From Primorskyibacter flagellatus (GTDB taxonomy: Bacteria > Pseudomonadota > Alphaproteobacteria > Rhodobacterales > Rhodobacteraceae): DNA of 64,000 nucleotides. The notes beneath the pieces are model-generated. The model was not told the origin of the DNA. It was given only the letters and a program-made list of their open reading frames with translations, and searched no databases. Positions 1-64,000 of the stretch are shown piece after piece (the first letter of the stretch is position 1; the number at the start of each line of letters is the position of its first letter). The position numbers and the translations under genes were made by a program. The stretch covers positions 1,166,338 to 1,230,337 of the forward strand of contig NZ_BMFJ01000001.1 in the NCBI RefSeq assembly GCF_014638275.1, read 5' to 3'.

Positions 1-1010
1 CGGGTGGCCTGGCGCAGCACCTCGAGCATGTCGAGGTCGCCGTAGGCGTAGAACGGATCGCGCGTGTTGTCGGAGGCGAAACTGACGCGCGTGCCCCTGT
101 CCTTCATCTCGTGCACCAGTGTCACGCCCCGGTTGCGCGGGGTACGGCCCGGCACCCGGTCCTGAAGGTAGAGGTTGCACATCGGCAGAGAGACAACGTG
201 AAGCCCGGCCTTCGCGACAAGGTCGAGCGTGTCCATCGCCCGCGCCTCCTCCTGTGTCGAGACAGAGCAGCAGTGGCCGACCACGACCGGCGCGGCAAAC
301 CCCGTCTCAAGCACCACTTCCGCGATCACCCGCAGGGTTTCTGAGGTCGGGTCCATCGTCTCGTCCGTGTGGAAATCGACCGACAGGTCCATGCGCGCGG
401 CCATGTCGAAGAACCGCAGCAGGATGTCCTTCAGTCCCTCTACCGGATAGGTGACGAGGCCAAGCACGCCGCCGATCTCCTTCACCGTGGTCGCGATGTC
501 GAGAAACTCACCGGCATCGGAAAAGCGGTCGCAGCTCATCAGGGAACAGGCCTGCAGGTCGATCTTCCCGGCCCACTGGTCGCGCTTTTCGGCAAAGACG
601 GGCCAACTGCGTTTGTACTGGCCGTTCACGCTGTCCAGATGTGTGCGGATGCGGGCGGTTCCGTGGGCATAGGCCGACTTGAGCGAGAATTCCATGCGGG
701 CAGCCACATCCTCCGGTGACCAGTTGGCGTGATCGGCGCGGACGGTGGACAGGGCTCCGTCGAAGGTGCCGTCGGGGTTGGAGGCGCGCGGCCAGATGTG
801 GCCCTTGTCCAGATGCGTGTGCATGTCGGTGAAGCAGGGCAGCACCATCGCGCCGTGCATCGGAACGTCCTCACCGCCGGGGCCGGCCAGCTTTCCGCCG
901 TCCACGCCGATGTCGGTGCGGATCAGTCCGCCGTCCCGCCCGAGCAGGCAGGCGGGAACGGTGACGTCCCTCAGGGTGAAACGTCCGGTTGGCAGGGTCT
1001 TGAAGTCCAT
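1..1010 (-). CDS. CodA-like (cytosine/isoguanine deaminase type) amidohydrolase, partial
   Basis: Metal-dependent amidohydrolase that should deaminate a nucleobase in the cytosol. The frame runs off the left edge, so about 336 N-terminal residues are visible. Metal and catalytic residues expected for the CodA family are present: HTHLDK (His64, His66), DFHTDE (His214, Glu217), VGHCC (His246) and FASDN (Asp314). The ATG at 1010 shares one base with the stop of the upstream permease (TGATG), so the two are probably translationally coupled. Family knowledge: E. coli CodA acts on cytosine and also on isoguanine, giving xanthine. The exact substrate here is not readable from sequence; a creatinine or other cyclic amide deaminase is possible. 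The neighbouring NMT1-type importer suggests it acts on the imported base. Confidence 0.8.
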   Translation of the reverse strand, partial: MDFKTLPTGRFTLRDVTVPACLLGRDGGLIRTDIGVDGGKLAGPGGEDVPMHGAMVLPCFTDMHTHLDKGHIWPRASNPDGTFDGALSTVRADHANWSPEDVAARMEFSLKSAYAHGTARIRTHLDSVNGQYKRSWPVFAEKRDQWAGKIDLQACSLMSCDRFSDAGEFLDIATTVKEIGGVLGLVTYPVEGLKDILLRFFDMAARMDLSVDFHTDETMDPTSETLRVIAEVVLETGFAAPVVVGHCCSVSTQEEARAMDTLDLVAKAGLHVVSLPMCNLYLQDRVPGRTPRNRGVTLVHEMKDRGTRVSFASDNTRDPFYAYGDLDMLEVLRQAT

Positions 1011-1864
1011 CAGCTTTCTCTCTTCAGCGCGCTTTCGTGCCAGCGGAACAGGGCGAGGTGGCTGATCAGGCTCATCAGCGCGAAGATAACGACGCCCATG
1101 ACCGAAATCAGGATCAGTGCCGCATAGAGCCGCCCGAAGTTGAACCGGTAGGAGGCCTCAAGCAGTGTCGAGGCAAGACCCAGCCCGGTCCCCGCGCGTC
1201 CGATCACGAACTCCGCCACCACGGCACCGATCAGCGCCAGACCTCCTGCGATCTTGAGCCCGCCGAGGAAGAAGGGCAACGCGGAAGGCGCGGCGAGATA
1301 GCGGAGCCTTTGCCACCGGGTCGCGCCGTAGATGGTGAAGAGGTCGGAAAGATTGTGGTCGGCGGACTTCAGGCCGATCGTCGTGTTCGAGAGGATCGGG
1401 AAGAAAGCGACGATCCAGGCGCAGAGCAGCGCGGCGACGAAAGCATTGTCGACGTAGATCTGGATGAGAGGCGCGATGGCGACAACCGGCGTGACCTGAA
1501 GGATCACCGCGTATGGGAAGAACGAAAGTTCTGCCCACTTTGACTGAGTGAAGGCGACGGCAAGCCCGACCCCGCCAATAACCGCGAACAGCAATGCCAG
1601 AATGGTAAGTCTGCCCGTCAAGATCATGGCAGGCCACAGAATTCCCCAATCCTCCACCATCTTCTGCGCGACCAGACCCGGCCCCGGCAGCACATAATGC
1701 GGCACTTCGTTGATCGCTACGTAGAGATGCCAGGCCAGAACCGTCAGGATCATGACAAGCGAGGGCAGCGTCCATCTCGCGATCTTCATGACACGTTCAC
1801 GGCGGAACCGGGCGAGTTCTTCCTGATCCTCGGTGGTCACGGGGGTGGTGTCGGCTATGGTCAT
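1010..1864 (-). CDS. ABC transporter permease, SsuC/ThiX/RibX type
   Basis: Inner-membrane permease of a binding-protein-dependent importer, 284 residues, the usual length of the BPD_transp_1 family. About six hydrophobic segments are visible after a charged N-terminal 30 residues. The EAA-like loop that contacts the ATPase lies around residues 180-215 (AAPSALPFFLGGLKIAGG). The ATG overlaps the ATPase stop by four bases (ATGA at 1861-1864) and the stop overlaps the deaminase start, so ATPase, permease and deaminase form one coupled unit. Permeases of this family move sulfonates, nitrate, riboflavin or hydroxymethylpyrimidine; the deaminase and NMT1-type binding protein favour a nitrogenous base. 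Confidence 0.88.
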   Translation of the reverse strand: MTIADTTPVTTEDQEELARFRRERVMKIARWTLPSLVMILTVLAWHLYVAINEVPHYVLPGPGLVAQKMVEDWGILWPAMILTGRLTILALLFAVIGGVGLAVAFTQSKWAELSFFPYAVILQVTPVVAIAPLIQIYVDNAFVAALLCAWIVAFFPILSNTTIGLKSADHNLSDLFTIYGATRWQRLRYLAAPSALPFFLGGLKIAGGLALIGAVVAEFVIGRAGTGLGLASTLLEASYRFNFGRLYAALILISVMGVVIFALMSLISHLALFRWHESALKRES

Positions 1865-2646
1865 GCGGCCTCTCCCATGGCGTCATGCAGCGCTTCGGAG
1901 GCCTCGCGGCAGTGCGCGGCATAGTCGGCGGAGGTGCGGAATTCCTCGTCGCGCGGATAGGGGGCGGTCACCTGCACCTCCCGGATGACGCGGCCCGGGC
2001 GGGCGGCCATGACGACGATGCGATCCGACAGGAACACGGATTCGAACACCGAATGCGTCACGAAGATGATGGTGCAGCCGATCTGTTCCCGCAGGGCCAA
2101 GAGGTCGTTGTTCAGCTTGTGGCGCGTGATCTCGTCCAGCGCGGCGAAGGGTTCGTCCATCAGGATCAGGCGCGGCTTGGTGACAAGTGCGCGGGCAATG
2201 GAAACGCGCATCTTCATGCCGCCCGACAGTTCGCGCGGAAAGGCGCGCTGGAACTTTTCAAGCCCGACCAGCCGAAGCGCCTCGAGCACGTCATCCTTGA
2301 CATCGGTATAGGGCACCCCGCGCAGGCGGAACGGCAGCCAGACGTTGTCCACCACCCGCGCCCATGGCATCAACGTCGGCTCCTGGAAGACCACGCCGAG
2401 GTCGTCCTTCGATTGCCCGCCGGTCCATTCGATCCGGCCCGACGTCGGGGACATCAGGCCCGAGATCAGGCGCAGCGCGGTGGACTTGCCGCAGCCCGAG
2501 GGGCCGAGGAGAGAGACGAAGTCGCCCTGGTTCACCGCAAGGTTCATGTCGCGCAGGGCGACGACGTTGCCGCGGAAGGTCTTTTCGACATGCGACATGC
2601 GCAGCAGCGGGGCGCGCTGGTCTATGGGCGGGCGGGTCTGGTTCAT
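1861..2646 (-). CDS. ABC transporter ATP-binding protein
   Basis: Cytosolic ATPase of the same importer, 261 residues. Walker A GPSGCGKST (about residues 49-57), Q-loop VVFQEP, signature LSGGM, Walker B RLILMDEP and H-loop FVTHS are all intact, in the order of the nitrate/sulfonate/taurine (SsuB/TauB/ThiZ) subfamily. Start at 2646 chosen because the ORF begins there with a conserved N-terminal segment. It lies 153 bases downstream of the binding-protein gene, separated by tandem stem-loops that may lower its expression relative to the binding protein. Confidence 0.9.
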   Translation of the reverse strand: MNQTRPPIDQRAPLLRMSHVEKTFRGNVVALRDMNLAVNQGDFVSLLGPSGCGKSTALRLISGLMSPTSGRIEWTGGQSKDDLGVVFQEPTLMPWARVVDNVWLPFRLRGVPYTDVKDDVLEALRLVGLEKFQRAFPRELSGGMKMRVSIARALVTKPRLILMDEPFAALDEITRHKLNNDLLALREQIGCTIIFVTHSVFESVFLSDRIVVMAARPGRVIREVQVTAPYPRDEEFRTSADYAAHCREASEALHDAMGEAA

Positions 2647-2693
2647 GCGGGGTTGCTCCCGGTCGGTCTTCTTGCGTCAACGGTCTTTGGACA

Positions 2694-2748
2694 GGGCAGC
2701 GGCCGCCCCAGGGGGGCGGGTCGGCCGCTGCCCGGCGCAAACGCCGGG
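2694..2748 (-). promoter_or_regulatory. Tandem stem-loops between binding-protein and ATPase genes
   Basis: The sequence shows a perfect 12-bp stem (2694-2705 with 2722-2733, G/C-rich, 16-base loop) and a second 7-bp stem CCCGGCG-CAAA-CGCCGGG (2731-2748) that overlaps its outer arm by three bases. There is no T-run, so this is not a classical terminator. In binding-protein operons such hairpins often protect the 3' end of the binding-protein message or attenuate downstream transcription; that role is inferred here. Confidence 0.55.
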
Positions 2749-2799
2749 CGGGTCTTGCGTACGGAGCGCACCGCCCGGTCTTTGGCTTGGATCAAGCCG

Positions 2800-3795
2800 T
2801 TATTTCTTCAGGTCCATCCCGACCTTCTGGTTCACGTATTCGGTCGTGAAGGCGGATTTCCAGTCGATGCCCGCGTCGATGACACCGGCCTCGACCATCT
2901 TGGCGTAGAAATCCTCGACCTTCTCGTCGGTCATGGCGCCGATGCCCATGGTTTCCGTATCGCCGGAGTCGACGATCCCCTCGGACAGCATCTTCTCGAT
3001 CGCGAAGTCGATCTTGTCCTGCGTCATTTCGGGGTTGTCGGCCATGATCATCGCGTCAGCGGCCGAGTGATCGCCGTAGAGATAGGTGTACCAGCCCTTG
3101 ATGGAGGCATCGACGAAGCATTTCACCTCTTCCGGCTTGGAGGAGATGGTGTCGGCCATCGTCTCGATCGTGGTGGCGTAGGTGGAATAGCCCGCGTCGG
3201 CGATCAGGAAGACATCCGGCACGAACCCGCCCTCCTTTTCGACCAGGTAGGGTTCGGAGGAAAGATAACCCTGCATCCCCTTGTTCTCGTCCGCGAGGAA
3301 GGGGCCGGGGTTGAAGGTGTAGGGTTCGCGCTGCTGCTCGGTAAAGCCGTAGGCCTTGATCATCCACTGGTAGTAGGACTGGTAGCCGTTGTCGCCGATC
3401 AGCAGGGTGAGGTTCTTGAGGTCCTCGAAGGTCTTGGCCTTGCCCGGGTGCGTCACGATCACCTGCGGGTGTTTCTGCATGACGGCCGCGACGGAGACGA
3501 CCGGCACCCCTTCCTTCACCGCGTTGAAGGCCTGCAGGAGATCGCCGCCCATGTGGTAGTCGATCTTGCCGGCCAGCAGCAGGGCGCGGTTGTTCACCTG
3601 CGGTCCGCCCTGCACGATGGAGACGTCGAGCCCGCATTCCTTGTAGGTGCCGTCCGCGACGGACTGGTAAAAACCGCCGTGTTCCGCCTGCGCCAGCCAG
3701 TTGGTGCCGAAGGCAACCTTGGGCAGGTCCTGGGCGGTCGCGGTACCGGCTAGCGCCGTAAGGGCCACAGTGAGCGTCAGTTTCGTTCTGGTCAT
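2800..3795 (-). CDS. NMT1/THI5-like ABC substrate-binding protein
   Basis: Periplasmic binding protein of the importer, 331 residues. A signal peptide is clear: MTRTK, a hydrophobic Leu/Ala stretch, then cleavage near TATAQ (about residue 22). The mature part starts with KVAFGTNWLAQAEHGGFYQS, the typical first strand and loop of the NMT1/THI5-like fold (ThiY, RibY, SsuA relatives), followed by a GGPQVNNRALLLAGKIDY segment. The ligand pocket uses aromatics, consistent with a flat heterocycle, but the ligand is not determined. It is the first gene of the operon, with a possible leader RNA at 3838-3880 and an AT-rich stretch before the GGGAG ribosome site. Ligand candidates are a pyrimidine, xanthine or a related purine. 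Confidence 0.85.
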   Translation of the reverse strand: MTRTKLTLTVALTALAGTATAQDLPKVAFGTNWLAQAEHGGFYQSVADGTYKECGLDVSIVQGGPQVNNRALLLAGKIDYHMGGDLLQAFNAVKEGVPVVSVAAVMQKHPQVIVTHPGKAKTFEDLKNLTLLIGDNGYQSYYQWMIKAYGFTEQQREPYTFNPGPFLADENKGMQGYLSSEPYLVEKEGGFVPDVFLIADAGYSTYATTIETMADTISSKPEEVKCFVDASIKGWYTYLYGDHSAADAMIMADNPEMTQDKIDFAIEKMLSEGIVDSGDTETMGIGAMTDEKVEDFYAKMVEAGVIDAGIDWKSAFTTEYVNQKVGMDLKK

Positions 3796-3837
3796 TTGAT
3801 TCTCCCGGTTGAATTTTTTGTAATTTTCTCAATTGGT

Positions 3838-3880
3838 TTGATGGGGATACAGAGGTAACCCGCCGGGGCGTGCGGGCCGA
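3838..3880 (-). ncRNA. Candidate leader RNA / riboswitch upstream of NMT1-type gene
   Basis: Transcribed leftward, this leader can fold into GGGUUAC-CUCU-GUAUCCC (3861-3844; seven positions with one internal U-U mismatch) or into CCCGC/GCGGG (3876-3872 with 3863-3859). Both need the same bases 3859-3861, so the two are mutually exclusive, which is the usual design of a switch. Xanthine-I riboswitches (the NMT1 motif) are known in proteobacteria upstream of exactly this type of binding-protein gene and of purine-oxidation genes. I cannot confirm the conserved core from memory, so membership is a hypothesis. Confidence 0.4.
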
Positions 3881-4010
3881 TTGCGGTCTTGCCCGAAATT
3901 TGTGCAGACCAATCGTTTCGCCTTCGCGCCTGCGGCCCCGGTCGTCGCTCGGTCTTGGCGCGGAGGGTGGCGGCTGCAACAGATCGGGAAGCCGCAGAAA
4001 GGACTCCGCC

Positions 4011-4418
4011 ATGCTCCGCAGCCTGATCCCCGCCGATATGTCCCCGCCTTTCGCGCGATATGCCCACGGCGTGGCGGCGATCGGGGTGAATGGCATCGTC
4101 GTGACCTCCGGCCAGCTGGCACTTGCCCCCGACGGAACGGTACCTTCGGGGGCGGAGGCGCAGGCGCGGCTGATCTTTGCCAGCCTCGACGCGATCCTGC
4201 GCGATGGCGGGACGAGCAAAGCGCATCTGCTGCGCATCAACGCCTATGTCACCGACCGCGCGCATATGCCGGGCTACATGGCCGCGCGGGATGCTTGGCT
4301 GGCGGGGGTCAGCCACCTGCCCGCCTCCACCCTGATGATCGTGTGCGGGTTCACCCGCCCCGAATTCGTCGTGGAGATCGAGGCCATGGCAACGATCCCG
4401 CCCGACGACTCGCACTGA
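4011..4418 (+). CDS. RidA (YjgF/YER057c/UK114) family protein
   Basis: Small cytosolic protein of the Rid family, 135 residues. Family members hydrolyse reactive enamine/imine intermediates or serve in nucleobase breakdown (RutC-like). Visible family features are the early VNGIVVTSGQLALAPDG strand, the LRINAYVTD segment and the C-terminal VEIEAMA strand. The usual arginine near position 105 of archetypal RidA sits in the segment PASTLMIVCGFTRPEF, which is changed, so it may belong to a Rid subgroup without the standard imine deaminase activity. Start at 4011 has AGAAAGGA upstream. It is divergent from the binding-protein gene and convergent with the oxygenase gene. Confidence 0.8.
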   Translation: MLRSLIPADMSPPFARYAHGVAAIGVNGIVVTSGQLALAPDGTVPSGAEAQARLIFASLDAILRDGGTSKAHLLRINAYVTDRAHMPGYMAARDAWLAGVSHLPASTLMIVCGFTRPEFVVEIEAMATIPPDDSH

Positions 4419-4429
4419 GCACGGGCCCG

Positions 4430-5419
4430 TCATTTCCTGTAGTTCGCGCCGAGACGCATCCTGATGTAATCACCGCCGGTCATCGGCTCGTACTTGCCTT
4501 CGGGCCCGGTCAGCATCGTGTCGGTGTTCGCCTGGGCGAAGTAGACCATGGAGTAGCGGGGGCCGAGGTATTCCTCGGGTTTCGGCATCCGGACACGGTG
4601 CAGGGTGGACTGCAGCTTGTCATCCGACCAGCGCATCAGCATGTCGCCGATGTTGCAGGTGATGACCCCGTCCAGCGGCGGCACATCGGTCCAGGCAATT
4701 GCCCGCCCCTCACTGTCCTTGAAGGGGCACAATTGCAGGCCACCCTGCCCTGTCTTCTGATGCAGCAGCGTCAGGCAGTCGAAATCCGTATGCGCCCCGG
4801 CACGCCAGAACTTGAAATCCTCGGGCTTGGCATCCTCCATCCCGAGGTAGTGGATCAGGCGCAGCGTCGACTGGTATTCGGGCCTGAGCGGATCGTGACC
4901 GTCGACAAAGAGGTTCGGATCGAAGGCCAGCTTGTCGGCGAAGCAGGACAGGACCTTCATCGCCAGCGACCAGTTGTGGCGTTCAAAGGCCAGCATGGTG
5001 GCACGGAACCCGGCAAGGTCGGATTCGGAGGGCCAGAGGCCGTCCATCCGCGGCAGGGTGATCTGGAAGCTCTCCTTCCGGTCTGCCGTTCCGGTCGAGG
5101 GCCGGACCTGCGCCATGTATTCCCAGCCCGCATTGGTGCCGGGCTTCAGGGGCATGGCCTCTTTCGTCGCGGTTGGCAGGTCGAAGAAGGCGGCGGAGAT
5201 CGCGAAGGCCTCGTCCACCAGCGGCTGCGGGATGCCGTGGTTGGTCAGCTGGAAAAAGCCGATGTCGGTGGCGGCGGACCAGAGCTGTTCCGTGATCTCG
5301 GCCTTCCTGGCGCGGAAATCGCTCATGTCGATGCGTGGGATGTCGCGGTGGACCTCTTCACCGTAGGCGCCCATGCGGGATTCCTTGGCGAGTTCGGCCA
5401 TGGTGTTTTCAGTGCTCAT
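4430..5419 (-). CDS. 2-oxoglutarate/Fe(II)-dependent oxygenase, isopenicillin N synthase-like
   Basis: Non-heme iron oxygenase, 329 residues, with the DIOX_N part (IPRIDMSDF, GFFQLTNHGI) and the double-stranded beta helix core. The iron ligands are HTDFD (His and Asp of HxD) and the later His in STLHRV; the RYSMVYF segment supplies the Arg-x-Ser that binds 2-oxoglutarate. The start was set at 5419, ten codons inside the longest frame, because AAAGGA lies about nine bases upstream. It is followed on the same strand side by, and probably transcribed after, the amidohydrolase at 5525. The substrate is unknown; the neighbourhood suggests an oxidised purine or pyrimidine. Confidence 0.82.
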   Translation of the reverse strand: MSTENTMAELAKESRMGAYGEEVHRDIPRIDMSDFRARKAEITEQLWSAATDIGFFQLTNHGIPQPLVDEAFAISAAFFDLPTATKEAMPLKPGTNAGWEYMAQVRPSTGTADRKESFQITLPRMDGLWPSESDLAGFRATMLAFERHNWSLAMKVLSCFADKLAFDPNLFVDGHDPLRPEYQSTLRLIHYLGMEDAKPEDFKFWRAGAHTDFDCLTLLHQKTGQGGLQLCPFKDSEGRAIAWTDVPPLDGVITCNIGDMLMRWSDDKLQSTLHRVRMPKPEEYLGPRYSMVYFAQANTDTMLTGPEGKYEPMTGGDYIRMRLGANYRK

Positions 5420-5524
5420 TCGTCCGGTCCTTTCAGGGTCGGGGAGCAATGACCGGCGCCGTGCGGGCGCTGACTGCTTCTACTCCGGATTGGCCGGGGG
5501 ATGCCCCCGGATGGCGGGCGGAAG

Positions 5525-6916
5525 TCAGGCATGGGCCGGCCTCCGGTCGTTCTGGCGGACGGCTTGCGCGATCCGGGCCGTGATGCGGGCGGCGTCGTCG
5601 CGCAGCTCCGCCAGGTCGAGCCACGGGAGCCTGCCGTCCGTCACCACGGGATTTCCGCCGACAAAGCTGTGGCGGACCGTGGCGGCTCCGGTGATGACCG
5701 GCGCCAGCGCGGGGTCGTGAAGGCCGAAGTTGCGCGGGTGGTCCAGATCGAAGAGCGCGATGTCGGCCGCCATGCCGGGGGCAAGCCGGCCGGTCTTTTT
5801 GTAGCCGAGCATCCTCGCCCCGCCCTCGGCCGCCCAGTGCAGCACCGTTTCGGGGCGGATCGCGGTGACCCCCTTGGTCGCGCGGTGCAACGCAAAGGCG
5901 GCATACATCGCCCCGCCCATGTCCGCCGCCTCGTTCGCCCCCGCCCCGTCCACGGCGAGCGAAACCTGCCCCCCGGCGGCATGAAGGGCGTCCGCGCTGG
6001 CGATGCCGGAGCCGAGCCGCGCATTGGCCTGCGGACAGTGCGCCATTCCGGTGCCCGTGGCGGCCAATTGCGCGATCTCCTCCGCCGTGCAATCCACCAG
6101 ATGCGCGAACCAGACGTCGGGGCCAAGCCAGTCGTGACCGGCAAGCCAGTCGACCGGGCGCTGTCCGAACTTCGCGAGGGTGAGGGCGGCGTAGGCTTCG
6201 TTCTCCGATAGATGCGCGTGGATCCGCAGGCCCCTGTTTCGGGCGGTCTGGGCCACCTCGCGCAGCATTCCGGGGTCGAGGTTGAAGCAGGGCGTCGTCG
6301 GGGCGGATGCCACGCGGGTCATCGCCAGATCCGACGGATCGTGCCAGCGGGTTGCGGCGGCTTCGACGCCGGAGAGGTACTGGTCCAATGTCTCGACCGG
6401 CGGCGGGGGCATGTCAGGGTCATCGAAAACCCGACCCTTCGTCATACCGCCGCGGCCCAGAACGAAACGCAGACCAAAGCGGGCGGCGGTGGCGGTCAGG
6501 ACTTCGGACGGGTCATAGGCGTAGCGGTCGGAGTAGACATAGTGGTGATCGGCCACGGTCGTCGCCCCGCTCAGCGCCAGTTCGGCAAGGCCGATGGTGG
6601 CGGAAACACGCAGCGCCTCTTCGTCGATCAGCGGCCAGAAGCTGTAGGGCACGAGCCGCAGCCAGTCGTCGAGCGCGGCGTTCATGCCCGCCGGCACGGC
6701 CTTCAGCACCGACTGGAACAGGTGATGGTGCGTGTTCACCAGACCGGGCGTCACCACGCAGCCTGTCGCGTCGATGACCCGTTCGCCCGGTTCGGGCGTC
6801 AGGTCCCCCATGGCCGCGATCAGGCCCCCGCGGACCCGCAGGGTACCGGAAAACCGTGTGCCGGCGGCGTCCCCGGTCAGGCCATGGGCGATATTGGCGA
6901 TCAGGAAAGAGGTCAC
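5525..6916 (-). CDS. 8-oxoguanine deaminase-like amidohydrolase (AtzB/TrzN group)
   Basis: Zinc amidohydrolase of the aminohydrolase group that includes 8-oxoguanine deaminase and hydroxyatrazine hydrolases, 463 residues. The metal sites are NTHHHLFQ (HxH), HAHLSEN (His), FAHLVD (His) and DGAGANE (Asp). The stretch SFWPLIDEEA, followed by VADHHYVYSD, resembles the 8-oxoguanine deaminase subgroup. I chose the GTG at 6916, seventeen codons inside the longest frame, because GGAGG lies seven bases upstream of it. If the assignment is right it turns 8-oxoguanine into urate. It sits 105 bases upstream of the oxygenase gene on the same strand. Confidence 0.78.
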   Translation of the reverse strand: MTSFLIANIAHGLTGDAAGTRFSGTLRVRGGLIAAMGDLTPEPGERVIDATGCVVTPGLVNTHHHLFQSVLKAVPAGMNAALDDWLRLVPYSFWPLIDEEALRVSATIGLAELALSGATTVADHHYVYSDRYAYDPSEVLTATAARFGLRFVLGRGGMTKGRVFDDPDMPPPPVETLDQYLSGVEAAATRWHDPSDLAMTRVASAPTTPCFNLDPGMLREVAQTARNRGLRIHAHLSENEAYAALTLAKFGQRPVDWLAGHDWLGPDVWFAHLVDCTAEEIAQLAATGTGMAHCPQANARLGSGIASADALHAAGGQVSLAVDGAGANEAADMGGAMYAAFALHRATKGVTAIRPETVLHWAAEGGARMLGYKKTGRLAPGMAADIALFDLDHPRNFGLHDPALAPVITGAATVRHSFVGGNPVVTDGRLPWLDLAELRDDAARITARIAQAVRQNDRRPAHA

Positions 6917-7156
6917 GGGCGGACCTCCGCAATTGCGGCGCGATGGTGCGGGCGGAATGGGGTGCAACGAAGCATGGCCGTCTCATCAAGTCGCGCGGCC
7001 GGGGCCGCAGGTGTCGATCTGATGAGCAATGTCAGGGCCGGGCCCTACCGCTTCTACTCGGCTCCTTGATGGGCGAGTCGGGGGGCGGGAGTCATGGGAA
7101 AACGTGATTGCCGGGGTGGCCGGAAAGCCGGTTGCTGAATTTTTGGGCGGAGGGAT

Positions 7157-7174
7157 GGCGGGCTGAAGCCCGCC
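7157..7174. repeat. 18-bp GC-rich palindromic repeat (copy 1)
   Basis: GGCGGGCTGAAGCCCGCC, a perfect palindrome apart from its TGAA-like centre, nine bases past the stop of the minus-strand dehydrogenase gene. Identical copies, in both orientations, occur at 34260-34277 and 34314-34331. It may act as a small REP-like element or help end transcription. The rest of 6917-7183 shows no gene. Confidence 0.75.
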
Positions 7175-7183
7175 GCTCGCGTC

Positions 7184-8053
7184 CTACTCCCGCGTCAGCC
7201 GCTTCAGCAGCGACGAGGTATCCCACCTTCCCCCGCCCATCTTCTGCACGTCCTTGTAGAACTGATCGACCAGCGCCGTGACCGGCAGCGACGCGCCGAT
7301 CTCGTCCGCCGTGTCGAGACAGATACCAAGGTCCTTCCGCATCCAGTCCACCGCAAACCCGTGTTCGAAATGATCGTCCAGCATGGTCTGGTAGCGGTTC
7401 TGCATCTGCCAGGATCCGGCGGCGCCCTGAGAGATCACCTCCACCACCTTCGCGCCGTCCATTTCAGCCTTCTGGGCGAAGTGCAGCGCCTCCGACAGGC
7501 CCTGCACCAGCCCGGCGATGGCGATCTGGTTGCACATCTTGGTAATCTGGCCCGCGCCGGTGTCGCCGAGGCGGCGGCAGATCTTGGCGTAGGCGTCGAT
7601 CACCGGGGCGGCCCTGTCAAAAACCGCCTGCTCACCGCCGCACATGACGGAAAGCTGACCGTTCTCCGCCCCCGCCTGCCCGCCCGAGATCGGCGCATCG
7701 ACATAGCCGATGCCGCCGCCCGAGGCGATGGCGGCCAGGTCGCGCGTCACCTTTGCCGACACCGTGGTGTGGTCGACCAGGATCGTTCCTTCCTCCATGC
7801 CGGCGAAGGCGCCGTCCTTGCCGGTGCAGACCATGCGCAGGTCGTCGTCATTGCCGACGCAGGTCATGACGAACTCCGCCCCCGCCGCGGCCTCCCGCGG
7901 CGTTGTTTCCATGGATCCGCCGTGCTGCTTCACCCAGGCCTCCGCCTTGGCGGCGGTGCGGTTGTAGACGGTCACCTCGTGACCCGCGGCAACCAGATGT
8001 CCGGCCATCGGATAGCCCATCACCCCGAGACCCAGAAACGCGACTTTTGCCAT
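7184..8053 (-). CDS. NAD(P)-dependent beta-hydroxyacid dehydrogenase (HIBADH family)
   Basis: Cytosolic dehydrogenase of 289 residues. The N-terminal Rossmann motif GLGVMGYPMAGHL (about residues 7-19) is followed by the VYNRT segment; the substrate motif DAPISGGQAGAENGQL lies near residue 118 and the catalytic lysine lies in GAGQITKMCNQ. These are the marks of 3-hydroxyisobutyrate dehydrogenase, tartronate semialdehyde reductase and glyoxylate/succinic semialdehyde reductase; sequence alone does not separate them. NRT after the second strand, in place of an acidic residue, favours NADP(H). No valine-catabolism gene is adjacent. Confidence 0.85.
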   Translation of the reverse strand: MAKVAFLGLGVMGYPMAGHLVAAGHEVTVYNRTAAKAEAWVKQHGGSMETTPREAAAGAEFVMTCVGNDDDLRMVCTGKDGAFAGMEEGTILVDHTTVSAKVTRDLAAIASGGGIGYVDAPISGGQAGAENGQLSVMCGGEQAVFDRAAPVIDAYAKICRRLGDTGAGQITKMCNQIAIAGLVQGLSEALHFAQKAEMDGAKVVEVISQGAAGSWQMQNRYQTMLDDHFEHGFAVDWMRKDLGICLDTADEIGASLPVTALVDQFYKDVQKMGGGRWDTSSLLKRLTRE

Positions 8054-8156
8054 GGTCTTTTCCCCTCTTGCGGCTTCGCCTATAGCTAGTGCCGGGGCGG
8101 GACCTCAAAGGCAAGGGGGCCCGAAGGCGATAGGCCGACGGCAAGAAGGACAGGCG

Positions 8157-10625
8157 ATGTTGGGCAAGGTGTTTCTGTGGCTGTTCCGGATCGCCACGGG
8201 GCTGGTGGTGCTGGCGGTGATCGCGGTCGCGCTGGTCTACTGGTTCGCCTCGCGCTCTCTTCCCGACTATGACAAGACGCTTCGGGTCGCCGGGATCTCC
8301 GCCCCCGTCGAGATCGTGCGCGACAATGCCGACGTGCCGCATATCTTCGGCGCCAGCGACGAGGATGTGCTCTACGGGCTGGGCTATGCCCATGCTCAGG
8401 ACCGGCTATGGCAGATGCTGGTGATGCGATGGACGGTGCAGGGTCGCCTGTCGGAGGTCTTCGGGCCACGGACGCTGAAGATCGACAAGCTGCTGCGGCG
8501 GTTCGACCTGTATGGAATCGCGCGGGAGGCGGTGAACTACCAGGATGAGGAGACGCTTGCCAAGCTGCGCGCCTATGCTGCCGGAGTGAACGCGAGGCTC
8601 GAGGAAATCAACACCTCCGCCCTGGGCCGCGGCGCGCCGGAACTGTTCCTGTTCTCCGCCCCGGTCGCGCCGTGGACGCCCGCCGACTCGATCGCCATGG
8701 GCAAGCTGATGGCGCTGCAGCTGACCGGGCACATGGGGAACGAGGTAATGCGGGCGCGCACCTCGCTCGCCCTGCCCGACCCGGACCGGCTGCGCGACAT
8801 CATGCCGGATGCGCCGGGTGGCGCGATTGCCGCGCTGCCGAAATACGCCGGGCTGTTCCCGGGCCTGCCGCGCTATGCCGAGGGCGCGGGCTATTCGGAC
8901 GATCCGCTCTCTCCGATCCGGCACCCCGATTTCGCCGGGGCATCCAACGCCTTTGCCGCCGCACCCTCCCGTTCCGCTGCAGGGGGGACGCTGCTGGCCA
9001 ACGACCCGCACTTGGGCTTCTCTGCCCCGACCATCTGGTATCTCGCGCGGCTGGAACTGCAGAGCGGCGGGGTCATCGGCGGCACGATTCCCGGCATTCC
9101 GTCCGTCCTGTCGGGACGGTCCGACCGTCTGGGCTGGGGCCTGACCACGGCCTATGTCGACGATCAGGACGTGCATATCGAACAGCTGAACCCCCAGAAC
9201 CCTCAGGAATACCGCACGCCGGACGGGTTCCGGCAATTCGAAACGCGCGGCTCCATCATCCGCATCAAGGGGGCGGAGCCGGTCACCATCACCCTGCGCT
9301 GGACCGACAACGGCCCTGTGCTGAGCGGCGCGGATTACGACCTTGAAACCATCACCCCGCCCGGGCATGTCGCCAGTGTCTCGTGGACCGCGCTGGAGGT
9401 CGATGACAAGACCGTCGCCGCCGGGATCCGGCTGATGTCCGCCGGTAACATCGAAGAGGCGCTGGAGGCGCTGCGCGGCACCGCGGCCCCGGCACAGAAC
9501 GTCACGCTCGCGGACCGCTCGGGCATCGCCATGAAAACCGTCGGACTGATCCCCGCGCGCGATCGGGGGCACGAGACCGAGGGGCGGATGCCGACGAAGG
9601 GCTGGCTGGCGCAGAACCGATGGCAGGGGTTCCAGCCCTATGAGCAGAACCCCGAATTCCGCGACCCGCCGGGCGGGATCCTCGGCAATACCAACAACAA
9701 GACGGTGGACCGGCCCTTCCCCGACCATGTCAGCTATCTCTGGGGCGACACGCAGCGGGTGCATCGCTGGCGCCGCCTGATGCAGTCGCGCGAGGTGCAT
9801 ACGCGGGACAGCTTCATCGAGGCGCAGCTCGACACGGTCTCCTTCACCGCGCGTTCCCTCCTGCCGCTGATCGGGAAGGACCTCTGGTTCACCGGAGAAG
9901 CCGCGCCCGAGGGCACGCCGGAGCGTCTGCGCCAGCGCGCGCTGGAACTGCTGGCCGACTGGAACGGGGAGATGAACGAACACCTTCCCGAGCCGCTGAT
10001 CTACGCCGCCTGGCTGCGCGCGCTGCAGACCCGGCTGATCCAGGACGACCTCGGCCCGCTGGCGGAGGAGTTCGTGCATGTCCAGCCGGTCTTCCTCGAA
10101 CGCGTCTTCCGCAACATCGACGGGGCGGCGGAGTGGTGCGACATTCGCCAGTCCTCGCCGGAGGAGACCTGCTCCGACATTGCCCGGCTCGCGCTTGACG
10201 ATGCGCTCGTCTGGATCGAGGAACGCTATGGCGACGCGCTGGAAAGCCTGAGGTGGGGCGACGCGCATCAGGCGACCCACGACCACCAGATCCTCGGCGA
10301 GGTGCCGGTGCTGCGGCATTTCGTGAATATCCGCCAGTCCACCAGCGGCGGCGACAACACGCTGCTGCGCGGGATGACGCGGGGCACGGGGCCGAACCCC
10401 TATCTCAACGTGCACGGCGCGGGGTTTCGGGGGGTCTATGACTTTGCCGACCCGAATTCCTCGGTCTTCATCACCTCGACCGGGCAGTCGGGGCATTTCC
10501 TGTCGCAGCATTACGACGATCTTGCCCAGCTCTGGCGGCGGGGGGAATACGTGCCGATGTCGCTGGACGCGGACCTTGCGAGGGCCGCGAACGAAGGGAT
10601 CACGGTGCTGGAGCCGCTGGACTGA
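8157..10625 (+). CDS. Penicillin acylase family protein (Ntn-hydrolase)
   Basis: Self-processing amidase of 822 residues. One hydrophobic segment at residues 4-27 predicts a signal anchor or uncleaved signal, so the enzyme should face the periplasm. The alpha chain has the RDNADVPHIFG start of the family; the nucleophile is Ser263 in GASNAFA, which becomes the N terminus of the beta chain after autocleavage. ANDPHLGFSAP and NTNNKTVDRPFPDH are further family motifs. Relatives hydrolyse N-acyl-homoserine lactones, cephalosporin side chains or unknown acylamides; which applies is not visible. Start at 8157 follows AGAAGGA. Longer upstream in-frame starts were rejected for lack of a ribosome site. 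Confidence 0.88.
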   Translation: MLGKVFLWLFRIATGLVVLAVIAVALVYWFASRSLPDYDKTLRVAGISAPVEIVRDNADVPHIFGASDEDVLYGLGYAHAQDRLWQMLVMRWTVQGRLSEVFGPRTLKIDKLLRRFDLYGIAREAVNYQDEETLAKLRAYAAGVNARLEEINTSALGRGAPELFLFSAPVAPWTPADSIAMGKLMALQLTGHMGNEVMRARTSLALPDPDRLRDIMPDAPGGAIAALPKYAGLFPGLPRYAEGAGYSDDPLSPIRHPDFAGASNAFAAAPSRSAAGGTLLANDPHLGFSAPTIWYLARLELQSGGVIGGTIPGIPSVLSGRSDRLGWGLTTAYVDDQDVHIEQLNPQNPQEYRTPDGFRQFETRGSIIRIKGAEPVTITLRWTDNGPVLSGADYDLETITPPGHVASVSWTALEVDDKTVAAGIRLMSAGNIEEALEALRGTAAPAQNVTLADRSGIAMKTVGLIPARDRGHETEGRMPTKGWLAQNRWQGFQPYEQNPEFRDPPGGILGNTNNKTVDRPFPDHVSYLWGDTQRVHRWRRLMQSREVHTRDSFIEAQLDTVSFTARSLLPLIGKDLWFTGEAAPEGTPERLRQRALELLADWNGEMNEHLPEPLIYAAWLRALQTRLIQDDLGPLAEEFVHVQPVFLERVFRNIDGAAEWCDIRQSSPEETCSDIARLALDDALVWIEERYGDALESLRWGDAHQATHDHQILGEVPVLRHFVNIRQSTSGGDNTLLRGMTRGTGPNPYLNVHGAGFRGVYDFADPNSSVFITSTGQSGHFLSQHYDDLAQLWRRGEYVPMSLDADLARAANEGITVLEPLD

Positions 10626-10696
10626 AACGCCGGTCCCGCAGGGGTTGGCCCCGGGGATATGCGCGCTAGGGTATTCCGGAAGAAGGAGACCCCGCC

Positions 10697-11641
10697 ATGA
10701 CCCCGATCCGCCTGGGCCGCACCGGCCTGATGATTTCGCCGGTCGTGTTCGGCTGCAATGTCTTTGGGTGGACCGCTGACCGCGCCACCTCTCACGACCT
10801 TCTCAGCCGGATGGTCGAGAGGGGGATCACCACGCTGGACACGGCGGATGTCTATTCCAGATGGGTTCCGGGTCACAGCGGCGGCGAAAGCGAAACGATC
10901 ATCGGAGACTGGTTCGCGGCCAACCCCGCCATGCGGGACAGGGTTCAGGTCATTACCAAGGTCGGATCGCCCATGCCCGACGGCGGCGGGCTCTCCTCCG
11001 CCTGGATCGAGACCGAGGTGGAACAGTCGCTCAGGCGGCTGAGGACGGATCGCATCGACCTCTATTTCTCGCATCGGCCCGACGCCGACACACCGCATGA
11101 CGAAACGCTTGCCGCTTATGACCGGCTGATGACGGCAGGAAAGGTCCGTGCCATCGGGGCATCCAACTTCGACGCGGCACAGATGCAGGCGGCAGAGGGG
11201 GCCGGACCGGTGAGCTATGGCGCGCAGCAACCGGAATACAACCTGTATACGCGGCAGGTCTTCGAAGGGCCGCTGGCGGATTTCTGCATCGCCCATGACA
11301 TCGGGGTCATTCCCTTCTTTGGCCTGGCGTCCGGGTTTCTCAGCGGAAAGTACCGCACGAAAGCCGATCTCAGGGGGCCGCGTGGCGAGCGGAGTATCGG
11401 GAAATACCTTGATGCGAAGGGCCTGGCGATCCTGGATGCCCTGGACGGGGTGGCGGAGGAAACCGGTGCGACACCTGCGGAAATATCGCTCGCTTGGCTG
11501 ATGCGGAAACCGGGCGTGACCGCACCGATCGCCTCGGCGACCTCGGTCGCGCAGCTGGACAGCCTAATCCGGGCGGTTTCGATTGACCTTACGGCAGAGC
11601 AGATGGCGATGCTGGATGCGGCGGGGCACCCCGCAGACTAA
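10697..11641 (+). CDS. Aldo/keto reductase
   Basis: NADP(H)-dependent reductase with a TIM barrel, 314 residues. Family features: GLMISPVVFGCNVFGW at the N terminus, DTADVYS with the catalytic Asp and Tyr, the Lys in VITKVGSP, the His in LYFSHRPD, and GASNFDAAQ. The C-terminal half has AWLMRKPGVTAPIASATS, a cofactor-binding segment. AGAAGGAGA precedes the ATG. Its last four bases overlap the convergent hflX stop. The closest groups are the YghZ/Tas-like reductases; no specific substrate can be given. Confidence 0.88.
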   Translation: MTPIRLGRTGLMISPVVFGCNVFGWTADRATSHDLLSRMVERGITTLDTADVYSRWVPGHSGGESETIIGDWFAANPAMRDRVQVITKVGSPMPDGGGLSSAWIETEVEQSLRRLRTDRIDLYFSHRPDADTPHDETLAAYDRLMTAGKVRAIGASNFDAAQMQAAEGAGPVSYGAQQPEYNLYTRQVFEGPLADFCIAHDIGVIPFFGLASGFLSGKYRTKADLRGPRGERSIGKYLDAKGLAILDALDGVAEETGATPAEISLAWLMRKPGVTAPIASATSVAQLDSLIRAVSIDLTAEQMAMLDAAGHPAD

Positions 11642-12912
11642 AGCGCGCGGAACCGCGCCGCCTGCCCCGCGGTCCAGCGCACGGTCATTTCGTAGCCGGT
11701 GTCGGTCTGGCGGTCCTCTGCCACGACGCCGAGGTCGAAGAGCCAGGCGCGCTTGCGCCCGTCCCCGAAACCGAGGGTCACGAGCTCGGTCAGGCGTTCC
11801 TGATCCAGGCCGGTCTCAATGGCACGCAGCAGCGCGTCCAGCCCGTAACCGGTAACTGCAGAGATCGGATGAACGCCCTCACGCTCGGCGCGCTGCAAGG
11901 TGGCGGCGGCGGCTTCGTCGGACAGGCGGTCGACCTTGTTCCAGACCTCCAGCACCGGCACGTCCTTGGACAGGCCGAGGTCGGTGAGGATATCGTGCAC
12001 GTCGGCCTTCTGCTCCTCCGTCTCCGGGTGAGAGATGTCGCGGACATGAAGCACGAGGTCGGCCTCCAGCACCTCTTCCAGCGTGGCGCGGAAGGCGGCG
12101 ACCAGCTGCGTCGGCAGGTCGGATATGAAACCCACGGTATCCGACAGGATAACCTCGGGGCCGTTGCCGGGAAGCTGGACCCGCCGCATGGTCGGGTCGA
12201 GCGTGGCGAACAACATGTCCTTGACGAAGACCTCCGCCCCGGTCAGGCGGTTGAAAAGCGTGGATTTTCCGGCGTTTGTATAGCCAGCGAGCGCAACGAT
12301 CGGGAACGGCACCTTGGCGCGGGCGGCGCGATGAAGTTCGCGGGTCTTCGCCACGCGGTCCAGCTGGCGGCGCAGGCGGACAAGCTGGTCGTCGATGGCG
12401 CGGCGGTCGGCCTCTATCTGGGTTTCACCGGGGCCGCCGACAAATCCGAGACCGCCGCGCTGCCGTTCAAGGTGGGTCCAAGCGCGGACCAGCCGGGTGC
12501 GCTGATAGGCGAGCGCCGCCATTTCGACCTGAAGCACGCCCTCCCTTGTGCGGGCGCGGTCGCTGAAGATCTCAAGGATCAGCCCGGTCCGGTCGAGCAG
12601 CTTTACGCCCCATTTCTTTTCCAGATTGCGCTGCTGCACCGGCGTGACCGCGCCGTCAACCAGCACAAGTTCAACCGAATGGTCGGAAAAGTGCTGCTTC
12701 AGCTCATCGATCTTGCCCGATCCGAACAAAGTCGCCGGCACCGCCTTTCGCACGGGCACGATGGTCTGGCCCTGAACCTCAAGGTCAGGGAGCGCGCGCG
12801 CAAGCGAAACGGCCTCCTCCAGCGCGAACTCGGGCGCGTGGCGGCGGTCGTCTCCGTAGAGATCGGGATGTAGAACCCAGGCCCGCGTGACGGGCCTGTC
12901 ATGGGGTATCAA
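11638..12912 (-). CDS. hflX: GTPase HflX, ribosome-associated
   Basis: Ribosome-splitting GTPase of 424 residues. The N-terminal HflX domain has [19 protein letters not shown] and the glycine-rich [18 protein letters not shown]. The G domain has G1 [10 protein letters not shown]3 DTVGFI and G4 NKVD. The best start is the TTG at 12912, whose TTGA overlaps the hfq stop by two bases; no in-frame ATG lies near. The hfq-hflX order is widely conserved in proteobacteria and both may respond to stress. It ends convergent with the aldo/keto reductase gene. Confidence 0.93.
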
Positions 12913-13148
12913 TTCGCGTCTTCGCCTTCGTAGAGGCTGATCGGTTGCGCAGGCATGATGGTCGAGATCGCGTGCTTGTACACCAGCTGCGACTGGCCGT
13001 CGCGGCGCAGCAGTACGCAGAAGTTGTCGAACCAGGTAATCACGCCCTGTAGTTTCACACCATTGATCAGGAAAATGGTGACCGGAACCTTTGTCTTGCG
13101 CACGTGATTAAGAAATGCGTCCTGCAGGTTCTGTCTGTCGGAAGCCAT
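12909..13148 (-). CDS. hfq: RNA chaperone Hfq
   Basis: Sm-like RNA chaperone of 79 residues that forms hexamers and helps small RNAs pair with messages. Visible: [13 protein letters not shown] at the N terminus, Sm1 with [13 protein letters not shown] and FDNF, and Sm2 with YKHAISTI; the short C-terminal tail is normal for alphaproteobacteria. The start was placed at 13148 with AAGG upstream; an 18-codon N-terminal extension is open but does not fit the family. It is cotranscribed with hflX and lies 142 bases after trkH. Confidence 0.96.
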
Positions 13149-13290
13149 ATTTACAGCCTTATGTTCTTGTTTTTCTGTGTTCACTGTACCGCGGCGCGGC
13201 ATACCCTCTAGCGCATCAGAGTATGCGGGCAGGCGTCGGGGTTTTCCAGCCCCAATTTAACGATTTTATCAACAAAGACGCCAATTTGCG

Positions 13291-14808
13291 TCAGTCCCGC
13301 CACAGATCGGGGTTCAGCAGCGCAATAATCGCCAAAAGCTCCAGCCGGCCAAGCACCATGCCCGCGCCGAATACCACCTTGGCCTGCCATCCGAGATCGC
13401 CCAGCACGATCGGCACCTCGCTTGCCAGAGTCAGCAGAGGTCCGGTGGTGGTCAGGGCGGAGACCGCCAGTACCGTCGCGCTTTCAAAGCTTTGCCCGAA
13501 GAGCGCCAGCAGGAGCATCAGCGTCGCGAGGGTGATCGCGAAGAGCATGAAGAAGATCCAGGCGTGATATGCCCCCTGCCTTCCGATCCGCCGCGCCACC
13601 GCGCCCATGCCCGAGACGGAGTTCGGATGCACCAGTTTCTGCATTTCCGTCAGTCCGTTCAGATAGAGCGCAAACACGCGCATCAGTTTGACGCCCCCGG
13701 CGGTGGTCGCGACGCCCCCGCCCATGATGGCGAGGCCCATGAGCACGATGCCCGGCGTCCCCAGCCCCGACCAGATCTGCGCGCTGTCCCATTCGGCACT
13801 TTCGAACCCGGTGGTGGTGAGAAAGCTCATCACTGTGAACAGCGCCCCCCAGAAGGCGCGCAGGCCAAGCCCCAGGTCCTCGCCCGCGTCGACCTCGAAC
13901 GCGGCAATCCAGTGGCGCAGAAACAGCAGCAGCGGAACACCCAGGACGATCAGCGTGCCGAGGCGGAGCTCCGGATCGAGGTGCAGGCCGAAGCGGGAGA
14001 CGGAAGTGTCAGAGGTAAAGCTTATCCGGCTGAGCGCGAAGATCAGGAACAGGAAGACCACCATCTCCCCCGGGATGCCGCTGTCGGAGTTGGACAGCCC
14101 GCCGACCGGAGAAATGCCGCTGGTCGACAACGTCGACATCGCGTGACAGAGCGCGGTGAGCGCGGTGTCACCGTTGATGAGCAGCAGCACCCAGAGCACG
14201 CCGGTCAGCATCAGGTAGACGGGGGCCAGCTGCGCCGTGACCCGGATCACGCGGCGCAGGATGTCGGCACGGGTGAACCGGTCGCTGTCCCCGCCGGCCG
14301 ACCCCGGCGCGGCGGCCCAGGTGACCTCGAACCCGCCAAGGTTCAGCGGCGCCAGCACCGCCGCCGCTGCCACCCAGATCAGCAGCCCGCCCATCCATCC
14401 GATCTGCGCGCGCCAAAGCTCCAGTGCCGGATGCAGGCGGCCGGGTTCGAACATCGTCGCGCCGGTTGTCGTCAGGGCGGAGACCATTTCGACATACGCG
14501 TTCAGAAACGTCGTGGATTTCAGGCTTTCGTGAAACGGTATCGCCAGATAGGCCGGGATCAGAACGTAGGCCCCGAGCAGGGACAGCAGACCGACAAGGT
14601 CCGCGTTGCGCCGCCCCTGCGGGCGGCGACCGCGGGCGATGGCGATCAGCCAGCACAGGAAGATGCCGATCAGCCCGGCGTAGAGATAGCTGCGCGCGAT
14701 GAGAAAATCCTCCATCGCGAGGCCGACCAGCGCGGGCAGCAGCATCGACAGGGCCGACACGGCCACCAGGACAAGGAACAGGGGCTGATCGGACAGGCGC
14801 AGCTGCAT
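13291..14808 (-). CDS. trkH: Trk-type potassium uptake protein, membrane subunit TrkH
   Basis: Potassium channel-like transport subunit of 505 residues. It has the M-P-M repeats of the family: pore-loop sequences SALTTTGATMF, STLSTSGISPVGG, SFLTTTGFESA and SALTTTGPLLT, each followed by a hydrophobic helix. The start at 14808 is set four bases after the trkA stop, removing 19 codons of a longer open frame that would overlap trkA. It works with the cytosolic TrkA gating ring encoded just upstream in the same operon. Confidence 0.93.
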   Translation of the reverse strand: MQLRLSDQPLFLVLVAVSALSMLLPALVGLAMEDFLIARSYLYAGLIGIFLCWLIAIARGRRPQGRRNADLVGLLSLLGAYVLIPAYLAIPFHESLKSTTFLNAYVEMVSALTTTGATMFEPGRLHPALELWRAQIGWMGGLLIWVAAAAVLAPLNLGGFEVTWAAAPGSAGGDSDRFTRADILRRVIRVTAQLAPVYLMLTGVLWVLLLINGDTALTALCHAMSTLSTSGISPVGGLSNSDSGIPGEMVVFLFLIFALSRISFTSDTSVSRFGLHLDPELRLGTLIVLGVPLLLFLRHWIAAFEVDAGEDLGLGLRAFWGALFTVMSFLTTTGFESAEWDSAQIWSGLGTPGIVLMGLAIMGGGVATTAGGVKLMRVFALYLNGLTEMQKLVHPNSVSGMGAVARRIGRQGAYHAWIFFMLFAITLATLMLLLALFGQSFESATVLAVSALTTTGPLLTLASEVPIVLGDLGWQAKVVFGAGMVLGRLELLAIIALLNPDLWRD

Positions 14809-14812
14809 CGGG

Positions 14813-16189
14813 TCAGAAGTAGTCGATGGAGACCTGAAGCAGTCTCTCGACCTCGGGCACGTCATCGGCCAGCGCGAAGATCAGGATCACATCGCCCGCG
14901 TCGACCTTGATCTTGCCCTCGGGCTTCATGACCTTGCCGTTCTGTTCGATGGCACCGATCAGCACGCCTTCCGGGAAGTCGATGTCGCGCAGGGACCGGC
15001 CGGCGATCGGGCTGGTGGACAGAACCTCGGCTTCGATCACCTCGGCCTCCGCATCGCCGATGGAATAGACGCCACGCACCCGCCCGTGGCGGATGTGGCG
15101 CAGGATCGAACTGACGGTGGTCTGGCGCGGGTTGATATGGGCGTCGATGCCAAGCGGCGCCATCAGCGGCACCAGCGTCGGGTCGTTTATGAGCGCGATG
15201 GCCATGTCGCAACCGCTCGCCTTGGCGCGCACGGCGGCCAGCATGTTGGTCTTGTCGTCGTCGGTAACGCAGAGGATTGCGTCGGCGCGGGTCACCCCGG
15301 CCTCGGCCAGCAGAGTCTTGTCCAGCCCGTCGCCATTCAGCACGATGGTGCGCTCCAGTGCGTCGGCGGCACGTTCGGCAATCTTGCGGTCCTTTTCGAT
15401 CACCTTGGCCCGGATGCCCCTGCCCTTCTTTTCCAGGTGCTGCGCCACCGCCAGGCCGACGTTGCCGCCGCCGACGATGATGACCCGTTCCTGTGTCTGG
15501 GTGGTCTTGCCAAAGACCTCCAGGGTGCGCGGTACGTCCTCGGTCACCACGCAGATGTAGCAGGCGTCACCGGGGAAGATCTGGTCGTTCGCCTCGGGCG
15601 CGAAGAGCCGGCCGTCGCGGCGGATGCCCACCACGATGGCCCTGAGCGTCGAGAACAGGTCGGAAAGCTGGCGCAGCGGCGTGTTCACCACCGGGCAGTC
15701 CTCGTCGATGGTAATGCCGAGAAGCTGCGCCTTGCCGCCGAGGAAGGTTTCCGTATCGAAGGCCGCGGGGGCCTGAAGACGTTGCAGTGCGGCCTCAGCG
15801 ACCTCCCGCTCGGGGGAGATCACGACGTCGATCGGCATGTGGTCGCGGCGGTAGAGGTCGGAATAGATCGCGGTCAGGTAGCTCTGCGCGCGCAGGCGGG
15901 CGATCTTGCGCGGAATCGCAAAGACCGAATGCGCCACCTGACAGGTCACCATGTTGACCTCGTCCGAATAGGTGGCGGCGATGATCATGTCGGCGTCGCG
16001 CGCCCCGGCCTTTTCCAGCACGTCGGGGTAGGAGGCGAAGCCGGCAATGCCCTGAACGTCCAGCGTGTCGGTGGCACGACGGATCAGCTCGGGGTTGTTG
16101 TCCACCACCACCACGTCGTTGTTTTCGCTGGAAAGGTGGCGCGCGATCTGCCAGCCGACCTGGCCCGCGCCACAGATGATGACCTTCAT
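14813..16189 (-). CDS. trkA: Trk system potassium transporter TrkA
   Basis: Cytosolic NAD-binding gating subunit, 458 residues, with two RCK units. Each has a Rossmann glycine motif: GAGQVGWQIA at residues 7-16 and GGGNVGLAVA near residue 230; each is followed by a TrkA-C domain, the last ending in VILIFALADDVPEVE. It lies four bases before trkH. The ntrXY-trkAH adjacency is typical of Rhodobacteraceae and Rhizobiales; whether NtrX controls trkAH is not shown here. Confidence 0.95.
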   Translation of the reverse strand: MKVIICGAGQVGWQIARHLSSENNDVVVVDNNPELIRRATDTLDVQGIAGFASYPDVLEKAGARDADMIIAATYSDEVNMVTCQVAHSVFAIPRKIARLRAQSYLTAIYSDLYRRDHMPIDVVISPEREVAEAALQRLQAPAAFDTETFLGGKAQLLGITIDEDCPVVNTPLRQLSDLFSTLRAIVVGIRRDGRLFAPEANDQIFPGDACYICVVTEDVPRTLEVFGKTTQTQERVIIVGGGNVGLAVAQHLEKKGRGIRAKVIEKDRKIAERAADALERTIVLNGDGLDKTLLAEAGVTRADAILCVTDDDKTNMLAAVRAKASGCDMAIALINDPTLVPLMAPLGIDAHINPRQTTVSSILRHIRHGRVRGVYSIGDAEAEVIEAEVLSTSPIAGRSLRDIDFPEGVLIGAIEQNGKVMKPEGKIKVDAGDVILIFALADDVPEVERLLQVSIDYF

Positions 16190-16293
16190 GTCCGCTCTCC
16201 GGGACCTGCCCTTGTCGGACCTGACGCATGACAGATGCGCGAGGGGTGGTCAAACGAATTGTCCCCGCGCGCGACTCACGGCAGAGTGGCGGA

Positions 16294-16773
16294 ATGATGA
16301 ACGCCCGCGCCTTATCCTTGTGCCTGCCCTGCCTGCTCATCCTGGGATGTTCGCAGGACATCACCTATCGCGAAGGGGCCAGCACGCAGCAGGTGTCGCG
16401 CGACCGCTATGCCTGCGCGACAGAGGCGCTGCGGCTCGCCCCGGTCAACAAGGTCACGACGGTCGAGCCCGGCATGTACGTCCCGCCGCAGCAGTTCTGC
16501 GATGCCGCGGGGAACTGCACGACCCGGCCCGGCTACTACGAACGGCCCGAGATCATCACGACGGACGTGAACGCGCCCGAACGGCGGTCGCTGGAAAACC
16601 AGTGCGTCGCGGCCAAGGGCTATGACCGGGTATCGCTGCCGCTGTGTTCCGATGCGGTCAAGGCGCAGGTAACCCCGGCGATCACCCGCACGCAGCCGCC
16701 GCTGACCAAGGGAAGCTGCATCATCCCGCGCGGCGGGGACAACTACCAGATCGTGAACACGGTCAAGGGCTAG
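16294..16773 (+). CDS. Putative lipoprotein, unrecognised
   Basis: A protein of about 159 residues with a lipoprotein signal: short basic start, hydrophobic stretch, then the lipobox LILGC. The mature part carries several cysteines in DAAGNCTTRPGYYERPE and SLENQCVAAKGYDRVSLPLC, suggesting disulfides in the periplasm. Two adjacent ATGs (16294 and 16297) follow AGAGTGGCGGA; either could be used. It is divergent from trkA and convergent with ntrX. I do not recognise the family. Confidence 0.72.
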   Translation: MMNARALSLCLPCLLILGCSQDITYREGASTQQVSRDRYACATEALRLAPVNKVTTVEPGMYVPPQQFCDAAGNCTTRPGYYERPEIITTDVNAPERRSLENQCVAAKGYDRVSLPLCSDAVKAQVTPAITRTQPPLTKGSCIIPRGGDNYQIVNTVKG

Positions 16774-16785
16774 GGCGCCGGGGGC

Positions 16786-18183
16786 CTATTCGGCCTCCAG
16801 CTTCGCCACGCGCCCGCCGGATTTCGTCGTCGTCACCACGCCAAGCGATTTCAGCTTGCGGTGCAGGGCGGAGCGTTCCATCCCGACAAACTGCGCGGTC
16901 TTGGAGATGTTGCCGCCGAACCGGTTGATCTGGGTCAGCAGGTATTCGCGTTCAAAGGCCTCCCGCGCCTCGCGCAGCGGCAGAGTGGCGAGAGCACCGG
17001 ACAGCACCACGCGCCCCTCTTCCGTCGGTTTTTCCTCTTCGGTCGGGACCTCGCGCGCCTCGATCTCTCCGGTGCCGTCGCCGAGGATCAGGATGCGTTC
17101 AATGACGTTCCTCAGCTGGCGCACGTTGCCGGGCCAGACCATCGTCTGCATCAGCGCGGCGGCCTCGTCCGACAGCGGGCGCAGGGGCAGGCCCTGACTG
17201 CGGTGCAGGGATTCGATGAAGTAGTTGGCAAGAACCGGGATATCCTCCCGCCGTTCGGACAGGCTCGGCACATCCACGGGCACGACGTTCAGGCGGTGAT
17301 AGAGCTCCTGCCGGAAGGTGCCGGCGGCGATCTCCGCCTCAAGATCGCGCGAGGTGGACGAGACGACGCGCAGGTCCACCCGTACCTTGTCTGCCCCGCC
17401 GACACGCAGGAACTGCTGATCCACCAGAACGCGCAGGATCTTGGACTGGGTCCCGACGGGCATGTCCGCGACCTCGTCGAAGTAGATCACGCCGCCATGG
17501 GCCTGTTCCAGAAGCCCCGGCTCGACCCCGCGCTCGCCGGTTTCGCGGCCGAACAGCACCTCCTCCATCCGGTCGGCCTCGATCGTGGCGCAGGAGACGC
17601 TGACAAAAGGCGCGTCGGCGCGGTTGGAATGGGCGTGGATGTAGCGCGCCGCGACCTCCTTGCCCGCCCCGGAGGGACCGTTGAGCATGACGCGCCCATT
17701 GGACTTCGTGACCTTGTCCAGCTGTCCCATGAGCGACCGGAACGCGGCAGAGGTGCCGACCATTTCCGCCGACTGCGTGTCCTTGCGGCGAAGCTGCGAG
17801 TTCTCCCGCCGCAGGCGAGAGGTTTCCATCGCGCGGCGGATCACCACCAGAAGCTGGTCGATGTTGAAGGGCTTTTCGATGAAATCGTAGGCCCCCTGCT
17901 TGATGGCTGCCACGGCGATCTCGATATTCCCGTGGCCCGAAATGATGACGACGGGTACGTCCGGGTTGTCGCGCTTGACGTGCTTGAGGATGTCGATCCC
18001 GTCCATCCGGCTGTCCTTCAGCCAGATGTCGAGGATCATCAGCGCCGGCGGCTCCGTGTTGAGATGCCCCATGCATTCGTCGGAATTGGCGGCCAGCCTG
18101 GTGGCATAGCCCTCATCCTCCAGAATGTCCGAGATCAGTTCGCGGATGTCGCGTTCGTCGTCTACGATCAGGATGTCGCTCAT
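16786..18183 (-). CDS. ntrX: Nitrogen assimilation response regulator NtrX
   Basis: Response regulator of 465 residues: receiver with phospho-Asp in LMILDIWLKDS, AAA+ domain with Walker A NGPSGAGKE and Walker B VIYFDEVADMP, and a C-terminal Fis-type HTH (ISKTAQFVGMERSALHRK). The sigma-54 contact loop GAFTGA is absent: after VLFGRETG the sequence reads ERGVEPGLLEQA. The NtrY stop and this start overlap by four bases (18180-18183), so the pair is coupled. NtrX regulates nitrogen, redox and envelope genes in alphaproteobacteria. Confidence 0.94.
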   Translation of the reverse strand: MSDILIVDDERDIRELISDILEDEGYATRLAANSDECMGHLNTEPPALMILDIWLKDSRMDGIDILKHVKRDNPDVPVVIISGHGNIEIAVAAIKQGAYDFIEKPFNIDQLLVVIRRAMETSRLRRENSQLRRKDTQSAEMVGTSAAFRSLMGQLDKVTKSNGRVMLNGPSGAGKEVAARYIHAHSNRADAPFVSVSCATIEADRMEEVLFGRETGERGVEPGLLEQAHGGVIYFDEVADMPVGTQSKILRVLVDQQFLRVGGADKVRVDLRVVSSTSRDLEAEIAAGTFRQELYHRLNVVPVDVPSLSERREDIPVLANYFIESLHRSQGLPLRPLSDEAAALMQTMVWPGNVRQLRNVIERILILGDGTGEIEAREVPTEEEKPTEEGRVVLSGALATLPLREAREAFEREYLLTQINRFGGNISKTAQFVGMERSALHRKLKSLGVVTTTKSGGRVAKLEAE

Positions 18184-20474
18184 GTCGCCTCGCTTGTTTT
18201 TGCGGCGGGACCGGCCAGGTCGATCGCGCCCGCCAGAAGCGGCAGGCGGATGACGGCGCAGGCCCCGCTGTGGGTCAGCCCCGGAAAGGGCTGAGCATCG
18301 TCCAGGCGGAGCGTGCCGCCATGTTCCTCGATGATCTTCTTGACGATCGGCAGACCAAGGCCGGTGCCCTTGTCGCGCGTCGTCACATAGGGTTCGAACA
18401 GCTTCGCGCGGTCCTCGGGCAGGCCGATGCCGTTGTCGGAGATCCGGATCTCGGCCCAGGGGGCGGTGCCGTGCTCAGTCTCCTGCAGCAGGGTCTCGGC
18501 CTCCACATGCACCGCGGGAACGTAGCCCTCGGGCGCGCCCTTCTCGCGCAGGGTTTCCGTCGCCTCGCCCGCATTCTTTATAAGGTTGGTCAGCGCCTGA
18601 CCGATCATCGTCGCGTCGAGATCCGCGCGCATGGTGCTGTTCGGCAGGGTGGAGGTGATCTTGACGTCCGGCTGGCCCGACTGCTGCAGAAGAACGGCGC
18701 CCTTCAGCAGGTCGCGCAGGTCTTCCTGATGCTTTTCCGGTTCCGGCATCCGGGCGAACTTGGAGAATTCGTCGACGATGCGCCGCAGGTCGCCGGTCTG
18801 CCGGACGATGACTTCGGTGAGCGATTCCAGATCGTTGGCCTGCTCCTCGTCGAGATGGCGGGCGAACTTACGCCGTATGCGTTCGGCCGAAAGCTGGATC
18901 GGTGTCAGCGGGTTCTTGATCTCATGGGCAATCCGCCGGGCGACGTCGCCCCAGGCCGCCATGCGCTGCGCTGTCACCAGATCGGTCACGTCGTCGAAGG
19001 CGACCACGTAGCCTTCGCGCCGCCCTTCCGTGTTGCGGCGGGTGGCCATGCGGACCAGCAGCGCCTCCTGCCGGCCCTGACGGACGACCTTGATCTCGGA
19101 CTGCAGGGTCTGGGCGCCGCTGTCGCGCAGCTGGTCGAACAGCGCGCCGAACTCCGGCACCGCCATGGCGATGGCGACATGTTCCTGATCCGCGTCCCAG
19201 TCCAGCAGCCGCTCCGCCGACTTGTTGACGAAGGTCACGCGCCCCTCCCGGTCCAGACCGACGACGCCGGAGGTGACGGACGACAGTACGGAATCGAACA
19301 GGCGGCGGCGCTGTTCGATCTGGTTTGTGTTCTCAAGCAGGGTCGCCCTCTGCCCCTTCAGCTGCGTGGTCATCTGGTTGAAGTAGCGCGAGAGCATGGC
19401 GATTTCATCGTCGCCCGCGTCCTCCGTCACCCGCACGTCCAGATCCCCTGCCCCGACCCGCTGCGCCGCGCCGGTCAAACGGCCTACGGGGCCCGACAGG
19501 CGTTCGGCGAACCACAGGCCCAGCCAGATGGCGGCGAGGATCAGGATGACCGCGAACCCGATGTAGAGCAGGCCGAATTCGAACAGCACCCGCCCGCGTT
19601 CGTTTTCAAGCTGCTGGTAAAGACGGACGGTTTCCTGCGTGTCGTCCAGCAGGTTCAGGATCTCACCGTCCACATCGCGCGAAACATAGAGGTAGCGGTC
19701 GACGTAGGAGGTGAGCGGGATCAGCGCGCGGAATTCGTTGTTGTCCCAGTCCTGGATCAGCAGGTAGCCGTCCTGCGTCGCCTTCTCGATCTGCGCCGTC
19801 GTCGGTCGTTCGAAGTCGAACAGGTAGGATCCTTCGCCGCGCGCCTGAATCTCCCCTGCCCCGTCAATGACATAGGCTTCCCGGAGTCCACGCTGGATCT
19901 GGTTCTGACCGGAGGCGAGCAGTTGGCGGATGACCGCATCGGTGATCAGGAAATCGCGCTGCTTGGCGGTGTCCAGGAAACGGGCCAGCGCCTCCGCATC
20001 CTCCTCAAGATCGCGGCGGTGTTCCTCCTCATATGCGTGCGCGGCGTTGAGCGAGGCACCGACCACCTGACGCACCCTGTCGGAAAACCAGCCTTCGAGC
20101 CCGATGTTGATCGTCAGAACTGCAAAGATCGCGACCGACACCGTCGGGATCAGCGCCATGATCGCAAAAACGCCGGTCAGGCGCAGGTGCAGGCGGGATC
20201 CGGCGGACTTGGCGCGCCGGGCCGACACCATGCGTGCCACCCGCTGCATCACCAGTGCCGCGACCACCAGCACGTAGACGAGGTCTGCCAGCAGGACGAG
20301 CCGCAGCGAGAGGGAGGACGCGCCCTGTCCAAGAGGCCCGAGTACAAGGAATGTCGCCATCACGAGAAGCGGGCCGAGGATCACAAGCCCCAGTGTCGCC
20401 GCGTTCTGCAACCGCCTTTGTCGCCTGAGCCGCGTCAAGACGGCCCAGCTCGGTCTATGTGTCCGGGTTGCCAC
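18180..20474 (-). CDS. ntrY: Sensor histidine kinase NtrY
   Basis: Membrane sensor kinase of about 764 residues: three or four N-terminal membrane helices with a periplasmic segment, another helix near residues 305-325, a HAMP linker, a PAS domain (SGVVGLDREGRVTFVNKSAE), HisKA with [15 protein letters not shown] and an ATPase domain with NLIKNAGEA, DNGIGLP and GTGLGLPIVKK. I prefer the GTG at 20474, because AAGAGG lies seven bases upstream; an ATG at 20501 has no ribosome site. It phosphorylates NtrX, encoded directly downstream. Confidence 0.93.
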   Translation of the reverse strand: MATRTHRPSWAVLTRLRRQRRLQNAATLGLVILGPLLVMATFLVLGPLGQGASSLSLRLVLLADLVYVLVVAALVMQRVARMVSARRAKSAGSRLHLRLTGVFAIMALIPTVSVAIFAVLTINIGLEGWFSDRVRQVVGASLNAAHAYEEEHRRDLEEDAEALARFLDTAKQRDFLITDAVIRQLLASGQNQIQRGLREAYVIDGAGEIQARGEGSYLFDFERPTTAQIEKATQDGYLLIQDWDNNEFRALIPLTSYVDRYLYVSRDVDGEILNLLDDTQETVRLYQQLENERGRVLFEFGLLYIGFAVILILAAIWLGLWFAERLSGPVGRLTGAAQRVGAGDLDVRVTEDAGDDEIAMLSRYFNQMTTQLKGQRATLLENTNQIEQRRRLFDSVLSSVTSGVVGLDREGRVTFVNKSAERLLDWDADQEHVAIAMAVPEFGALFDQLRDSGAQTLQSEIKVVRQGRQEALLVRMATRRNTEGRREGYVVAFDDVTDLVTAQRMAAWGDVARRIAHEIKNPLTPIQLSAERIRRKFARHLDEEQANDLESLTEVIVRQTGDLRRIVDEFSKFARMPEPEKHQEDLRDLLKGAVLLQQSGQPDVKITSTLPNSTMRADLDATMIGQALTNLIKNAGEATETLREKGAPEGYVPAVHVEAETLLQETEHGTAPWAEIRISDNGIGLPEDRAKLFEPYVTTRDKGTGLGLPIVKKIIEEHGGTLRLDDAQPFPGLTHSGACAVIRLPLLAGAIDLAGPAAKTSEAT

Positions 20475-20536
20475 TCGGCAGCCTCTTGAATTGCGCCGCA
20501 TTCTGCGGCGACCGCTATATATTGTGACCTAATTTT

Positions 20537-20551
20537 CCGGGTGACACCCGG
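20537..20551. terminator. Short perfect hairpin between ntrC and ntrY
   Basis: CCGGGTGACACCCGG forms a 6-bp stem with a 3-base loop about 20 bases past the ntrC stop. It is followed on the minus strand by AAAATTAGG, not a T-run, so it may be a processing or attenuation site more than a full terminator. An AT-rich CAATATATAG stretch follows, a possible internal promoter for ntrYX. Confidence 0.4.
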
Positions 20552-20573
20552 CAGCCACTGCTCTGTTGCGGTT

Positions 20574-21944
20574 TTACATCAATTTGCGGCGGCGTGTCAC
20601 GCGAATATCCAGATCGGTGATCTTCTTACGCAGCGTATTCCGGTTGATCCCGAGAAGGTCGGCGCATTTCGCCTGGTTCCCGCCCGTGGCTTCCAGCGCA
20701 ATCTCGATCAGGGGCGTCTCCATCTCCTTGAGAATGCGGGTGTATAGGCCCGGCGGGGGCAGCATGTTGCCGTGCAGGTCGAAGTAACGGCGCAGATGGC
20801 GGCCGATGGAGGTCGACAGTTTCTCCGTATCCTCGACCCCGGTCGCGACCTCGCTCTCGGGCTGGCTGCCGAGCACACCGGCGACTTCCTGCTTGGTGAT
20901 CTCGTCGGTCCGGGCGGTCAGCACCAACCGGCGAATCGCGTTTTCGATCTGGCGCACGTTGCCCGGCCAGGGGTGGGAGCGCACCATCTCCATCGCCTCG
21001 TCCGTCAGCCGGCGCAGCGGCGTGCCCTCGCGTTCCGACCGGTTGAGGAAATGGTCGACCAGAAGCGGAATGTCATCCACCCGGTCGCGCAGCGCGGGCA
21101 CGTGAATCGCCGCACCCGACAGGCGATAGTAAAGATCCTGCCGCAACCGGTCCTCCTCCATCGCCCGGTTCAGATCGGCCTGGGAGGTCGCCATGAAGCG
21201 CGGCAGCGTATCGGCGTTGCCATCCATCATGCGCACGATCCGGGCCTGCACCTCGGTCGGGATGTCGGTGATCTCGTCGAAGATGATCGTCCCGCCCTTG
21301 GCACGGGCGAGCACCTGTGCCGGCCCCTCGATGTCCTGCAGTTCGGCGGCAGAGGCGGTGACGAAAGGCAGGTTGCGCCGATCAGAGAAATCGTGAATGG
21401 CCCGTGCTATCAGGGACTTGCCCGTGCCCGACTCCCCGGTGATCAGAACCGACAGGTCGGTGTTCAGCACCCGCGCGATCAGCCGGTACAGCGCCTGCAT
21501 CGACGGGGTGCGCCCGACAAGGGGCAGTTCGTCGGGGCGTTCGTTGGCATCGCTGGTGATGGCCGGTGTTCCGGCCCGCCGCCGCGCTTCGAGCGCGCGG
21601 GCGGTCCGCTTCATCAGGTCGGGCAGGTCGAACGGCTTGGGCAGGTAGTCGTAGGCCTCCGCCTCCGCCGCCTGGATGGCCGTCATGATGGTATTCTGTG
21701 CGGAGATCACGATGACCGGCAGGCCGGGCCGATCCTGGGCAATCTTGGGCAGCATCTCCAGCCCGTTCCCGTCGGGCATCATGACATCGGAAATCACCAC
21801 GTCGCCCTTGCCCTCGCCGACCCATCTCATCAGCGTGGTGAGAGAGGATGTCGCGTGAACCTTGCAGCCCGCGCGGGTCAGGGCCTGGGTCAGGACGGTG
21901 CGGATCGTGCGGTCGTCGTCTGCGACAAGGATGGTGCCATCCAT
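20574..21944 (-). CDS. ntrC: Nitrogen regulation protein NtrC (GAFTGA-less type)
   Basis: Response regulator of 456 residues. The receiver carries VADDDRT and phospho-Asp in [10 protein letters not shown]; the AAA+ domain carries Walker A GESGTGKS and Walker [12 protein letters not shown]; the C terminus ends in the Fis-type [19 protein letters not shown]. Between the two Walker motifs the sigma-54 loop with GAFTGA is missing (the sequence goes from [19 protein letters not shown] directly to Walker B). This is the known architecture of Rhodobacter capsulatus NtrC, which activates sigma-70-type polymerase. It lies two bases after ntrB. Confidence 0.95.
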
Positions 21945-21946
21945 GC

Positions 21947-23032
21947 TCAGCTCTCCTTGGTTTTACGTTTGGGGCGCGCCGGATCGCGAGGGAGCGACAG
22001 GCGGAAGACGGTCTTGCCGGGAACGGAAGTGACGGAAATCCATCCGTCATGGTCCGAGATGATCTTGCTTACAAGCGCGAGGCCGAGGCCGGTGCCGTTC
22101 TCCTTCCCCGAGACGAAGGGATCGAAGATGTCTCCGGCGATGTCGGGCGGCAGGCCGGGGCCGTCGTCGATGACCTCGATCTGCAGCGGCAGGGCCTTGC
22201 CCTCCCCGTCCGAACGGCGCAGGCGGAAGGAATGTTCGTAATAGGTGTGCAGGCGGATGGTGCCCGGCGTCTTTCCGGCGGCTTCGGAGGCGTTCTTCAG
22301 CAGGTTCAGAATGACCTGAAGCAGCTGGTCGGGATCGCCGAGCGCCATGGGAAGCGAGGGGTCGTAATCCTCGAGTATCTTCATATGCGCGCCGAAGCCA
22401 AGCAGCGCGGAGCGGCGGGCGCGGTCCAGCACGTCGTGGATGTTCACCGGGCGCAGGTCCGGCATGGTCAGGTTGCCGAACTGTTCCACCTGTTCCAGCA
22501 GTTTCACGATCCGGCGGCTTTCCCCGACGATCAGGTCGGTCAGTTCCCGGTCCTCCGCCGTCAGGCCCATGGACAGCAGCTGCGCCGCCCCGGTGATCCC
22601 GGCGAGCGGGTTCTTGATCTCGTGCGCCAGCATCTCTGCCATGCCGATGGCGGACTTGGCGGCGGATTTCACCGTGTGGTCCTGCGTCAGCCGCCCTGCC
22701 AGTTCGCGCGGAGAGATCAGGAACAGCATGTGCCCCGGCTCTCCGGCCAGCGGCGCGATCTGCAGGTTGCAGTGCAGCGGCGCGCGTTCGCCCGTGCCCA
22801 CGTCCACGTCGTTCACGAACAGCGGGGAGGAGGTTTCCCGCGCCCGCTTGAACGCCGCGTCCAGCGGGCTGTCGATCATCACCTTCTCCCAGACCGGGGT
22901 GCCGTGGATCGTCTTGGAAGATGTGTTGAGAAACCCCTCCGCCGCCGCGTTGATCGCAACGATCCGGTCCTCCGGGTCGAGGAGGATCGCGGGCACGGGA
23001 AGGGAATTCCAGACCGCATCGTCTTCGATCAT
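21947..23032 (-). CDS. ntrB: Nitrogen regulation sensor kinase NtrB
   Basis: Cytosolic two-component kinase of 361 residues that sets NtrC phosphorylation according to PII signals. A PAS domain (residues about 10-115) is followed by HisKA with [16 protein letters not shown] and a HATPase domain with [21 protein letters not shown] and [12 protein letters not shown]. No membrane segment is seen. Its ATG overlaps the dusB stop by four bases (ATGA, 23029-23032) and ntrC begins two bases after its stop, giving a tight dusB-ntrB-ntrC operon. Confidence 0.95.
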
Positions 23033-24018
23033 GCGGCCGTCCTTTCCGCGTCGCGGGACGCGAGCGCCTCGGGCAGCAGGGACAGGACCTCGGCGGTATC
23101 GCGGCTGCGCAGGATACGCCCGCGCAGATCGGCGGGCGTTCCCGCGTCGTCCATGTACCAGCCGAGGTGCTTGCGCGCGACACGCAGGCCAAGGTCTGTG
23201 CCGTAGAAGGACAGGATCGCGTCGTAGTGGCGGGCGGCCAGCGCGGCCCGGTTGGGCGCCGTGGGCGCGGACGTGGCGGACGTGCCGGAGAGGGCCGCGA
23301 TCGTATCGGCCACCGCCCAGGGGCGCCCCTGAATCCCGCGCCCGATCATCACCCCGGCAGCACCCGAGGCGTCGAGCGCGCGGCGCGCGGTTTCCGCATC
23401 GGTGATGTCGCCGTTGGCCAGCACCGGCACCGTCACCGCATCGACCACCGCACGGATCGCGTTCCAGTCGGCCTGGCCCTTGTAGAACTGGCAGCGCGTG
23501 CGGCCATGGATCACCACCATTCGCACCCCTGCCCCTTCGGCCCGACGGGCGAGGTCGGGAGCATTGAGGCTGTCGTCGTCCCAGCCGAGGCGCATCTTCA
23601 CGGTCACGGGCACGTCCACCGCCCCGGCGACAGCCTCGATCAGGCTCAGGGCAAGGTCCGGGTCGCGCATCAGCGCCGATCCCGACAGACCTCCGGTGAC
23701 CTTCTTCGCAGGGCAGCCCATGTTGATGTCGATCAGGGCCGCGCCAAGGTCGGCGACCTGCCGCGCGGCTTCGGCCATCACCGCGGGATCGCGCCCGGCC
23801 AGCTGGACGGAGGTCGCCGCGCGCCCGATGCCAAGCTCCGCGCGTTCGCGGGTGCCGGACCGGGCGGTGACGAGCTCTCCGCTCGCGACCATTTCGCTCA
23901 CCACGAGGTCCGCACCAAAGCCGGTGACGAGGTCGCGCATCGGCAGGTCCGTGATCCCGGCCATGGGAGCAAGGGCGACAACAGGACGATCCGGTGTGGT
24001 GTCGAACGGGAAATTCAT
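23029..24018 (-). CDS. dusB: tRNA-dihydrouridine synthase DusB (NifR3)
   Basis: Flavin enzyme that reduces uridine to dihydrouridine in tRNA, 329 residues. Seen: VALAPMAGITDLPMR, the GCPAKKV motif with catalytic Cys in INMGCP, KMRLGWD, VIHGRTRCQ, and the FMN phosphate-binding ANGDITD and GVMIGRGIQG. The start at 24018 excludes 47 codons of a longer open frame that lacks family similarity. The dusB-ntrBC order is the classic nifR3-ntrB-ntrC operon. The 175-base divergent region to ispDF holds a palindrome at 24028-24047. Confidence 0.94.
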   Translation of the reverse strand: MNFPFDTTPDRPVVALAPMAGITDLPMRDLVTGFGADLVVSEMVASGELVTARSGTRERAELGIGRAATSVQLAGRDPAVMAEAARQVADLGAALIDINMGCPAKKVTGGLSGSALMRDPDLALSLIEAVAGAVDVPVTVKMRLGWDDDSLNAPDLARRAEGAGVRMVVIHGRTRCQFYKGQADWNAIRAVVDAVTVPVLANGDITDAETARRALDASGAAGVMIGRGIQGRPWAVADTIAALSGTSATSAPTAPNRAALAARHYDAILSFYGTDLGLRVARKHLGWYMDDAGTPADLRGRILRSRDTAEVLSLLPEALASRDAERTAA

Positions 24019-24027
24019 GCCTAAACC

Positions 24028-24047
24028 TTGAGCAATATTGCTTAAGT
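24028..24047. promoter_or_regulatory. 20-bp palindrome in the dusB-ntrBC / ispDF divergent region
   Basis: CTTGAGCAATATTGCTTAAG, with a perfect 12-bp core AGCAATATTGCT (24031-24042) and one mismatched pair in the flanks. It starts ten bases upstream of the dusB ATG. It could be an operator for a dimeric regulator of the nitrogen operon; it does not match the TGCAC-type enteric NtrC site. Confidence 0.45.
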
Positions 24048-24193
24048 ATCGTGACAGGGCGGCAAGCTCAACGCGAGCAGCGGCAATCAACGCCTCACAC
24101 CTAAGCGACTGCACAATAAATAGGCAACCAGAAATCGGCCCGGCCGGGCCGGTGCGCATTGCCGGGGGGCGGAAATCGCACTATCCAGACGCC

Positions 24194-25333
24194 ATGACCG
24201 CATCCGGGCCTCACTTCGTTACCATCCTCGTGGCCGCCGGGCGGGGTCTGCGTGCGGGCGGTGGCGTGCCGAAGCAGTGGCGCCCCCTGGCTGGCCGGCG
24301 CGTGGCCGACTGGACGCTCGCCGCCTTTGACCCCGGTCCCGTCGTCGTCGTTCTGCACCCGGATGACAAGGACATTCCCCTGCCCGAGGGCGTTGCCCGC
24401 GTTACCGGCGGTGCCACCCGCAGCGACAGCGTGAAGGCCGGGATCACGCGGGCCTGGGCGCTTGGCGCGACCCATGTGCTGATTCACGACATCGCCCGCC
24501 CCTGCGTGACCCCTTCGGTCATCGCGGGTGTCCGCGATGCGCTGACCGGCGGCGCGGTGGCCGCCGCACCGGGGCTGGCGGTGACCGATGCGCTCTGGTC
24601 CTGCGACGGCGACCGGGTCGGTGCCATGCGCGACCGTACGGGCCTGATGCGGGCGCAGACCCCGCAGGGCTTCGCCATCGGAGAGATCGCCGCCGCCCAT
24701 GACGGCTTCGAAGGCGCGGCGGCCGATGACGTGGAAGTCGCGCTTTCCGCCGGCCTTCCTGTCACGGTCACGCCCGGCGACGAAGAGAATATCAAGATCA
24801 CCCATGCAGAGGACTTCGCCCGGGCCGAGGCGATCCTCAGGAAAAGGACCACGATGGACATCAGGATGGGCAACGGCTTTGACGTGCATGCCTTCTGTGA
24901 CGGGGATCAAGTGATGCTCTGCGGGGTTGCGGTGCCGCATGACCGGGGCCTGCTTGGTCATTCGGATGCCGACGTGGGCATGCACGCCGTGACCGACGCG
25001 ATCTACGGCGCTTTGGCCGAGGGCGACATCGGGCGGCACTTCCCGCCCTCCGACCCGCAATGGAAGGGGGCGGAGAGCCACATCTTCCTGTCCCATGCCG
25101 TCGGTCTGGCGCAACGGAAAGGATACCGGGTGAGCAATATCGACTGCACGCTGATCTGCGAACGCCCCAAGGTCGGGCCCCATGCCGCCGCAATGCAGGC
25201 GGCCATGGCGGGGATCATGGGGGTGGAACCGGGCCGGGTGTCGGTGAAGGCGACGACCTCGGAACGGCTTGGCTTCACCGGCCGGGGCGAAGGGATCGCG
25301 GCCATGGCTTCTGCCGTGCTGGTGCCGCTGTGA
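24194..25333 (+). CDS. ispDF: Bifunctional IspD/IspF isoprenoid enzyme
   Basis: Fused MEP-pathway enzyme of 379 residues. Residues 1 to about 218 are the cytidylyltransferase IspD ([17 protein letters not shown], the CTP site; [15 protein letters not shown]). Residues from about 222 are the cyclodiphosphate synthase IspF ([51 protein letters not shown]). The fusion is common in alphaproteobacteria. The start at 24194 excludes 52 unsupported upstream codons. The stop overlaps the GTG of pgpA (GTGA). Confidence 0.95.
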
Positions 25334-25824
25334 CCGGCGCGCAGTGGATCGGCACGGTCGGCGGGGTCGGCTACATGCGCCCCGCCTCCGGGACCTGGGG
25401 CAGTGCGGCCGCCCTGCCGCTCGCCTGGCTGCTTTATATCGCCGGCGGGGTCTGGGCTGTGCTGGTCGCCATACCGCTGGTCTTCGCCGCCGGATGGTGG
25501 GCCACCCGAGAGATGACGGCGGGGGCGGACAATCACGATCCGTCCGAAGTGGTGGTGGACGAGGTCGCGGGCCAGTGGGTCGCGCTCCTCCCCGTCGTGA
25601 TCGGGGCCGCCCATGCCGGTGTGCCGGTGCTCGCGCTCTGGCCCGGCTGGATCGTGGCGTTCTTCGCCTTCCGGCTTTTCGACATCTGGAAACCCGGGCC
25701 CGTGGGCTGGGCGGACCGGCGTGACGATGCGTTCGGCGTGATGCTGGACGACGTGATCGCGGGGGTCTTTGCCGCCGTGACGGTCGTGGCGTTCGGTGTA
25801 TTCTACCACGTTGTTCTGATTTAG
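25330..25824 (+). CDS. pgpA: Phosphatidylglycerophosphatase A
   Basis: Inner-membrane phosphatase that removes phosphate from phosphatidylglycerophosphate, 164 residues. Signature parts: [19 protein letters not shown] at the N terminus, [17 protein letters not shown] with the acidic active-site residues, [17 protein letters not shown], and a C-terminal [10 protein letters not shown] helix. The GTG at 25330 overlaps the ispDF stop, so translation is probably coupled. An in-frame open stretch inside ispDF is a shadow. Confidence 0.92.
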
Positions 25825-25833
25825 GAAAACGCC

Positions 25834-26307
25834 ATGTCCCTGCCCCAAGACGTTCTCACCGCCTGCGCCGACGCCGGGCTGAAACTGGTGACCGCCGAAA
25901 GCTGCACCGGCGGCATGGTCTGCGCCTCGCTCGTCGACATCCCCGGGTCATCCAGCGTCGTGCTGGGCGGGGTGGTGAGCTATTCCAACGGGTTGAAGAT
26001 GGCCCTGCTCGGCGTGCGCGAGGAGACGCTGAAAACCCATGGCGCGGTGAGCGAGGAGACGGCGGCAGAGATGGCCACGGGCGCGCTCTCCCGGCTCGGC
26101 GCGGATATTGCGGTGTCGATCACCGGCGTCGCGGGGCCCGGCGCCAGCGGGCCGAAGCCCGAAGGCATGGTCTGTTTCGGTCTCGCCCGGCGCGGCGCCG
26201 TGCCGGTGACGGAGACCATGCAGTTCGGCGCGCTAGGCCGGGCAGAGGTCCGCGCCGCCTCACGCGACCATGCGCTTGGCATGGTGCTGGCAGCCGTCGC
26301 CCGCTAG
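25834..26307 (+). CDS. pncC: CinA C-terminal domain protein (nicotinamide-nucleotide amidohydrolase)
   Basis: Stand-alone PncC/CinA-C domain of 157 residues that deamidates nicotinamide mononucleotide in NAD recycling. The family motifs TAESCTGGMVCASLVD, SYSNGLKMALLGV, GAVSEETAAEMA and SITGVAGPGASG are all visible; the N-terminal MoCo-binding half of full CinA is absent. The start has TTAGGAAA upstream and follows pgpA by nine bases, the third gene of an ispDF-pgpA-pncC operon. It is convergent with the MmgE/PrpD gene. Confidence 0.9.
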   Translation: MSLPQDVLTACADAGLKLVTAESCTGGMVCASLVDIPGSSSVVLGGVVSYSNGLKMALLGVREETLKTHGAVSEETAAEMATGALSRLGADIAVSITGVAGPGASGPKPEGMVCFGLARRGAVPVTETMQFGALGRAEVRAASRDHALGMVLAAVAR

Positions 26308-26317
26308 AGACAGGGCC

Positions 26318-27604
26318 CTAGCCGCGGATGAAATCGCCGACAGCGCGGGCCGCGGCTGACGACGCGACCAGATCGTCCGCAGCGCCGGCACGGTTGCCCA
26401 GAAGGCTGGCCGCCTTCGCCTCCACCTTCGCAGCCTTGTCGTCGATCGGCAGCGGCGCGTCGAGATCGTGGAATGCCTCCGCCACGCCCTCCGACCCGCG
26501 CAGGCTGACCCGCGCCTGCATCTCGGTCAGTCCCTCGTCCGCCGTGACCAGAACCCTCTCGCGCAGCACCGACAGGTCCGGCCGGGCGCAAAGCGCGTCG
26601 GTATAGCTGTCCAGCCGCGCCGTATCCACACCAAGCAGCGCCATCGGCAGCACGGTGGTGTAGGAAAACTTCGCCCCCAGCCCCGTGGTCGGGGCGGGCT
26701 GGTTGCAGACGGTCAGCCAGCGGGGATGGGTGGCGACGGCGATCTGTTCGACCCCGGCGGGATCGGCGGGCAGCAGGTCCGCCACCGCTTCGAGCGCGGC
26801 ATGCAGACCGTGGCAGCAGGCGTGGAACTTGTGGCTGATCGTGGCAAAGCGCCAGTCCGTGCCCAGCCCTTCCAGCGCGGTCAGGTCGGCGGCGCCGTGA
26901 TGGGTCTCTCCGAATCCCTGCGGGCCGTCCAGACCGTGCGGCGCGGGCACGAAACCGAGTGCGACCAGCAGCGCGGCTTCCACCCCCGTGGCGGCGGCGA
27001 TCCCGGCGTTGTAGGGCTTGCCCATGGTGCCGAACTGGCTTTTCAGCCCCGCCGCGCGGGTGCCGGTCAGGCCAAGCGCGGCATGCAGCCCCTGCGCGTC
27101 CAGCCCCAGAAGCCGCCCGGCCGCGACGGCCGCACCAAAGGCACCGGCGGTGGCGGTCTGGTGATAGCCGATCTGGTAATGCCCGCGGCCCAGCCAGACG
27201 CCGACGCGGATCGAGGCCTCCATCCCGATCAGCGCCGCCTGTTGCAGCGTCTCACCGGATGCGCCCTCCCGCTCCGCAATTGCCAGGGCGGCGGAAAAGA
27301 CCGCGACCGAAGGGTGGCCGATATGGGCGAAATGCGTGTCGTCATAGTCCAGCGCGTGCGAGGTCGCGCCGTTGACCAGCGCAGCCGCGCGGGCGGGCAG
27401 TTTCGCCCCCCCGAAGACAGAGGCCTGCGGGGTCCCGCCTTCCTCCTCCGCCATGGCGCGGGTGATGCGGGCGACGGGTTCGTCGCGCCCCGCGATACCG
27501 CAGGCAATCCAGTCGAGCATGGACAGGCGCAGGATGCGCATGACCTCGTCCGGGACCGCGTGCGGTGCGGCGGCGAAATCGGCAAGCTGGCGGGCAAACG
27601 TCAT
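26318..27604 (-). CDS. MmgE/PrpD family protein
   Basis: Cytosolic protein of 428 residues with the two-domain MmgE/PrpD fold. Family members include 2-methylcitrate dehydratase, cis-aconitate decarboxylase and iminodisuccinate epimerases. Visible: NGATSHALDYDDTH with the conserved acid cluster, GYHQTATAGAFGAAVAAGRL, SQFGTMGKPYNAG and the lysine/histidine segment SHKFHACCHGLHAALEA. No prpB or prpC is next to it, so a propionate role is not supported here; the cluster has no other catabolic gene. Substrate unassigned. Confidence 0.85.
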   Translation of the reverse strand: MTFARQLADFAAAPHAVPDEVMRILRLSMLDWIACGIAGRDEPVARITRAMAEEEGGTPQASVFGGAKLPARAAALVNGATSHALDYDDTHFAHIGHPSVAVFSAALAIAEREGASGETLQQAALIGMEASIRVGVWLGRGHYQIGYHQTATAGAFGAAVAAGRLLGLDAQGLHAALGLTGTRAAGLKSQFGTMGKPYNAGIAAATGVEAALLVALGFVPAPHGLDGPQGFGETHHGAADLTALEGLGTDWRFATISHKFHACCHGLHAALEAVADLLPADPAGVEQIAVATHPRWLTVCNQPAPTTGLGAKFSYTTVLPMALLGVDTARLDSYTDALCARPDLSVLRERVLVTADEGLTEMQARVSLRGSEGVAEAFHDLDAPLPIDDKAAKVEAKAASLLGNRAGAADDLVASSAAARAVGDFIRG

Positions 27605-27765
27605 GGGATCCTCCTCCGGTCAGAGAAGGATCCTAGACCTGTTTCCGCCCCGCCGGAAGGGGGAGGAAAGCGCGGAACGCGTTCAACCTCAGAGCGATTT
27701 CCATCCGGAGTGTATTGCCATCTGGCCGGAGCGCATGGCGTCCCGGCCAGCATGGCGATGCAGTG

Positions 27766-28308
27766 TCAGGCGAGCTGGTTCACCGGCCGGCTTTCGGCGG
27801 CCTCCGACCGCGCGCCGTATCCGGACACGGCTGTCGCGGCGTAGGTGTCGACCCGGCGGAAGGAGTCGAGGTCCATGTCGTCCAGCAGCGCCATGGCCGC
27901 CTCCCGGGTCTGCAGTGCGATGGCCGCCCGGCGGGCGAAATCGACCGCGTTCACCTTGCCGTCGTCCTCCGGCTCCGGTTCGGGCAGGATGGCGTCATCT
28001 GCCGTCCCGGCCCCGTTGGATGCAGCATTTGTTGAAGCTGCAACCGTTCCGCCGGACGACGCAGGCGTTGCCGAGGTGGTACCCGTTCCGCCCGATGCGG
28101 TCGGCTGCGTTCCTTCCGCGGGCGTTACGGTTTCGGTTCCCGACGTTGTGGCAGGTGCCTGTTCCGTCGTCTGTACAGGCGCCGTCTCCGCGGTTTCCTG
28201 CTGCGCGGCGGCCTCGCGCTCTGCTTTTTTGGCCTGTCCATGATTTTGCGGCGTCGCAGTCGTCGTGCTGCTTGTGCCGGTTACGCTTGGCATCTTGTTC
28301 TCCATCAT
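27766..28308 (-). CDS. Unrecognised protein, paralogue of the next upstream gene
   Basis: About 180 residues. Residues 1-115 are low-complexity, rich in Thr, Ala, Ser, Gln and Glu, probably disordered. From about 118 comes a helical part with VNAVDFARRAAIALQTREAA, nearly the same as VIAVDFARRAAIAAQSKAAS in the neighbour at 28567-29088. No signal peptide or membrane segment. Start uncertain: ATGs at 28308, 28305 and 28293; the last has GGAG six bases upstream. I do not recognise the family and give no function. Confidence 0.65.
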   Translation of the reverse strand: MMENKMPSVTGTSSTTTATPQNHGQAKKAEREAAAQQETAETAPVQTTEQAPATTSGTETVTPAEGTQPTASGGTGTTSATPASSGGTVAASTNAASNGAGTADDAILPEPEPEDDGKVNAVDFARRAAIALQTREAAMALLDDMDLDSFRRVDTYAATAVSGYGARSEAAESRPVNQLA

Positions 28309-28421
28309 TGCCCACCCACGTATAGGTTGTGCGTCGAATCGGGCTCAACTTGGGCAGGTTGTTGTCGAACACGCTTAGATTGCATCGTTCCGCGCAAACA
28401 TACCTTTGCGATATTGCAAAC

Positions 28422-28455
28422 GACAAACCCCGCGCCGGGCGGCGCGGGGCTTGTC
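28422..28455 (-). terminator. Strong stem-loop terminator
   Basis: A 15-bp stem (28422-28436 with 28441-28455, one G-U pair) with the four-base loop, GC-rich core CCCCGCGCC/GGCGCGGGG and, on the minus strand, TTTGTC and then GTTT after it. It lies 110 bases past the stop of the 28567-29088 gene and probably ends its transcript, leaving the 27766 gene its own promoter. Confidence 0.7.
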
Positions 28456-28566
28456 ATGCTCCGGACGTGACTGCGGCCGCCCCCGGCGTCGACCGGCGTC
28501 CCCAAGGATCGCTGGTCTTGCCAGGAGCGGCCGCGGTAGGCCCGTATCAGTCGGGTGACGTGAAGG

Positions 28567-29088
28567 TCAGGCCTTCAGGTCGTTCTTCTCACCCGTGCGC
28601 GCGGGGGTGTATTCACCCTTGCCGTAGACGGTGTCGCCTTCGGACTGCTTGCGGATCATAAGGCTGAAGGGTTCGGACTCCAGGGTCTCGAACAGCGACG
28701 CGCTGGCCGCCTTGGACTGCGCGGCAATTGCGGCGCGGCGGGCGAAATCGACGGCAATGACCTTGTCGTCCCGCTCCTCGACCTCGTAGCCGCCGGAAAC
28801 GCTGGTGCGTTCGGTGCTCTCGGTCTTGGCGAAATAGGCATATCGGTTCGATCCGACCGCGCTGTTGCCGGTCGTGGCCGCCTCGGGCTCTGCCACGGCG
28901 GCGGGTTCCTCGGCCGGAGCCGGCGTTGCGGCCGGCGCGTTGGTGTTGGCGGCCTCTTTTGCGGCCTTCTCTTTGGCGGCTTTTTCTTCGGCCTCCTTGG
29001 CGGCTTTCTCAGCCTCCTTGGCCGCGCCGCCGGTCACTACCGTGACCGTGGTGTTGAGGGTCGTCCCTACTGCACCCAGTAATCCCAT
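28567..29088 (-). CDS. Unrecognised protein with Lys/Ala/Glu-rich helix, shares AVDFARRAAIA motif
   Basis: 173 residues from the ATG at 29088, which follows AGGAG by eight bases. It starts with a short Thr/Val/Gly-rich hydrophobic part (MGLLGAVGTTLNTTVTVVTG), then a Lys/Ala/Glu-rich run at about residues 22-48 that should be a charged helix, then Ala/Pro/Glu-rich linker, and a C-terminal region with VIAVDFARRAAIAAQSKAAS. The C-terminal motif recurs in the adjacent 27766-28308 product. A longer open frame to 29577 is a shadow of the RatA-like gene. Function unknown. Confidence 0.68.
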   Translation of the reverse strand: MGLLGAVGTTLNTTVTVVTGGAAKEAEKAAKEAEEKAAKEKAAKEAANTNAPAATPAPAEEPAAVAEPEAATTGNSAVGSNRYAYFAKTESTERTSVSGGYEVEERDDKVIAVDFARRAAIAAQSKAASASLFETLESEPFSLMIRKQSEGDTVYGKGEYTPARTGEKNDLKA

Positions 29089-29216
29089 CGTTCTCTCTCC
29101 TGAACACTTTCCACCCGAGCGGAAACATGCCGATGGAATGCGGTCAGAATGTGTTAACCATGTGCCGCGACTGCCCTGATCAAAAGCAATATCGCAACGA
29201 CAGCTTTGCAAATTTG

Positions 29217-29672
29217 TCAGGTCGAGGGGGTGCCATAAAGCGCCCTGGCCCGCGCTTCGAAGGCGCGCACGATCCGGTGCATCGCCTCGTTGAAAACAAG
29301 GCCGATCATTCCCTGAAGCACGGCGTTCCGGAATTCGAAATCCACGTCGAAGGACACGTCGCAGCCCGCCTCCGCATCGGCAAACTGCCAGTTGGACTTC
29401 ATGTAGCGGAAGGGTCCGTCGAGGTATTCGGTTTCTATTCGCAATTGTGAATATTTCAGGACAACCCGCGACCCGAAACGTTCCCGGAACACCTTGAACG
29501 AGATGACGAGGTCCGCCTCCATCACCTCGTGATCGCCGTGATCCTCGCGCGACCGGATACGCGCGGCGGCGCACCACGGCAGGAACTCCGGATAGCGTCC
29601 GACATCGGCAACAAGGTCGTACATCTGCTGCGCGGAATACGGCAGGCGGCGGGTCTCGGCATGCTGGGGCAT
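29217..29672 (-). CDS. RatA/Coq10-type SRPBCC domain protein
   Basis: START-like lipid-binding protein of 151 residues. The opening RRLPYSAQQMYDLVADVGRYPEFLPWC and the ending FEFRNAVLQGMIGLVFNEAMHRIVRAFEARA are characteristic of the Coq10/RatA family, which binds ubiquinone intermediates and is often mislabelled as a toxin of the 50S subunit. The start at 29672 is preceded by GAGGCCCGATGC; the spacing is not strong. Function in ubiquinone use is the likelier reading. Confidence 0.87.
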   Translation of the reverse strand: MPQHAETRRLPYSAQQMYDLVADVGRYPEFLPWCAAARIRSREDHGDHEVMEADLVISFKVFRERFGSRVVLKYSQLRIETEYLDGPFRYMKSNWQFADAEAGCDVSFDVDFEFRNAVLQGMIGLVFNEAMHRIVRAFEARARALYGTPST

Positions 29673-29742
29673 CGGGCCTCTTTGACGCGTTTACTTGGGG
29701 TTCTCATCTCGTATGGTGGGCGCGCAGTTGCAAGGAAGAACC

Positions 29743-30282
29743 ATGTCCGCGCGTCCATATGTCATCGACCAGATGATCTCGGCCAAGGCAATCGCCGCCC
29801 GGATCGAGGAGCTGACCGACAGGATCAAGTCCGACTTTCCGGCCGACGAACGGCTGGTGGTCGTCGGCCTGCTCCGCGGGTCCTTCGTGTTCATCGCCGA
29901 TCTTGTGCGGGAACTGCGCGACCGCGACGTGGAGGTCGATTTCCTTGAGGCGTCCTCCTACGGCAACGCCATGGAGTCCTCGCGCGAGGTGCGCATCCTC
30001 AAGGACCTGCGCGGAGAGATCGCGGGCCGCAACGTTCTGGTGGTCGAGGACATCGTCGACACCGGCCACACGCTGAACCACGTCATGCACCTGCTCAGGG
30101 CGCGTGAACCCAAGCGGCTGAAAACCATCGCACTTCTCGACAAGCCTTCCCGCCGGGAGGTCGATTTCCGCGCCGACTACATCGGGTTCGAAATCCCAGA
30201 TGAATTCGTCGTCGGCTACGGCATCGATTATGCCCAGTGCAACCGCAACCTGCCCTTCATCGGCAAGGTGCGCTTCACATGA
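29743..30282 (+). CDS. hpt: Hypoxanthine phosphoribosyltransferase
   Basis: Purine salvage enzyme making IMP (and GMP) from hypoxanthine/guanine and PRPP, 179 residues. The PRPP loop [14 protein letters not shown] (about residues 101-114), the flexible loop [11 protein letters not shown] and the base-pocket [19 protein letters not shown] are intact. The start at 29743 follows AAGGAAGAA. The stop overlaps the ATG of the small membrane protein gene by four bases (ATGA). It is unlinked to the nucleobase cluster at 1-6916. Confidence 0.93.
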
Positions 30283-30467
30283 ACCCGCGCCAGCTGCTCC
30301 GACTGTCCCGGATCGCCCGGCGCGGCGGCGGATCGATGACGCAGCTCAAGGTGATGCTGGTTGTCGCCCTGCTCTGTTTCGCCGTCGTCGGGGCGGAGAA
30401 GCTGTTCGGCTTTCCCGACTGGCTGGCGCCCGACCGTGCGGGCGGCACACGTCTCATCACGAAATAG
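30279..30467 (+). CDS. Small single-helix membrane protein
   Basis: 62 residues: a basic N-terminal part ([18 protein letters not shown]), then one hydrophobic helix at about residues 22-42 ([20 protein letters not shown]), then a short hydrophilic tail. The ATG overlaps the hpt stop (ATGA), which supports real translation. A longer in-frame open stretch upstream is inside hpt and is a shadow. Unknown function; small proteins of this type are often attached to hpt in Rhodobacteraceae. Confidence 0.6.
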
Positions 30468-30533
30468 TCAGCCCGTGACACATGACCCGTTGCTAACGTC
30501 CACCTGCGACTGTCTTTTCTCATGGAGCCAACT

Positions 30534-31007
30534 ATGACCAAACTTCTCTCCGGCCTGCTGGCCGCTGGTCTTTGCCTTGCCGGTGCGGCGCAGGCAGAAA
30601 GCCACATGGACGCCAAGGCGATCCAGGGCGCGATCAAGGCGCGCCAGGCCACGATGCAGCTGTACGCCTTCAACCTCGGCATTCTTGGCGCGATGGCCAA
30701 GGGGGACGCGGAATACAACGCCGATGCGGCGACGGCGGCGGCGGGGAACCTCGTCAAGCTGTCGACACAGAACCAGATGGCCTACTGGCCCAAGGGCTCG
30801 GACAATGCCTCCGCCGAGGGCACCAAGGCGCTGCCCGCGATCTGGGAGGACATGGAGGGAATCGTGAAGGCCTCTGCCGCGATGTCCGACGCCGCCATGG
30901 CGATGGAATCGGCCGCAGGGACGGACCTCGCGTCGCTGCAGGGGGCCATGGGCGCGCTTGGCGGCGCCTGCGGCGGTTGCCACAAGGCCTACCGCGCGTC
31001 TAACTGA
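30534..31007 (+). CDS. Cytochrome c'
   Basis: Periplasmic class II cytochrome c of 157 residues. A signal peptide with cleavage near AAQAES, four-helix-bundle repeats, and the C-terminal heme motif CGGCHKAYR (CxxCH, near residue 145) are all visible. Cytochromes c' bind nitric oxide and protect the cell from it. Start at 30534 has GGAG six bases upstream. It is followed by a diheme cytochrome c gene, likely in one operon. Confidence 0.9.
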   Translation: MTKLLSGLLAAGLCLAGAAQAESHMDAKAIQGAIKARQATMQLYAFNLGILGAMAKGDAEYNADAATAAAGNLVKLSTQNQMAYWPKGSDNASAEGTKALPAIWEDMEGIVKASAAMSDAAMAMESAAGTDLASLQGAMGALGGACGGCHKAYRASN

Positions 31008-31037
31008 TCCGCGACAGGCGAAAAACGGAGAAGGGCC

Positions 31038-31931
31038 ATGTACACATTTCTCAGGGTGCTGGCCCTTCTCGTCCTGCTGTCGCTGATCGGCGGCGCGGCC
31101 TTCTGGGTGCTGACCGCGCCCCGCCCCCTCTCCGACGATGTGTTCACCAGCCTGACGGGCGATGCGGAGGCCGGAGAGCAGGCCTTCTGGGCGGGCGGCT
31201 GCGCCTCCTGCCACGCCGCACCGGGCGCGGAGGGAGAGGAGCGGCTGGTCCTGTCGGGCGGCCGTGCCTTCCCGTCGGACTTCGGCACCTTCCACGCCCC
31301 CAACATCACGCCGTCCGAGGCCGGCATCGGCGGGTGGAGCGTGGCAGATCTGGGCAATGCGATGATGAAGGGCGTGTCGCCCGACGGCGCGCACTACTAT
31401 CCGGCCTTCCCCTATACTTCTTACGTGCGCGCCGATCCGCAGGACATCGCGGATCTCTACGCCTTTCTCGTGACGCTGCCTGCCTCGGACACGGCGAACA
31501 TGCCGCACGAGGTCGGCTTCCCCTTCTCCGTCCGCCGCCTGCTCGGCGGGTGGAAACTGCTGTTCTTCCGCGAAGGCTGGGTGATGGATGCACCCGACGC
31601 GACGGTGGAACGCGGACGGTACCTGGCCGAATCCCTCGGCCACTGCTCCGAATGCCACACGCCGCGCAATGCGCTTGGCGGGCTGGACAAGTCGCGCTGG
31701 CTGGCGGGCGCGCCGTCCCCGGACGGTAAGGGTCAGGTCCCGAACATCACGCCGGGCGGATTGGACTGGTCGGAAAGCGATATCGCCAGCTATCTCCAGA
31801 CCGGTTTCACGCCGGAGTTCGACAGCGCGGGCGGAGAAATGGCCGAGGTCGTGCAGAACCTCGCCAACCTGCCGGAGGAGGACGCGGCCGCCATCGCCGC
31901 CTATCTCAAAAGCCTGCCCGCCCTGCCCTGA
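31038..31931 (+). CDS. Diheme cytochrome c
   Basis: Membrane-anchored or periplasmic cytochrome of 297 residues. An N-terminal hydrophobic segment (residues 5-24) is an uncleaved anchor or signal. Two CxxCH motifs, CASCH near residue 55 and CSECH near residue 203, lie in two repeat halves, each followed by NITPS/NITPG segments. The fold resembles the cytochrome subunits of alcohol, sorbitol and gluconate dehydrogenases, but no flavin or PQQ subunit is adjacent. GGAGAAGGG precedes the ATG. Confidence 0.88.
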   Translation: MYTFLRVLALLVLLSLIGGAAFWVLTAPRPLSDDVFTSLTGDAEAGEQAFWAGGCASCHAAPGAEGEERLVLSGGRAFPSDFGTFHAPNITPSEAGIGGWSVADLGNAMMKGVSPDGAHYYPAFPYTSYVRADPQDIADLYAFLVTLPASDTANMPHEVGFPFSVRRLLGGWKLLFFREGWVMDAPDATVERGRYLAESLGHCSECHTPRNALGGLDKSRWLAGAPSPDGKGQVPNITPGGLDWSESDIASYLQTGFTPEFDSAGGEMAEVVQNLANLPEEDAAAIAAYLKSLPALP

Positions 31932-32086
31932 CCGGTCCTTTTCGGGCGGAAATTGCCGCAGGTGCAGCCGATGCAGCCGCGCCACGCCCCACGGTTGAAT
32001 CGGGCCGCGTCGCACAAAACCTTGCGTGACTTCGCACGCCTGCCCCAACATCGTCGCCAGAGCACGGCGAAAGGGCGGGAGGAAAC

Positions 32087-33172
32087 ATGTCCGGAGTCGC
32101 AACAGGCAATGCCGCGCCGGTCACCGTGACGGTGATCGGGGCCGGTCCCACGGGGCTGACGGCGGCGGTGGAACTGGCGCGACGCGGCGCGACGGTACGG
32201 ATCTTCGAAAAGCGGGACGGGCCATCGGGACTGTCACGCGCGGTTGGCATCACGCCGGGCTCGCTCTCCCTCCTTGCGCCCTGCGGCGCGGGTCCCGCGA
32301 TCGGGGCGGAGGCGATCCGGTTTTCCGGCATGACCATGCACAACGGGGCGGAACCGGTGCTGTCGATCCCGCTGAACTTCGACGACCGCTCCTCCCTCCA
32401 CGCACTGCCGCAGAACCGGACCGAAGAGCACCTGATCGAGGCACTGCGCCGTTACGGGGTGGAGGTCGAATATTTCCGCTGCCTGTCCAACCTGCACATC
32501 CGCGCCGACCATGTGGAGGCGAATTTCGGCGATCACATCAAGGTTGAGTCACGCTTCCTGATCGGTGCGGACGGGGTTCACAGCCGGGTGCGCGCCACCC
32601 TCGGCATTCATTTTGAGGGGCGCGACCTGCCGGGGCACTGGTCCATCGCCGACGTGATCTCCGCCTCCTGGCCGCATCCTGACCGGTTCAGCGGCTACCT
32701 GCTGCCGCATGGCCATGTCGCGGTCGTGGTGCCGATGGCGCCGCAGCGCTACCGGGTGATCTCCAGCCAGCGGGAGGCACTGGCGGCGCTTCCTGTTACG
32801 CTCGTGGCCGACAAGGTGATCCGGGAGTCGGAATTCGTCATTCAGGTGCGGCAGGCCGAAAGCTACGGAAAGGGTCCGGTGTTCCTGGCCGGGGATGCGG
32901 CGCATGCACACTCGCCGGTCGGCGGACGGGGGATGAACCTCGGCATCGCCGACGCCTGCGATCTGGCAGAGCGGATCATGCAGGGCACGCAGGACGGCTA
33001 CGAAGCCGCCCGCCGCCCCGAAGGCCAGCACGCCATCCAGGTCAGCGAACGCGCCCGCCGCATGATGCAGAGCACCGGCGCCGCCAAGGCCGCCTTTCTC
33101 GCCGCCGTCGCGGTGATCGACCACACCCCGGCCGCGCAGCGTGCCGTGGTGCATCAGTTGCTGGCGGGGTGA
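32087..33172 (+). CDS. FAD-dependent aromatic hydroxylase-like monooxygenase
   Basis: Flavin monooxygenase of the UbiH/PheA group, 361 residues. The ADP-binding motif VIGAGPTGLTAAVELARRG is at residues 16-34, GADGVHSRVR is the DG motif, and VFLAGDAAHAHSPVGGRGMN is the FAD ribityl motif. The start at 32087 follows GGGAGGAAAC. No ring-cleavage gene lies next to it, so substrate is open; a quinone or phenol substrate fits the family. Confidence 0.85.
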   Translation: MSGVATGNAAPVTVTVIGAGPTGLTAAVELARRGATVRIFEKRDGPSGLSRAVGITPGSLSLLAPCGAGPAIGAEAIRFSGMTMHNGAEPVLSIPLNFDDRSSLHALPQNRTEEHLIEALRRYGVEVEYFRCLSNLHIRADHVEANFGDHIKVESRFLIGADGVHSRVRATLGIHFEGRDLPGHWSIADVISASWPHPDRFSGYLLPHGHVAVVVPMAPQRYRVISSQREALAALPVTLVADKVIRESEFVIQVRQAESYGKGPVFLAGDAAHAHSPVGGRGMNLGIADACDLAERIMQGTQDGYEAARRPEGQHAIQVSERARRMMQSTGAAKAAFLAAVAVIDHTPAAQRAVVHQLLAG

Positions 33173-33198
33173 GCATCGCGGCGACGCTCCCGCGATCC

Positions 33199-33289
33199 GT
33201 CATCCTCGGGCTCGACCCGAGGATCTCTCCGGTCCGGTTGGACGGCGCGACAGGTGACAGGAGGTCCTCGGGTCAAGCCCGAGGATGAC
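33199..33289. repeat. Inverted pair of 27-bp palindromic repeats (locus 1)
   Basis: Two copies of a palindromic unit in opposite orientations: 33199-33225 (begins GTCATCCTCGGG, ends CCCGAGGATC) and 33263-33289. Each is itself a palindrome. The same unit pair recurs at 36863-36928 and 48167-48231. The 269-base gap 33173-33441 holds nothing else recognised. Confidence 0.75.
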
Positions 33290-33441
33290 CTGTGCACGGG
33301 ACGGAGGTGGTTCGGTGGTGGATTAAAAACCCACCGACGCACCACCCTCGCCCCGATCACGCGCCTGTCAGGCCCCGCCCCGTTGAACGCCCCGCCCCCC
33401 GCCCCCACCTCGGACCCGAACAACACACGAAAGGGTGAAGA

Positions 33442-34146
33442 ATGGACGTCAACGGTCTGCTGAACAGTTTCCTCGGGTCCCAGGGCGGTTCGGGCAAGCC
33501 CGGCAAGGGCAAGGGCGGGCTTCCCGACGGCATGCTTGGCGGGGCGGCGGCGGGTGGACTCGCGGCGCTGCTGCTCGGCACCAAGAAGGGCCGGAAGATG
33601 GGCGGCAAGGCGCTGAAATACGGCGGGCTCGCCGTGGTCGGCGGGCTGGCCTACAAGGCCTATCGCGACTGGCAGACCAACACCCCCTCGGGGCAGGAAC
33701 CCGACCCGCTCGTCCTGCCCCGCCCGCCGGCGGATAGCGGCTTTGACGTTGAAACGGAGCAGGACTCGGGCGGACGCGACTTCCGGCTGGCGCTGATGCG
33801 CGCGATGATCTCTGCTGCGAAGTCCGACAACCATATCGACGCCGACGAACACACCCGCATCCGCGCGCAGATCGAGGAAATGGGCCTTGGCACTGAGGAA
33901 AAGGCGGCGCTCTTCGACAGCTTCTCCGCCCCCTCCGACGCGGCGGCGACCGCGCGGCTGGCCCGGACCGGCGAACAGGGGGCCGAGATCTACCTCGTCT
34001 CCGCGCTGGCCGTGGACCCGGACACACCGGAGGAGGTGCGTTACCTCGACGATCTCGCGCGGAACCTGTCGCTCGACGCGGGGCTGCGCGGGCATCTGGA
34101 CCACGAGGCCGCGGCGGCGCGGCGGAGCGTCGAAAGCCGGGCCTGA
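33442..34146 (+). CDS. DUF533/TerB-like inner membrane-associated protein
   Basis: 234 residues. An N-terminal Gly-rich segment, MLGGAAAGGLAALLLGTKKGRKMGGKALKYGG, with a weak membrane-like stretch near residues 33-47, is followed by the conserved second hydrophobic region GLAVVGGLAYKAYRDWQ and a helical TerB-like domain from about residue 105 to the end. AAAGGGTGAAGA precedes the ATG. Function is unknown; the family sits with stress or membrane proteins (YebE). Confidence 0.78.
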   Translation: MDVNGLLNSFLGSQGGSGKPGKGKGGLPDGMLGGAAAGGLAALLLGTKKGRKMGGKALKYGGLAVVGGLAYKAYRDWQTNTPSGQEPDPLVLPRPPADSGFDVETEQDSGGRDFRLALMRAMISAAKSDNHIDADEHTRIRAQIEEMGLGTEEKAALFDSFSAPSDAAATARLARTGEQGAEIYLVSALAVDPDTPEEVRYLDDLARNLSLDAGLRGHLDHEAAAARRSVESRA

Positions 34147-34259
34147 TCCGGGCGGAGGCGGAGCGCACCCGCCCTGCGGGACGGACGGCGCGGGGCGGGT
34201 CGAGCGCCCCATTCTGGCGGCACGCCTGAAGGTTGGGGCGAGAGTAATGTCGGGGTGGT

Positions 34260-34331
34260 GGCGGGCTGAAGCCCGCCCTGCAGACCCACGACGGACTGCC
34301 GAACCGGGCGCAGGGCGGGCTTCAGCCCGCC
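34260..34331. repeat. Inverted pair of 18-bp GC palindromes (copies 2 and 3)
   Basis: The unit GGCGGGCTGAAGCCCGCC at 34260-34277 and its reverse complement at 34314-34331, separated by 36 bases, in the convergent gap between the DUF533 gene and lipA (34147-34342). The same unit occurs at 7157-7174. Together they could fold as one large hairpin and terminate both genes. Confidence 0.75.
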
Positions 34332-34342
34332 ACCTCCCCGCA

Positions 34343-35302
34343 TCACGCCCCGATGCGCCCCAGTTTGCGCAGCCGGTTCTCCCGGAGCCGCGCGAAATCG
34401 TCGCCCGCGTGATAGGACGACCGCGTCAGGGGCGTGGCAGAGACCATCAGGAACCCCTTGTTGTACGCCGTCTTCTCGTAGCTCGCGAATTCATCGGGCG
34501 TGACGAAACGGTCGACCTTGTGGTGCTTCGGCGTCGGCTGGAGGTACTGCCCGATGGTCAGAAAATCGATGTCCGCGGCCCGCATGTCCTCCATCACCTG
34601 CACCACGGCCTGCCGATCCTCCCCCAGACCGACCATGATGCCGGACTTGGTGAACATCGTGGGGTCCAGCTCCTTCACCCGCTGCAACAGCCGCAGCGAA
34701 TGGAAGTAGCGCGCACCGGGGCGGACCTCGGGATAAAGTCCGGGCACGGTCTCGAGGTTGTGGTTGAAGACGTCCGGTTTCGCCGCGACGACCACCTCGA
34801 GCGCGTCCGGCGTGGCACGGATGAAGTCGGGCGTCAGGATCTCGATCGTGGTGCCGGGGGCGCGGTGTCGGATGGCGCGGATGGTCTGGGCGAAATGCTC
34901 CGCCCCGCCATCGGCCACGTCGTCGCGGTCGACGGAGGTGATGACCACGTGGTTCAGCCCCAGCTTGGCCACCGCATCGGCGACGCGGCCGGGTTCGAAG
35001 ACGTCCAGCGCCTCGGGCGGCTTGCCGGTGGCGATGTTGCAGAAGGTGCAGGCGCGGGTACAGACCTCGCCCATGATCATCATGGTGGCGTGGCCCTGGG
35101 ACCAGCATTCGCCGACGTTCGGGCATCCCGCCTCTTCGCAGACGGTCGACAGGCGGTGTTCGCGCATGATCTCGCGGGTCTGGAAATAGCCCTTGGAGGT
35201 CGGCGCCTTGACCCGGATCCAGTCCGGTTTCTTCGGCTGCGGATTGTCCGGCTTCTTCGCCTTTTCGGGGTGACGCTGTTCGGGGATCTTGAGATCGCGC
35301 AT
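34343..35302 (-). CDS. lipA: Lipoyl synthase
   Basis: Radical SAM enzyme that inserts two sulfurs into protein-bound octanoyl groups, 319 residues. Both clusters are seen: the auxiliary cluster motif [12 protein letters not shown] and the radical SAM motif [25 protein letters not shown] and RSSYHAGD are further family signatures, the last supplying the Ser ligand. The start at 35302 has GAAGG upstream; a longer open frame lacks similarity. Confidence 0.96.
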
Positions 35303-35559
35303 GGTCTGGCCTTCACTCGCGGTCCGGCTCCTCGTCCGGACCTTCCCAGACTGTAGTCGCTCGGTACACGAAATGCCAGTCCCGGCACGGGGTGCAGGGC
35401 CGCCATGCGCGGCGCGCAACGCGCCTGCCGCGGCTGCACAAAACACGGCCAACTCCATGACAGGCTGATGAAATTCGCATGCCGCAGCGCAGAATCCCCC
35501 TTGAGCCCCGCTTCGGAATCATTCTAACGACAGCGCGAATTCCGCAGAGAGAGGGTCCC

Positions 35560-36108
35560 GTGCAAGCCGGTCAGAAACTTCCCGACGTCACCTTCCGCAC
35601 CCGCGTCCGCGACGAAGCTGTCGGCGGCCCGAACCCGTACCGCTGGCAGGACATGACCACGGCGGACTATTTCGCGGGCAAGCGGGCGATCCTGTTCTCC
35701 CTGCCCGGTGCCTTCACGCCGACCTGCTCCACCTACCAGCTGCCGGGGTTCGAAAACAACTTCGCGGCCTTCCAGGCGCTTGGTGTCGATGCGATCTACT
35801 GCATGTCGGTGAACGACTCCTTCGTGATGAACCAGTGGGCCAAGGCGCAGGGGATCGAGAACGTGATCGTCATTCCCGATGGCTCCGGAGAGTTCACCCG
35901 CCGCGTCGGCATGCTGGTGCGCAAGGACAACCTCGGCTTCGGGCTGCGGTCCTGGCGCTATGCGGCGATCATCGACAACGGCGTGGTCGAGGCCTGGTTC
36001 GAGGAGCCCGGCATCGCGGACAACCACGGCGAAGACCCTTACGGCGAAAGCTCTCCCGAGACGCTGCTCGCCTATCTCGAAGATGCGGCAAAGGGCGCGG
36101 CGGCCTGA
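35560..36108 (+). CDS. Peroxiredoxin, Prx5 type
   Basis: Cytosolic thiol peroxidase of 182 residues. The peroxidatic cysteine is Cys56 in LPGAFTPTCST, the Prx5/AhpE-type signature; GMLVRKDNLGFGLRSWRYA is also typical. The GTG at 35560, preceded by GAGAGG, fits the family start. A second cysteine lies near residue 81 in IYCMSV, but is not clearly a resolving one. OxyR is encoded 0.9 kb further on. Confidence 0.9.
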   Translation: MQAGQKLPDVTFRTRVRDEAVGGPNPYRWQDMTTADYFAGKRAILFSLPGAFTPTCSTYQLPGFENNFAAFQALGVDAIYCMSVNDSFVMNQWAKAQGIENVIVIPDGSGEFTRRVGMLVRKDNLGFGLRSWRYAAIIDNGVVEAWFEEPGIADNHGEDPYGESSPETLLAYLEDAAKGAAA

Positions 36109-36134
36109 TCCCTCGGCACACGCGTTTCTGACGG

Positions 36135-36158
36135 GGCCGGTTCCGAAAGGGACCGGCC
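36135..36158 (+). terminator. Hairpin after peroxiredoxin gene
   Basis: GGCCGGTTCC-GAAA-GGGACCGGCC, a 10-bp stem with one T-G pair and a stable GAAA loop, followed by TTCGTCATT. It starts 26 bases past the stop of the peroxiredoxin gene and is close enough to serve both convergent genes. Confidence 0.6.
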
Positions 36159-36198
36159 TTCGTCATTCCCGGGCGGTGCGTCCGGGCGGGCTCACGCA

Positions 36199-36726
36199 TC
36201 ACGCGATGGAATAGCGCGACTGGACCAGCCCCCTCGGCAGGCTCCGCGTTTCTTCATGGGTCAGGACGATGTCCTTCTTCAGCGGGCCGAACAGCGGCCG
36301 CCCCTGTCCCAGCAGCACCGGCACGCGGGTGACGATCATGTCCGCGATCAGGCCGGCGCGCAGAAAGCTCTGCACCAGCGCACCGCCGTCGACATAGACC
36401 CGGTCCCAGCCCCGCGCGGTGCACATCCGCATCGCTGCGAGAGGCGACAGGTCGGCGACCTCGGCCATGCCTTCCAGCGTATCGGGCAGGGAGGTCAGAC
36501 TGCGCGACAGCACCAGCACGGGCAGCGTATAGGGCCAGGCGCCGAAGGTCAGCACGGTCTCATAGGTGCCGCGCCCCATGAAGATCGCCTGCTTGTCGGC
36601 CATGAAGTCCGCGTAGCCGAGGTCATCCTCGCCCTCCCCGAACGGGGTCAGCCAGTCGATGCTGCCGTCAGGGCGCGCGATGAAGCCGTCGAGGCTGGTG
36701 GCGATATAGACGTGGCCCGTGGTCAT
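36199..36726 (-). CDS. Dihydrofolate reductase family protein (RibD C-terminal-like)
   Basis: 175 residues of the RibD_C/DHFR-like fold, probably NADPH-dependent. Visible: VYIATSLDGFIARPDGSIDWL at the N terminus (the family start), IFMGRGTYETV and the C-terminal VYVDGGALVQSFLRAGL. It is not the classical FolA. Substrate and role unknown; similar genes are annotated as stand-alone reductases of unknown use. Confidence 0.83.
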   Translation of the reverse strand: MTTGHVYIATSLDGFIARPDGSIDWLTPFGEGEDDLGYADFMADKQAIFMGRGTYETVLTFGAWPYTLPVLVLSRSLTSLPDTLEGMAEVADLSPLAAMRMCTARGWDRVYVDGGALVQSFLRAGLIADMIVTRVPVLLGQGRPLFGPLKKDIVLTHEETRSLPRGLVQSRYSIA

Positions 36727-36862
36727 GCGCGGCTCCCTCCTGATGACGCCATTGCGCTACACCGGCGCGGGGGACGGGGCAATGGTCATGACGACAGGTC
36801 GGGGGGGGTGTTCGCGGGCTGTTCGGAGGGAAGCCGGACCGCCGCTCTCCGCCTCCGGCAAT

Positions 36863-36928
36863 CGTCATCCTCCGGCTTGACCGGAGGATCTCCCCGGCAC
36901 GAGATCCTCGGATCAAGTCCGAGGATGA
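36863..36928. repeat. Inverted pair of 27-bp palindromic repeats (locus 2)
   Basis: Unit 36863-36889 begins GTCATCCTCCGG and ends CCGGAGGATC; unit 36902-36928 is its diverged inverted partner GATCCTCGGATC...GATGAC. Twelve bases separate them. The 290-base gap 36727-37016 holds nothing else recognised. Confidence 0.7.
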
Positions 36929-37016
36929 CGAAAGCGCGGCAGGCGATCTCTCACACCACAATGTCGGAATTTGAATACAATTAACCGAAATGGATACACA
37001 AAACCCAACCACTCCA

Positions 37017-37955
37017 TCACCTTCCTGAAACTTTGCGCACCAGCCCGGCCACCTTCTCCAGAACCGCCCTCCCCGACTGCTGCGCCACCTCTCCGAGGAT
37101 CTCGAACCATCCGCCGTCCGGGGAAGACGTCCGGCGGACCAGTCCGATGGTCCGGAACGGCTCCGGATCGGCGAAGCGCAGCAGGGTCAGGTCGCGCCCC
37201 TCCACCGGCAGGGCGATCTCCGGCATCAGGGTCAGGCCGAAGCCCGCCGCCACCAGCCGCGACAGGGTGGCGAGCGAGGAGGCGCCCATGTTGATCTGCG
37301 CATGGCCCCTGCCCCGTCCGCAGACCTCCAGCGCCTGATCCGTCAGGCAGTGCCCGTCCTCGAGCAGCAGCAGTTCTGCCGGCCCGATCTCCGTCGGGCG
37401 CAGGCTCTCGGCGCGCGAGCCGAGCGTCGCGATGCGCCCCGGTGTGCCCGCCAGCAGAAAGCGGTCGTCGAACAGCGGCAGTTCCACCAGACCCTCCCCG
37501 CCCGAAGGCAGTGCGAGGATCGCCGCGTCCAGCCGTCCGGCGGCAAGGTCGGCCAGCAGCCGTGCCGTCTTGCCCTCCTGCACCTGCACGTCCAGCGCGA
37601 TGTCGGCCGCGCGCAGCCGGGCCAGCAGATCGGGCAGCAGGTAGGGCGCCACGGTCGGAATCACGCCAAGCGCCAGCCGCCCCGCCAGACCGTCGCGCCA
37701 GCGGGCGGATTCCTCCAGCCGGTGCATTTCACCCAGCACCCGTTCGGCATGATGTAGTATGCGCCGCCCGAAAGGGGTCAGCACCACGGTGCGCGCCTTC
37801 CGTTCGACCAGCGGCGCACCCAGCATCGCCTCAAGCTCCCGGATCTGCATGGACAGCGCGGGCTGTGAGACACGGCAGATGTCGGCGGCACGGCCAAACC
37901 CGCCGGTATCGGCAAGGGCCTTGAAATAGGACAGTTGTCGGAGGGTGATGTTCAT
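37017..37955 (-). CDS. oxyR: Hydrogen peroxide sensor OxyR
   Basis: LysR-type regulator of 312 residues with an N-terminal HTH (LRQLSYFKALADTGGFGRAA, SQPALSMQIRELEAMLGA) and the OxyR disulfide switch. Cys203 and Cys212 sit in LEDGHCLTDQALEVC with the same nine-residue spacing as the redox cysteines of E. coli OxyR. It is divergent from the VIT-family transporter gene across 108 bases, so the two may share a control region. Confidence 0.93.
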   Translation of the reverse strand: MNITLRQLSYFKALADTGGFGRAADICRVSQPALSMQIRELEAMLGAPLVERKARTVVLTPFGRRILHHAERVLGEMHRLEESARWRDGLAGRLALGVIPTVAPYLLPDLLARLRAADIALDVQVQEGKTARLLADLAAGRLDAAILALPSGGEGLVELPLFDDRFLLAGTPGRIATLGSRAESLRPTEIGPAELLLLEDGHCLTDQALEVCGRGRGHAQINMGASSLATLSRLVAAGFGLTLMPEIALPVEGRDLTLLRFADPEPFRTIGLVRRTSSPDGGWFEILGEVAQQSGRAVLEKVAGLVRKVSGR

Positions 37956-38063
37956 AAGCGGATCCTATCCGAAGCCGGGGCATCCGCAAGCCTGCCTTAT
38001 GGGACCGGCAACTTGCGGTCGGGGACGTCCTGGGCCATTGGTTGCGGAAACGACGGAGCGGCG

Positions 38064-38795
38064 ATGAGCATCGACTGGACACAGCACCGGCGCAAGGCGC
38101 ATGGCCTCGGGCGGCTTCAGGAATTCCTGAAGCAGATCGTCTACGGCGGCAATGACGGGATCGTCACCACCTTTGCCATCGTGGCCGGCTTCGCCGGTGC
38201 GCGGGCGGACGGGGTGGCGCAGATCGGCGGTCTGGCGGTGCTGGTCTTCGGGCTGGCGAACCTGTTTGCCGACGCGGTCAGCATGGGACTGGGCGAATTC
38301 CTGTCGGGACGGGCGCAGAACGACCTCTACCACAACCGCCGCGAGATGGAGCTTCAGGCCATCGCCGGGGATCCGGAGCAGGAACGGGCAGAGCTGTTCA
38401 CCATCCTCTGCCAGCGCGGCCTGCCCCCGGGCGAGGCGGACAAGGTCACCGACATCCTGCTGCGCCACCCCGAGATGATGGCCGACCTCATGATGACCTA
38501 CGAATTCGGCATGCACGACCCGGCAGAGGACAGCCCGGCGGTCAACGGGCTGTTCACCTTCGGAAGCTTCGTGATCTTCGGCGCGGTGCCGCTGGTGCCC
38601 TACTTCCTGTTCGACCCCTCGCAGCAGACCTTCGTGCTGTCCGTCATCGCGACCTTCTCGGCCCTGACGGCGCTTGGCCTGCTGCGCTGGCACGCGACGG
38701 CGGAACGGATGCTGCGCACGGTCGGCGAAACCGTCGCGCTCGGGGCGTCCTGTGCTGCGGTGGCCTATCTCGTCGGGTGGCTCGTCGGCGGCTAA
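38064..38795 (+). CDS. VIT1/CCC1 family iron/manganese transporter
   Basis: Inner-membrane protein of 243 residues with about five hydrophobic helices. The hallmark KQIVYGGNDGIVTTFAIVAG is near residue 24 and GLGEFLSG ends the second helix; an acidic Met/Glu-rich loop (REMELQAIAGDPEQERAELF) joins helices two and three. VIT proteins move Fe2+ or Mn2+ out of the cytosol. Start at 38064 follows GGAGCG. Divergent from oxyR. Confidence 0.85.
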   Translation: MSIDWTQHRRKAHGLGRLQEFLKQIVYGGNDGIVTTFAIVAGFAGARADGVAQIGGLAVLVFGLANLFADAVSMGLGEFLSGRAQNDLYHNRREMELQAIAGDPEQERAELFTILCQRGLPPGEADKVTDILLRHPEMMADLMMTYEFGMHDPAEDSPAVNGLFTFGSFVIFGAVPLVPYFLFDPSQQTFVLSVIATFSALTALGLLRWHATAERMLRTVGETVALGASCAAVAYLVGWLVGG

Positions 38796-39877
38796 CCGAT
38801 CAGCCCGCCGCCGTCCTTCAGCCCGTCGTAATGTTGCCTGAGCCGCTGAAGCGCGATGCGCAGCACGATCTTGCCCGAACGCGCCGACCAGCCGAGCTTG
38901 CGTTCCGCCGATTCCAGTCCGTTCAGGCGGCAGCAGCATTCCAGCACCACGTCGCCCAGACCGGGGCCAAGCGCCCGCAGCGCCTGGCTGACCCTGTCCC
39001 GCGCCGCCGCCGCACCGCGCAGCGGAGCCTCCGGCGTTCGTCCCGGTCCGCTGGTGCCCGCGGTGAGGTAGTCGTCCCAGTTGGTGGCCTGGCGCGGTTC
39101 CATATGGGCGAGCTCGAAATCCTCCTGGATGCGCTCGGCGGTGCGGACGAGATCGGGCGGCAGAAAGGGGCCTCCGTCCCGGTCGCGGCGGCGGGCCAGG
39201 GCGATCACCGGCGTGTCGCAGTAGCCGCCGCGCGGCTTCACGGCGCGGGTCGGCTGCGGCGCGGCGCGGAACCGGGCGGGGCTTTCGTCGAACCCGCCGG
39301 CGCGGTTCTCCGCCCGCGCGGTGAGGGTGCTGAGAATGGTGCGCCCGAAGGTCGAGATCGCGTAACGCGACAGCGGCCCGCCCGACACGCAGGCGATCCA
39401 CCCGTTCAGGGCCAGCGCCTGCGCGACGTGCCGTTCGACCACGCCGAGCCTGTGGGTCTCCTCCCCCTCTCCCTTGCGCACAATCACAGCGCGATCCATC
39501 TCTGCCGAAACCGCCAGCACCGCACCGGGCTGGGCGAGCCGCCTGAGTGCCGGGAGCGCCTCTTTCGCGATCTCGTTCACCGGCACCTGGATATCGGCGA
39601 GGGTGAAGGGGCGACGGCGCGGTTCGGTTGTTTCGGAATCCGGATCAATGTCCCCCGCGTCCTTCCGAAGCCGCTCAAGCGCCTCGTCGATCAACAGGTC
39701 GTCACGCGCGCCTTCGACCTGCCGGATCTGACGCAGCATGGTGGAGGCGTGGCAGCCTTCGTCCCGGGCCAGGGCCCGCAGGCTTTCCCCCTTCTCGGTA
39801 TGTGCAATATAATGCCTGACCGGCTCCGGAACCCAGTCCGGCAGCGGTTCAAGCTGGCCGTGGTTTGCATGTGTCAT
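38792..39877 (-). CDS. DUF6456 helix-turn-helix protein
   Basis: 361 residues, cytosolic. An N-terminal HTH-like segment (SLRALARDEGCHASTMLRQIRQ; shown in part as ARDEGCHASTMLRQIRQVE) and the C-terminal DUF6456 domain, ending in LRIALQRLRQHYDGL. Start at 39877 has GAGGAG seven bases upstream. It overlaps the convergent VIT gene end by four bases. The family seems confined to Rhodobacterales; function not known, likely DNA-binding. It faces the DUF6477 gene across a GTTAAC-rich intergenic region. Confidence 0.78.
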   Translation of the reverse strand: MTHANHGQLEPLPDWVPEPVRHYIAHTEKGESLRALARDEGCHASTMLRQIRQVEGARDDLLIDEALERLRKDAGDIDPDSETTEPRRRPFTLADIQVPVNEIAKEALPALRRLAQPGAVLAVSAEMDRAVIVRKGEGEETHRLGVVERHVAQALALNGWIACVSGGPLSRYAISTFGRTILSTLTARAENRAGGFDESPARFRAAPQPTRAVKPRGGYCDTPVIALARRRDRDGGPFLPPDLVRTAERIQEDFELAHMEPRQATNWDDYLTAGTSGPGRTPEAPLRGAAAARDRVSQALRALGPGLGDVVLECCCRLNGLESAERKLGWSARSGKIVLRIALQRLRQHYDGLKDGGGLIG

Positions 39878-39960
39878 CACTACGCTCCTCTTGCATCGCA
39901 AGTTACCCGAACCCCGCACACCCTGCGGAGTTTTCCCCAAAACCATCCACAGCATGAACC

Positions 39961-40024
39961 GTTAATAGTTTCTGATGCGTTAACAGTTAACCAAGTGTGA
40001 GGAGCATCCTTCCAAATAGTTAAC
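39961..40024. promoter_or_regulatory. Cluster of GTTAAC motifs in divergent promoter region
   Basis: Three exact GTTAAC palindromes (39979-39984, 39986-39991, 40019-40024) and one GTTAAT (39961-39966) within 64 bases, between the DUF6456 and DUF6477 genes. TTAAC is the half-site of the alphaproteobacterial cell-cycle regulator CtrA. The classic TTAA-7-TTAA spacing is not present. Confidence 0.45.
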
Positions 40025-40119
40025 GAAAGCTGGGACCACAGATCTCTCTGGCGCCTGTTTGCGCAACACAACCCCGGGCTGTGTCATTCTGCGCACCTCA
40101 AAACGTCGAGGAGACTGAC

Positions 40120-40410
40120 ATGCACGATGTCGCCGGCCGTCTGGCCCAACTGAACCGCCCCCGCATTCTGGTTGAAGCCGCCCGGCTTGGCCTTCCCCGC
40201 TATGACCGCAGGCGGGACCTGCCCGGCCTGCTCGGCCACCCGGCGCGTCCCGGTGCAGCGGTCATGTCCTTGATGGAGATGGAGGCGGAGATGGACGACA
40301 GCCGCCGCGCCGCCGCCACGGGCTATGCGCCGCTGCGCCACCTCAGCGTGCTGACCGCCCTGATGGCCGAGGCAGACAGCCTGCGCACGCGGGACGCGCA
40401 GGTCCGGTGA
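40120..40410 (+). CDS. DUF6477 family protein
   Basis: Small cytosolic protein of 96 residues. It opens MHDVAGRLAQLNRPRILVEAARLGLPRYDR, typical of the short DUF6477 family, is alpha-helical and has no membrane segment. GAGGAG lies six bases upstream of the ATG. It is divergent from the DUF6456 gene, and the two occur together in Rhodobacterales. No function known. Confidence 0.75.
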   Translation: MHDVAGRLAQLNRPRILVEAARLGLPRYDRRRDLPGLLGHPARPGAAVMSLMEMEAEMDDSRRAAATGYAPLRHLSVLTALMAEADSLRTRDAQVR

Positions 40411-40439
40411 GCGCCTGTCATGTCACCGTGCAAGCCCGC

Positions 40440-41987
40440 TTACATGAAGGCGTCGGGCATCGCGGCCTTGCGCCCGGCGACGAAAGCGGCCAGCGCCTCC
40501 GCGATCGCGGGGTCGAGATCGGGAGCGCGGTACTGCTCAAGCAGCTTCGCGACACGGGCGGAGGCGAGCGTCTGGGTGTCGCGCGCGCCCTCCTCGTCCC
40601 AGGTCTCGAACGGCTTGTAGTCCAGCAGGTCGGACTTCCAGAACGCGGTCTTGAAATTGGCCTGGGTGTGGGCGCAGCCAAGGTAGTGCCCGCCCGGCCC
40701 GACCTCGCGGATCGCGTCCATTCCCTGCGCATTCTCGTCCGCCGCCACCCCGGCGGCCATCTTGTGCAGCGTGCCAAGCTGGTCGGCGTCCATCACGAAT
40801 TTCTCGAAGGACGACACCAGCCCGCCTTCCAGCCAGCCGCAGGCGTGCAGCATGAAGTTCACCCCGCCAAGCAGCGCGGCATTCAGCGTGTTCGCGGTTT
40901 CATAGGCGGCCTGCGCATCCGGCAGCTTGGACCCGCAGAGCCCGCCACCGGAGCGGAACGGCAGGTTCATGCGCCGCGCCAGCTGGCCGGCGCCGTAGAG
41001 GATCTGCGACGCCTCGGGCGTGCCGAAGGTCGGGGCGCCGGAGTTCATGTCGATGGAGGTCACGAAGGCCCCGAAGATCACCGGCGCGCCGGGCCGGACA
41101 AGCTGGGCGTAGGCGATGCCGGCCAGCACTTCGGCCAGGACCTGCGTCAGGGTGCCCATGACCGAAACCGGCGCCATGGCCCCGCCGACGATGAAGGGGC
41201 TGATGATCGTCGCCTGCATGTTCGCGGCATAGACCTCGAGCGCGCCCATCATCGTGTCGTCGAAGGTCAGCGGAGAGTTGATGTTGATGAGCGAGGTCAT
41301 CACGGTGTTGGTCGTGGCGAACTCCTCCCCGAAGAGGATCTTGCACATGTCGACCGAGTCCTGCGCCCGCGAGGGTTCGGTGACAGACCCCATGAAGGGC
41401 TTGTCGGTCAGGGTCATGTGCGCGTGGATCATGTCGAGGTGGCGCTTGTTCACCGGCACGTCGGTCGGTTCGCAGACGGTGCCGCCGGAGTGGTGCAGCC
41501 ATTTCGACATATGGCCCAGCTTCACGAAGGTGCGGAAGTCCTCCATCGTCGCATATCGGCGGCCGCCCTCGGCGTCGCGCACGAAGGGCGGGCCATAGAC
41601 CGGGGCAAGCACCAGCCCCTTGCCGCCGATCTCGACCGAATTGGCCGGATTGCGGGCATGCTGGATGAAGCTGGAGGGCGCGGTTTCGCACAGCCTGCGG
41701 GCCAGTCCGCGCGGGATATGCACCCGTTCGCCCTGCACATCCGCCCCAGCCTCGCGCCAGCGGTCGAGCGCGGCAGGGTTGTTGACGAAGTTCACGCCGA
41801 TCTCTTCCAGCACGGTTTCTGCATTGGCCTCGATCGTCGCGAGAACGTCCTCGCTCAGCAGTTCGAAGTTCGGGATGGCGCGGGTGATCGCGGGCGCCTT
41901 GTCGATATGCACGGCCGTGCGTTCGGCCCGCCGCGCCGCGCCGCCGCCGGATCTGCCCCTGCGCCCTGCAACTGCCGTATCGCTCAT
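40440..41987 (-). CDS. Trimethylamine methyltransferase family protein (MttB-like, non-pyrrolysine)
   Basis: 515 residues of the MttB superfamily, cytosolic TIM barrel. Segments IPNFELLSEDVLATIEANAE, GPPFVRDAEGGRRYATMEDF and RSGGGLCGSKLPDAQAAYET are in order. There is no in-frame amber codon, so this is a non-Pyl member; relatives demethylate glycine betaine, proline betaine or carnitine with a corrinoid protein. No corrinoid or MtgA-like partner is adjacent. The start follows a GGGGGC stretch. Confidence 0.85.
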   Translation of the reverse strand: MSDTAVAGRRGRSGGGAARRAERTAVHIDKAPAITRAIPNFELLSEDVLATIEANAETVLEEIGVNFVNNPAALDRWREAGADVQGERVHIPRGLARRLCETAPSSFIQHARNPANSVEIGGKGLVLAPVYGPPFVRDAEGGRRYATMEDFRTFVKLGHMSKWLHHSGGTVCEPTDVPVNKRHLDMIHAHMTLTDKPFMGSVTEPSRAQDSVDMCKILFGEEFATTNTVMTSLININSPLTFDDTMMGALEVYAANMQATIISPFIVGGAMAPVSVMGTLTQVLAEVLAGIAYAQLVRPGAPVIFGAFVTSIDMNSGAPTFGTPEASQILYGAGQLARRMNLPFRSGGGLCGSKLPDAQAAYETANTLNAALLGGVNFMLHACGWLEGGLVSSFEKFVMDADQLGTLHKMAAGVAADENAQGMDAIREVGPGGHYLGCAHTQANFKTAFWKSDLLDYKPFETWDEEGARDTQTLASARVAKLLEQYRAPDLDPAIAEALAAFVAGRKAAMPDAFM

Positions 41988-42127
41988 CGGATGCCCCCGC
42001 CTTCCTCGTGTCGAGTGGATACGGGTTTAGCGCCCCTGACCGGGGGAGCGCACGTTGAATCCGGCGTGTCAGGTGAAAAAGCGACATCCGCCCCATGGGG
42101 CGTTCCGCGCGGGCGGGACCCGCGGAC

Positions 42128-42253
42128 GGGGGCTGTCTGCCCCCGGACCCCCGAGGATATTTGCGAAACCAAAGAGCACGGGGAGTCTTTGGTTTCGGAT
42201 ACATCCTCGGGGGTGAATGCCGCGTTTCGCGGCAGAGGGGGCAGACGGCCCCC
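42128..42253. repeat. Nested 126-bp inverted repeat upstream of guaA
   Basis: The inner arms are 42147-42175 and 42186-42214: 12 bp perfect, five mismatched, 12 bp perfect, with a 10-base centre. The outer arms are two 17-base units, GGGGGCTGTCTGCCCCC (42128-42144) and its one-mismatch inverted copy (42237-42253). A related half-element lies after eno at 47089-47117. The 329-base gap 41988-42316 holds this and the guaA upstream region; no gene is seen. Confidence 0.75.
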
Positions 42254-42316
42254 TGCCCGGCTTCGGCCGGGTGATCGCGCTTGCGCAGGGGCGCGGCGGC
42301 GACTAGAGGATCGGAC

Positions 42317-43894
42317 ATGACCGAGACCTCGCACGACCGCCTTCTCATCATCGACTTCGGCAGCCAGGTGACGCAGCTGATCGCGCGGCGCCTGCGGGAG
42401 CTGAACGTCTATTGCGAAATCCACCCCTACCAGTCAGTGAACGACGCTTTCCTGGCAGAATTCGCGCCCAAGGCCGTGATCTTTTCCGGCGGGCCGGATT
42501 CGGTCACGCGCGAAGGATCGCCACGGCCGCCCAGGTCGGTCTATGACCTTGGCGTGCCGATCCTCGGCATCTGCTACGGGCAGCAGGTGATGATGCAGGA
42601 CCTCGGCGGGCTGGTCGAGGGCGGCAAGATCACCGGCGGCGGCGGCACGGCCGAGTTCGGGCGGGCCTATGTGGTGCCCTCCGACAAGACGGACGACCTG
42701 CTGTCGGGCTGGTTCGCGGAGGGGCGCGAGCAGGTCTGGATGAGCCATGGCGACCATGTCTCGCGCATCGCGCCCGGGTTCGAGGTTCTCGGCACCTCGA
42801 CCCACGCGCCCTTCGCCATCACCGCCGACCGGTCGCGCCATTTCTACGCCGTGCAGTTCCATCCGGAGGTGCATCACACGCCGAATGGCAAGGCGCTCTA
42901 CGAGAATTTCGTGAAGCTCGCCGGATTTACCGGCGACTGGACCATGGGCGCCTACCGGGAAGAGGCGATCCGCCGGATCCGCGACCAGGTTGGCGATCAC
43001 AAGGTGATCTGCGGGCTGTCGGGCGGGGTCGATTCCTCGGTCGCGGCGGTGCTGATCCATGAGGCGATCGGCGACCAGCTGACCTGCGTCTTCGTCGACC
43101 ACGGGCTGCTGCGGCTGAACGAGGCGGACGAGGTCGTCACCATGTTCCGCGACAACTACAACATCCCGCTGATCCATGCGGATGAGAGCGACCTGTTCCT
43201 CGGCGAACTGGACGGCGTGTCGGACCCGGAGACCAAGCGCAAGATCATCGGGCGGCTGTTCATCGACGTGTTCCAGAAGCACGCGAACGAGATCGAGGGC
43301 GCGGAATTCCTCGCCCAGGGGACGCTTTACCCGGATGTGATTGAATCGGTCAGCTTTTCCGGCGGCCCCTCGGTCACGATCAAGTCGCACCACAATGTCG
43401 GCGGCCTGCCCGAGAAGATGGGCCTGAAGCTGGTCGAACCGCTGCGCGAACTGTTCAAGGACGAGGTGCGCGCGCTTGGCCGTGAGCTTGGCCTGCCCGA
43501 GCAGTTCATCGGCCGCCACCCCTTCCCCGGCCCCGGCCTTGCCATCCGCTGCCCCGGAGAGATCACCCGCCCCAAGCTGGAGATCCTGCGCAAGGCGGAT
43601 GCGGTCTATATCGACCAGATCCGCAAACACGGGCTCTATGACGAGATCTGGCAGGCTTTCGTCGCCATCCTTCCCGTCCGTACCGTGGGCGTGATGGGCG
43701 ACGGGCGGACCTATGACTATGCCTGCGCGCTGCGGGCGGTGACTTCCGTCGACGGGATGACCGCGGATTACTACCCGTTTACCCATGATTTCCTTGGCGA
43801 AACCGCCACGCGGATCATCAACGAGGTCGAAGGCATCAACCGGGTCACCTACGACATCACCTCCAAGCCGCCGGGAACCATCGAATGGGAATGA
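42317..43894 (+). CDS. guaA: GMP synthase (glutamine-hydrolysing)
   Basis: Makes GMP from XMP, ATP and glutamine; 525 residues, normal length. The class I glutamine amidotransferase domain has the nucleophile Cys in GICYGQQ, and the catalytic His/Glu in QFHPEVHH. The ATP-pyrophosphatase P-loop is [10 protein letters not shown]. The C-terminal dimerisation domain ends in [11 protein letters not shown], the family's usual end. The start at 42317 is the first family-consistent ATG. The last bases overlap the downstream methyltransferase gene. Confidence 0.97.
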
Positions 43895-44649
43895 CGCCGC
43901 GCGCCGCCGGTCCGGGCCGCCGCCTTGCGCAGCGGCTTTATGCCGAACTATCCAAGCATGTGCTGGGCCGGCCCGACATGCGGGACCGGCGCGCCTCGCT
44001 GATCTATTCGGCAGAGGACCAGGAGTGCAATGACCACCTGATCTCCCTCGCCACGGAGGCGATCCGGATCGCGTGGGAAACGCCCCTCTCCGTTGGCAAG
44101 CCGGGACTGCAGGACAGCGATTACCTCAACCTCTTTCCCGGAGAGCACTACCGACTGATTGCCGCGCTGGCGCGGCTGGACCAGAGCGGTACGGTGATCG
44201 AGATCGGCACATGGTCCGGCATGGGCACGCTGGCGCTGCGCGCGGGCATGACCGGCGGGACGGTGCATACCTTCGACATCGTGCCCTGGGACCGGATGCC
44301 GGTGCCGACGCATTTCGACGCGGCGGATTTCGACGGGGGCGGGATCGTGCAGATCCTCGCCGACCTGTCCGATCCGGCGGTCTTTGCCACCCACAGCGAC
44401 CTGCTGGAGCGTGCGGGGCTGATCTTCATGGACGCGCCCAAGGACGGGCGGTTCGAATACGTGATGCTCGACCACCTGTCGCAGTTGCCCCCGAAACCGG
44501 GGCGTGTGCTGGTGCTGGACGACATCCGCTTCGTCAACATGGTGGATTTCTGGCGCTCCATCGCGTCGCCCAAGCTGGATCTGTCGGCCTTCGGGCACTG
44601 GTCCGGCACCGGGCTGGTGGATCTGAGCGAGGGGCTGCGCCTGCGCTGA
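43885..44649 (+). CDS. Class I SAM-dependent methyltransferase-like protein
   Basis: 254 residues, cytosolic. The SAM-binding glycine motif is [18 protein letters not shown] (residues about 102-119), with the acidic motif [11 protein letters not shown] and [15 protein letters not shown], like O-methyltransferases of the CmcI/catechol type. The ATG at 43885 lies inside the end of guaA; a second ATG at 43891 forms the usual ATGA overlap with the guaA stop and may be the real start. Substrate unknown. Confidence 0.75.
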
Positions 44650-44729
44650 GGCGCGCCGCCGGGTTTGACCTCGGCCCGCGCGCTTGGCACTGTCGCGGCG
44701 GGGATAACAGGGAACGGACGGGCCGTTGT

Positions 44730-45149
44730 TTGCGTGATTCCATTCTTGACCGGTGCGAAACCAACGGGCTGCGGCTGACCAGCCAGCGGCGGGTGATCGC
44801 CTCCGTGCTGGACATGTCGCGGGACCATCCGGATGTTGAGGAACTGCACGCCCGGGCCGTGGCGCGCGACCCCGGCATCTCTCTCGCGACCGTCTATCGC
44901 ACGGTGAAGACGCTGGAGGAGGCCGGGATCCTCGAAAAGGTTGATTTCGGAGACGGGCGCGCGCGCTACGAGGACGCGGAGCGGGACCATCACGACCACC
45001 TGATCGACATGGATTCGGGCCGGGTCATCGAATTCGTGGATGCGGAGATCGAGGCGCTGCAGGAAAAGATCGCCGCCAAGCTGGGCTACCGGCTGCTTGG
45101 TCACAAGCTGGAGCTGTACGGCGTGCCGCTGAAGAAGGACGGCGGCTGA
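44730..45149 (+). CDS. fur: Fur-family metal-dependent regulator (Fur/Mur)
   Basis: 139 residues. N-terminal winged helix (LRLTSQRRVIASVLDMSRDHP, shown in part; LATVYRTVKTLEEAGI is the recognition helix) and a dimer domain with the metal site HHDHLI. The start is a TTG at 44730 with GGGAACGGA upstream, chosen because family members begin close to it; the open frame continues upstream inside the methyltransferase gene. In Rhodobacterales and Rhizobiales the nearest homologue responds to manganese (Mur). Convergent with clpS, stop against stop. Confidence 0.86.
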   Translation: MRDSILDRCETNGLRLTSQRRVIASVLDMSRDHPDVEELHARAVARDPGISLATVYRTVKTLEEAGILEKVDFGDGRARYEDAERDHHDHLIDMDSGRVIEFVDAEIEALQEKIAAKLGYRLLGHKLELYGVPLKKDGG

Positions 45150-47041
<1,892 letters not shown>

Positions 47042-47118
47042 CGCGTTCGGCGGGGGCGGAGGGGCTCTGCCCCGTCGCCTGCAGCGACTCCCCGGGATAT
47101 TTGGTCAAACCAAAGAAG

Positions 47119-47145
47119 AGCGCGGTCATCGGGGCCGCGCTTTTT
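47119..47145 (+). terminator. Rho-independent terminator after eno
   Basis: AGCGCGG, nine-base loop, CCGCGCT, then TTTT. The 7-bp stem starts 77 bases past the eno stop, next to a copy of the GATATTTGGTCAAACC element (47096-47111) also seen upstream of guaA. Confidence 0.75.
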
Positions 47146-47181
47146 CATTGCTCTCCGGAGCCGGTACGGGAGAATGGCGGC

Positions 47182-47694
47182 ATGGGTGATCTGTTGATCC
47201 GGGAGGCGGCGGGAGAGGCCGATCTGCACGCGGTGCGGCAGCTGTGCCGGGACTATCGCGCGCTGCTGGCGGACCGACTGGCGGCGCGGCCGGAGGTTCT
47301 GGCCCATTACTACGACGCGGCGGCCTACGAGGGGTTGCTGGAGGCGCTGCCCGAGACACACGCGCGCCCCGATGGCGTGATCCTTGTCGCGGTGCTTGAC
47401 GGTGCGATCGTGGCCTGCGGGATGACGCATCGGGTCGGGCCGGACGCCTGCGAGATCAAGCGGGTCTTCACGGCATCCTCCGCGCGGGGGCACGGCGCGG
47501 CCCGGGCGATCATCGGCGCGGCGATGGATCAGGCGCGGCGGGACGGATATCGGGAGATGGTGCTGGATACGATGGTGCATCTGACGGAGGCGATTTCCTT
47601 GTACGGCAAGCTGGGGTTTGCGGAGCGGGCACCGTTCTACACGGTGCCGGACGGGTTCGGAGACATCGTGCGGTTCTACGGAGTGCGGCTGTGA
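47182..47694 (+). CDS. GNAT family N-acetyltransferase
   Basis: 170 residues. The acetyl-CoA-binding motif RVFTASSARGHGAARAII (R/Q-x-x-G-x-G/A-like, with GHGAAR) and the C-terminal ISLYGKLGFAERAPFY segment show the fold. The ATG at 47182 follows a GGCGG stretch; 48 upstream in-frame codons lie in the eno terminator region and were dropped. The stop overlaps the GTG of the cupin gene (GTGA). Substrate unknown. Confidence 0.82.
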   Translation: MGDLLIREAAGEADLHAVRQLCRDYRALLADRLAARPEVLAHYYDAAAYEGLLEALPETHARPDGVILVAVLDGAIVACGMTHRVGPDACEIKRVFTASSARGHGAARAIIGAAMDQARRDGYREMVLDTMVHLTEAISLYGKLGFAERAPFYTVPDGFGDIVRFYGVRL

Positions 47695-48116
47695 CGGCCG
47701 GTGAGATCATCGCCCTGCTTGGCCTCGCGCGGCATCCGGAGGGCGGCTGGTACCGGCAGACGTGGGTCGAGGCGGTCGCGGAGGGGCGGCCTGCGGGAAC
47801 CTGCATCTATTTCCTGCTGGCGGAGGGGGAGCGGAGCCACTGGCACCGGGTCGACGCGACCGAGATCTGGCATTTTCATGCTGGTGCACCGCTGGTGCTG
47901 CGGCTGGCGGAGCATGAGGCGGGACCCGCGGCGCGGAATGTGCTGGGGCCGGATCTGGCGGCAGGCGCGCGTCCCCAGGGCATCGTGCCGGAGGGCTGGT
48001 GGCAGGCGGCGGAACCGACCGGGGACTGGACGCTGGTCAGCTGCACGGTGTCCCCGGGCTTCCGGTTCGAGGGGTTCGAACTGGCGCCGGAGGGGTTCGA
48101 TATTCCCGAGGGATGA
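47691..48116 (+). CDS. Cupin, DUF985 family
   Basis: Single-domain cupin of 141 residues. It shows LLGLARHPEGGWYRQTW at the start, ATEIWHFHAGAPLVL (the metal-ligand-rich first cupin motif) and SCTVSPGFRFEGFELA at the end. The GTG at 47691 overlaps the GNAT stop, giving a two-gene operon. Members of DUF985 are sugar-epimerase-like proteins without assigned function. Confidence 0.85.
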   Translation: MTAGEIIALLGLARHPEGGWYRQTWVEAVAEGRPAGTCIYFLLAEGERSHWHRVDATEIWHFHAGAPLVLRLAEHEAGPAARNVLGPDLAAGARPQGIVPEGWWQAAEPTGDWTLVSCTVSPGFRFEGFELAPEGFDIPEG

Positions 48117-48166
48117 GGCGCTTTGTCAGCCCCTGAGAGGGAGAGGGTCGCGCCTTTCGGGCGGCG

Positions 48167-48231
48167 TCGTCCCCAGGCTTGACCCAAGGGTCTGGGGCCG
48201 GGGAGATCCTCGGGTCAAGCCCGAGGATGAC
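48167..48231. repeat. Inverted pair of 27-bp palindromic repeats (locus 3) plus short direct repeats
   Basis: A degenerate first unit (48167-48193) and an intact inverted partner (48205-48231, GATCCTCGGGTC... GATGAC). GGATGACGG then recurs at 48225-48233, 48241-48249 and 48258-48266. The region lies between the convergent cupin and pgi genes. Confidence 0.65.
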
Positions 48232-48270
48232 GGTTTGCTGGGATGACGGTCTGCCCAGGATGACGGGCTT

Positions 48271-49872
48271 CTACCGATGCCCCTGCACGTAGTGGACCAG
48301 CGCCATTGTCGACGGGTCCTTGTCCGCACCGGCGTCGGTGCCTGCGAGCACGGGGGCGAGGGATTTCGCGAGCTCCTTGCCAAGCTCCACGCCCCACTGG
48401 TCGAAGGAGTTTATGCCGAGGATCACGCCCTCGACAAAGACGCGGTGTTCGTAAAGCGCGACGATCTGGCCAAGGCGCCGGGGGGTCAGCTGCGGGTAGA
48501 TCAGCGTGGTGGAAGGACGGTTTCCGGGGAAGACGCGGTGGCGCGCCTGACGGTCGAGTTCTGCCCCGGTGAGACCCTTTTTCCGCATGATTTCGGTGGC
48601 TTCCTCCAGCGAGCGGCCGCGCATCAGCGCCTCGGACTGAGCGAGGCAGTTGGCGACGAGCAGGTCATGGTGATGGGCGAGGTCGGGTTCATGGCCCTTC
48701 GCGGCAACGAGGAATTCGCAGGGGATCACGCGGGTGCCCTGGTGGATCAGCTGGTAGAAGGCGTGCTGGCCGTTGGTGCCGGGTTCCCCCCAGACCACGG
48801 GGCCGGAGTGGACCGGCAGGGCGGCGCCGTCCATGGAAACGGATTTGCCGTTGCTCTCCATTTCCAGTTGCTGGAGGTAGGCGGGCAGACGCAGCAGGCG
48901 CTGGTCGTAGGGAAGGACCGCGCGGGTGGCGTGGCCGAGCCCCTGGTTGTGCCAGATGCCCGTCAGGGCCAGCATCACCGGCATGTTGTCGGGGAGCGGC
49001 GTGCCGCAGAAGTGCATGTCCATCGCGTGGGCGCCCGAGAGCATGTCGCGGAAATGGTCGGGGCCGATGGCGATCATCAGCGACAGACCGATCGGACCCC
49101 AGACGGAGTAACGGCCGCCAACCCAGTCCGCGAACCCGAAGACGCGGGAGGGGTCGATGCCGAACTCTGCCGTCAGGTCGGCGGCGGTGGAGAGCGCGGC
49201 GAACTGGGCGGCGGGGTCCGTGACCTTGCCGGCCATCCATGTCTTTGCCGTCTCGGCGTTGGTCATGGTTTCGATGGTGGTGAAGGTCTTGGAGGCGACG
49301 ATGACGAGGGTGGTCGCCGGGTCGAGGTGTTTCAGCGTATCGTGGATATGGGCGCCGTCGACGTTGGAGACGTAGTGCACGCGCGGACCGTCGCACCAGG
49401 GCGCAAGCGCGGCATGGGCCATGACGGGGCCAAGGTCCGACCCGCCGATGCCGATGTTGACGACATCGGTATAGGCGCCCCCTGCCCCGGCGATGTCGCC
49501 GGAGCGGATCGCGGCGGCGAAGGTCTCCATCCTCGTGAGCGTGTCGAGCACGCCGGGCATGACGTCCTCACCCTCCACCATGACGGAGGTGCCGGAGAGG
49601 TTGCGCAGCGCGGTGTGCAGGACGGCGCGCCCTTCGGTGTCGTTGATCTTCTCACCGGCGAACATGGCGTCGCGGCGGTCGGCGACCTGTGCGGTTTCGG
49701 CGAGGGAGAGGAGCGCGGCGCGGTCTTCCTCCGTCATCTGTGTCTTGGAGTAATCGAACAGAATGTCATCAAAAGTGACAGAGAACTCCGTCGCGCGGTT
49801 ACCCGATTGGAACAGTTCGGTGATGTTCCGGTTTTTCGCAGCGGCGCCGCGTTTCTCGATCTCGCTCCACAT
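48271..49872 (-). CDS. pgi: Glucose-6-phosphate isomerase
   Basis: 533 residues, standard class I length. The motifs [17 protein letters not shown], the family signature [29 protein letters not shown] and the terminal [13 protein letters not shown] are all present. It precedes no other gene on this strand; it lies 18 bases past the pgl stop in the operon order zwf-pgl-pgi, which feeds the Entner-Doudoroff and pentose phosphate routes. Confidence 0.96.
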
Positions 49873-49890
49873 GGGGCTCTCCTGTCCGGG

Positions 49891-50562
49891 TCAGTCTGCG
49901 TAGTGAATCGTGGCGTCGCCGAGCAGGACGGAGACCGGGGCCTCCGCCGGCGTCAGGTGCCGGGCCTGTTCGATGGCGGCCTTCTTCTCGGCCCCCATGA
50001 TGACGACATGCGTGTCCATCGCGCCGCGCAGCACCGGGGCCGTGAGGGTCACGCGGGGTTCGGGTGCACCGGGGGCCCGCATCGGCAGCAGGACGGGGGC
50101 GTGGGAAGACAGCGCCTCCTCAAGCCGGTCGGCGCCGGGGAAGAGCGAGGCGGTGTGCATGTCCGCGCCCATGCCGACCAGCAGCACGTCGATCGGCAGC
50201 AGCGGGGCGATGGCGGCGGAGAGCGCGTCGAGGCTTTCTTCGGGCGTCGCCGTGTCGGCGCGCAGCGGGATCAGCGTGGCGGCGGCGGCGGGGCCGGTCA
50301 GGAGAGTGCGGCGCAGCAGCGCGGTGTTGGAGCGTTCGCTCGTCTCCGGCACCCATCTTTCGTCGGTCAGCATGACGTCGACCCGGTCCCAGTCGAGATG
50401 CACTGTCGAGAGCGCATCGAAGACCGGCCCCGGAGAGGTGCCGCCGGGCACGGCAAAGCTCACACGGTCGTTGCGCGCAAGGGCATTGCGCAACGACGAT
50501 GCCAGTGTGTCCGCGAGATCGAGGGCGAGCAGGTCGCGGTCTGGATAGGTGTTCCAGTTCAA
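49891..50562 (-). CDS. pgl: 6-phosphogluconolactonase
   Basis: Hydrolyses 6-phosphogluconolactone, 223 residues, DevB/SOL type. Seen: SFAVPGGTSPGPVFDALS near residue 36, MLTDERWVP, LLVGMGADMHTASLFPG and the terminal VSVLLGDATIHYAD. The start is a TTG at 50562, with GGAGATAAGG just upstream, and TTGA overlaps the zwf stop by two bases. A longer open frame that runs back into zwf is a shadow. Confidence 0.93.
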   Translation of the reverse strand: MNWNTYPDRDLLALDLADTLASSLRNALARNDRVSFAVPGGTSPGPVFDALSTVHLDWDRVDVMLTDERWVPETSERSNTALLRRTLLTGPAAAATLIPLRADTATPEESLDALSAAIAPLLPIDVLLVGMGADMHTASLFPGADRLEEALSSHAPVLLPMRAPGAPEPRVTLTAPVLRGAMDTHVVIMGAEKKAAIEQARHLTPAEAPVSVLLGDATIHYAD

Positions 50563-52016
50563 GACCTTATCTCCCTCCACCGGCGTCCGTCGCGGTGGAT
50601 CAGGGCCAGCGCGTCCTCGGGTCCCGAAGAGCCGGGTTCGTAGGTCACGGGCCTGTCGCCGCGGCTTTCCCATCCGCCGATGATCGGGTCGGTCCAGGCC
50701 CAGGCGGCCTCTACCTCGTCGCCGCGCATGAAGAGCGTCTGGTTGCCGCGGATCACGTCCATGATGAGCCGCTCGTAGGCGTCCGGCACCTCTTCCCCGT
50801 CGGGTCCGAGCGCGTCGGCAAAGGTCATGTCGAGCGGGACGTCGATCAGGCGCATGCCCCCCGGCCCGGGTTCCTTGATCGTGACGTCGAGATCCATGCC
50901 TTCGTTCGGCTGCAACCGAATTGTCAGAATGTTGCGATGGCGTCCGGCCTCGGGCCCGAAGATGGAATGCGGGGTTTCCTTGAACACAACGGCGATTTCC
51001 GAGGCACGCGCCTTCAGTTTCTTGCCGGTGCGCAGGTAGAAGGGGGTTCCGGCCCATCTCCAGTTGGAAATCCCGACGCGCAGGGCGATGAAGCTTTCCG
51101 AGGTCGCGCGGGGGTTTTCGACGTCGGAAATATAGTCAGGGCCGTTGCGCTTTTCCGGCCCGTACTGGCCGCGTACGATGTCGGCGGGTTCGACAGGGTT
51201 CAGGGCGCGGATCACCTTGAGCTTTTCGTCGCGCACGGCGTCGGGATCGAACTTGGCGGGCGGCTCCATCGCGATGAGGCAGAGCAGCTGCATCAGGTGG
51301 TTCTGCACCATGTCCCGCATGGCGCCGGAGCGGTCGTAATACTCCCCCCTGCCCCCGACACCGACGGTTTCTGCGACGGTGATCTGGATGTGGTCGACAT
51401 ATTGCGAATTCCACAGCGGTTCGAACAGCATGTTGCCGAAGCGGACCGCCATGAGGTTCTGCACCGTTTCCTTCCCGAGGTAGTGGTCAATGCGGTAGAT
51501 CTGGCTTTCGTGGAAATGCTGGGCCAGCACGTCGTTCAGGGCCTTCGCGGTTTCAAGATCCCGGCCGAAGGGCTTTTCAACCACGATCCGGCTGTCGCTG
51601 TCGGCCATGCCATGGGTGTGCAGGCGTTCGGCGAGATCCCCGAACAGCGAAGGCGCGACGGAGAAGTAGAAGGCGCGGACCTTTCCGGGCTGCATCAGGT
51701 CGGCGAGGGTCTTCCAGCCCTCCTCCCCCTTCGCGTCGACGTGGACATAGTCGATACGGTCGAGAAAGGCGTCGAGCGTGCCGGCCTCGCAATGGCTGGT
51801 GGTGTTGAATTCGGCAATCGCCTCGGCCACCATTTGGCGGTATTCGTCCTGGCTGTGGTCGGAGCGGGCGGCGCCGATGATGCGGGAATTCTCCTCCATC
51901 TGGCCGGAGCAGAAGCGGCGGAACAGTGCGGGCAGGATCTTGCGGCGGGCGAGGTCGCCGGTGCCGCCGAAGACAACTAGATCAAAGGGTTCCACCGGAA
52001 TAACGCGGGAGACCAT
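50559..52016 (-). CDS. zwf: Glucose-6-phosphate 1-dehydrogenase
   Basis: 485 residues, NADP-linked, first step of the oxidative branch. The coenzyme motif VVFGGTGDLARRK (residues about 14-26), the active-site RIDHYLGKE, EKPFGRD and the C-terminal DAYERLIMDVIRGNQTLFMR are intact. The start at 52016 has AGGAT seven bases upstream; the longer frame to 52319 is unsupported. It leads the zwf-pgl-pgi operon and is divergent from the radical SAM gene. Confidence 0.96.
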   Translation of the reverse strand: MVSRVIPVEPFDLVVFGGTGDLARRKILPALFRRFCSGQMEENSRIIGAARSDHSQDEYRQMVAEAIAEFNTTSHCEAGTLDAFLDRIDYVHVDAKGEEGWKTLADLMQPGKVRAFYFSVAPSLFGDLAERLHTHGMADSDSRIVVEKPFGRDLETAKALNDVLAQHFHESQIYRIDHYLGKETVQNLMAVRFGNMLFEPLWNSQYVDHIQITVAETVGVGGRGEYYDRSGAMRDMVQNHLMQLLCLIAMEPPAKFDPDAVRDEKLKVIRALNPVEPADIVRGQYGPEKRNGPDYISDVENPRATSESFIALRVGISNWRWAGTPFYLRTGKKLKARASEIAVVFKETPHSIFGPEAGRHRNILTIRLQPNEGMDLDVTIKEPGPGGMRLIDVPLDMTFADALGPDGEEVPDAYERLIMDVIRGNQTLFMRGDEVEAAWAWTDPIIGGWESRGDRPVTYEPGSSGPEDALALIHRDGRRWREIRS

Positions 52017-52172
52017 GCGGGCGATCCTTTCCTTACGGCGCGCGAGTTTGGGCGCTAACATAACGCTCGTCCGCGATTTCACAATGCCGCCAGACCCATT
52101 CATGAGGTTTGCGCGCGCCCTGTCCAGCCGGTAGACCCGCAGGGAACGGACATTTTCACGCCTGGGACGAAC

Positions 52173-53117
52173 ATGAAGGACCACGACGCCGCCAATATCG
52201 GCAAGTTCATCGACCCCGCGGTGACCGCGGACGGACAGGCGCGGGCCGTCGTGACGCTGGAGGGGATCGGGACGCTCTGGGTCAATACGGGGACGCTTTG
52301 CAACATTGCCTGCGCGCATTGTTACATCGAAAGTTCACCGGTTAATGACGCGCTGGTCTATCTGTCGGCGTCCGAGGTTTCCGCGGCACTGGACGATGTA
52401 TTGGCAAAGGGGCACCCGGTGACGGAGGTCGGGTTCACGGGCGGGGAGCCGTTCCTGAACCCGGAGTTTCCGGCGATGATCGGCGATGTTCTGGCACGGG
52501 GCCTGCGGGTTCTGGTGCTGACCAATGCAATGAAACCGATGATGCGGCCGCGCTGTCGGGCCGAGATCGCGCGGCTTGCGGAGGCCTATCCGGGACAGAT
52601 GGTGATGCGGGTATCGCTGGATCACTACGCGGCGCCCTATCACGACGCGGAACGCGGTGCTGGGGCCTTTGCGGAGTCGCTGACCGGCATGCGCTGGCTG
52701 CGCGACCTCGGTGTTGCGATGGCCGTTGCGGGGCGCGGGTTCTCCGGCGAGCCGGAGGCAGAGGTGCGGGCGGGCTATGCCGCGCTGTTCCAGGCGGAGG
52801 GCCTTGCGATCGACGCAGCCGATCCCGCGGCGCTGGTGCTGTTCCCCGAGATGGACCTTGGCGCGGAGGTGCCGGAGATCACGACGGCGTGCTGGGGACT
52901 CCTGGACAAGTCGCCTTCGGGCGTGATGTGCGCGTCATCGCGGATGCTGGTGAAGCGGCGCGGGGAGGCTCTGGCCTATGCGGCCTGCACCCTGCTGCCC
53001 TATGAGCCCGGTTTCGACATGGGGACGGAGGCGCCGGAGATCGGGCAGGAGGTCGCGCTGAACCATCCGCATTGCGCGAAGTTCTGCGTGCTGGGCGGGG
53101 CGAGCTGTTCGGGGTGA
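52173..53117 (+). CDS. Radical SAM protein with Cys-rich C terminus
   Basis: 314 residues. The radical SAM cluster is CNIACAHC (residues about 43-50) and the SAM-binding EVGFTGGEPF follows. The C-terminal region holds several extra Cys (ACWGLL, VMCASS, YAACTL and the last 20 residues with HPHCAKFC and GGASCSG), which suggests one or more auxiliary Fe-S clusters. Function unknown; Rhodobacteraceae often carry a similar stand-alone radical SAM protein. The zwf gene diverges 156 bases away. Confidence 0.8.
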   Translation: MKDHDAANIGKFIDPAVTADGQARAVVTLEGIGTLWVNTGTLCNIACAHCYIESSPVNDALVYLSASEVSAALDDVLAKGHPVTEVGFTGGEPFLNPEFPAMIGDVLARGLRVLVLTNAMKPMMRPRCRAEIARLAEAYPGQMVMRVSLDHYAAPYHDAERGAGAFAESLTGMRWLRDLGVAMAVAGRGFSGEPEAEVRAGYAALFQAEGLAIDAADPAALVLFPEMDLGAEVPEITTACWGLLDKSPSGVMCASSRMLVKRRGEALAYAACTLLPYEPGFDMGTEAPEIGQEVALNHPHCAKFCVLGGASCSG

Positions 53118-53276
53118 GGTGGCGCGTGGTCACAGGCGCGGAACAGCCATCCTGCGGGTCGGACCTTGTGCGAGCCGGGCGGTCGACGGGCCGCGGCTTG
53201 GCGATCTGACCTCGGAACCTCTTTATTCATGTCTGCCGTGGCAGCGTCACGCGCAAACGGAGCGCTGGCGTCACCT

Positions 53277-53308
53277 GATCGCCGGGCCGTGAGGGCGGCC
53301 CGGCGATC
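53277..53308. terminator. Perfect 13-bp hairpin between convergent genes
   Basis: GATCGCCGGGCCG (53277-53289), six-base loop, and its perfect inverse (53296-53308). It sits in the gap between the radical SAM gene and the convergent usg gene. A T-run is absent, so it may be a bidirectional terminator or stabiliser. Confidence 0.55.
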
Positions 53309-53357
53309 GCGCGGCGGCCTGCGGCCTTGTTCTGCGCGGATGCGCCCAGGATCGATG

Positions 53358-53627
53358 TCAATGCAGACGCAACTCTCCCACGCAGTTGCGCCATTCGCCC
53401 GGCGATATCTCCTTGCGGTGCGTGAAGCGGACGGAGTGCAGCGGGCCTTCGATCTTGTCCTGCCAGAACTCGATGAACTTGAAGAGCCTCGGGTGATCCG
53501 GCGCGATGTCGTAGTCCTGCCAGATATAGCTGTTCAGCACGCTCCGGTAATCCGGCATCCGATAGAAGATTTCAGCCGTCGTCAGGCCGTAGCCCCGAAG
53601 CATCATTTCCGTGTCGCTCATCGCCAT
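53358..53627 (-). CDS. usg: Usg family protein
   Basis: 89 residues, cytosolic, the full length of the family. The start MAMSDTEMMLRGYGLTTAEI, then DYRSVLNSYIWQDYDIAPDHPRL, and the end GEWRNC are the characteristic Usg sequence. AAGAGG is seven bases upstream of the ATG. The family is widespread in alphaproteobacteria but its role is unknown. It is divergent from gyrA across a 193-base AT-rich region. Confidence 0.85.
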   Translation of the reverse strand: MAMSDTEMMLRGYGLTTAEIFYRMPDYRSVLNSYIWQDYDIAPDHPRLFKFIEFWQDKIEGPLHSVRFTHRKEISPGEWRNCVGELRLH

Positions 53628-53820
53628 TTTCAGACCTCTTGTTGTTGCTTATAAGAAAATGATGCGCCGATCCGAATAATAATCAACAAAAACAGATTGT
53701 TATCAAACCGCCAGCGCGAGTGCCAAGAGAGCGGTCCGGGAGCCATTGCACCCCAGAAGACGTGGGTGCTATAGTCGCGTTCAACTATATATAGACGCTG
53801 CTACAGAACAGGCCCCGACA

Positions 53821-56580
53821 GTGACGGATACGCCAGAACCCCCTGAAAACACAGAGGAAACCCCGCGCACGCCCTATGAGGGGCCGACGGTGTCGATCGC
53901 CGACGAGATGCGGAACTCCTACCTCGACTATGCGATGTCGGTCATCGTGGCGCGGGCGATTCCCGATCTGCGCGACGGGTTAAAACCTGTGCACCGGCGC
54001 ATCCTCTACGCGATGCACGAGGTCGGGAACACCTTTGACAAGCCCTACCGGAAGTCCTCGCGCCCCGTTGCGGACGCCATGGGCAAGTATCACCCGCATG
54101 GTGATTCCGCGATCTATGACGCGCTTGTGCGGATGGCACAGGATTTCTCCATGTCGCTGCCGCTGCTCGACGGTCAGGGCAACTTCGGCTCCATGGACGG
54201 GGACAAGGCGGCGGCCTTCCGTTACACCGAAGTGCGGATGGCCAAGGCGGCGAACTACCTGCTTGAGGACATTGACAAGGAAACCGTCGATTTCGAACTG
54301 AACTACGACGGCAAGGACCGGGAGCCGGTCGTGCTTCCTGCCCGCTTCCCGAACATGCTGGTGAACGGCGCGGGCGGCATCGCGGTCGGCATGGCGACGA
54401 ACATTCCGCCGCACAATCTGGGCGAGGTCTGCGACGCGACGCTGGCGCTGATCGAGAACCCGGATCTGTCGGTCGAGGATCTGATCGAATACATTCCGGG
54501 CCCCGACTTTCCGACAGGCGGCATCATGCTGGGCCGGTCGGGGGCGCGTAAGGCGTATCTCGAGGGGCGCGGGTCGGTCATCATCCGCTGCAAGCAGCAT
54601 GTGGAGGAAATCCGCAAGGACCGCTGGGCCATCGTCATCGACGAGATCCCCTATCAGGTGAACAAGGCCGCGATGATCGAGAAGATCGCGGAACAGGTGC
54701 GCGAGAAGCGGATCGAGGGCATCGCCCATGTGCAGGACGAATCCGACCGGCACGGCGTCCGCGTCGTCATCGAACTGAAACGGGATTCCACGCCGGACGT
54801 GGTGCTGAACCAGCTTTGGCGGTTCACCCCGATGCAGACGCATTTCGGCTGCAACATGCTGGCGCTGAACGGCGGGCGGCCCGAAACACTTACGCTGTAC
54901 GGTTTCCTGTCGGCCTTCATCGGTTTCCGCGAAGAAGTCGTCGCCCGGCGCACTGCCTACCTGCTGCGGAAGGCGCGCGAACGCTCGCATATCCTCTGCG
55001 GTCTGGCCGTGGCGGTGAGCAATGTGGACGAGGTGGTTGCGACCATCCGTGCCTCTGCCGATGCCGCCGAAGCGCGGGAAAAACTGATGACCCGCCGCTG
55101 GCCTGCCGGGGAGATCGCACCCTACATCCGGCTGATCGACGATCCGACCCACAAGATGAACGAGGACGGCACCTACAACCTGTCTGAAACGCAGGCGCGC
55201 GCCATCCTTGAGCTGCGGCTGCAGCGGCTGACCCAGCTTGGCGTGAAAGAGGTCACGGACGAGCTGGAGGAGCTGGCGGGCAAGATCAAGGAATACCTTG
55301 AAATCCTCGGCTCCCGCGACCGGATCATGGGCATCATCTCGGATGAGCTGAAAGAGGTGCGCGACCTGTTTGCCGTGCCGCGCCGGACGGAGATCGTCGA
55401 CTGGTCGGGCGACATGGAGGACGAGGACCTGATCGAGCGCGCGGAGATGGTCGTGACGGTCACCGCCGGCGGCTATATCAAGCGCACCCCGCTCGAGGAT
55501 TTCCGCAGCCAGAAACGCGGCGGCAAGGGTTTGTCGGGCGGCGCGATGAAGGATGACGACGCGGTCACCACGCTGTTCGTCGCCAATACGCATACGCAGC
55601 TTTTGTTCTTCACGACGGAGGGCATGGTCTACAAGCTGAAGACCTGGCGCCTGCCGCTTGGCGGCCGGACGTCGAAGGGCAAGGCGATCGTGAATATCCT
55701 GCCGATCCCCTCGGGCGTGTCGATTGCCGCCATCATGCCGGTGGACCGGGACGAAGAGGAATGGGGCGACCTGCAGATCGTCTTCGCCACCTCGGCAGGG
55801 ACCGTGCGGCGGAACGCGCTGTCGGATTTCACCAACGTGATGCGCAACGGCAAGATTGCGATGAAGTTCGAGGGCGAGGACGAGGGCATGCGCCTCATCA
55901 ACGCCGCGATCTGCGGGCCGGAGGATGACGTGATGCTGTTCACCCAGTCCGGGCGGGCGATCCGGTTCCGGGCGGATGACGTGCGGGTCTTCAACTCCCG
56001 CGCCTCGACCGGGGTGCGCGGCGTCAGGCTGAACGAGAAGGACGAAGTCGCGTCCATGTTCGTTCTACCGCATTTCGCGGCGGAATCGGACGAGCGTGCG
56101 TCTTACCTCAAGATGCGGCGGGCCATGGCCGGGGACGTCGAACAGACCACGGACGAAGAGGAAGGCAATGCCGACATGCCGCTGAGCCAGGAGCGCTATG
56201 CGGAGATGTCGGCGGCGGAAACGCTGGTGCTGACGATCACGGCGGGCGGTGCGGGGCATATCAGTTCCTCGCACGACTATCCGGTGCGCGGGCGCGGCGG
56301 GATGGGTGTCACGGCGTGGGAAAAATCCATGCGCACGGGCATCATCATCGCGGCTTTCCCGGTCGAGATGGACGACCAGATCATGCTCGCCACCTCCAAG
56401 GGTCAGTCGATCCGGGTGCCGGTTGACGGTATCTCCTTCCGGTCGCGGTCCGCGGGCGGGGTGAAGGTGTTCGACACGGGCAAGAACGAAACCGTGGTCT
56501 CGGTCGCCCGCATCGTCGAACAGGGCGAGGACGAAGGCGATACCGGCGACGCAGCCGAGGGTGGAACGGAAGAGGCCTGA
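53821..56580 (+). CDS. gyrA: DNA gyrase subunit A
   Basis: About 919 residues from the GTG at 53821. The active-site tyrosine is Tyr135 in AAFRYTEVR, and the quinolone region reads [14 protein letters not shown] with Ser96 and Asp100 (E. coli Ser83 and Asp87), the common sensitive residues. The GyrA box is SQKRGGKG in the DNA-wrapping domain. Near residue 780 an acidic insert ([16 protein letters not shown]) is typical of alphaproteobacteria. An upstream in-frame extension to 53746 has no support. The stop overlaps the next gene's ATG (TGATG). Confidence 0.95.
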
Positions 56581-57443
56581 TGTTGAAGGGAAGCGAGAGC
56601 CGGATAGAGAACTGGGACGACCTGCGCTACCTGATGGCGGTTCACAAGACCGGCAGCATGAGCGCGGCGGCCCGGCTGCTGTCCACCAACCCGGCCACCG
56701 TGTCGCGCCGACTGGCGCGGCTGGCCGAGGCACTTGGCTATGAGCTGTTCCACAAGACACCCGAGGGCTGGGTGGCAAGCGATGCCATCGGCACCCTGCT
56801 GCAGAGCGTGTCGAGCTTCGAGGGCGAGATCGAGAGCTATCTCAACGCCAACGTGGCCCTGGGCGGTCAGATCGGCGGGGCGATTTCCATCGGCATGCCG
56901 GGATCGCTGGCGTTCGGCGTGCTGTATCCGCGCATCGCGGAACTGACGCGGGACTATCCGGGCATCCGGCTGTCCCTGCATGCCCAGACCTACCGTGAGA
57001 CGCTTGGGGAAAACGACCTCATCATCTCTCCGATCCGGCCGCAGCAGGGGCGGCTGATCGTGAAGCCGATCGGCAAGGTCCATGCCAACGTCTACTGCAT
57101 GCCGGACAGTCCCCGGAACGAAGGATGGATCGGGCTGCATCGCGACCATGACATGTACGAACCGATGCAGCGGGCCATGGACATCATGGGCGGTCGTCCC
57201 CCGTCGCTGCGGCTGGAGAACCTGCACGACACGGCGGATGCGATCCGGGTGACCGGCCTGCCGGGGCTGACGCTGCGTATCGACGCGGCGCTCAACCCGG
57301 ACATGAAGCTGTATGAACCGTCCAATCCGGACACGGAAACCGCGCTTTATCTGTGCTATCACGAGACCCGCCGCCGCGATCCGCTGCTGCAGGCGGTGAT
57401 CGACTGGGCCGCGCGGGCATTCGAACTGGCCGAAGACCTCTGA
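56580..57443 (+). CDS. LysR family transcriptional regulator
   Basis: 287 residues. N-terminal winged HTH: ENWDDLRYLMAVHKTGSMSAAARLL, then TNPATVSRRLARLAEALG. The C-terminal substrate-binding domain starts near residue 95 (IGGAISIGMPGSLAFGVLYP). Its ATG shares one base with the gyrA stop, so it is probably cotranscribed and translationally coupled. Inducer and target are unknown. Confidence 0.88.
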   Translation: MLKGSESRIENWDDLRYLMAVHKTGSMSAAARLLSTNPATVSRRLARLAEALGYELFHKTPEGWVASDAIGTLLQSVSSFEGEIESYLNANVALGGQIGGAISIGMPGSLAFGVLYPRIAELTRDYPGIRLSLHAQTYRETLGENDLIISPIRPQQGRLIVKPIGKVHANVYCMPDSPRNEGWIGLHRDHDMYEPMQRAMDIMGGRPPSLRLENLHDTADAIRVTGLPGLTLRIDAALNPDMKLYEPSNPDTETALYLCYHETRRRDPLLQAVIDWAARAFELAEDL

Positions 57444-57629
57444 TCCCCCTGCCCGTCGTGCCTTCGGGCCGTCACGACTCCCACTCTCCCTGCGGTTGAT
57501 GCTGATTGGCGTCACAATCCGCGCAGATTTGGTTAATTTGTTCCAATGCGGGTTTTATCATACTGATTGACTTGAAGACTCAACCCAAGCGAGCAATATT
57601 CACAACTGCGCTACATCTTTGGTGTGGCT

Positions 57630-57835
57630 CTCGTTCCAGCTGTCGGGCGCCATTCTCCGGGGCTTTCTACCCAACCTCCCTGACGATGCGCTGGCAGCTG
57701 GAACGAGTCGGAATCAGGTCCGCTCTCTCAGGCCCGTTGGCCCTGTGGTCCTTGTTCCGGCGTTTTCTGTGGTCTGACGATCTACCCCGTCATTCCCTCT
57801 GGACACTGGGCCGGCGCTCGCGTCGGCCCATTTTT
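57630..57835 (+). ncRNA. Candidate structured RNA with three stem-loops
   Basis: Stem-loop 1: CTCGTTCCAGCTG (57630-57642) pairs perfectly with CAGCTGGAACGAG (57695-57707) and extends inward by about seven more pairs around a bulged G. Stem-loop 2: CGGAA (57709-57713) with TTCCG (57755-57759), enclosing CAGG/CCTG. Stem 3 is a Rho-independent terminator (57807-57835). No reading frame of note covers it; the whole 512-base gap 57444-57955 lacks a gene. The 5' end is not known; I see no clear promoter. It matches no RNA family I can recall. Confidence 0.55.
57807..57835 (+). terminator. Rho-independent terminator
   Basis: TGGGCCGGCG/CGTCGGCCCA stem closed by a short loop, followed by TTTTT. It starts 364 bases past the LysR gene stop and 149 before the porin-like ATG, so it ends something transcribed from inside the gap, probably the candidate RNA. 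Confidence 0.8.
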
Positions 57836-57955
57836 CTTGCCGCTTCCGGTCATCTGTGGGCTCGGGGGCGCGGGATGTTGCCATTGGCAAAGGGTTTGCC
57901 GTTTACTTGCATCCGGGCCGCGTCCGGCCGGACATCTGAGGTGGAAGGAATTGTC

Positions 57956-58666
57956 ATGAAACAGATTGGGACCTTGCAGGGTGCCGGATTGGCCGCCGGT
58001 CTTGCGATGGCGCTGACCGGTCATGCGGCGCAGGCGGAGAACGTCCTGCGCGGCGATCTGAGCTTTGAGCTGGGGCGCAACACGGATCGGTCGCGCAACT
58101 TCAAGCATATCTCAACCTCGCTCGGGACGGAGTTCGCGAACGGTGTCGGCGTGCAACTGGACCTCGCGCTCGGGAAGTACGAACAGCTGACCTCGACCCA
58201 GTCCTCCGCGGCCGTCCACCTCTATTACACGCCGACAGAGGCGGTTGCGGTCGGCGCCTACCTGCTCGGGGAAGATACGCGGCCAGGAAACTACGCCTAT
58301 TACGGGGCCGAGGTCGCCTATTCCGCCGACACCTGGCAGGCGGAGGCCTATCTCGCCTATCGCAAGGATCTGGGCGGCAGCAACGAAGGCACGCGCTATG
58401 GGGTGGAATTTGCCGCTGCGCCCGCCAGCTGGAACGGGTTCGGCCTGTTCGGCGCGGCGCACGGAGAGACCGATCTGCCGGGCGGGGACAAGTCCATCGT
58501 GACGGCGGGGGGCAGCTATACCTTCGGCAATGACAGCACGCTGGCGCTGGAGGTCGGACGCACCAACCTTGGCCATTCGGTCGCGTCAGTCAGCTACCGC
58601 ATCAACTTTGGCGAGGGCGCGCGGTTCTCGCGCCGGCACGCCATCGGAGCCTATGGCGCCTACTGA
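57956..58666 (+). CDS. Outer-membrane beta-barrel protein (porin-like)
   Basis: 236 residues with a signal peptide (MKQIGTLQGAGLAAGLAMAL, cleavage near AQAEN at about residue 28). The mature part has repeated amphipathic strands with aromatic ends such as YYTPTEAVAVGAYLLGE and YYGAEVAYSADTWQ, and ends in AYGAY with a C-terminal aromatic, as outer-membrane barrels do. GGAAGGAATTGTC precedes the ATG. The last seven bases overlap the convergent carboxypeptidase gene. Function unknown; it lies after an RNA candidate that might regulate it. Confidence 0.75.
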   Translation: MKQIGTLQGAGLAAGLAMALTGHAAQAENVLRGDLSFELGRNTDRSRNFKHISTSLGTEFANGVGVQLDLALGKYEQLTSTQSSAAVHLYYTPTEAVAVGAYLLGEDTRPGNYAYYGAEVAYSADTWQAEAYLAYRKDLGGSNEGTRYGVEFAAAPASWNGFGLFGAAHGETDLPGGDKSIVTAGGSYTFGNDSTLALEVGRTNLGHSVASVSYRINFGEGARFSRRHAIGAYGAY

Positions 58667-60147
58667 ATGTTGTAGAGGGCGATGAACTTCGCTTCGATAT
58701 AGTCCATCAGCGGGCCGGCCGTCGGAGCGGCCCCGCAGGCCCTTTCGATGACCTCCGCAGGCCGGTAGAGCCCGCCGTGACGCTGGACGTTTTCGCGCAG
58801 CCACGTCGTCGCCGGTGTGGTGTCGCCCTTCGCCAGATGGTCGTCGAGGTCGGGGATCGCCGCGCGCATCGCCTGATGAAGGCAGCCCGCGTAGACGTTG
58901 CCAAGCGAATAGGTCGGGAAGTATCCGAAGAGGCCGATGGACCAGTGCACGTCCTGCAGGCAGCCGAGGGAGGCGCGGGGCACGGCAAAGCCGAAATCCT
59001 TCTCGAACCGCTCGTTCCAGGCGCTTTCCAGGTCTTCGGGCTTCAGATCGCCAGAGATCAGCGCGCGTTCCAGATCGAAGCGCAGCATGATGTGCAGGTT
59101 GTATTGCAGTTCGTCGGATTCGGTGCGGATGAAGTCCTTCCGGACGCGGTTCACGGCGGCGTAGAAGGCGTCTGGTGTGGTGACTCCGATGTCGCCGAAG
59201 CTGTCGCTCATCCGGTCGTACATCCAGCCGGTGAAGGCACGGGAGCGGCCAATCTGGTTCTCGTAAATCCGGCTCTGGCTTTCGTGCACGCCCATGGAGA
59301 CGCCCTGCCCCAGTGGCGTCAGCGCGTAACCTGCGTCGATGCCCTGTTCGTAACAGGCGTGGCCGACCTCGTGGATGGTCGAATAGAAGCAGTTGAACGG
59401 ATCGGTCGGATTTGTGCGCGTGGTGATGCGCACGTCGGACCCGGAGCCGGAGGAGAACGGGTGCACCGCCTTGTCCAGCCTGCCGCGCGTCAGGTCATAG
59501 CCAAAGGTCGTGGCCAGTTGCGTGGCGAAGGCCATCTGCGCGGTTTCGTCAAAAGTGCCTGACAGCCCTTGCGGTTCGGGCTGTCCAAGCACCTTTTCCC
59601 GCAGGGTGCGCAGACGGGGGCGCATTTCGCCGAACATCGCGTCAAGCCGTGCGGCGGTCATGTCGGGTTCGTAATTGTCGATGAGCGCGTCGTAGGGATC
59701 GCCACCGTTTGCCAGTGCCTGCCCTTCCTCCTGCCGCAGGGCGACAACGCGGGTCAGCCAGGGAACGAAGGCGGTAAAATCATCGGCGGCACGGGCGGCG
59801 GCCCACTTGCCCTGGGAGATACTGGTGACGCGGGCGATTTCGGCGGCGAGTTTCCCAGGCACCTTCTGCGTCTTGTCGTAGTCGCGGCGGATGTGGCGCA
59901 GCATGGCGGCCTGCGCTTCTGTCATTTCTGCCGTTTCAGAAGCCGCCAGCCAATCGCCGATGCGCGGGTCGGTGCGGCGGGCGTGCAGGACGCCGGACAT
60001 CGCGGCGCTTTCCTCCGCCCGCTGTTCGGCGGCACCGGGGGGCATCATGGTTTCCTGATCCCAGTCGAGCCGTCCGGCGACACCGACCAGCGCCTCTGTC
60101 TCGTGCTGGTAGGCGAGCAGGTCGGTCAGGGCGTCGGCGGCGGTCAT
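58660..60147 (-). CDS. Carboxypeptidase M32 (Taq-type)
   Basis: Zinc metallocarboxypeptidase of 495 residues, cytosolic and usually homodimeric. The zinc motif HEVGH sits in the segment TIHEVGHACYEQG near residue 265, with downstream Glu in HESQSRIYENQIGRS; DVRITTR precedes them. The start MTAADALTDLLAYQHETEALV is typical. The stop overlaps the next gene by four bases with ctaA upstream (60144-60147). Role: peptide breakdown, details unknown. Confidence 0.92.
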   Translation of the reverse strand: MTAADALTDLLAYQHETEALVGVAGRLDWDQETMMPPGAAEQRAEESAAMSGVLHARRTDPRIGDWLAASETAEMTEAQAAMLRHIRRDYDKTQKVPGKLAAEIARVTSISQGKWAAARAADDFTAFVPWLTRVVALRQEEGQALANGGDPYDALIDNYEPDMTAARLDAMFGEMRPRLRTLREKVLGQPEPQGLSGTFDETAQMAFATQLATTFGYDLTRGRLDKAVHPFSSGSGSDVRITTRTNPTDPFNCFYSTIHEVGHACYEQGIDAGYALTPLGQGVSMGVHESQSRIYENQIGRSRAFTGWMYDRMSDSFGDIGVTTPDAFYAAVNRVRKDFIRTESDELQYNLHIMLRFDLERALISGDLKPEDLESAWNERFEKDFGFAVPRASLGCLQDVHWSIGLFGYFPTYSLGNVYAGCLHQAMRAAIPDLDDHLAKGDTTPATTWLRENVQRHGGLYRPAEVIERACGAAPTAGPLMDYIEAKFIALYNIQ

Positions 60148-61283
60148 CTGGCGTCTCTCACGGATTGGGGAAGCGGATAGGCGGCATGGAAGCGGGCGCG
60201 CAGGATCAGCACGAAGGTCGCCACGGCGAGCAACTGGTGCGTCAGCGCGACATGAAGCTGCGCGGCGGAGATTACGGTGTAAATCCCGAGAGCGACCTGC
60301 CCGCAGAGCGCGATGAAGGCTACGGTGTAAGCCCCCGAGGTCACGCGGTTTGAGGCACGGCGGGCGCGGAGGAAGATCATTACCGAAAAAAGGAACAGCA
60401 GGTAGCCGGTCATTCGGTGGATGAACTGAACAAGCCCCGGATTTTCAAGGAAGTTCCGCCAGACGGGTTCGATCATGAAGGGGTCGGGCGGGAAGACCTG
60501 CCCGCCCATGGTCGGCCAGTCGGTATAGCTGCGCCCGGCGTCGATCCCAGCCACCAGCGCGCCGAACAGGATCTGGAGGAAGGCGAAATGCATCCAGCCG
60601 GTGCCGAGGTGGAACAGCTTGTCATGGCGTTCGCGACGAGCCTGCAGAAGCTCCCTCTCCTCCCGTCCGAGGAGCATCACGTACCAGGCGATGAAGCCGA
60701 GGATGACGAAGGCCAGGCCCAGATGTACCGCCAGCCGGTAGGAGGCGACGTCGAGCATCGTGCCTTCAAGCCCCGAGGACACCATCCACCAGCCGATCGC
60801 CCCCTGAATGCCGCCAAGCGCCCCGATCCAGAGCAGCCGCCGGTTCCACCCCGGGGGCACGCGGCGGGCGATGAGGAAGGTGGCGAAGCCAAGCGCCCAG
60901 ACCAGTCCGATGACGCGGCCAAGCTGGCGGTGGCTCCATTCCCACCAGTAGATCGGCTTGAAATCCTCAAGGGTCATCCAGGCGTTCTGCACCTGGAATT
61001 CCGGGATTTGCTGGTATTTCTCGAACTCCGCCTGCCACTCCGCCTCCGAAAGCGGGGGCAGCGCGCCGGTGATCGGTTTCCATTCGGTGATCGAAAGGCC
61101 GGAGTCGGTCAGCCGGGTCAACCCGCCGACCGCGATCATCGTCACGACAAGCGCAAACAGCAGCACCAGCCAGCCCCGGATCGCCCGGCGCCAGGCCTTG
61201 CGGGCACGGGTGATCGCGCCCTTGGGGATCCTCGGGCGCTGGTCGGTCATGACCTCTTCAAAGAGCTTGCGTTTCTCGGCCAT
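60144..61283 (-). CDS. ctaA: Heme A synthase
   Basis: Inner-membrane enzyme of 379 residues, COX15/CtaA type 2, that oxidises heme O to heme A for the cytochrome aa3 oxidase. About eight helices and the four conserved histidines are visible: WWEWSHRQLGRVIGL, LAVHLGLAF, FIHRMTGYLL and VALTHQLLAVATF. TRLTDSGLSITEWKPI is the family start of the first helix. It overlaps the carboxypeptidase gene at its end by four bases. Confidence 0.95.
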   Translation of the reverse strand: MAEKRKLFEEVMTDQRPRIPKGAITRARKAWRRAIRGWLVLLFALVVTMIAVGGLTRLTDSGLSITEWKPITGALPPLSEAEWQAEFEKYQQIPEFQVQNAWMTLEDFKPIYWWEWSHRQLGRVIGLVWALGFATFLIARRVPPGWNRRLLWIGALGGIQGAIGWWMVSSGLEGTMLDVASYRLAVHLGLAFVILGFIAWYVMLLGREERELLQARRERHDKLFHLGTGWMHFAFLQILFGALVAGIDAGRSYTDWPTMGGQVFPPDPFMIEPVWRNFLENPGLVQFIHRMTGYLLFLFSVMIFLRARRASNRVTSGAYTVAFIALCGQVALGIYTVISAAQLHVALTHQLLAVATFVLILRARFHAAYPLPQSVRDAR

Positions 61284-61339
61284 GGCTGCCCTCTCCTACG
61301 TCCTCCCGGAACCTAGTCGCGGGTCCGGGGATCGTCCAG

Positions 61340-62074
61340 TCACTCCCCGCGCGACTTCCATCGGACCATCTGCCGCAGGATGCCGTGCAGGGTCTGCACA
61401 TCGGCCTGGGTCAGCGGCATCCGGGACCAGAGGTTGCGCAGGTTGGTCTTCATGCTGTCGACCTTGTGTTCGGGGAAGAAGAAGCCGGCCTCGGTCAGGC
61501 GGTCTTCGTAATGTTCGGCCAGCTTTTCGACCTCGATCGCGCTGGCCCAGTCGGTGCCGGCCATTTCGACCCGTTCCGCCATGACATCCCCGGTCCGGCG
61601 GCGCCATTCATAGGCGCAGAGCAGGACGCACTGCCCGAGGTTGAGCGAGGCGAATTCGGGATTCACAGGCACGTTGATAAGGGTGTTGGCCCGGGCGATG
61701 TCGTCATTTTCAAGCCCCGCGCGTTCCGGCCCGAACAGCACGGCGACCTTTTCGCCGCGCGCGATCATCTCTGCCGCCATCTCCATCGCGCGTTCGGGGG
61801 TGACAACGGGTTTGGTCAGGCCACGGGCGCGGGCGGTGGTGGCGAAGACGTGGGTGCGGTCGCCAACAGCCGCAGCGGTGTCATCGAACAGACCTGCCTG
61901 ATCCAGCAGCCGACCCGCGCCCGAGGCCATGGCGACCGCCCTGGGGTTCGGCCAGCCGTCGCGCGGGGCAACGATGCGCATCCGGTCGAGCCCGAAGTTC
62001 CACATGGCGCGGGCGGCGGCGCCGATGTTCTCTCCCATCTGGGGACGGACGAGGACGAAGACGGGCTGGGACAT
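61340..62074 (-). CDS. trmJ: RNA 2'-O-methyltransferase, TrmJ-like
   Basis: SPOUT-class methyltransferase of 244 residues. The conserved segments PQMGENIGAAARAMWNF near residue 8, VLFGPERAGLENDDI (the knot, binding SAM) and LNLGQCVLLCAYEW are intact, as in TrmJ/LasT proteins that methylate position 32 of tRNAs. The start is at 62074 with a good AAGGAG. A C-terminal extension (residues 165-244) is longer than TrmD-type proteins. Confidence 0.9.
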   Translation of the reverse strand: MSQPVFVLVRPQMGENIGAAARAMWNFGLDRMRIVAPRDGWPNPRAVAMASGAGRLLDQAGLFDDTAAAVGDRTHVFATTARARGLTKPVVTPERAMEMAAEMIARGEKVAVLFGPERAGLENDDIARANTLINVPVNPEFASLNLGQCVLLCAYEWRRRTGDVMAERVEMAGTDWASAIEVEKLAEHYEDRLTEAGFFFPEHKVDSMKTNLRNLWSRMPLTQADVQTLHGILRQMVRWKSRGE

Positions 62075-62184
62075 GGGGACTCCTTGGTGACGGGATGCTG
62101 TTAGCGCCGCCGCACGGTCGGAACAAGCCTTTGCGCGGGCAGGATTTCACAGGTATACGGCGCGGACTTACGGAGATTCACCCC

Positions 62185-62817
62185 ATGGCCCAGCCCGGCG
62201 ACGCCCCCGAACAGCCGCAGATCTACCTCGTCTCGCCCGCGGAGTTCGAGCTGAGCCGCTTTCCCGACGATCTGGGCCGCGTGCTGGACGCGGCGGAAAT
62301 CGCCTGCGTGCGGCTGGCGCTGGCCACGCGGGACGAGGACGACCTGGCGCGCGCGGCGGATGCCCTGCGCGAGGTCTGTCATGCCCGCGACGTGGCCGTT
62401 GTTATCGACCAGCATATCCTACTGGCGGAACGGCACGGGCTGGACGGGGTACATCTGACGGACGGGTCGCGGTCGGTCCGGGCCGCGCGCAAGCAGCTTG
62501 GACCGGATGCGATCGTCGGCGCCCATTGCGGCCAGTCTCGTCATGACGGGATGAGCGCGGGAGAAGCCGGGGCGGATTACGTCAGCTTCGGCCCCGTGGG
62601 CGAGACGCTGCTGGCCGGGGGCGAACGGGCAGAGTTCGAAACCTTTGAATGGTGGTCGCAGATGATCGAGATCCCCGTCGTGGCCGAGGGCCGACTGACG
62701 ACGGAGCTGGTGCGCCAGCTTGGGCCGGTCACCGATTTCTTCGCGATCGGCGAGGAGATCTGGAAGGCCGAGGATCCGTCCGCCGCGCTGAAGGCGCTGA
62801 TGGCGGGGCTAGAGTAG
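62185..62817 (+). CDS. ThiE-like TIM barrel protein
   Basis: 210 residues of the thiamine phosphate synthase fold: VVIDQHILLAERHGLDGVHLTD and YVSFGPVGET are the main signatures. The phosphate and catalytic region of true ThiE (GxSxH motif) reads GAHCGQSRHDGMSAGEAGAD here, altered, so it may not make thiamine phosphate; related proteins are common in Rhodobacterales. Start at 62185 follows ACGGAGA. It is convergent with the acyltransferase gene, with a 9-base overlap. Confidence 0.8.
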   Translation: MAQPGDAPEQPQIYLVSPAEFELSRFPDDLGRVLDAAEIACVRLALATRDEDDLARAADALREVCHARDVAVVIDQHILLAERHGLDGVHLTDGSRSVRAARKQLGPDAIVGAHCGQSRHDGMSAGEAGADYVSFGPVGETLLAGGERAEFETFEWWSQMIEIPVVAEGRLTTELVRQLGPVTDFFAIGEEIWKAEDPSAALKALMAGLE

Positions 62818-63639
62818 GCGCCGTTCGGGCGGCATTCCCTTTCTCACGGCGTCCTCGCATGCCCTGGCCAGCGCCTTGCGGTCGGGATAGTCGGCGACCC
62901 TCAGCGGCGGATGATAGATGACCTCTGCCAAGCCCTGACGCCCGGCGCCAAGCACCTTGACGAGGTGCCAGCCAAAGCTCATCTCGCCCCACCATCCGTA
63001 GTAGGTCGGCTCCTCACCCTCCGGGGCGCGGTAGATGACAGAGACGGGCTGGACGGAGAGCGTGTCGCGCAGCGCGGGGTCGAAAAAAGCGGCAAAGAGC
63101 GTGGTCTTGAAGGGCAGGACATGCATCGCGTCCGTTGACGTACCTTCCGGGAAAAACAACAACTTGTGGCCCAGAGTTAACCTATCGCGAAAGATCTGCT
63201 CCTGAGTCTTCGCCTCGCCCCGTATCCTGTTGATAAATATGGTTCCCGTGGCCCTTGCCAGCCAACCGATACCGAACCAGCCGCGGACCTCGGCCTTGGA
63301 GACGTAATAGATGCGTTTGGCGGTGTGCAGGGTGAAGATGTCGATCCATGACGAATGGTTCGCGACGATGGCACCATGTTCGGGCATGGGGGCGCCGGAG
63401 GTGACGAACCGCATGCCGGAGATCACGAAGAACATGCGGCAGACACCCTGCGTGATATACGGTGTAAGCGGGCGACGCATGCCGTAGATCCAGCGTTCGG
63501 GCTGGCGCAGGATCAGCAGGATGCCGAGCCCCCCGAAGACGATGAGGCCGAAGGGCACCGCGCGCAGCCAGAAGCGGAACCAGGTGGCGGCGGAATGGGG
63601 CGGCTGCGGGGCCTCGGCCTCGTCCGGGTTCCAGGTCAT
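62809..63639 (-). CDS. olsA: Lyso-ornithine lipid / 1-acylglycerol O-acyltransferase (PlsC family)
   Basis: Membrane acyltransferase of 276 residues. The HX4D motif is NHSSWID, the second motif is FPEGTSTD, with an N-terminal hydrophobic helix near residues 25-44. It follows the olsB gene with a four-base overlap (63636-63639), so it is best read as OlsA, which adds the ester-linked acyl chain to lyso-ornithine lipid. A general PlsC function cannot be excluded. Confidence 0.85.
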   Translation of the reverse strand: MTWNPDEAEAPQPPHSAATWFRFWLRAVPFGLIVFGGLGILLILRQPERWIYGMRRPLTPYITQGVCRMFFVISGMRFVTSGAPMPEHGAIVANHSSWIDIFTLHTAKRIYYVSKAEVRGWFGIGWLARATGTIFINRIRGEAKTQEQIFRDRLTLGHKLLFFPEGTSTDAMHVLPFKTTLFAAFFDPALRDTLSVQPVSVIYRAPEGEEPTYYGWWGEMSFGWHLVKVLGAGRQGLAEVIYHPPLRVADYPDRKALARACEDAVRKGMPPERRLL

Positions 63640-64000
63640 TTCGGCGCACCGTAGAGCCGCGCCTGCGCCTCGGTCATGCGGGCGGTGTCGAGGATCAGGC
63701 AGACGTCGGTGGTGTTGAAGGCATGGTCGACAAAGGCCCCCTCGCCCACGTAGCCGCCGAGCCGCAGGTAACCCTTGATGAGCGCGGGCACGGCCCGCAT
63801 CGCCGCCGCGCGGTCGATCCGGTCTTCGGGCAGGACATCCGTCGCGCCGAATGTCTCCTGCCGGGAACGGACGCGCAGGTCGGGCGGGGCGAGGTGGCGG
63901 TGATGGAGCAGCGACAGCGGACCCGCAAGCGCCCCGAGATCGGTACCGTGGAAGGAGGCGGTGCCGAAGAGCAGTTCGATCCCCCGCTCCGCCACGTAGT
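63636..64000 (-). CDS. olsB: Ornithine N-acyltransferase, OlsB-like, partial
   Basis: The C-terminal 120 residues; the start lies beyond the right edge. The segment GIELLFGTASFHGTDLGAL, then LSLLHHRHLAPPDLRVR, LIKGYLRLGGYVGEGAFVDHAFNTTDVCLIL, matches the OlsB end, and the lysine of LIKGYLRLG is a family mark. It transfers a 3-hydroxyacyl group to ornithine. A GTG at 63995 is in frame but too late to be the start. It is cotranscribed with olsA. Confidence 0.83.
   Translation of the reverse strand, partial: YVAERGIELLFGTASFHGTDLGALAGPLSLLHHRHLAPPDLRVRSRQETFGATDVLPEDRIDRAAAMRAVPALIKGYLRLGGYVGEGAFVDHAFNTTDVCLILDTARMTEAQARLYGAPK

Follow-up and report, generated by a model that had tools for sequence, protein, structure and literature searches.

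The 64,000-nucleotide stretch of DNA analysed here (the window) has a gap of 512 bases between the stop codon of a lysR-type regulator gene (57443) and the next ATG (57956), and the question raised by this gap is what the hairpins within it are for. An earlier note, which gave the same gap length, had placed in it a perfect 13-bp inverted repeat, a second hairpin and a strong terminator, and had suggested either a trans-acting small RNA or an attenuator for the downstream 'porin' gene, a name which is unproven since a Pfam search with the protein gave no match. The genes and RNA parts concerned are the following:

56580 to 57443, + strand: lysR-type regulator gene (PF03466 and PF00126), the upstream syntenic neighbour
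57631 to 57706, + strand: D1, the long hairpin that contains the perfect 13-bp repeat (folds and repeat search)
57707 to 57761, + strand: D2, the second hairpin domain (fold; match to model R3)
57771 to 57796, + strand: D3, a hairpin with the conserved loop AUCUACCC at 57780-57787 (genus comparison)
57797 to 57806, + strand: linker CUCUGGACAC from D3 to the terminator (alignment of 16 members)
57807 to 57838, + strand: intrinsic terminator, a 10-bp stem (57807-57830) and U-run (fold and terminator scan; covariation)
57956 to 58666, + strand: 'porin' gene, without Pfam match, between the RNA and the M32 gene
58660 to 60147, − strand: M32 carboxypeptidase gene (PF02074), the convergent syntenic neighbour

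Architecture and extent of the RNA

The hairpins described at the outset were all recovered. The perfect repeat has its arms at 57630-57642 (CTCGTTCCAGCTG, with a single occurrence in the window) and, as the complement, at 57695-57707, and in the fold it grows beyond 20 pairs, interrupted by small internal loops, in line with the roughly 20 pairs estimated before; the second hairpin (57707-57761) appeared in the same fold, and the terminator stem begins 364 bases past the end of lysR, exactly as had been stated. Folding of 57550-57840 gave z = -5.5, with none of 200 shuffles equally stable, and for 57568-57838 the + strand (z = -5.34) folded better than the − strand (z = -2.02), so that a transcript in the direction of lysR is the better reading. 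D3, which the earlier note overlooked, has the sequence GG..UGACG-AUCUACCC-CGUCA..CC, stands immediately ahead of the terminator and is the most conserved part of the RNA across the genus. The D1 loop contains one UCUACCC (57666-57672), so that the long hairpin first noticed displays the D3 motif a second time. In the window, the fold of the 85 nt ahead of D3 is no more stable than that of shuffles (z -0.2), and the predicted D2 is here taken as a degenerate form of a three-way junction modelled in the relatives.

Lying between genes and ending in an intrinsic terminator of its own with a U-run, the RNA fits in these two respects the class of trans-encoded, Hfq-dependent small RNAs, and it is single copy in the genome. 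Open frames through D3 vary in length across 20 genomes, with minima of 28, 13 and 20 codons for the three frames, and the same 20 differ in the length and place of their longest small ORFs; a stop-free frame that leads in the window from TTG 57506 into the next gene is taken as chance. The earlier note had not recognised the RNA, and an Rfam search of the window likewise returned no family for it: the sole match at cut-off was a xanthine riboswitch aptamer elsewhere (RF03054, 5439-5490, − strand, 50.6 bits with a cut-off of 36).

With regard to the 5' end, three promoter candidates lie upstream of D1:

57572 to 57600, + strand: promoter candidate TTGAAG-17-AATATT (scripted pattern scan)
57533 to 57561, + strand: promoter candidate TTAATT-17-TATCAT (scripted pattern scan)
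57537 to 57564, + strand: promoter candidate TTTGTT-16-CATACT (by eye)

A simple consensus scan in the window, 57533..57600 included, found no promoter. A weighted scan, which took the two best candidates per genome in 20 genomes and had no shuffled control, predicts RNAs of 255-262 nt in nine of them (G001, G002, G003, G009, G010, G012, G016, G017 and G021), seven of these nine candidates being of the type TTGnnn-17-CATAnT, and RNAs of 197-352 nt in the other 11. The two best candidates of the window lead to RNAs of 232 and 271 nt, the promoter being ambiguous here. Judged from these sequences, the RNA is likely to be transcribed from a promoter of its own. At some loci (L144, L147, L148, L149, L137 and L150) a palindrome of two TGCA copies a few bases apart was seen by eye within 60 bases after the lysR stop, possibly an operator of the RNA promoter; inspection of the window by eye showed none behind lysR.

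Distribution and conservation

When the whole region was used in a DNA search, 11 of 60 genomes gave matches; these include the own genome, and eight of the ten others matched only 30-70 bases of the 3' part; the matches in G004 and G032 were rejected as unrelated loci. The pattern CTACCCCGTCADNCCCT was found once each in 16 of the 22 genomes of the genus, with 0 matches for the reversed control. These 16 aligned members share TCTACCCCGTCA and CCCT, which is largely a consequence of their selection by that pattern; what they share independently of it is the GG in front of the hairpin, together with the stem and a terminator. A covariance model of the 3' part of the 16 pattern members (R1), which these match by construction, added G012 (60.5 bits), G001 (58.6 bits) and G006 (41.6 bits), bringing the number to 19 of 22; G019 gave a 22.1-bit match to R1 about 300 bases after lysR and is counted as a diverged member because of this syntenic place. 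In all, 20 of 22 Pseudooceanicola genomes carry the RNA behind lysR (16 by pattern, three by model and one by position), and the R1 search did not find it in G011 and G004.

Conservation is much higher in D3 and the terminator than elsewhere in the interval. D3 carries UCUACCCCG in 18 of the 20 RNA-bearing genomes (16 of them first found by that pattern) and is changed in G006 and G019; the same 18 genomes have UCUACCCCG at the D3 loop, where it would be accessible, which at the level of sequence and predicted structure establishes both the conservation of the putative seed and its loop position. A second CUACC is present in the 5' part of the RNA in four of the six members of the window's clade (the window's own genome G000, G002, G012 and G014), as an exact UCUACCC in G000, G012 and G014. 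G019 has the 5' copy only, in the form UCUACCU, and G006 has no CUACC anywhere and CUCCACC in its place; beyond the window's clade, a CUACC at a comparable distance is present in G020.

Scanning named genomes with the pattern gave 15 matches, of which 12 belong to Pseudooceanicola or 'Oceanicola' records and one each to a Maritimibacter record, a Rhodobacteraceae MAG and a Microbacterium; the last (L077) has no terminator after the motif and was taken as chance. The exact pattern was absent from the viral contigs. Both family model searches used stricter filters, with which weak matches are lost. With such filters, no credible relative was seen in 293 genomes of other genera in the family: 67 of 295 genomes, two of them of this genus, had matches at E <=0.01, the best outside the genus scoring 35.2 bits, and of the out-of-genus loci 28 were inspected by eye and looked like gene-end terminators, SorY-like RNAs or, once, coding sequence. 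The only out-of-genus match of a further model described below (R3) scored 29.8 bits in G313, where it falls on the terminator belonging to an unrelated gene. Loci L043 (28.4 bits) and L062 (24.3 bits) have no UCUACCC loop, were not found by R3 and were set aside, and we do not favour reading them as very distant relatives; these weak matches of the 3' model, from two other genera, lie near base 1500 and adjoin an M32 gene, as in the window. Among the genomes searched, the RNA would therefore appear confined to one genus, which we infer to be Pseudooceanicola.

The three-way junction and its loop complementarity

In most species a three-way junction stands upstream of D3, with about 11 pairs in its outer stem, a small GUUC-loop hairpin and a second hairpin. 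Model R2, built from two sequences, matched 20 of the 22 loci at E <=0.001, its two source sequences included, and the 15 best-scoring of these 20 rows make up alignment A8, in which 95.5% of cells are paired, compared with 28-50% for slid structures, and 22 of 38 pairs change on both sides, including 11 of 11 in the outer stem. The covariation score was 0.487 in A8 vs 0.162 (sd 0.017) in shuffled alignments, and 0.426 vs 0.134 when all 20 rows were used, the alignments being fitted to the structure and composed of related sequences; in four of the 15 A8 rows a terminator stem pair has also changed from C-G to U-A. The earlier note had proposed looking for covariation across the Rhodobacteraceae, and covariation is indeed present in the relatives, although within a single genus rather than the family, given the distribution of the RNA in the genomes searched.

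Ungapped 10-bp helices ahead of D3 were also searched for independently, and a perfect one was present in 12 of 21 sequences, vs 6.1% of 1,260 single-base shuffles; the window is among those 12, with a helix that differs from that of the predicted D2. When flanks were shuffled around a fixed core, most single D2 folds were not outstanding (z from -2.4 to +0.8 among the 13 that have a GUUC core), and the 5' part, with starts partly chosen by hand, had z <= -2.0 in nine of 20 genomes and z > 0 in four (G003, G008, G009 and G016); the support for the predicted D2 is comparative. R3, a model made from 15 other species with the window sequence left out, still recognises the window RNA, scoring 41.4 bits at 57702-57838 (E 2e-8 in the window), mostly via D3 and the terminator. 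Taken together with the Rfam search at cut-off, the comparison identifies the RNA, as predicted from sequence, as a member of a new structured RNA family.

GUUC, the D2 loop, and GAAC, found in the loop of the RNA's own terminator, are complementary. Fourteen of the 20 aligned rows have GUUC and all 14 of these have GAAC, and only G007 has GAAC among the six rows lacking GUUC; the contiguous complementarity in the 14 is 4-8 bases, counting stem edges and G-U pairs and with no null for its length. A GAAC loop was found in none of 43 other terminators of the genus DNA examined and in 10 of 13 family terminators read with the same strict script. When mapped on a tree of LysR from 21 genomes, the joint GUUC/GAAC label requires 3 changes, vs a shuffled mean of 6.7, which points to few independent events; we read these as a probable loss in the window's clade after the split of G014 (fork support 90/86, not firm) and a second one in the G007/G020 pair, with G007 keeping GAAC. 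The pair is missing in the window RNA and in most of its clade. The pattern is suggestive of a kissing contact between the GUUC loop and the terminator loop in the relatives. It is a speculative thought, and one we regard as rather doubtful, that this makes for a new class of compact RNA in which GUUC-GAAC kissing turns the terminator into a working part and UCUACCC is presented, the lineage without the pair carrying the second CUACC; if true, a terminator hairpin would double as a tertiary contact.

Function, gene neighbours and known RNAs

We favour, with a probability of roughly 0.6, a stand-alone small RNA of a new family, transcribed from its own promoter, which would act in trans by base-pairing, bind Hfq at its 3' end and mostly repress its targets. 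Such an RNA would be about 230-270 nt long, starting after lysR and ending at the intrinsic terminator; UCUACCC would serve as the seed for pairing with mRNAs, the exposed C-rich loop or loops engaging G-rich mRNA stretches that are GGGGUAGA-like or Shine-Dalgarno-like, Hfq would hold the U-rich 3' end, and in most species the GUUC loop of D2 may dock onto the GAAC loop of the terminator and compact the RNA. We infer the own promoter, the action in trans, the target pairing and the dependence on Hfq from these features of the locus and its relatives. The earlier note had hfq nearby, which agrees with a gene near 13124 of the window (− strand) that we take to be hfq-like from a protein motif. 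A search of targets for GGGGTAGAAG with an ATG in the next 25 bases gave nothing convincing, and TGACGGGGTAGA with one mismatch gave 38 matches in the own genome vs 22 when reversed, with nothing convincing among the 30 examined, one of which is the RNA's own antisense. Apart from the RNA itself, the own genome matches the complement exactly at one place only (G000:C1:909663), which has no convincing start codon near it, and a target match that recurs across the genus was rejected as the antisense of FYP codons within a gene (by eye).

The main rival of base-pairing is protein binding, in which the UCUACCC loop or loops of a structured RNA would capture an RNA-binding protein that is titrated or guided. 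A loop kept in 18 of 20 genomes on a stable hairpin, with a second CUACC in most of the window's clade, is equally able to bind a protein, and a large covarying D2 exceeds the needs of a simple antisense RNA; yet there are only one or two copies of the loop, the analysis named no protein with a UCUACCC site, and a doubled loop suits multi-seed antisense RNAs too, so we consider protein capture unlikely. The gene order bears on two further alternatives. Relatives of lysR were found in 21 of the 22 genomes of the genus and not in G004, and gyrA and lysR lie upstream of the RNA at all 16 loci of the pattern-found members. It could be proposed that the RNA is the 3' UTR of the lysR mRNA or a fragment processed from it, with the hairpins as stabilisers and the terminator serving lysR: the RNA is on the same strand directly behind lysR in the compared loci, G004 lacks both a relative of this lysR and the RNA, and the consensus scan gave no promoter. 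A terminator 364 nt past lysR, promoter candidates that predict similar lengths in nine of 20 genomes (the scan without shuffled control), the retention of lysR but not of the RNA in G011, and the much stronger conservation of D3 and the terminator than of the remaining interval all argue against it, and we hold a 3' UTR origin to be quite improbable. On the downstream side, the M32 gene was found at 14 of the 16 short loci, and at the other two (L021 and L031) a 'porin' relative follows the RNA. A 'porin' or related gene after the terminator on the same strand, as an attenuator or riboswitch would need, is found in the window and 10 other genomes, that is in 11 of 20 RNA-bearing genomes, but the remaining nine (G005, G007, G008, G010, G013, G014, G018, G019 and G020) have only the convergent M32 gene there, directly behind the RNA (G019 read by eye). 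Because the gene is absent in those nine, and because G011 has a 'porin'-related gene together with lysR and no RNA, a cis element of 'porin' is disfavoured, and the attenuator offered by the earlier note becomes highly improbable.

It is similarly hard to credit that the RNA is a distant homologue of SorY or mmgR. Sub-threshold matches at 57775-57844 scored 21.4 bits for mmgR and 20.1 bits for SorY, and the relative L014 scored 27.5 and 25.0 bits; these are far under the cut-offs (41 and 111, respectively), the L014 alignment rests mainly on linker and terminator, the loop and D2 differ, and each of the 22 genomes has a much better SorY-like locus elsewhere (42.0-66.1 bits), which in the own genome is at G000:C1:1584018-1584096, outside the window (44.6 bits). 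Weak Rfam matches to mmgR, SorY, CC3664 and BjrC1505, all below cut-off, were accordingly rejected. SorY (RF02651) does resemble this RNA in being short, terminator-ended and from the same bacterial family, with a similar ACUGGGCCGG terminator lead-in and a C-rich stretch before it, but its consensus has no UCUACCC loop and it occupies a separate locus in the same genome; mmgR/suhB (RF00519) shares the hairpin, C-rich linker and GC-rich terminator, but its model of 77 positions has no counterpart of D1 and D2. Exposed C-rich loops, sometimes several, are a feature of CcsR and the 'cuckoo' RNAs of alphaproteobacteria, where the loop is CCUCCUCCC; this RNA differs from them in its UCUACCC loop, its single copy and the large covarying junction upstream. 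As an observation apart, a SorY-like RNA was present in 22 of 22 Pseudooceanicola genomes (L088-L107 among the loci), always under the Rfam cut-off of 111, and a locus in another genus (L053) has two SorY-like motifs close together; it seems that a wider family goes unnoticed at the curated cut-off. SorY has its own promoter in Rhodobacter sphaeroides, according to PMC6238624. No description of the present RNA was found in the literature, in the accessible parts of sources that include PMC4809877, PMC6238624, PMC2864571 and PMC8632094, and among papers on Pseudooceanicola no small-RNA survey was found at the level of title and start of abstract.

For the marine genus Pseudooceanicola, the comparison brings to light a structured RNA family that covaries strongly, and it offers a precise seed for testing, for which the genus itself supplies natural variants with two copies, a moved copy and a lost copy.
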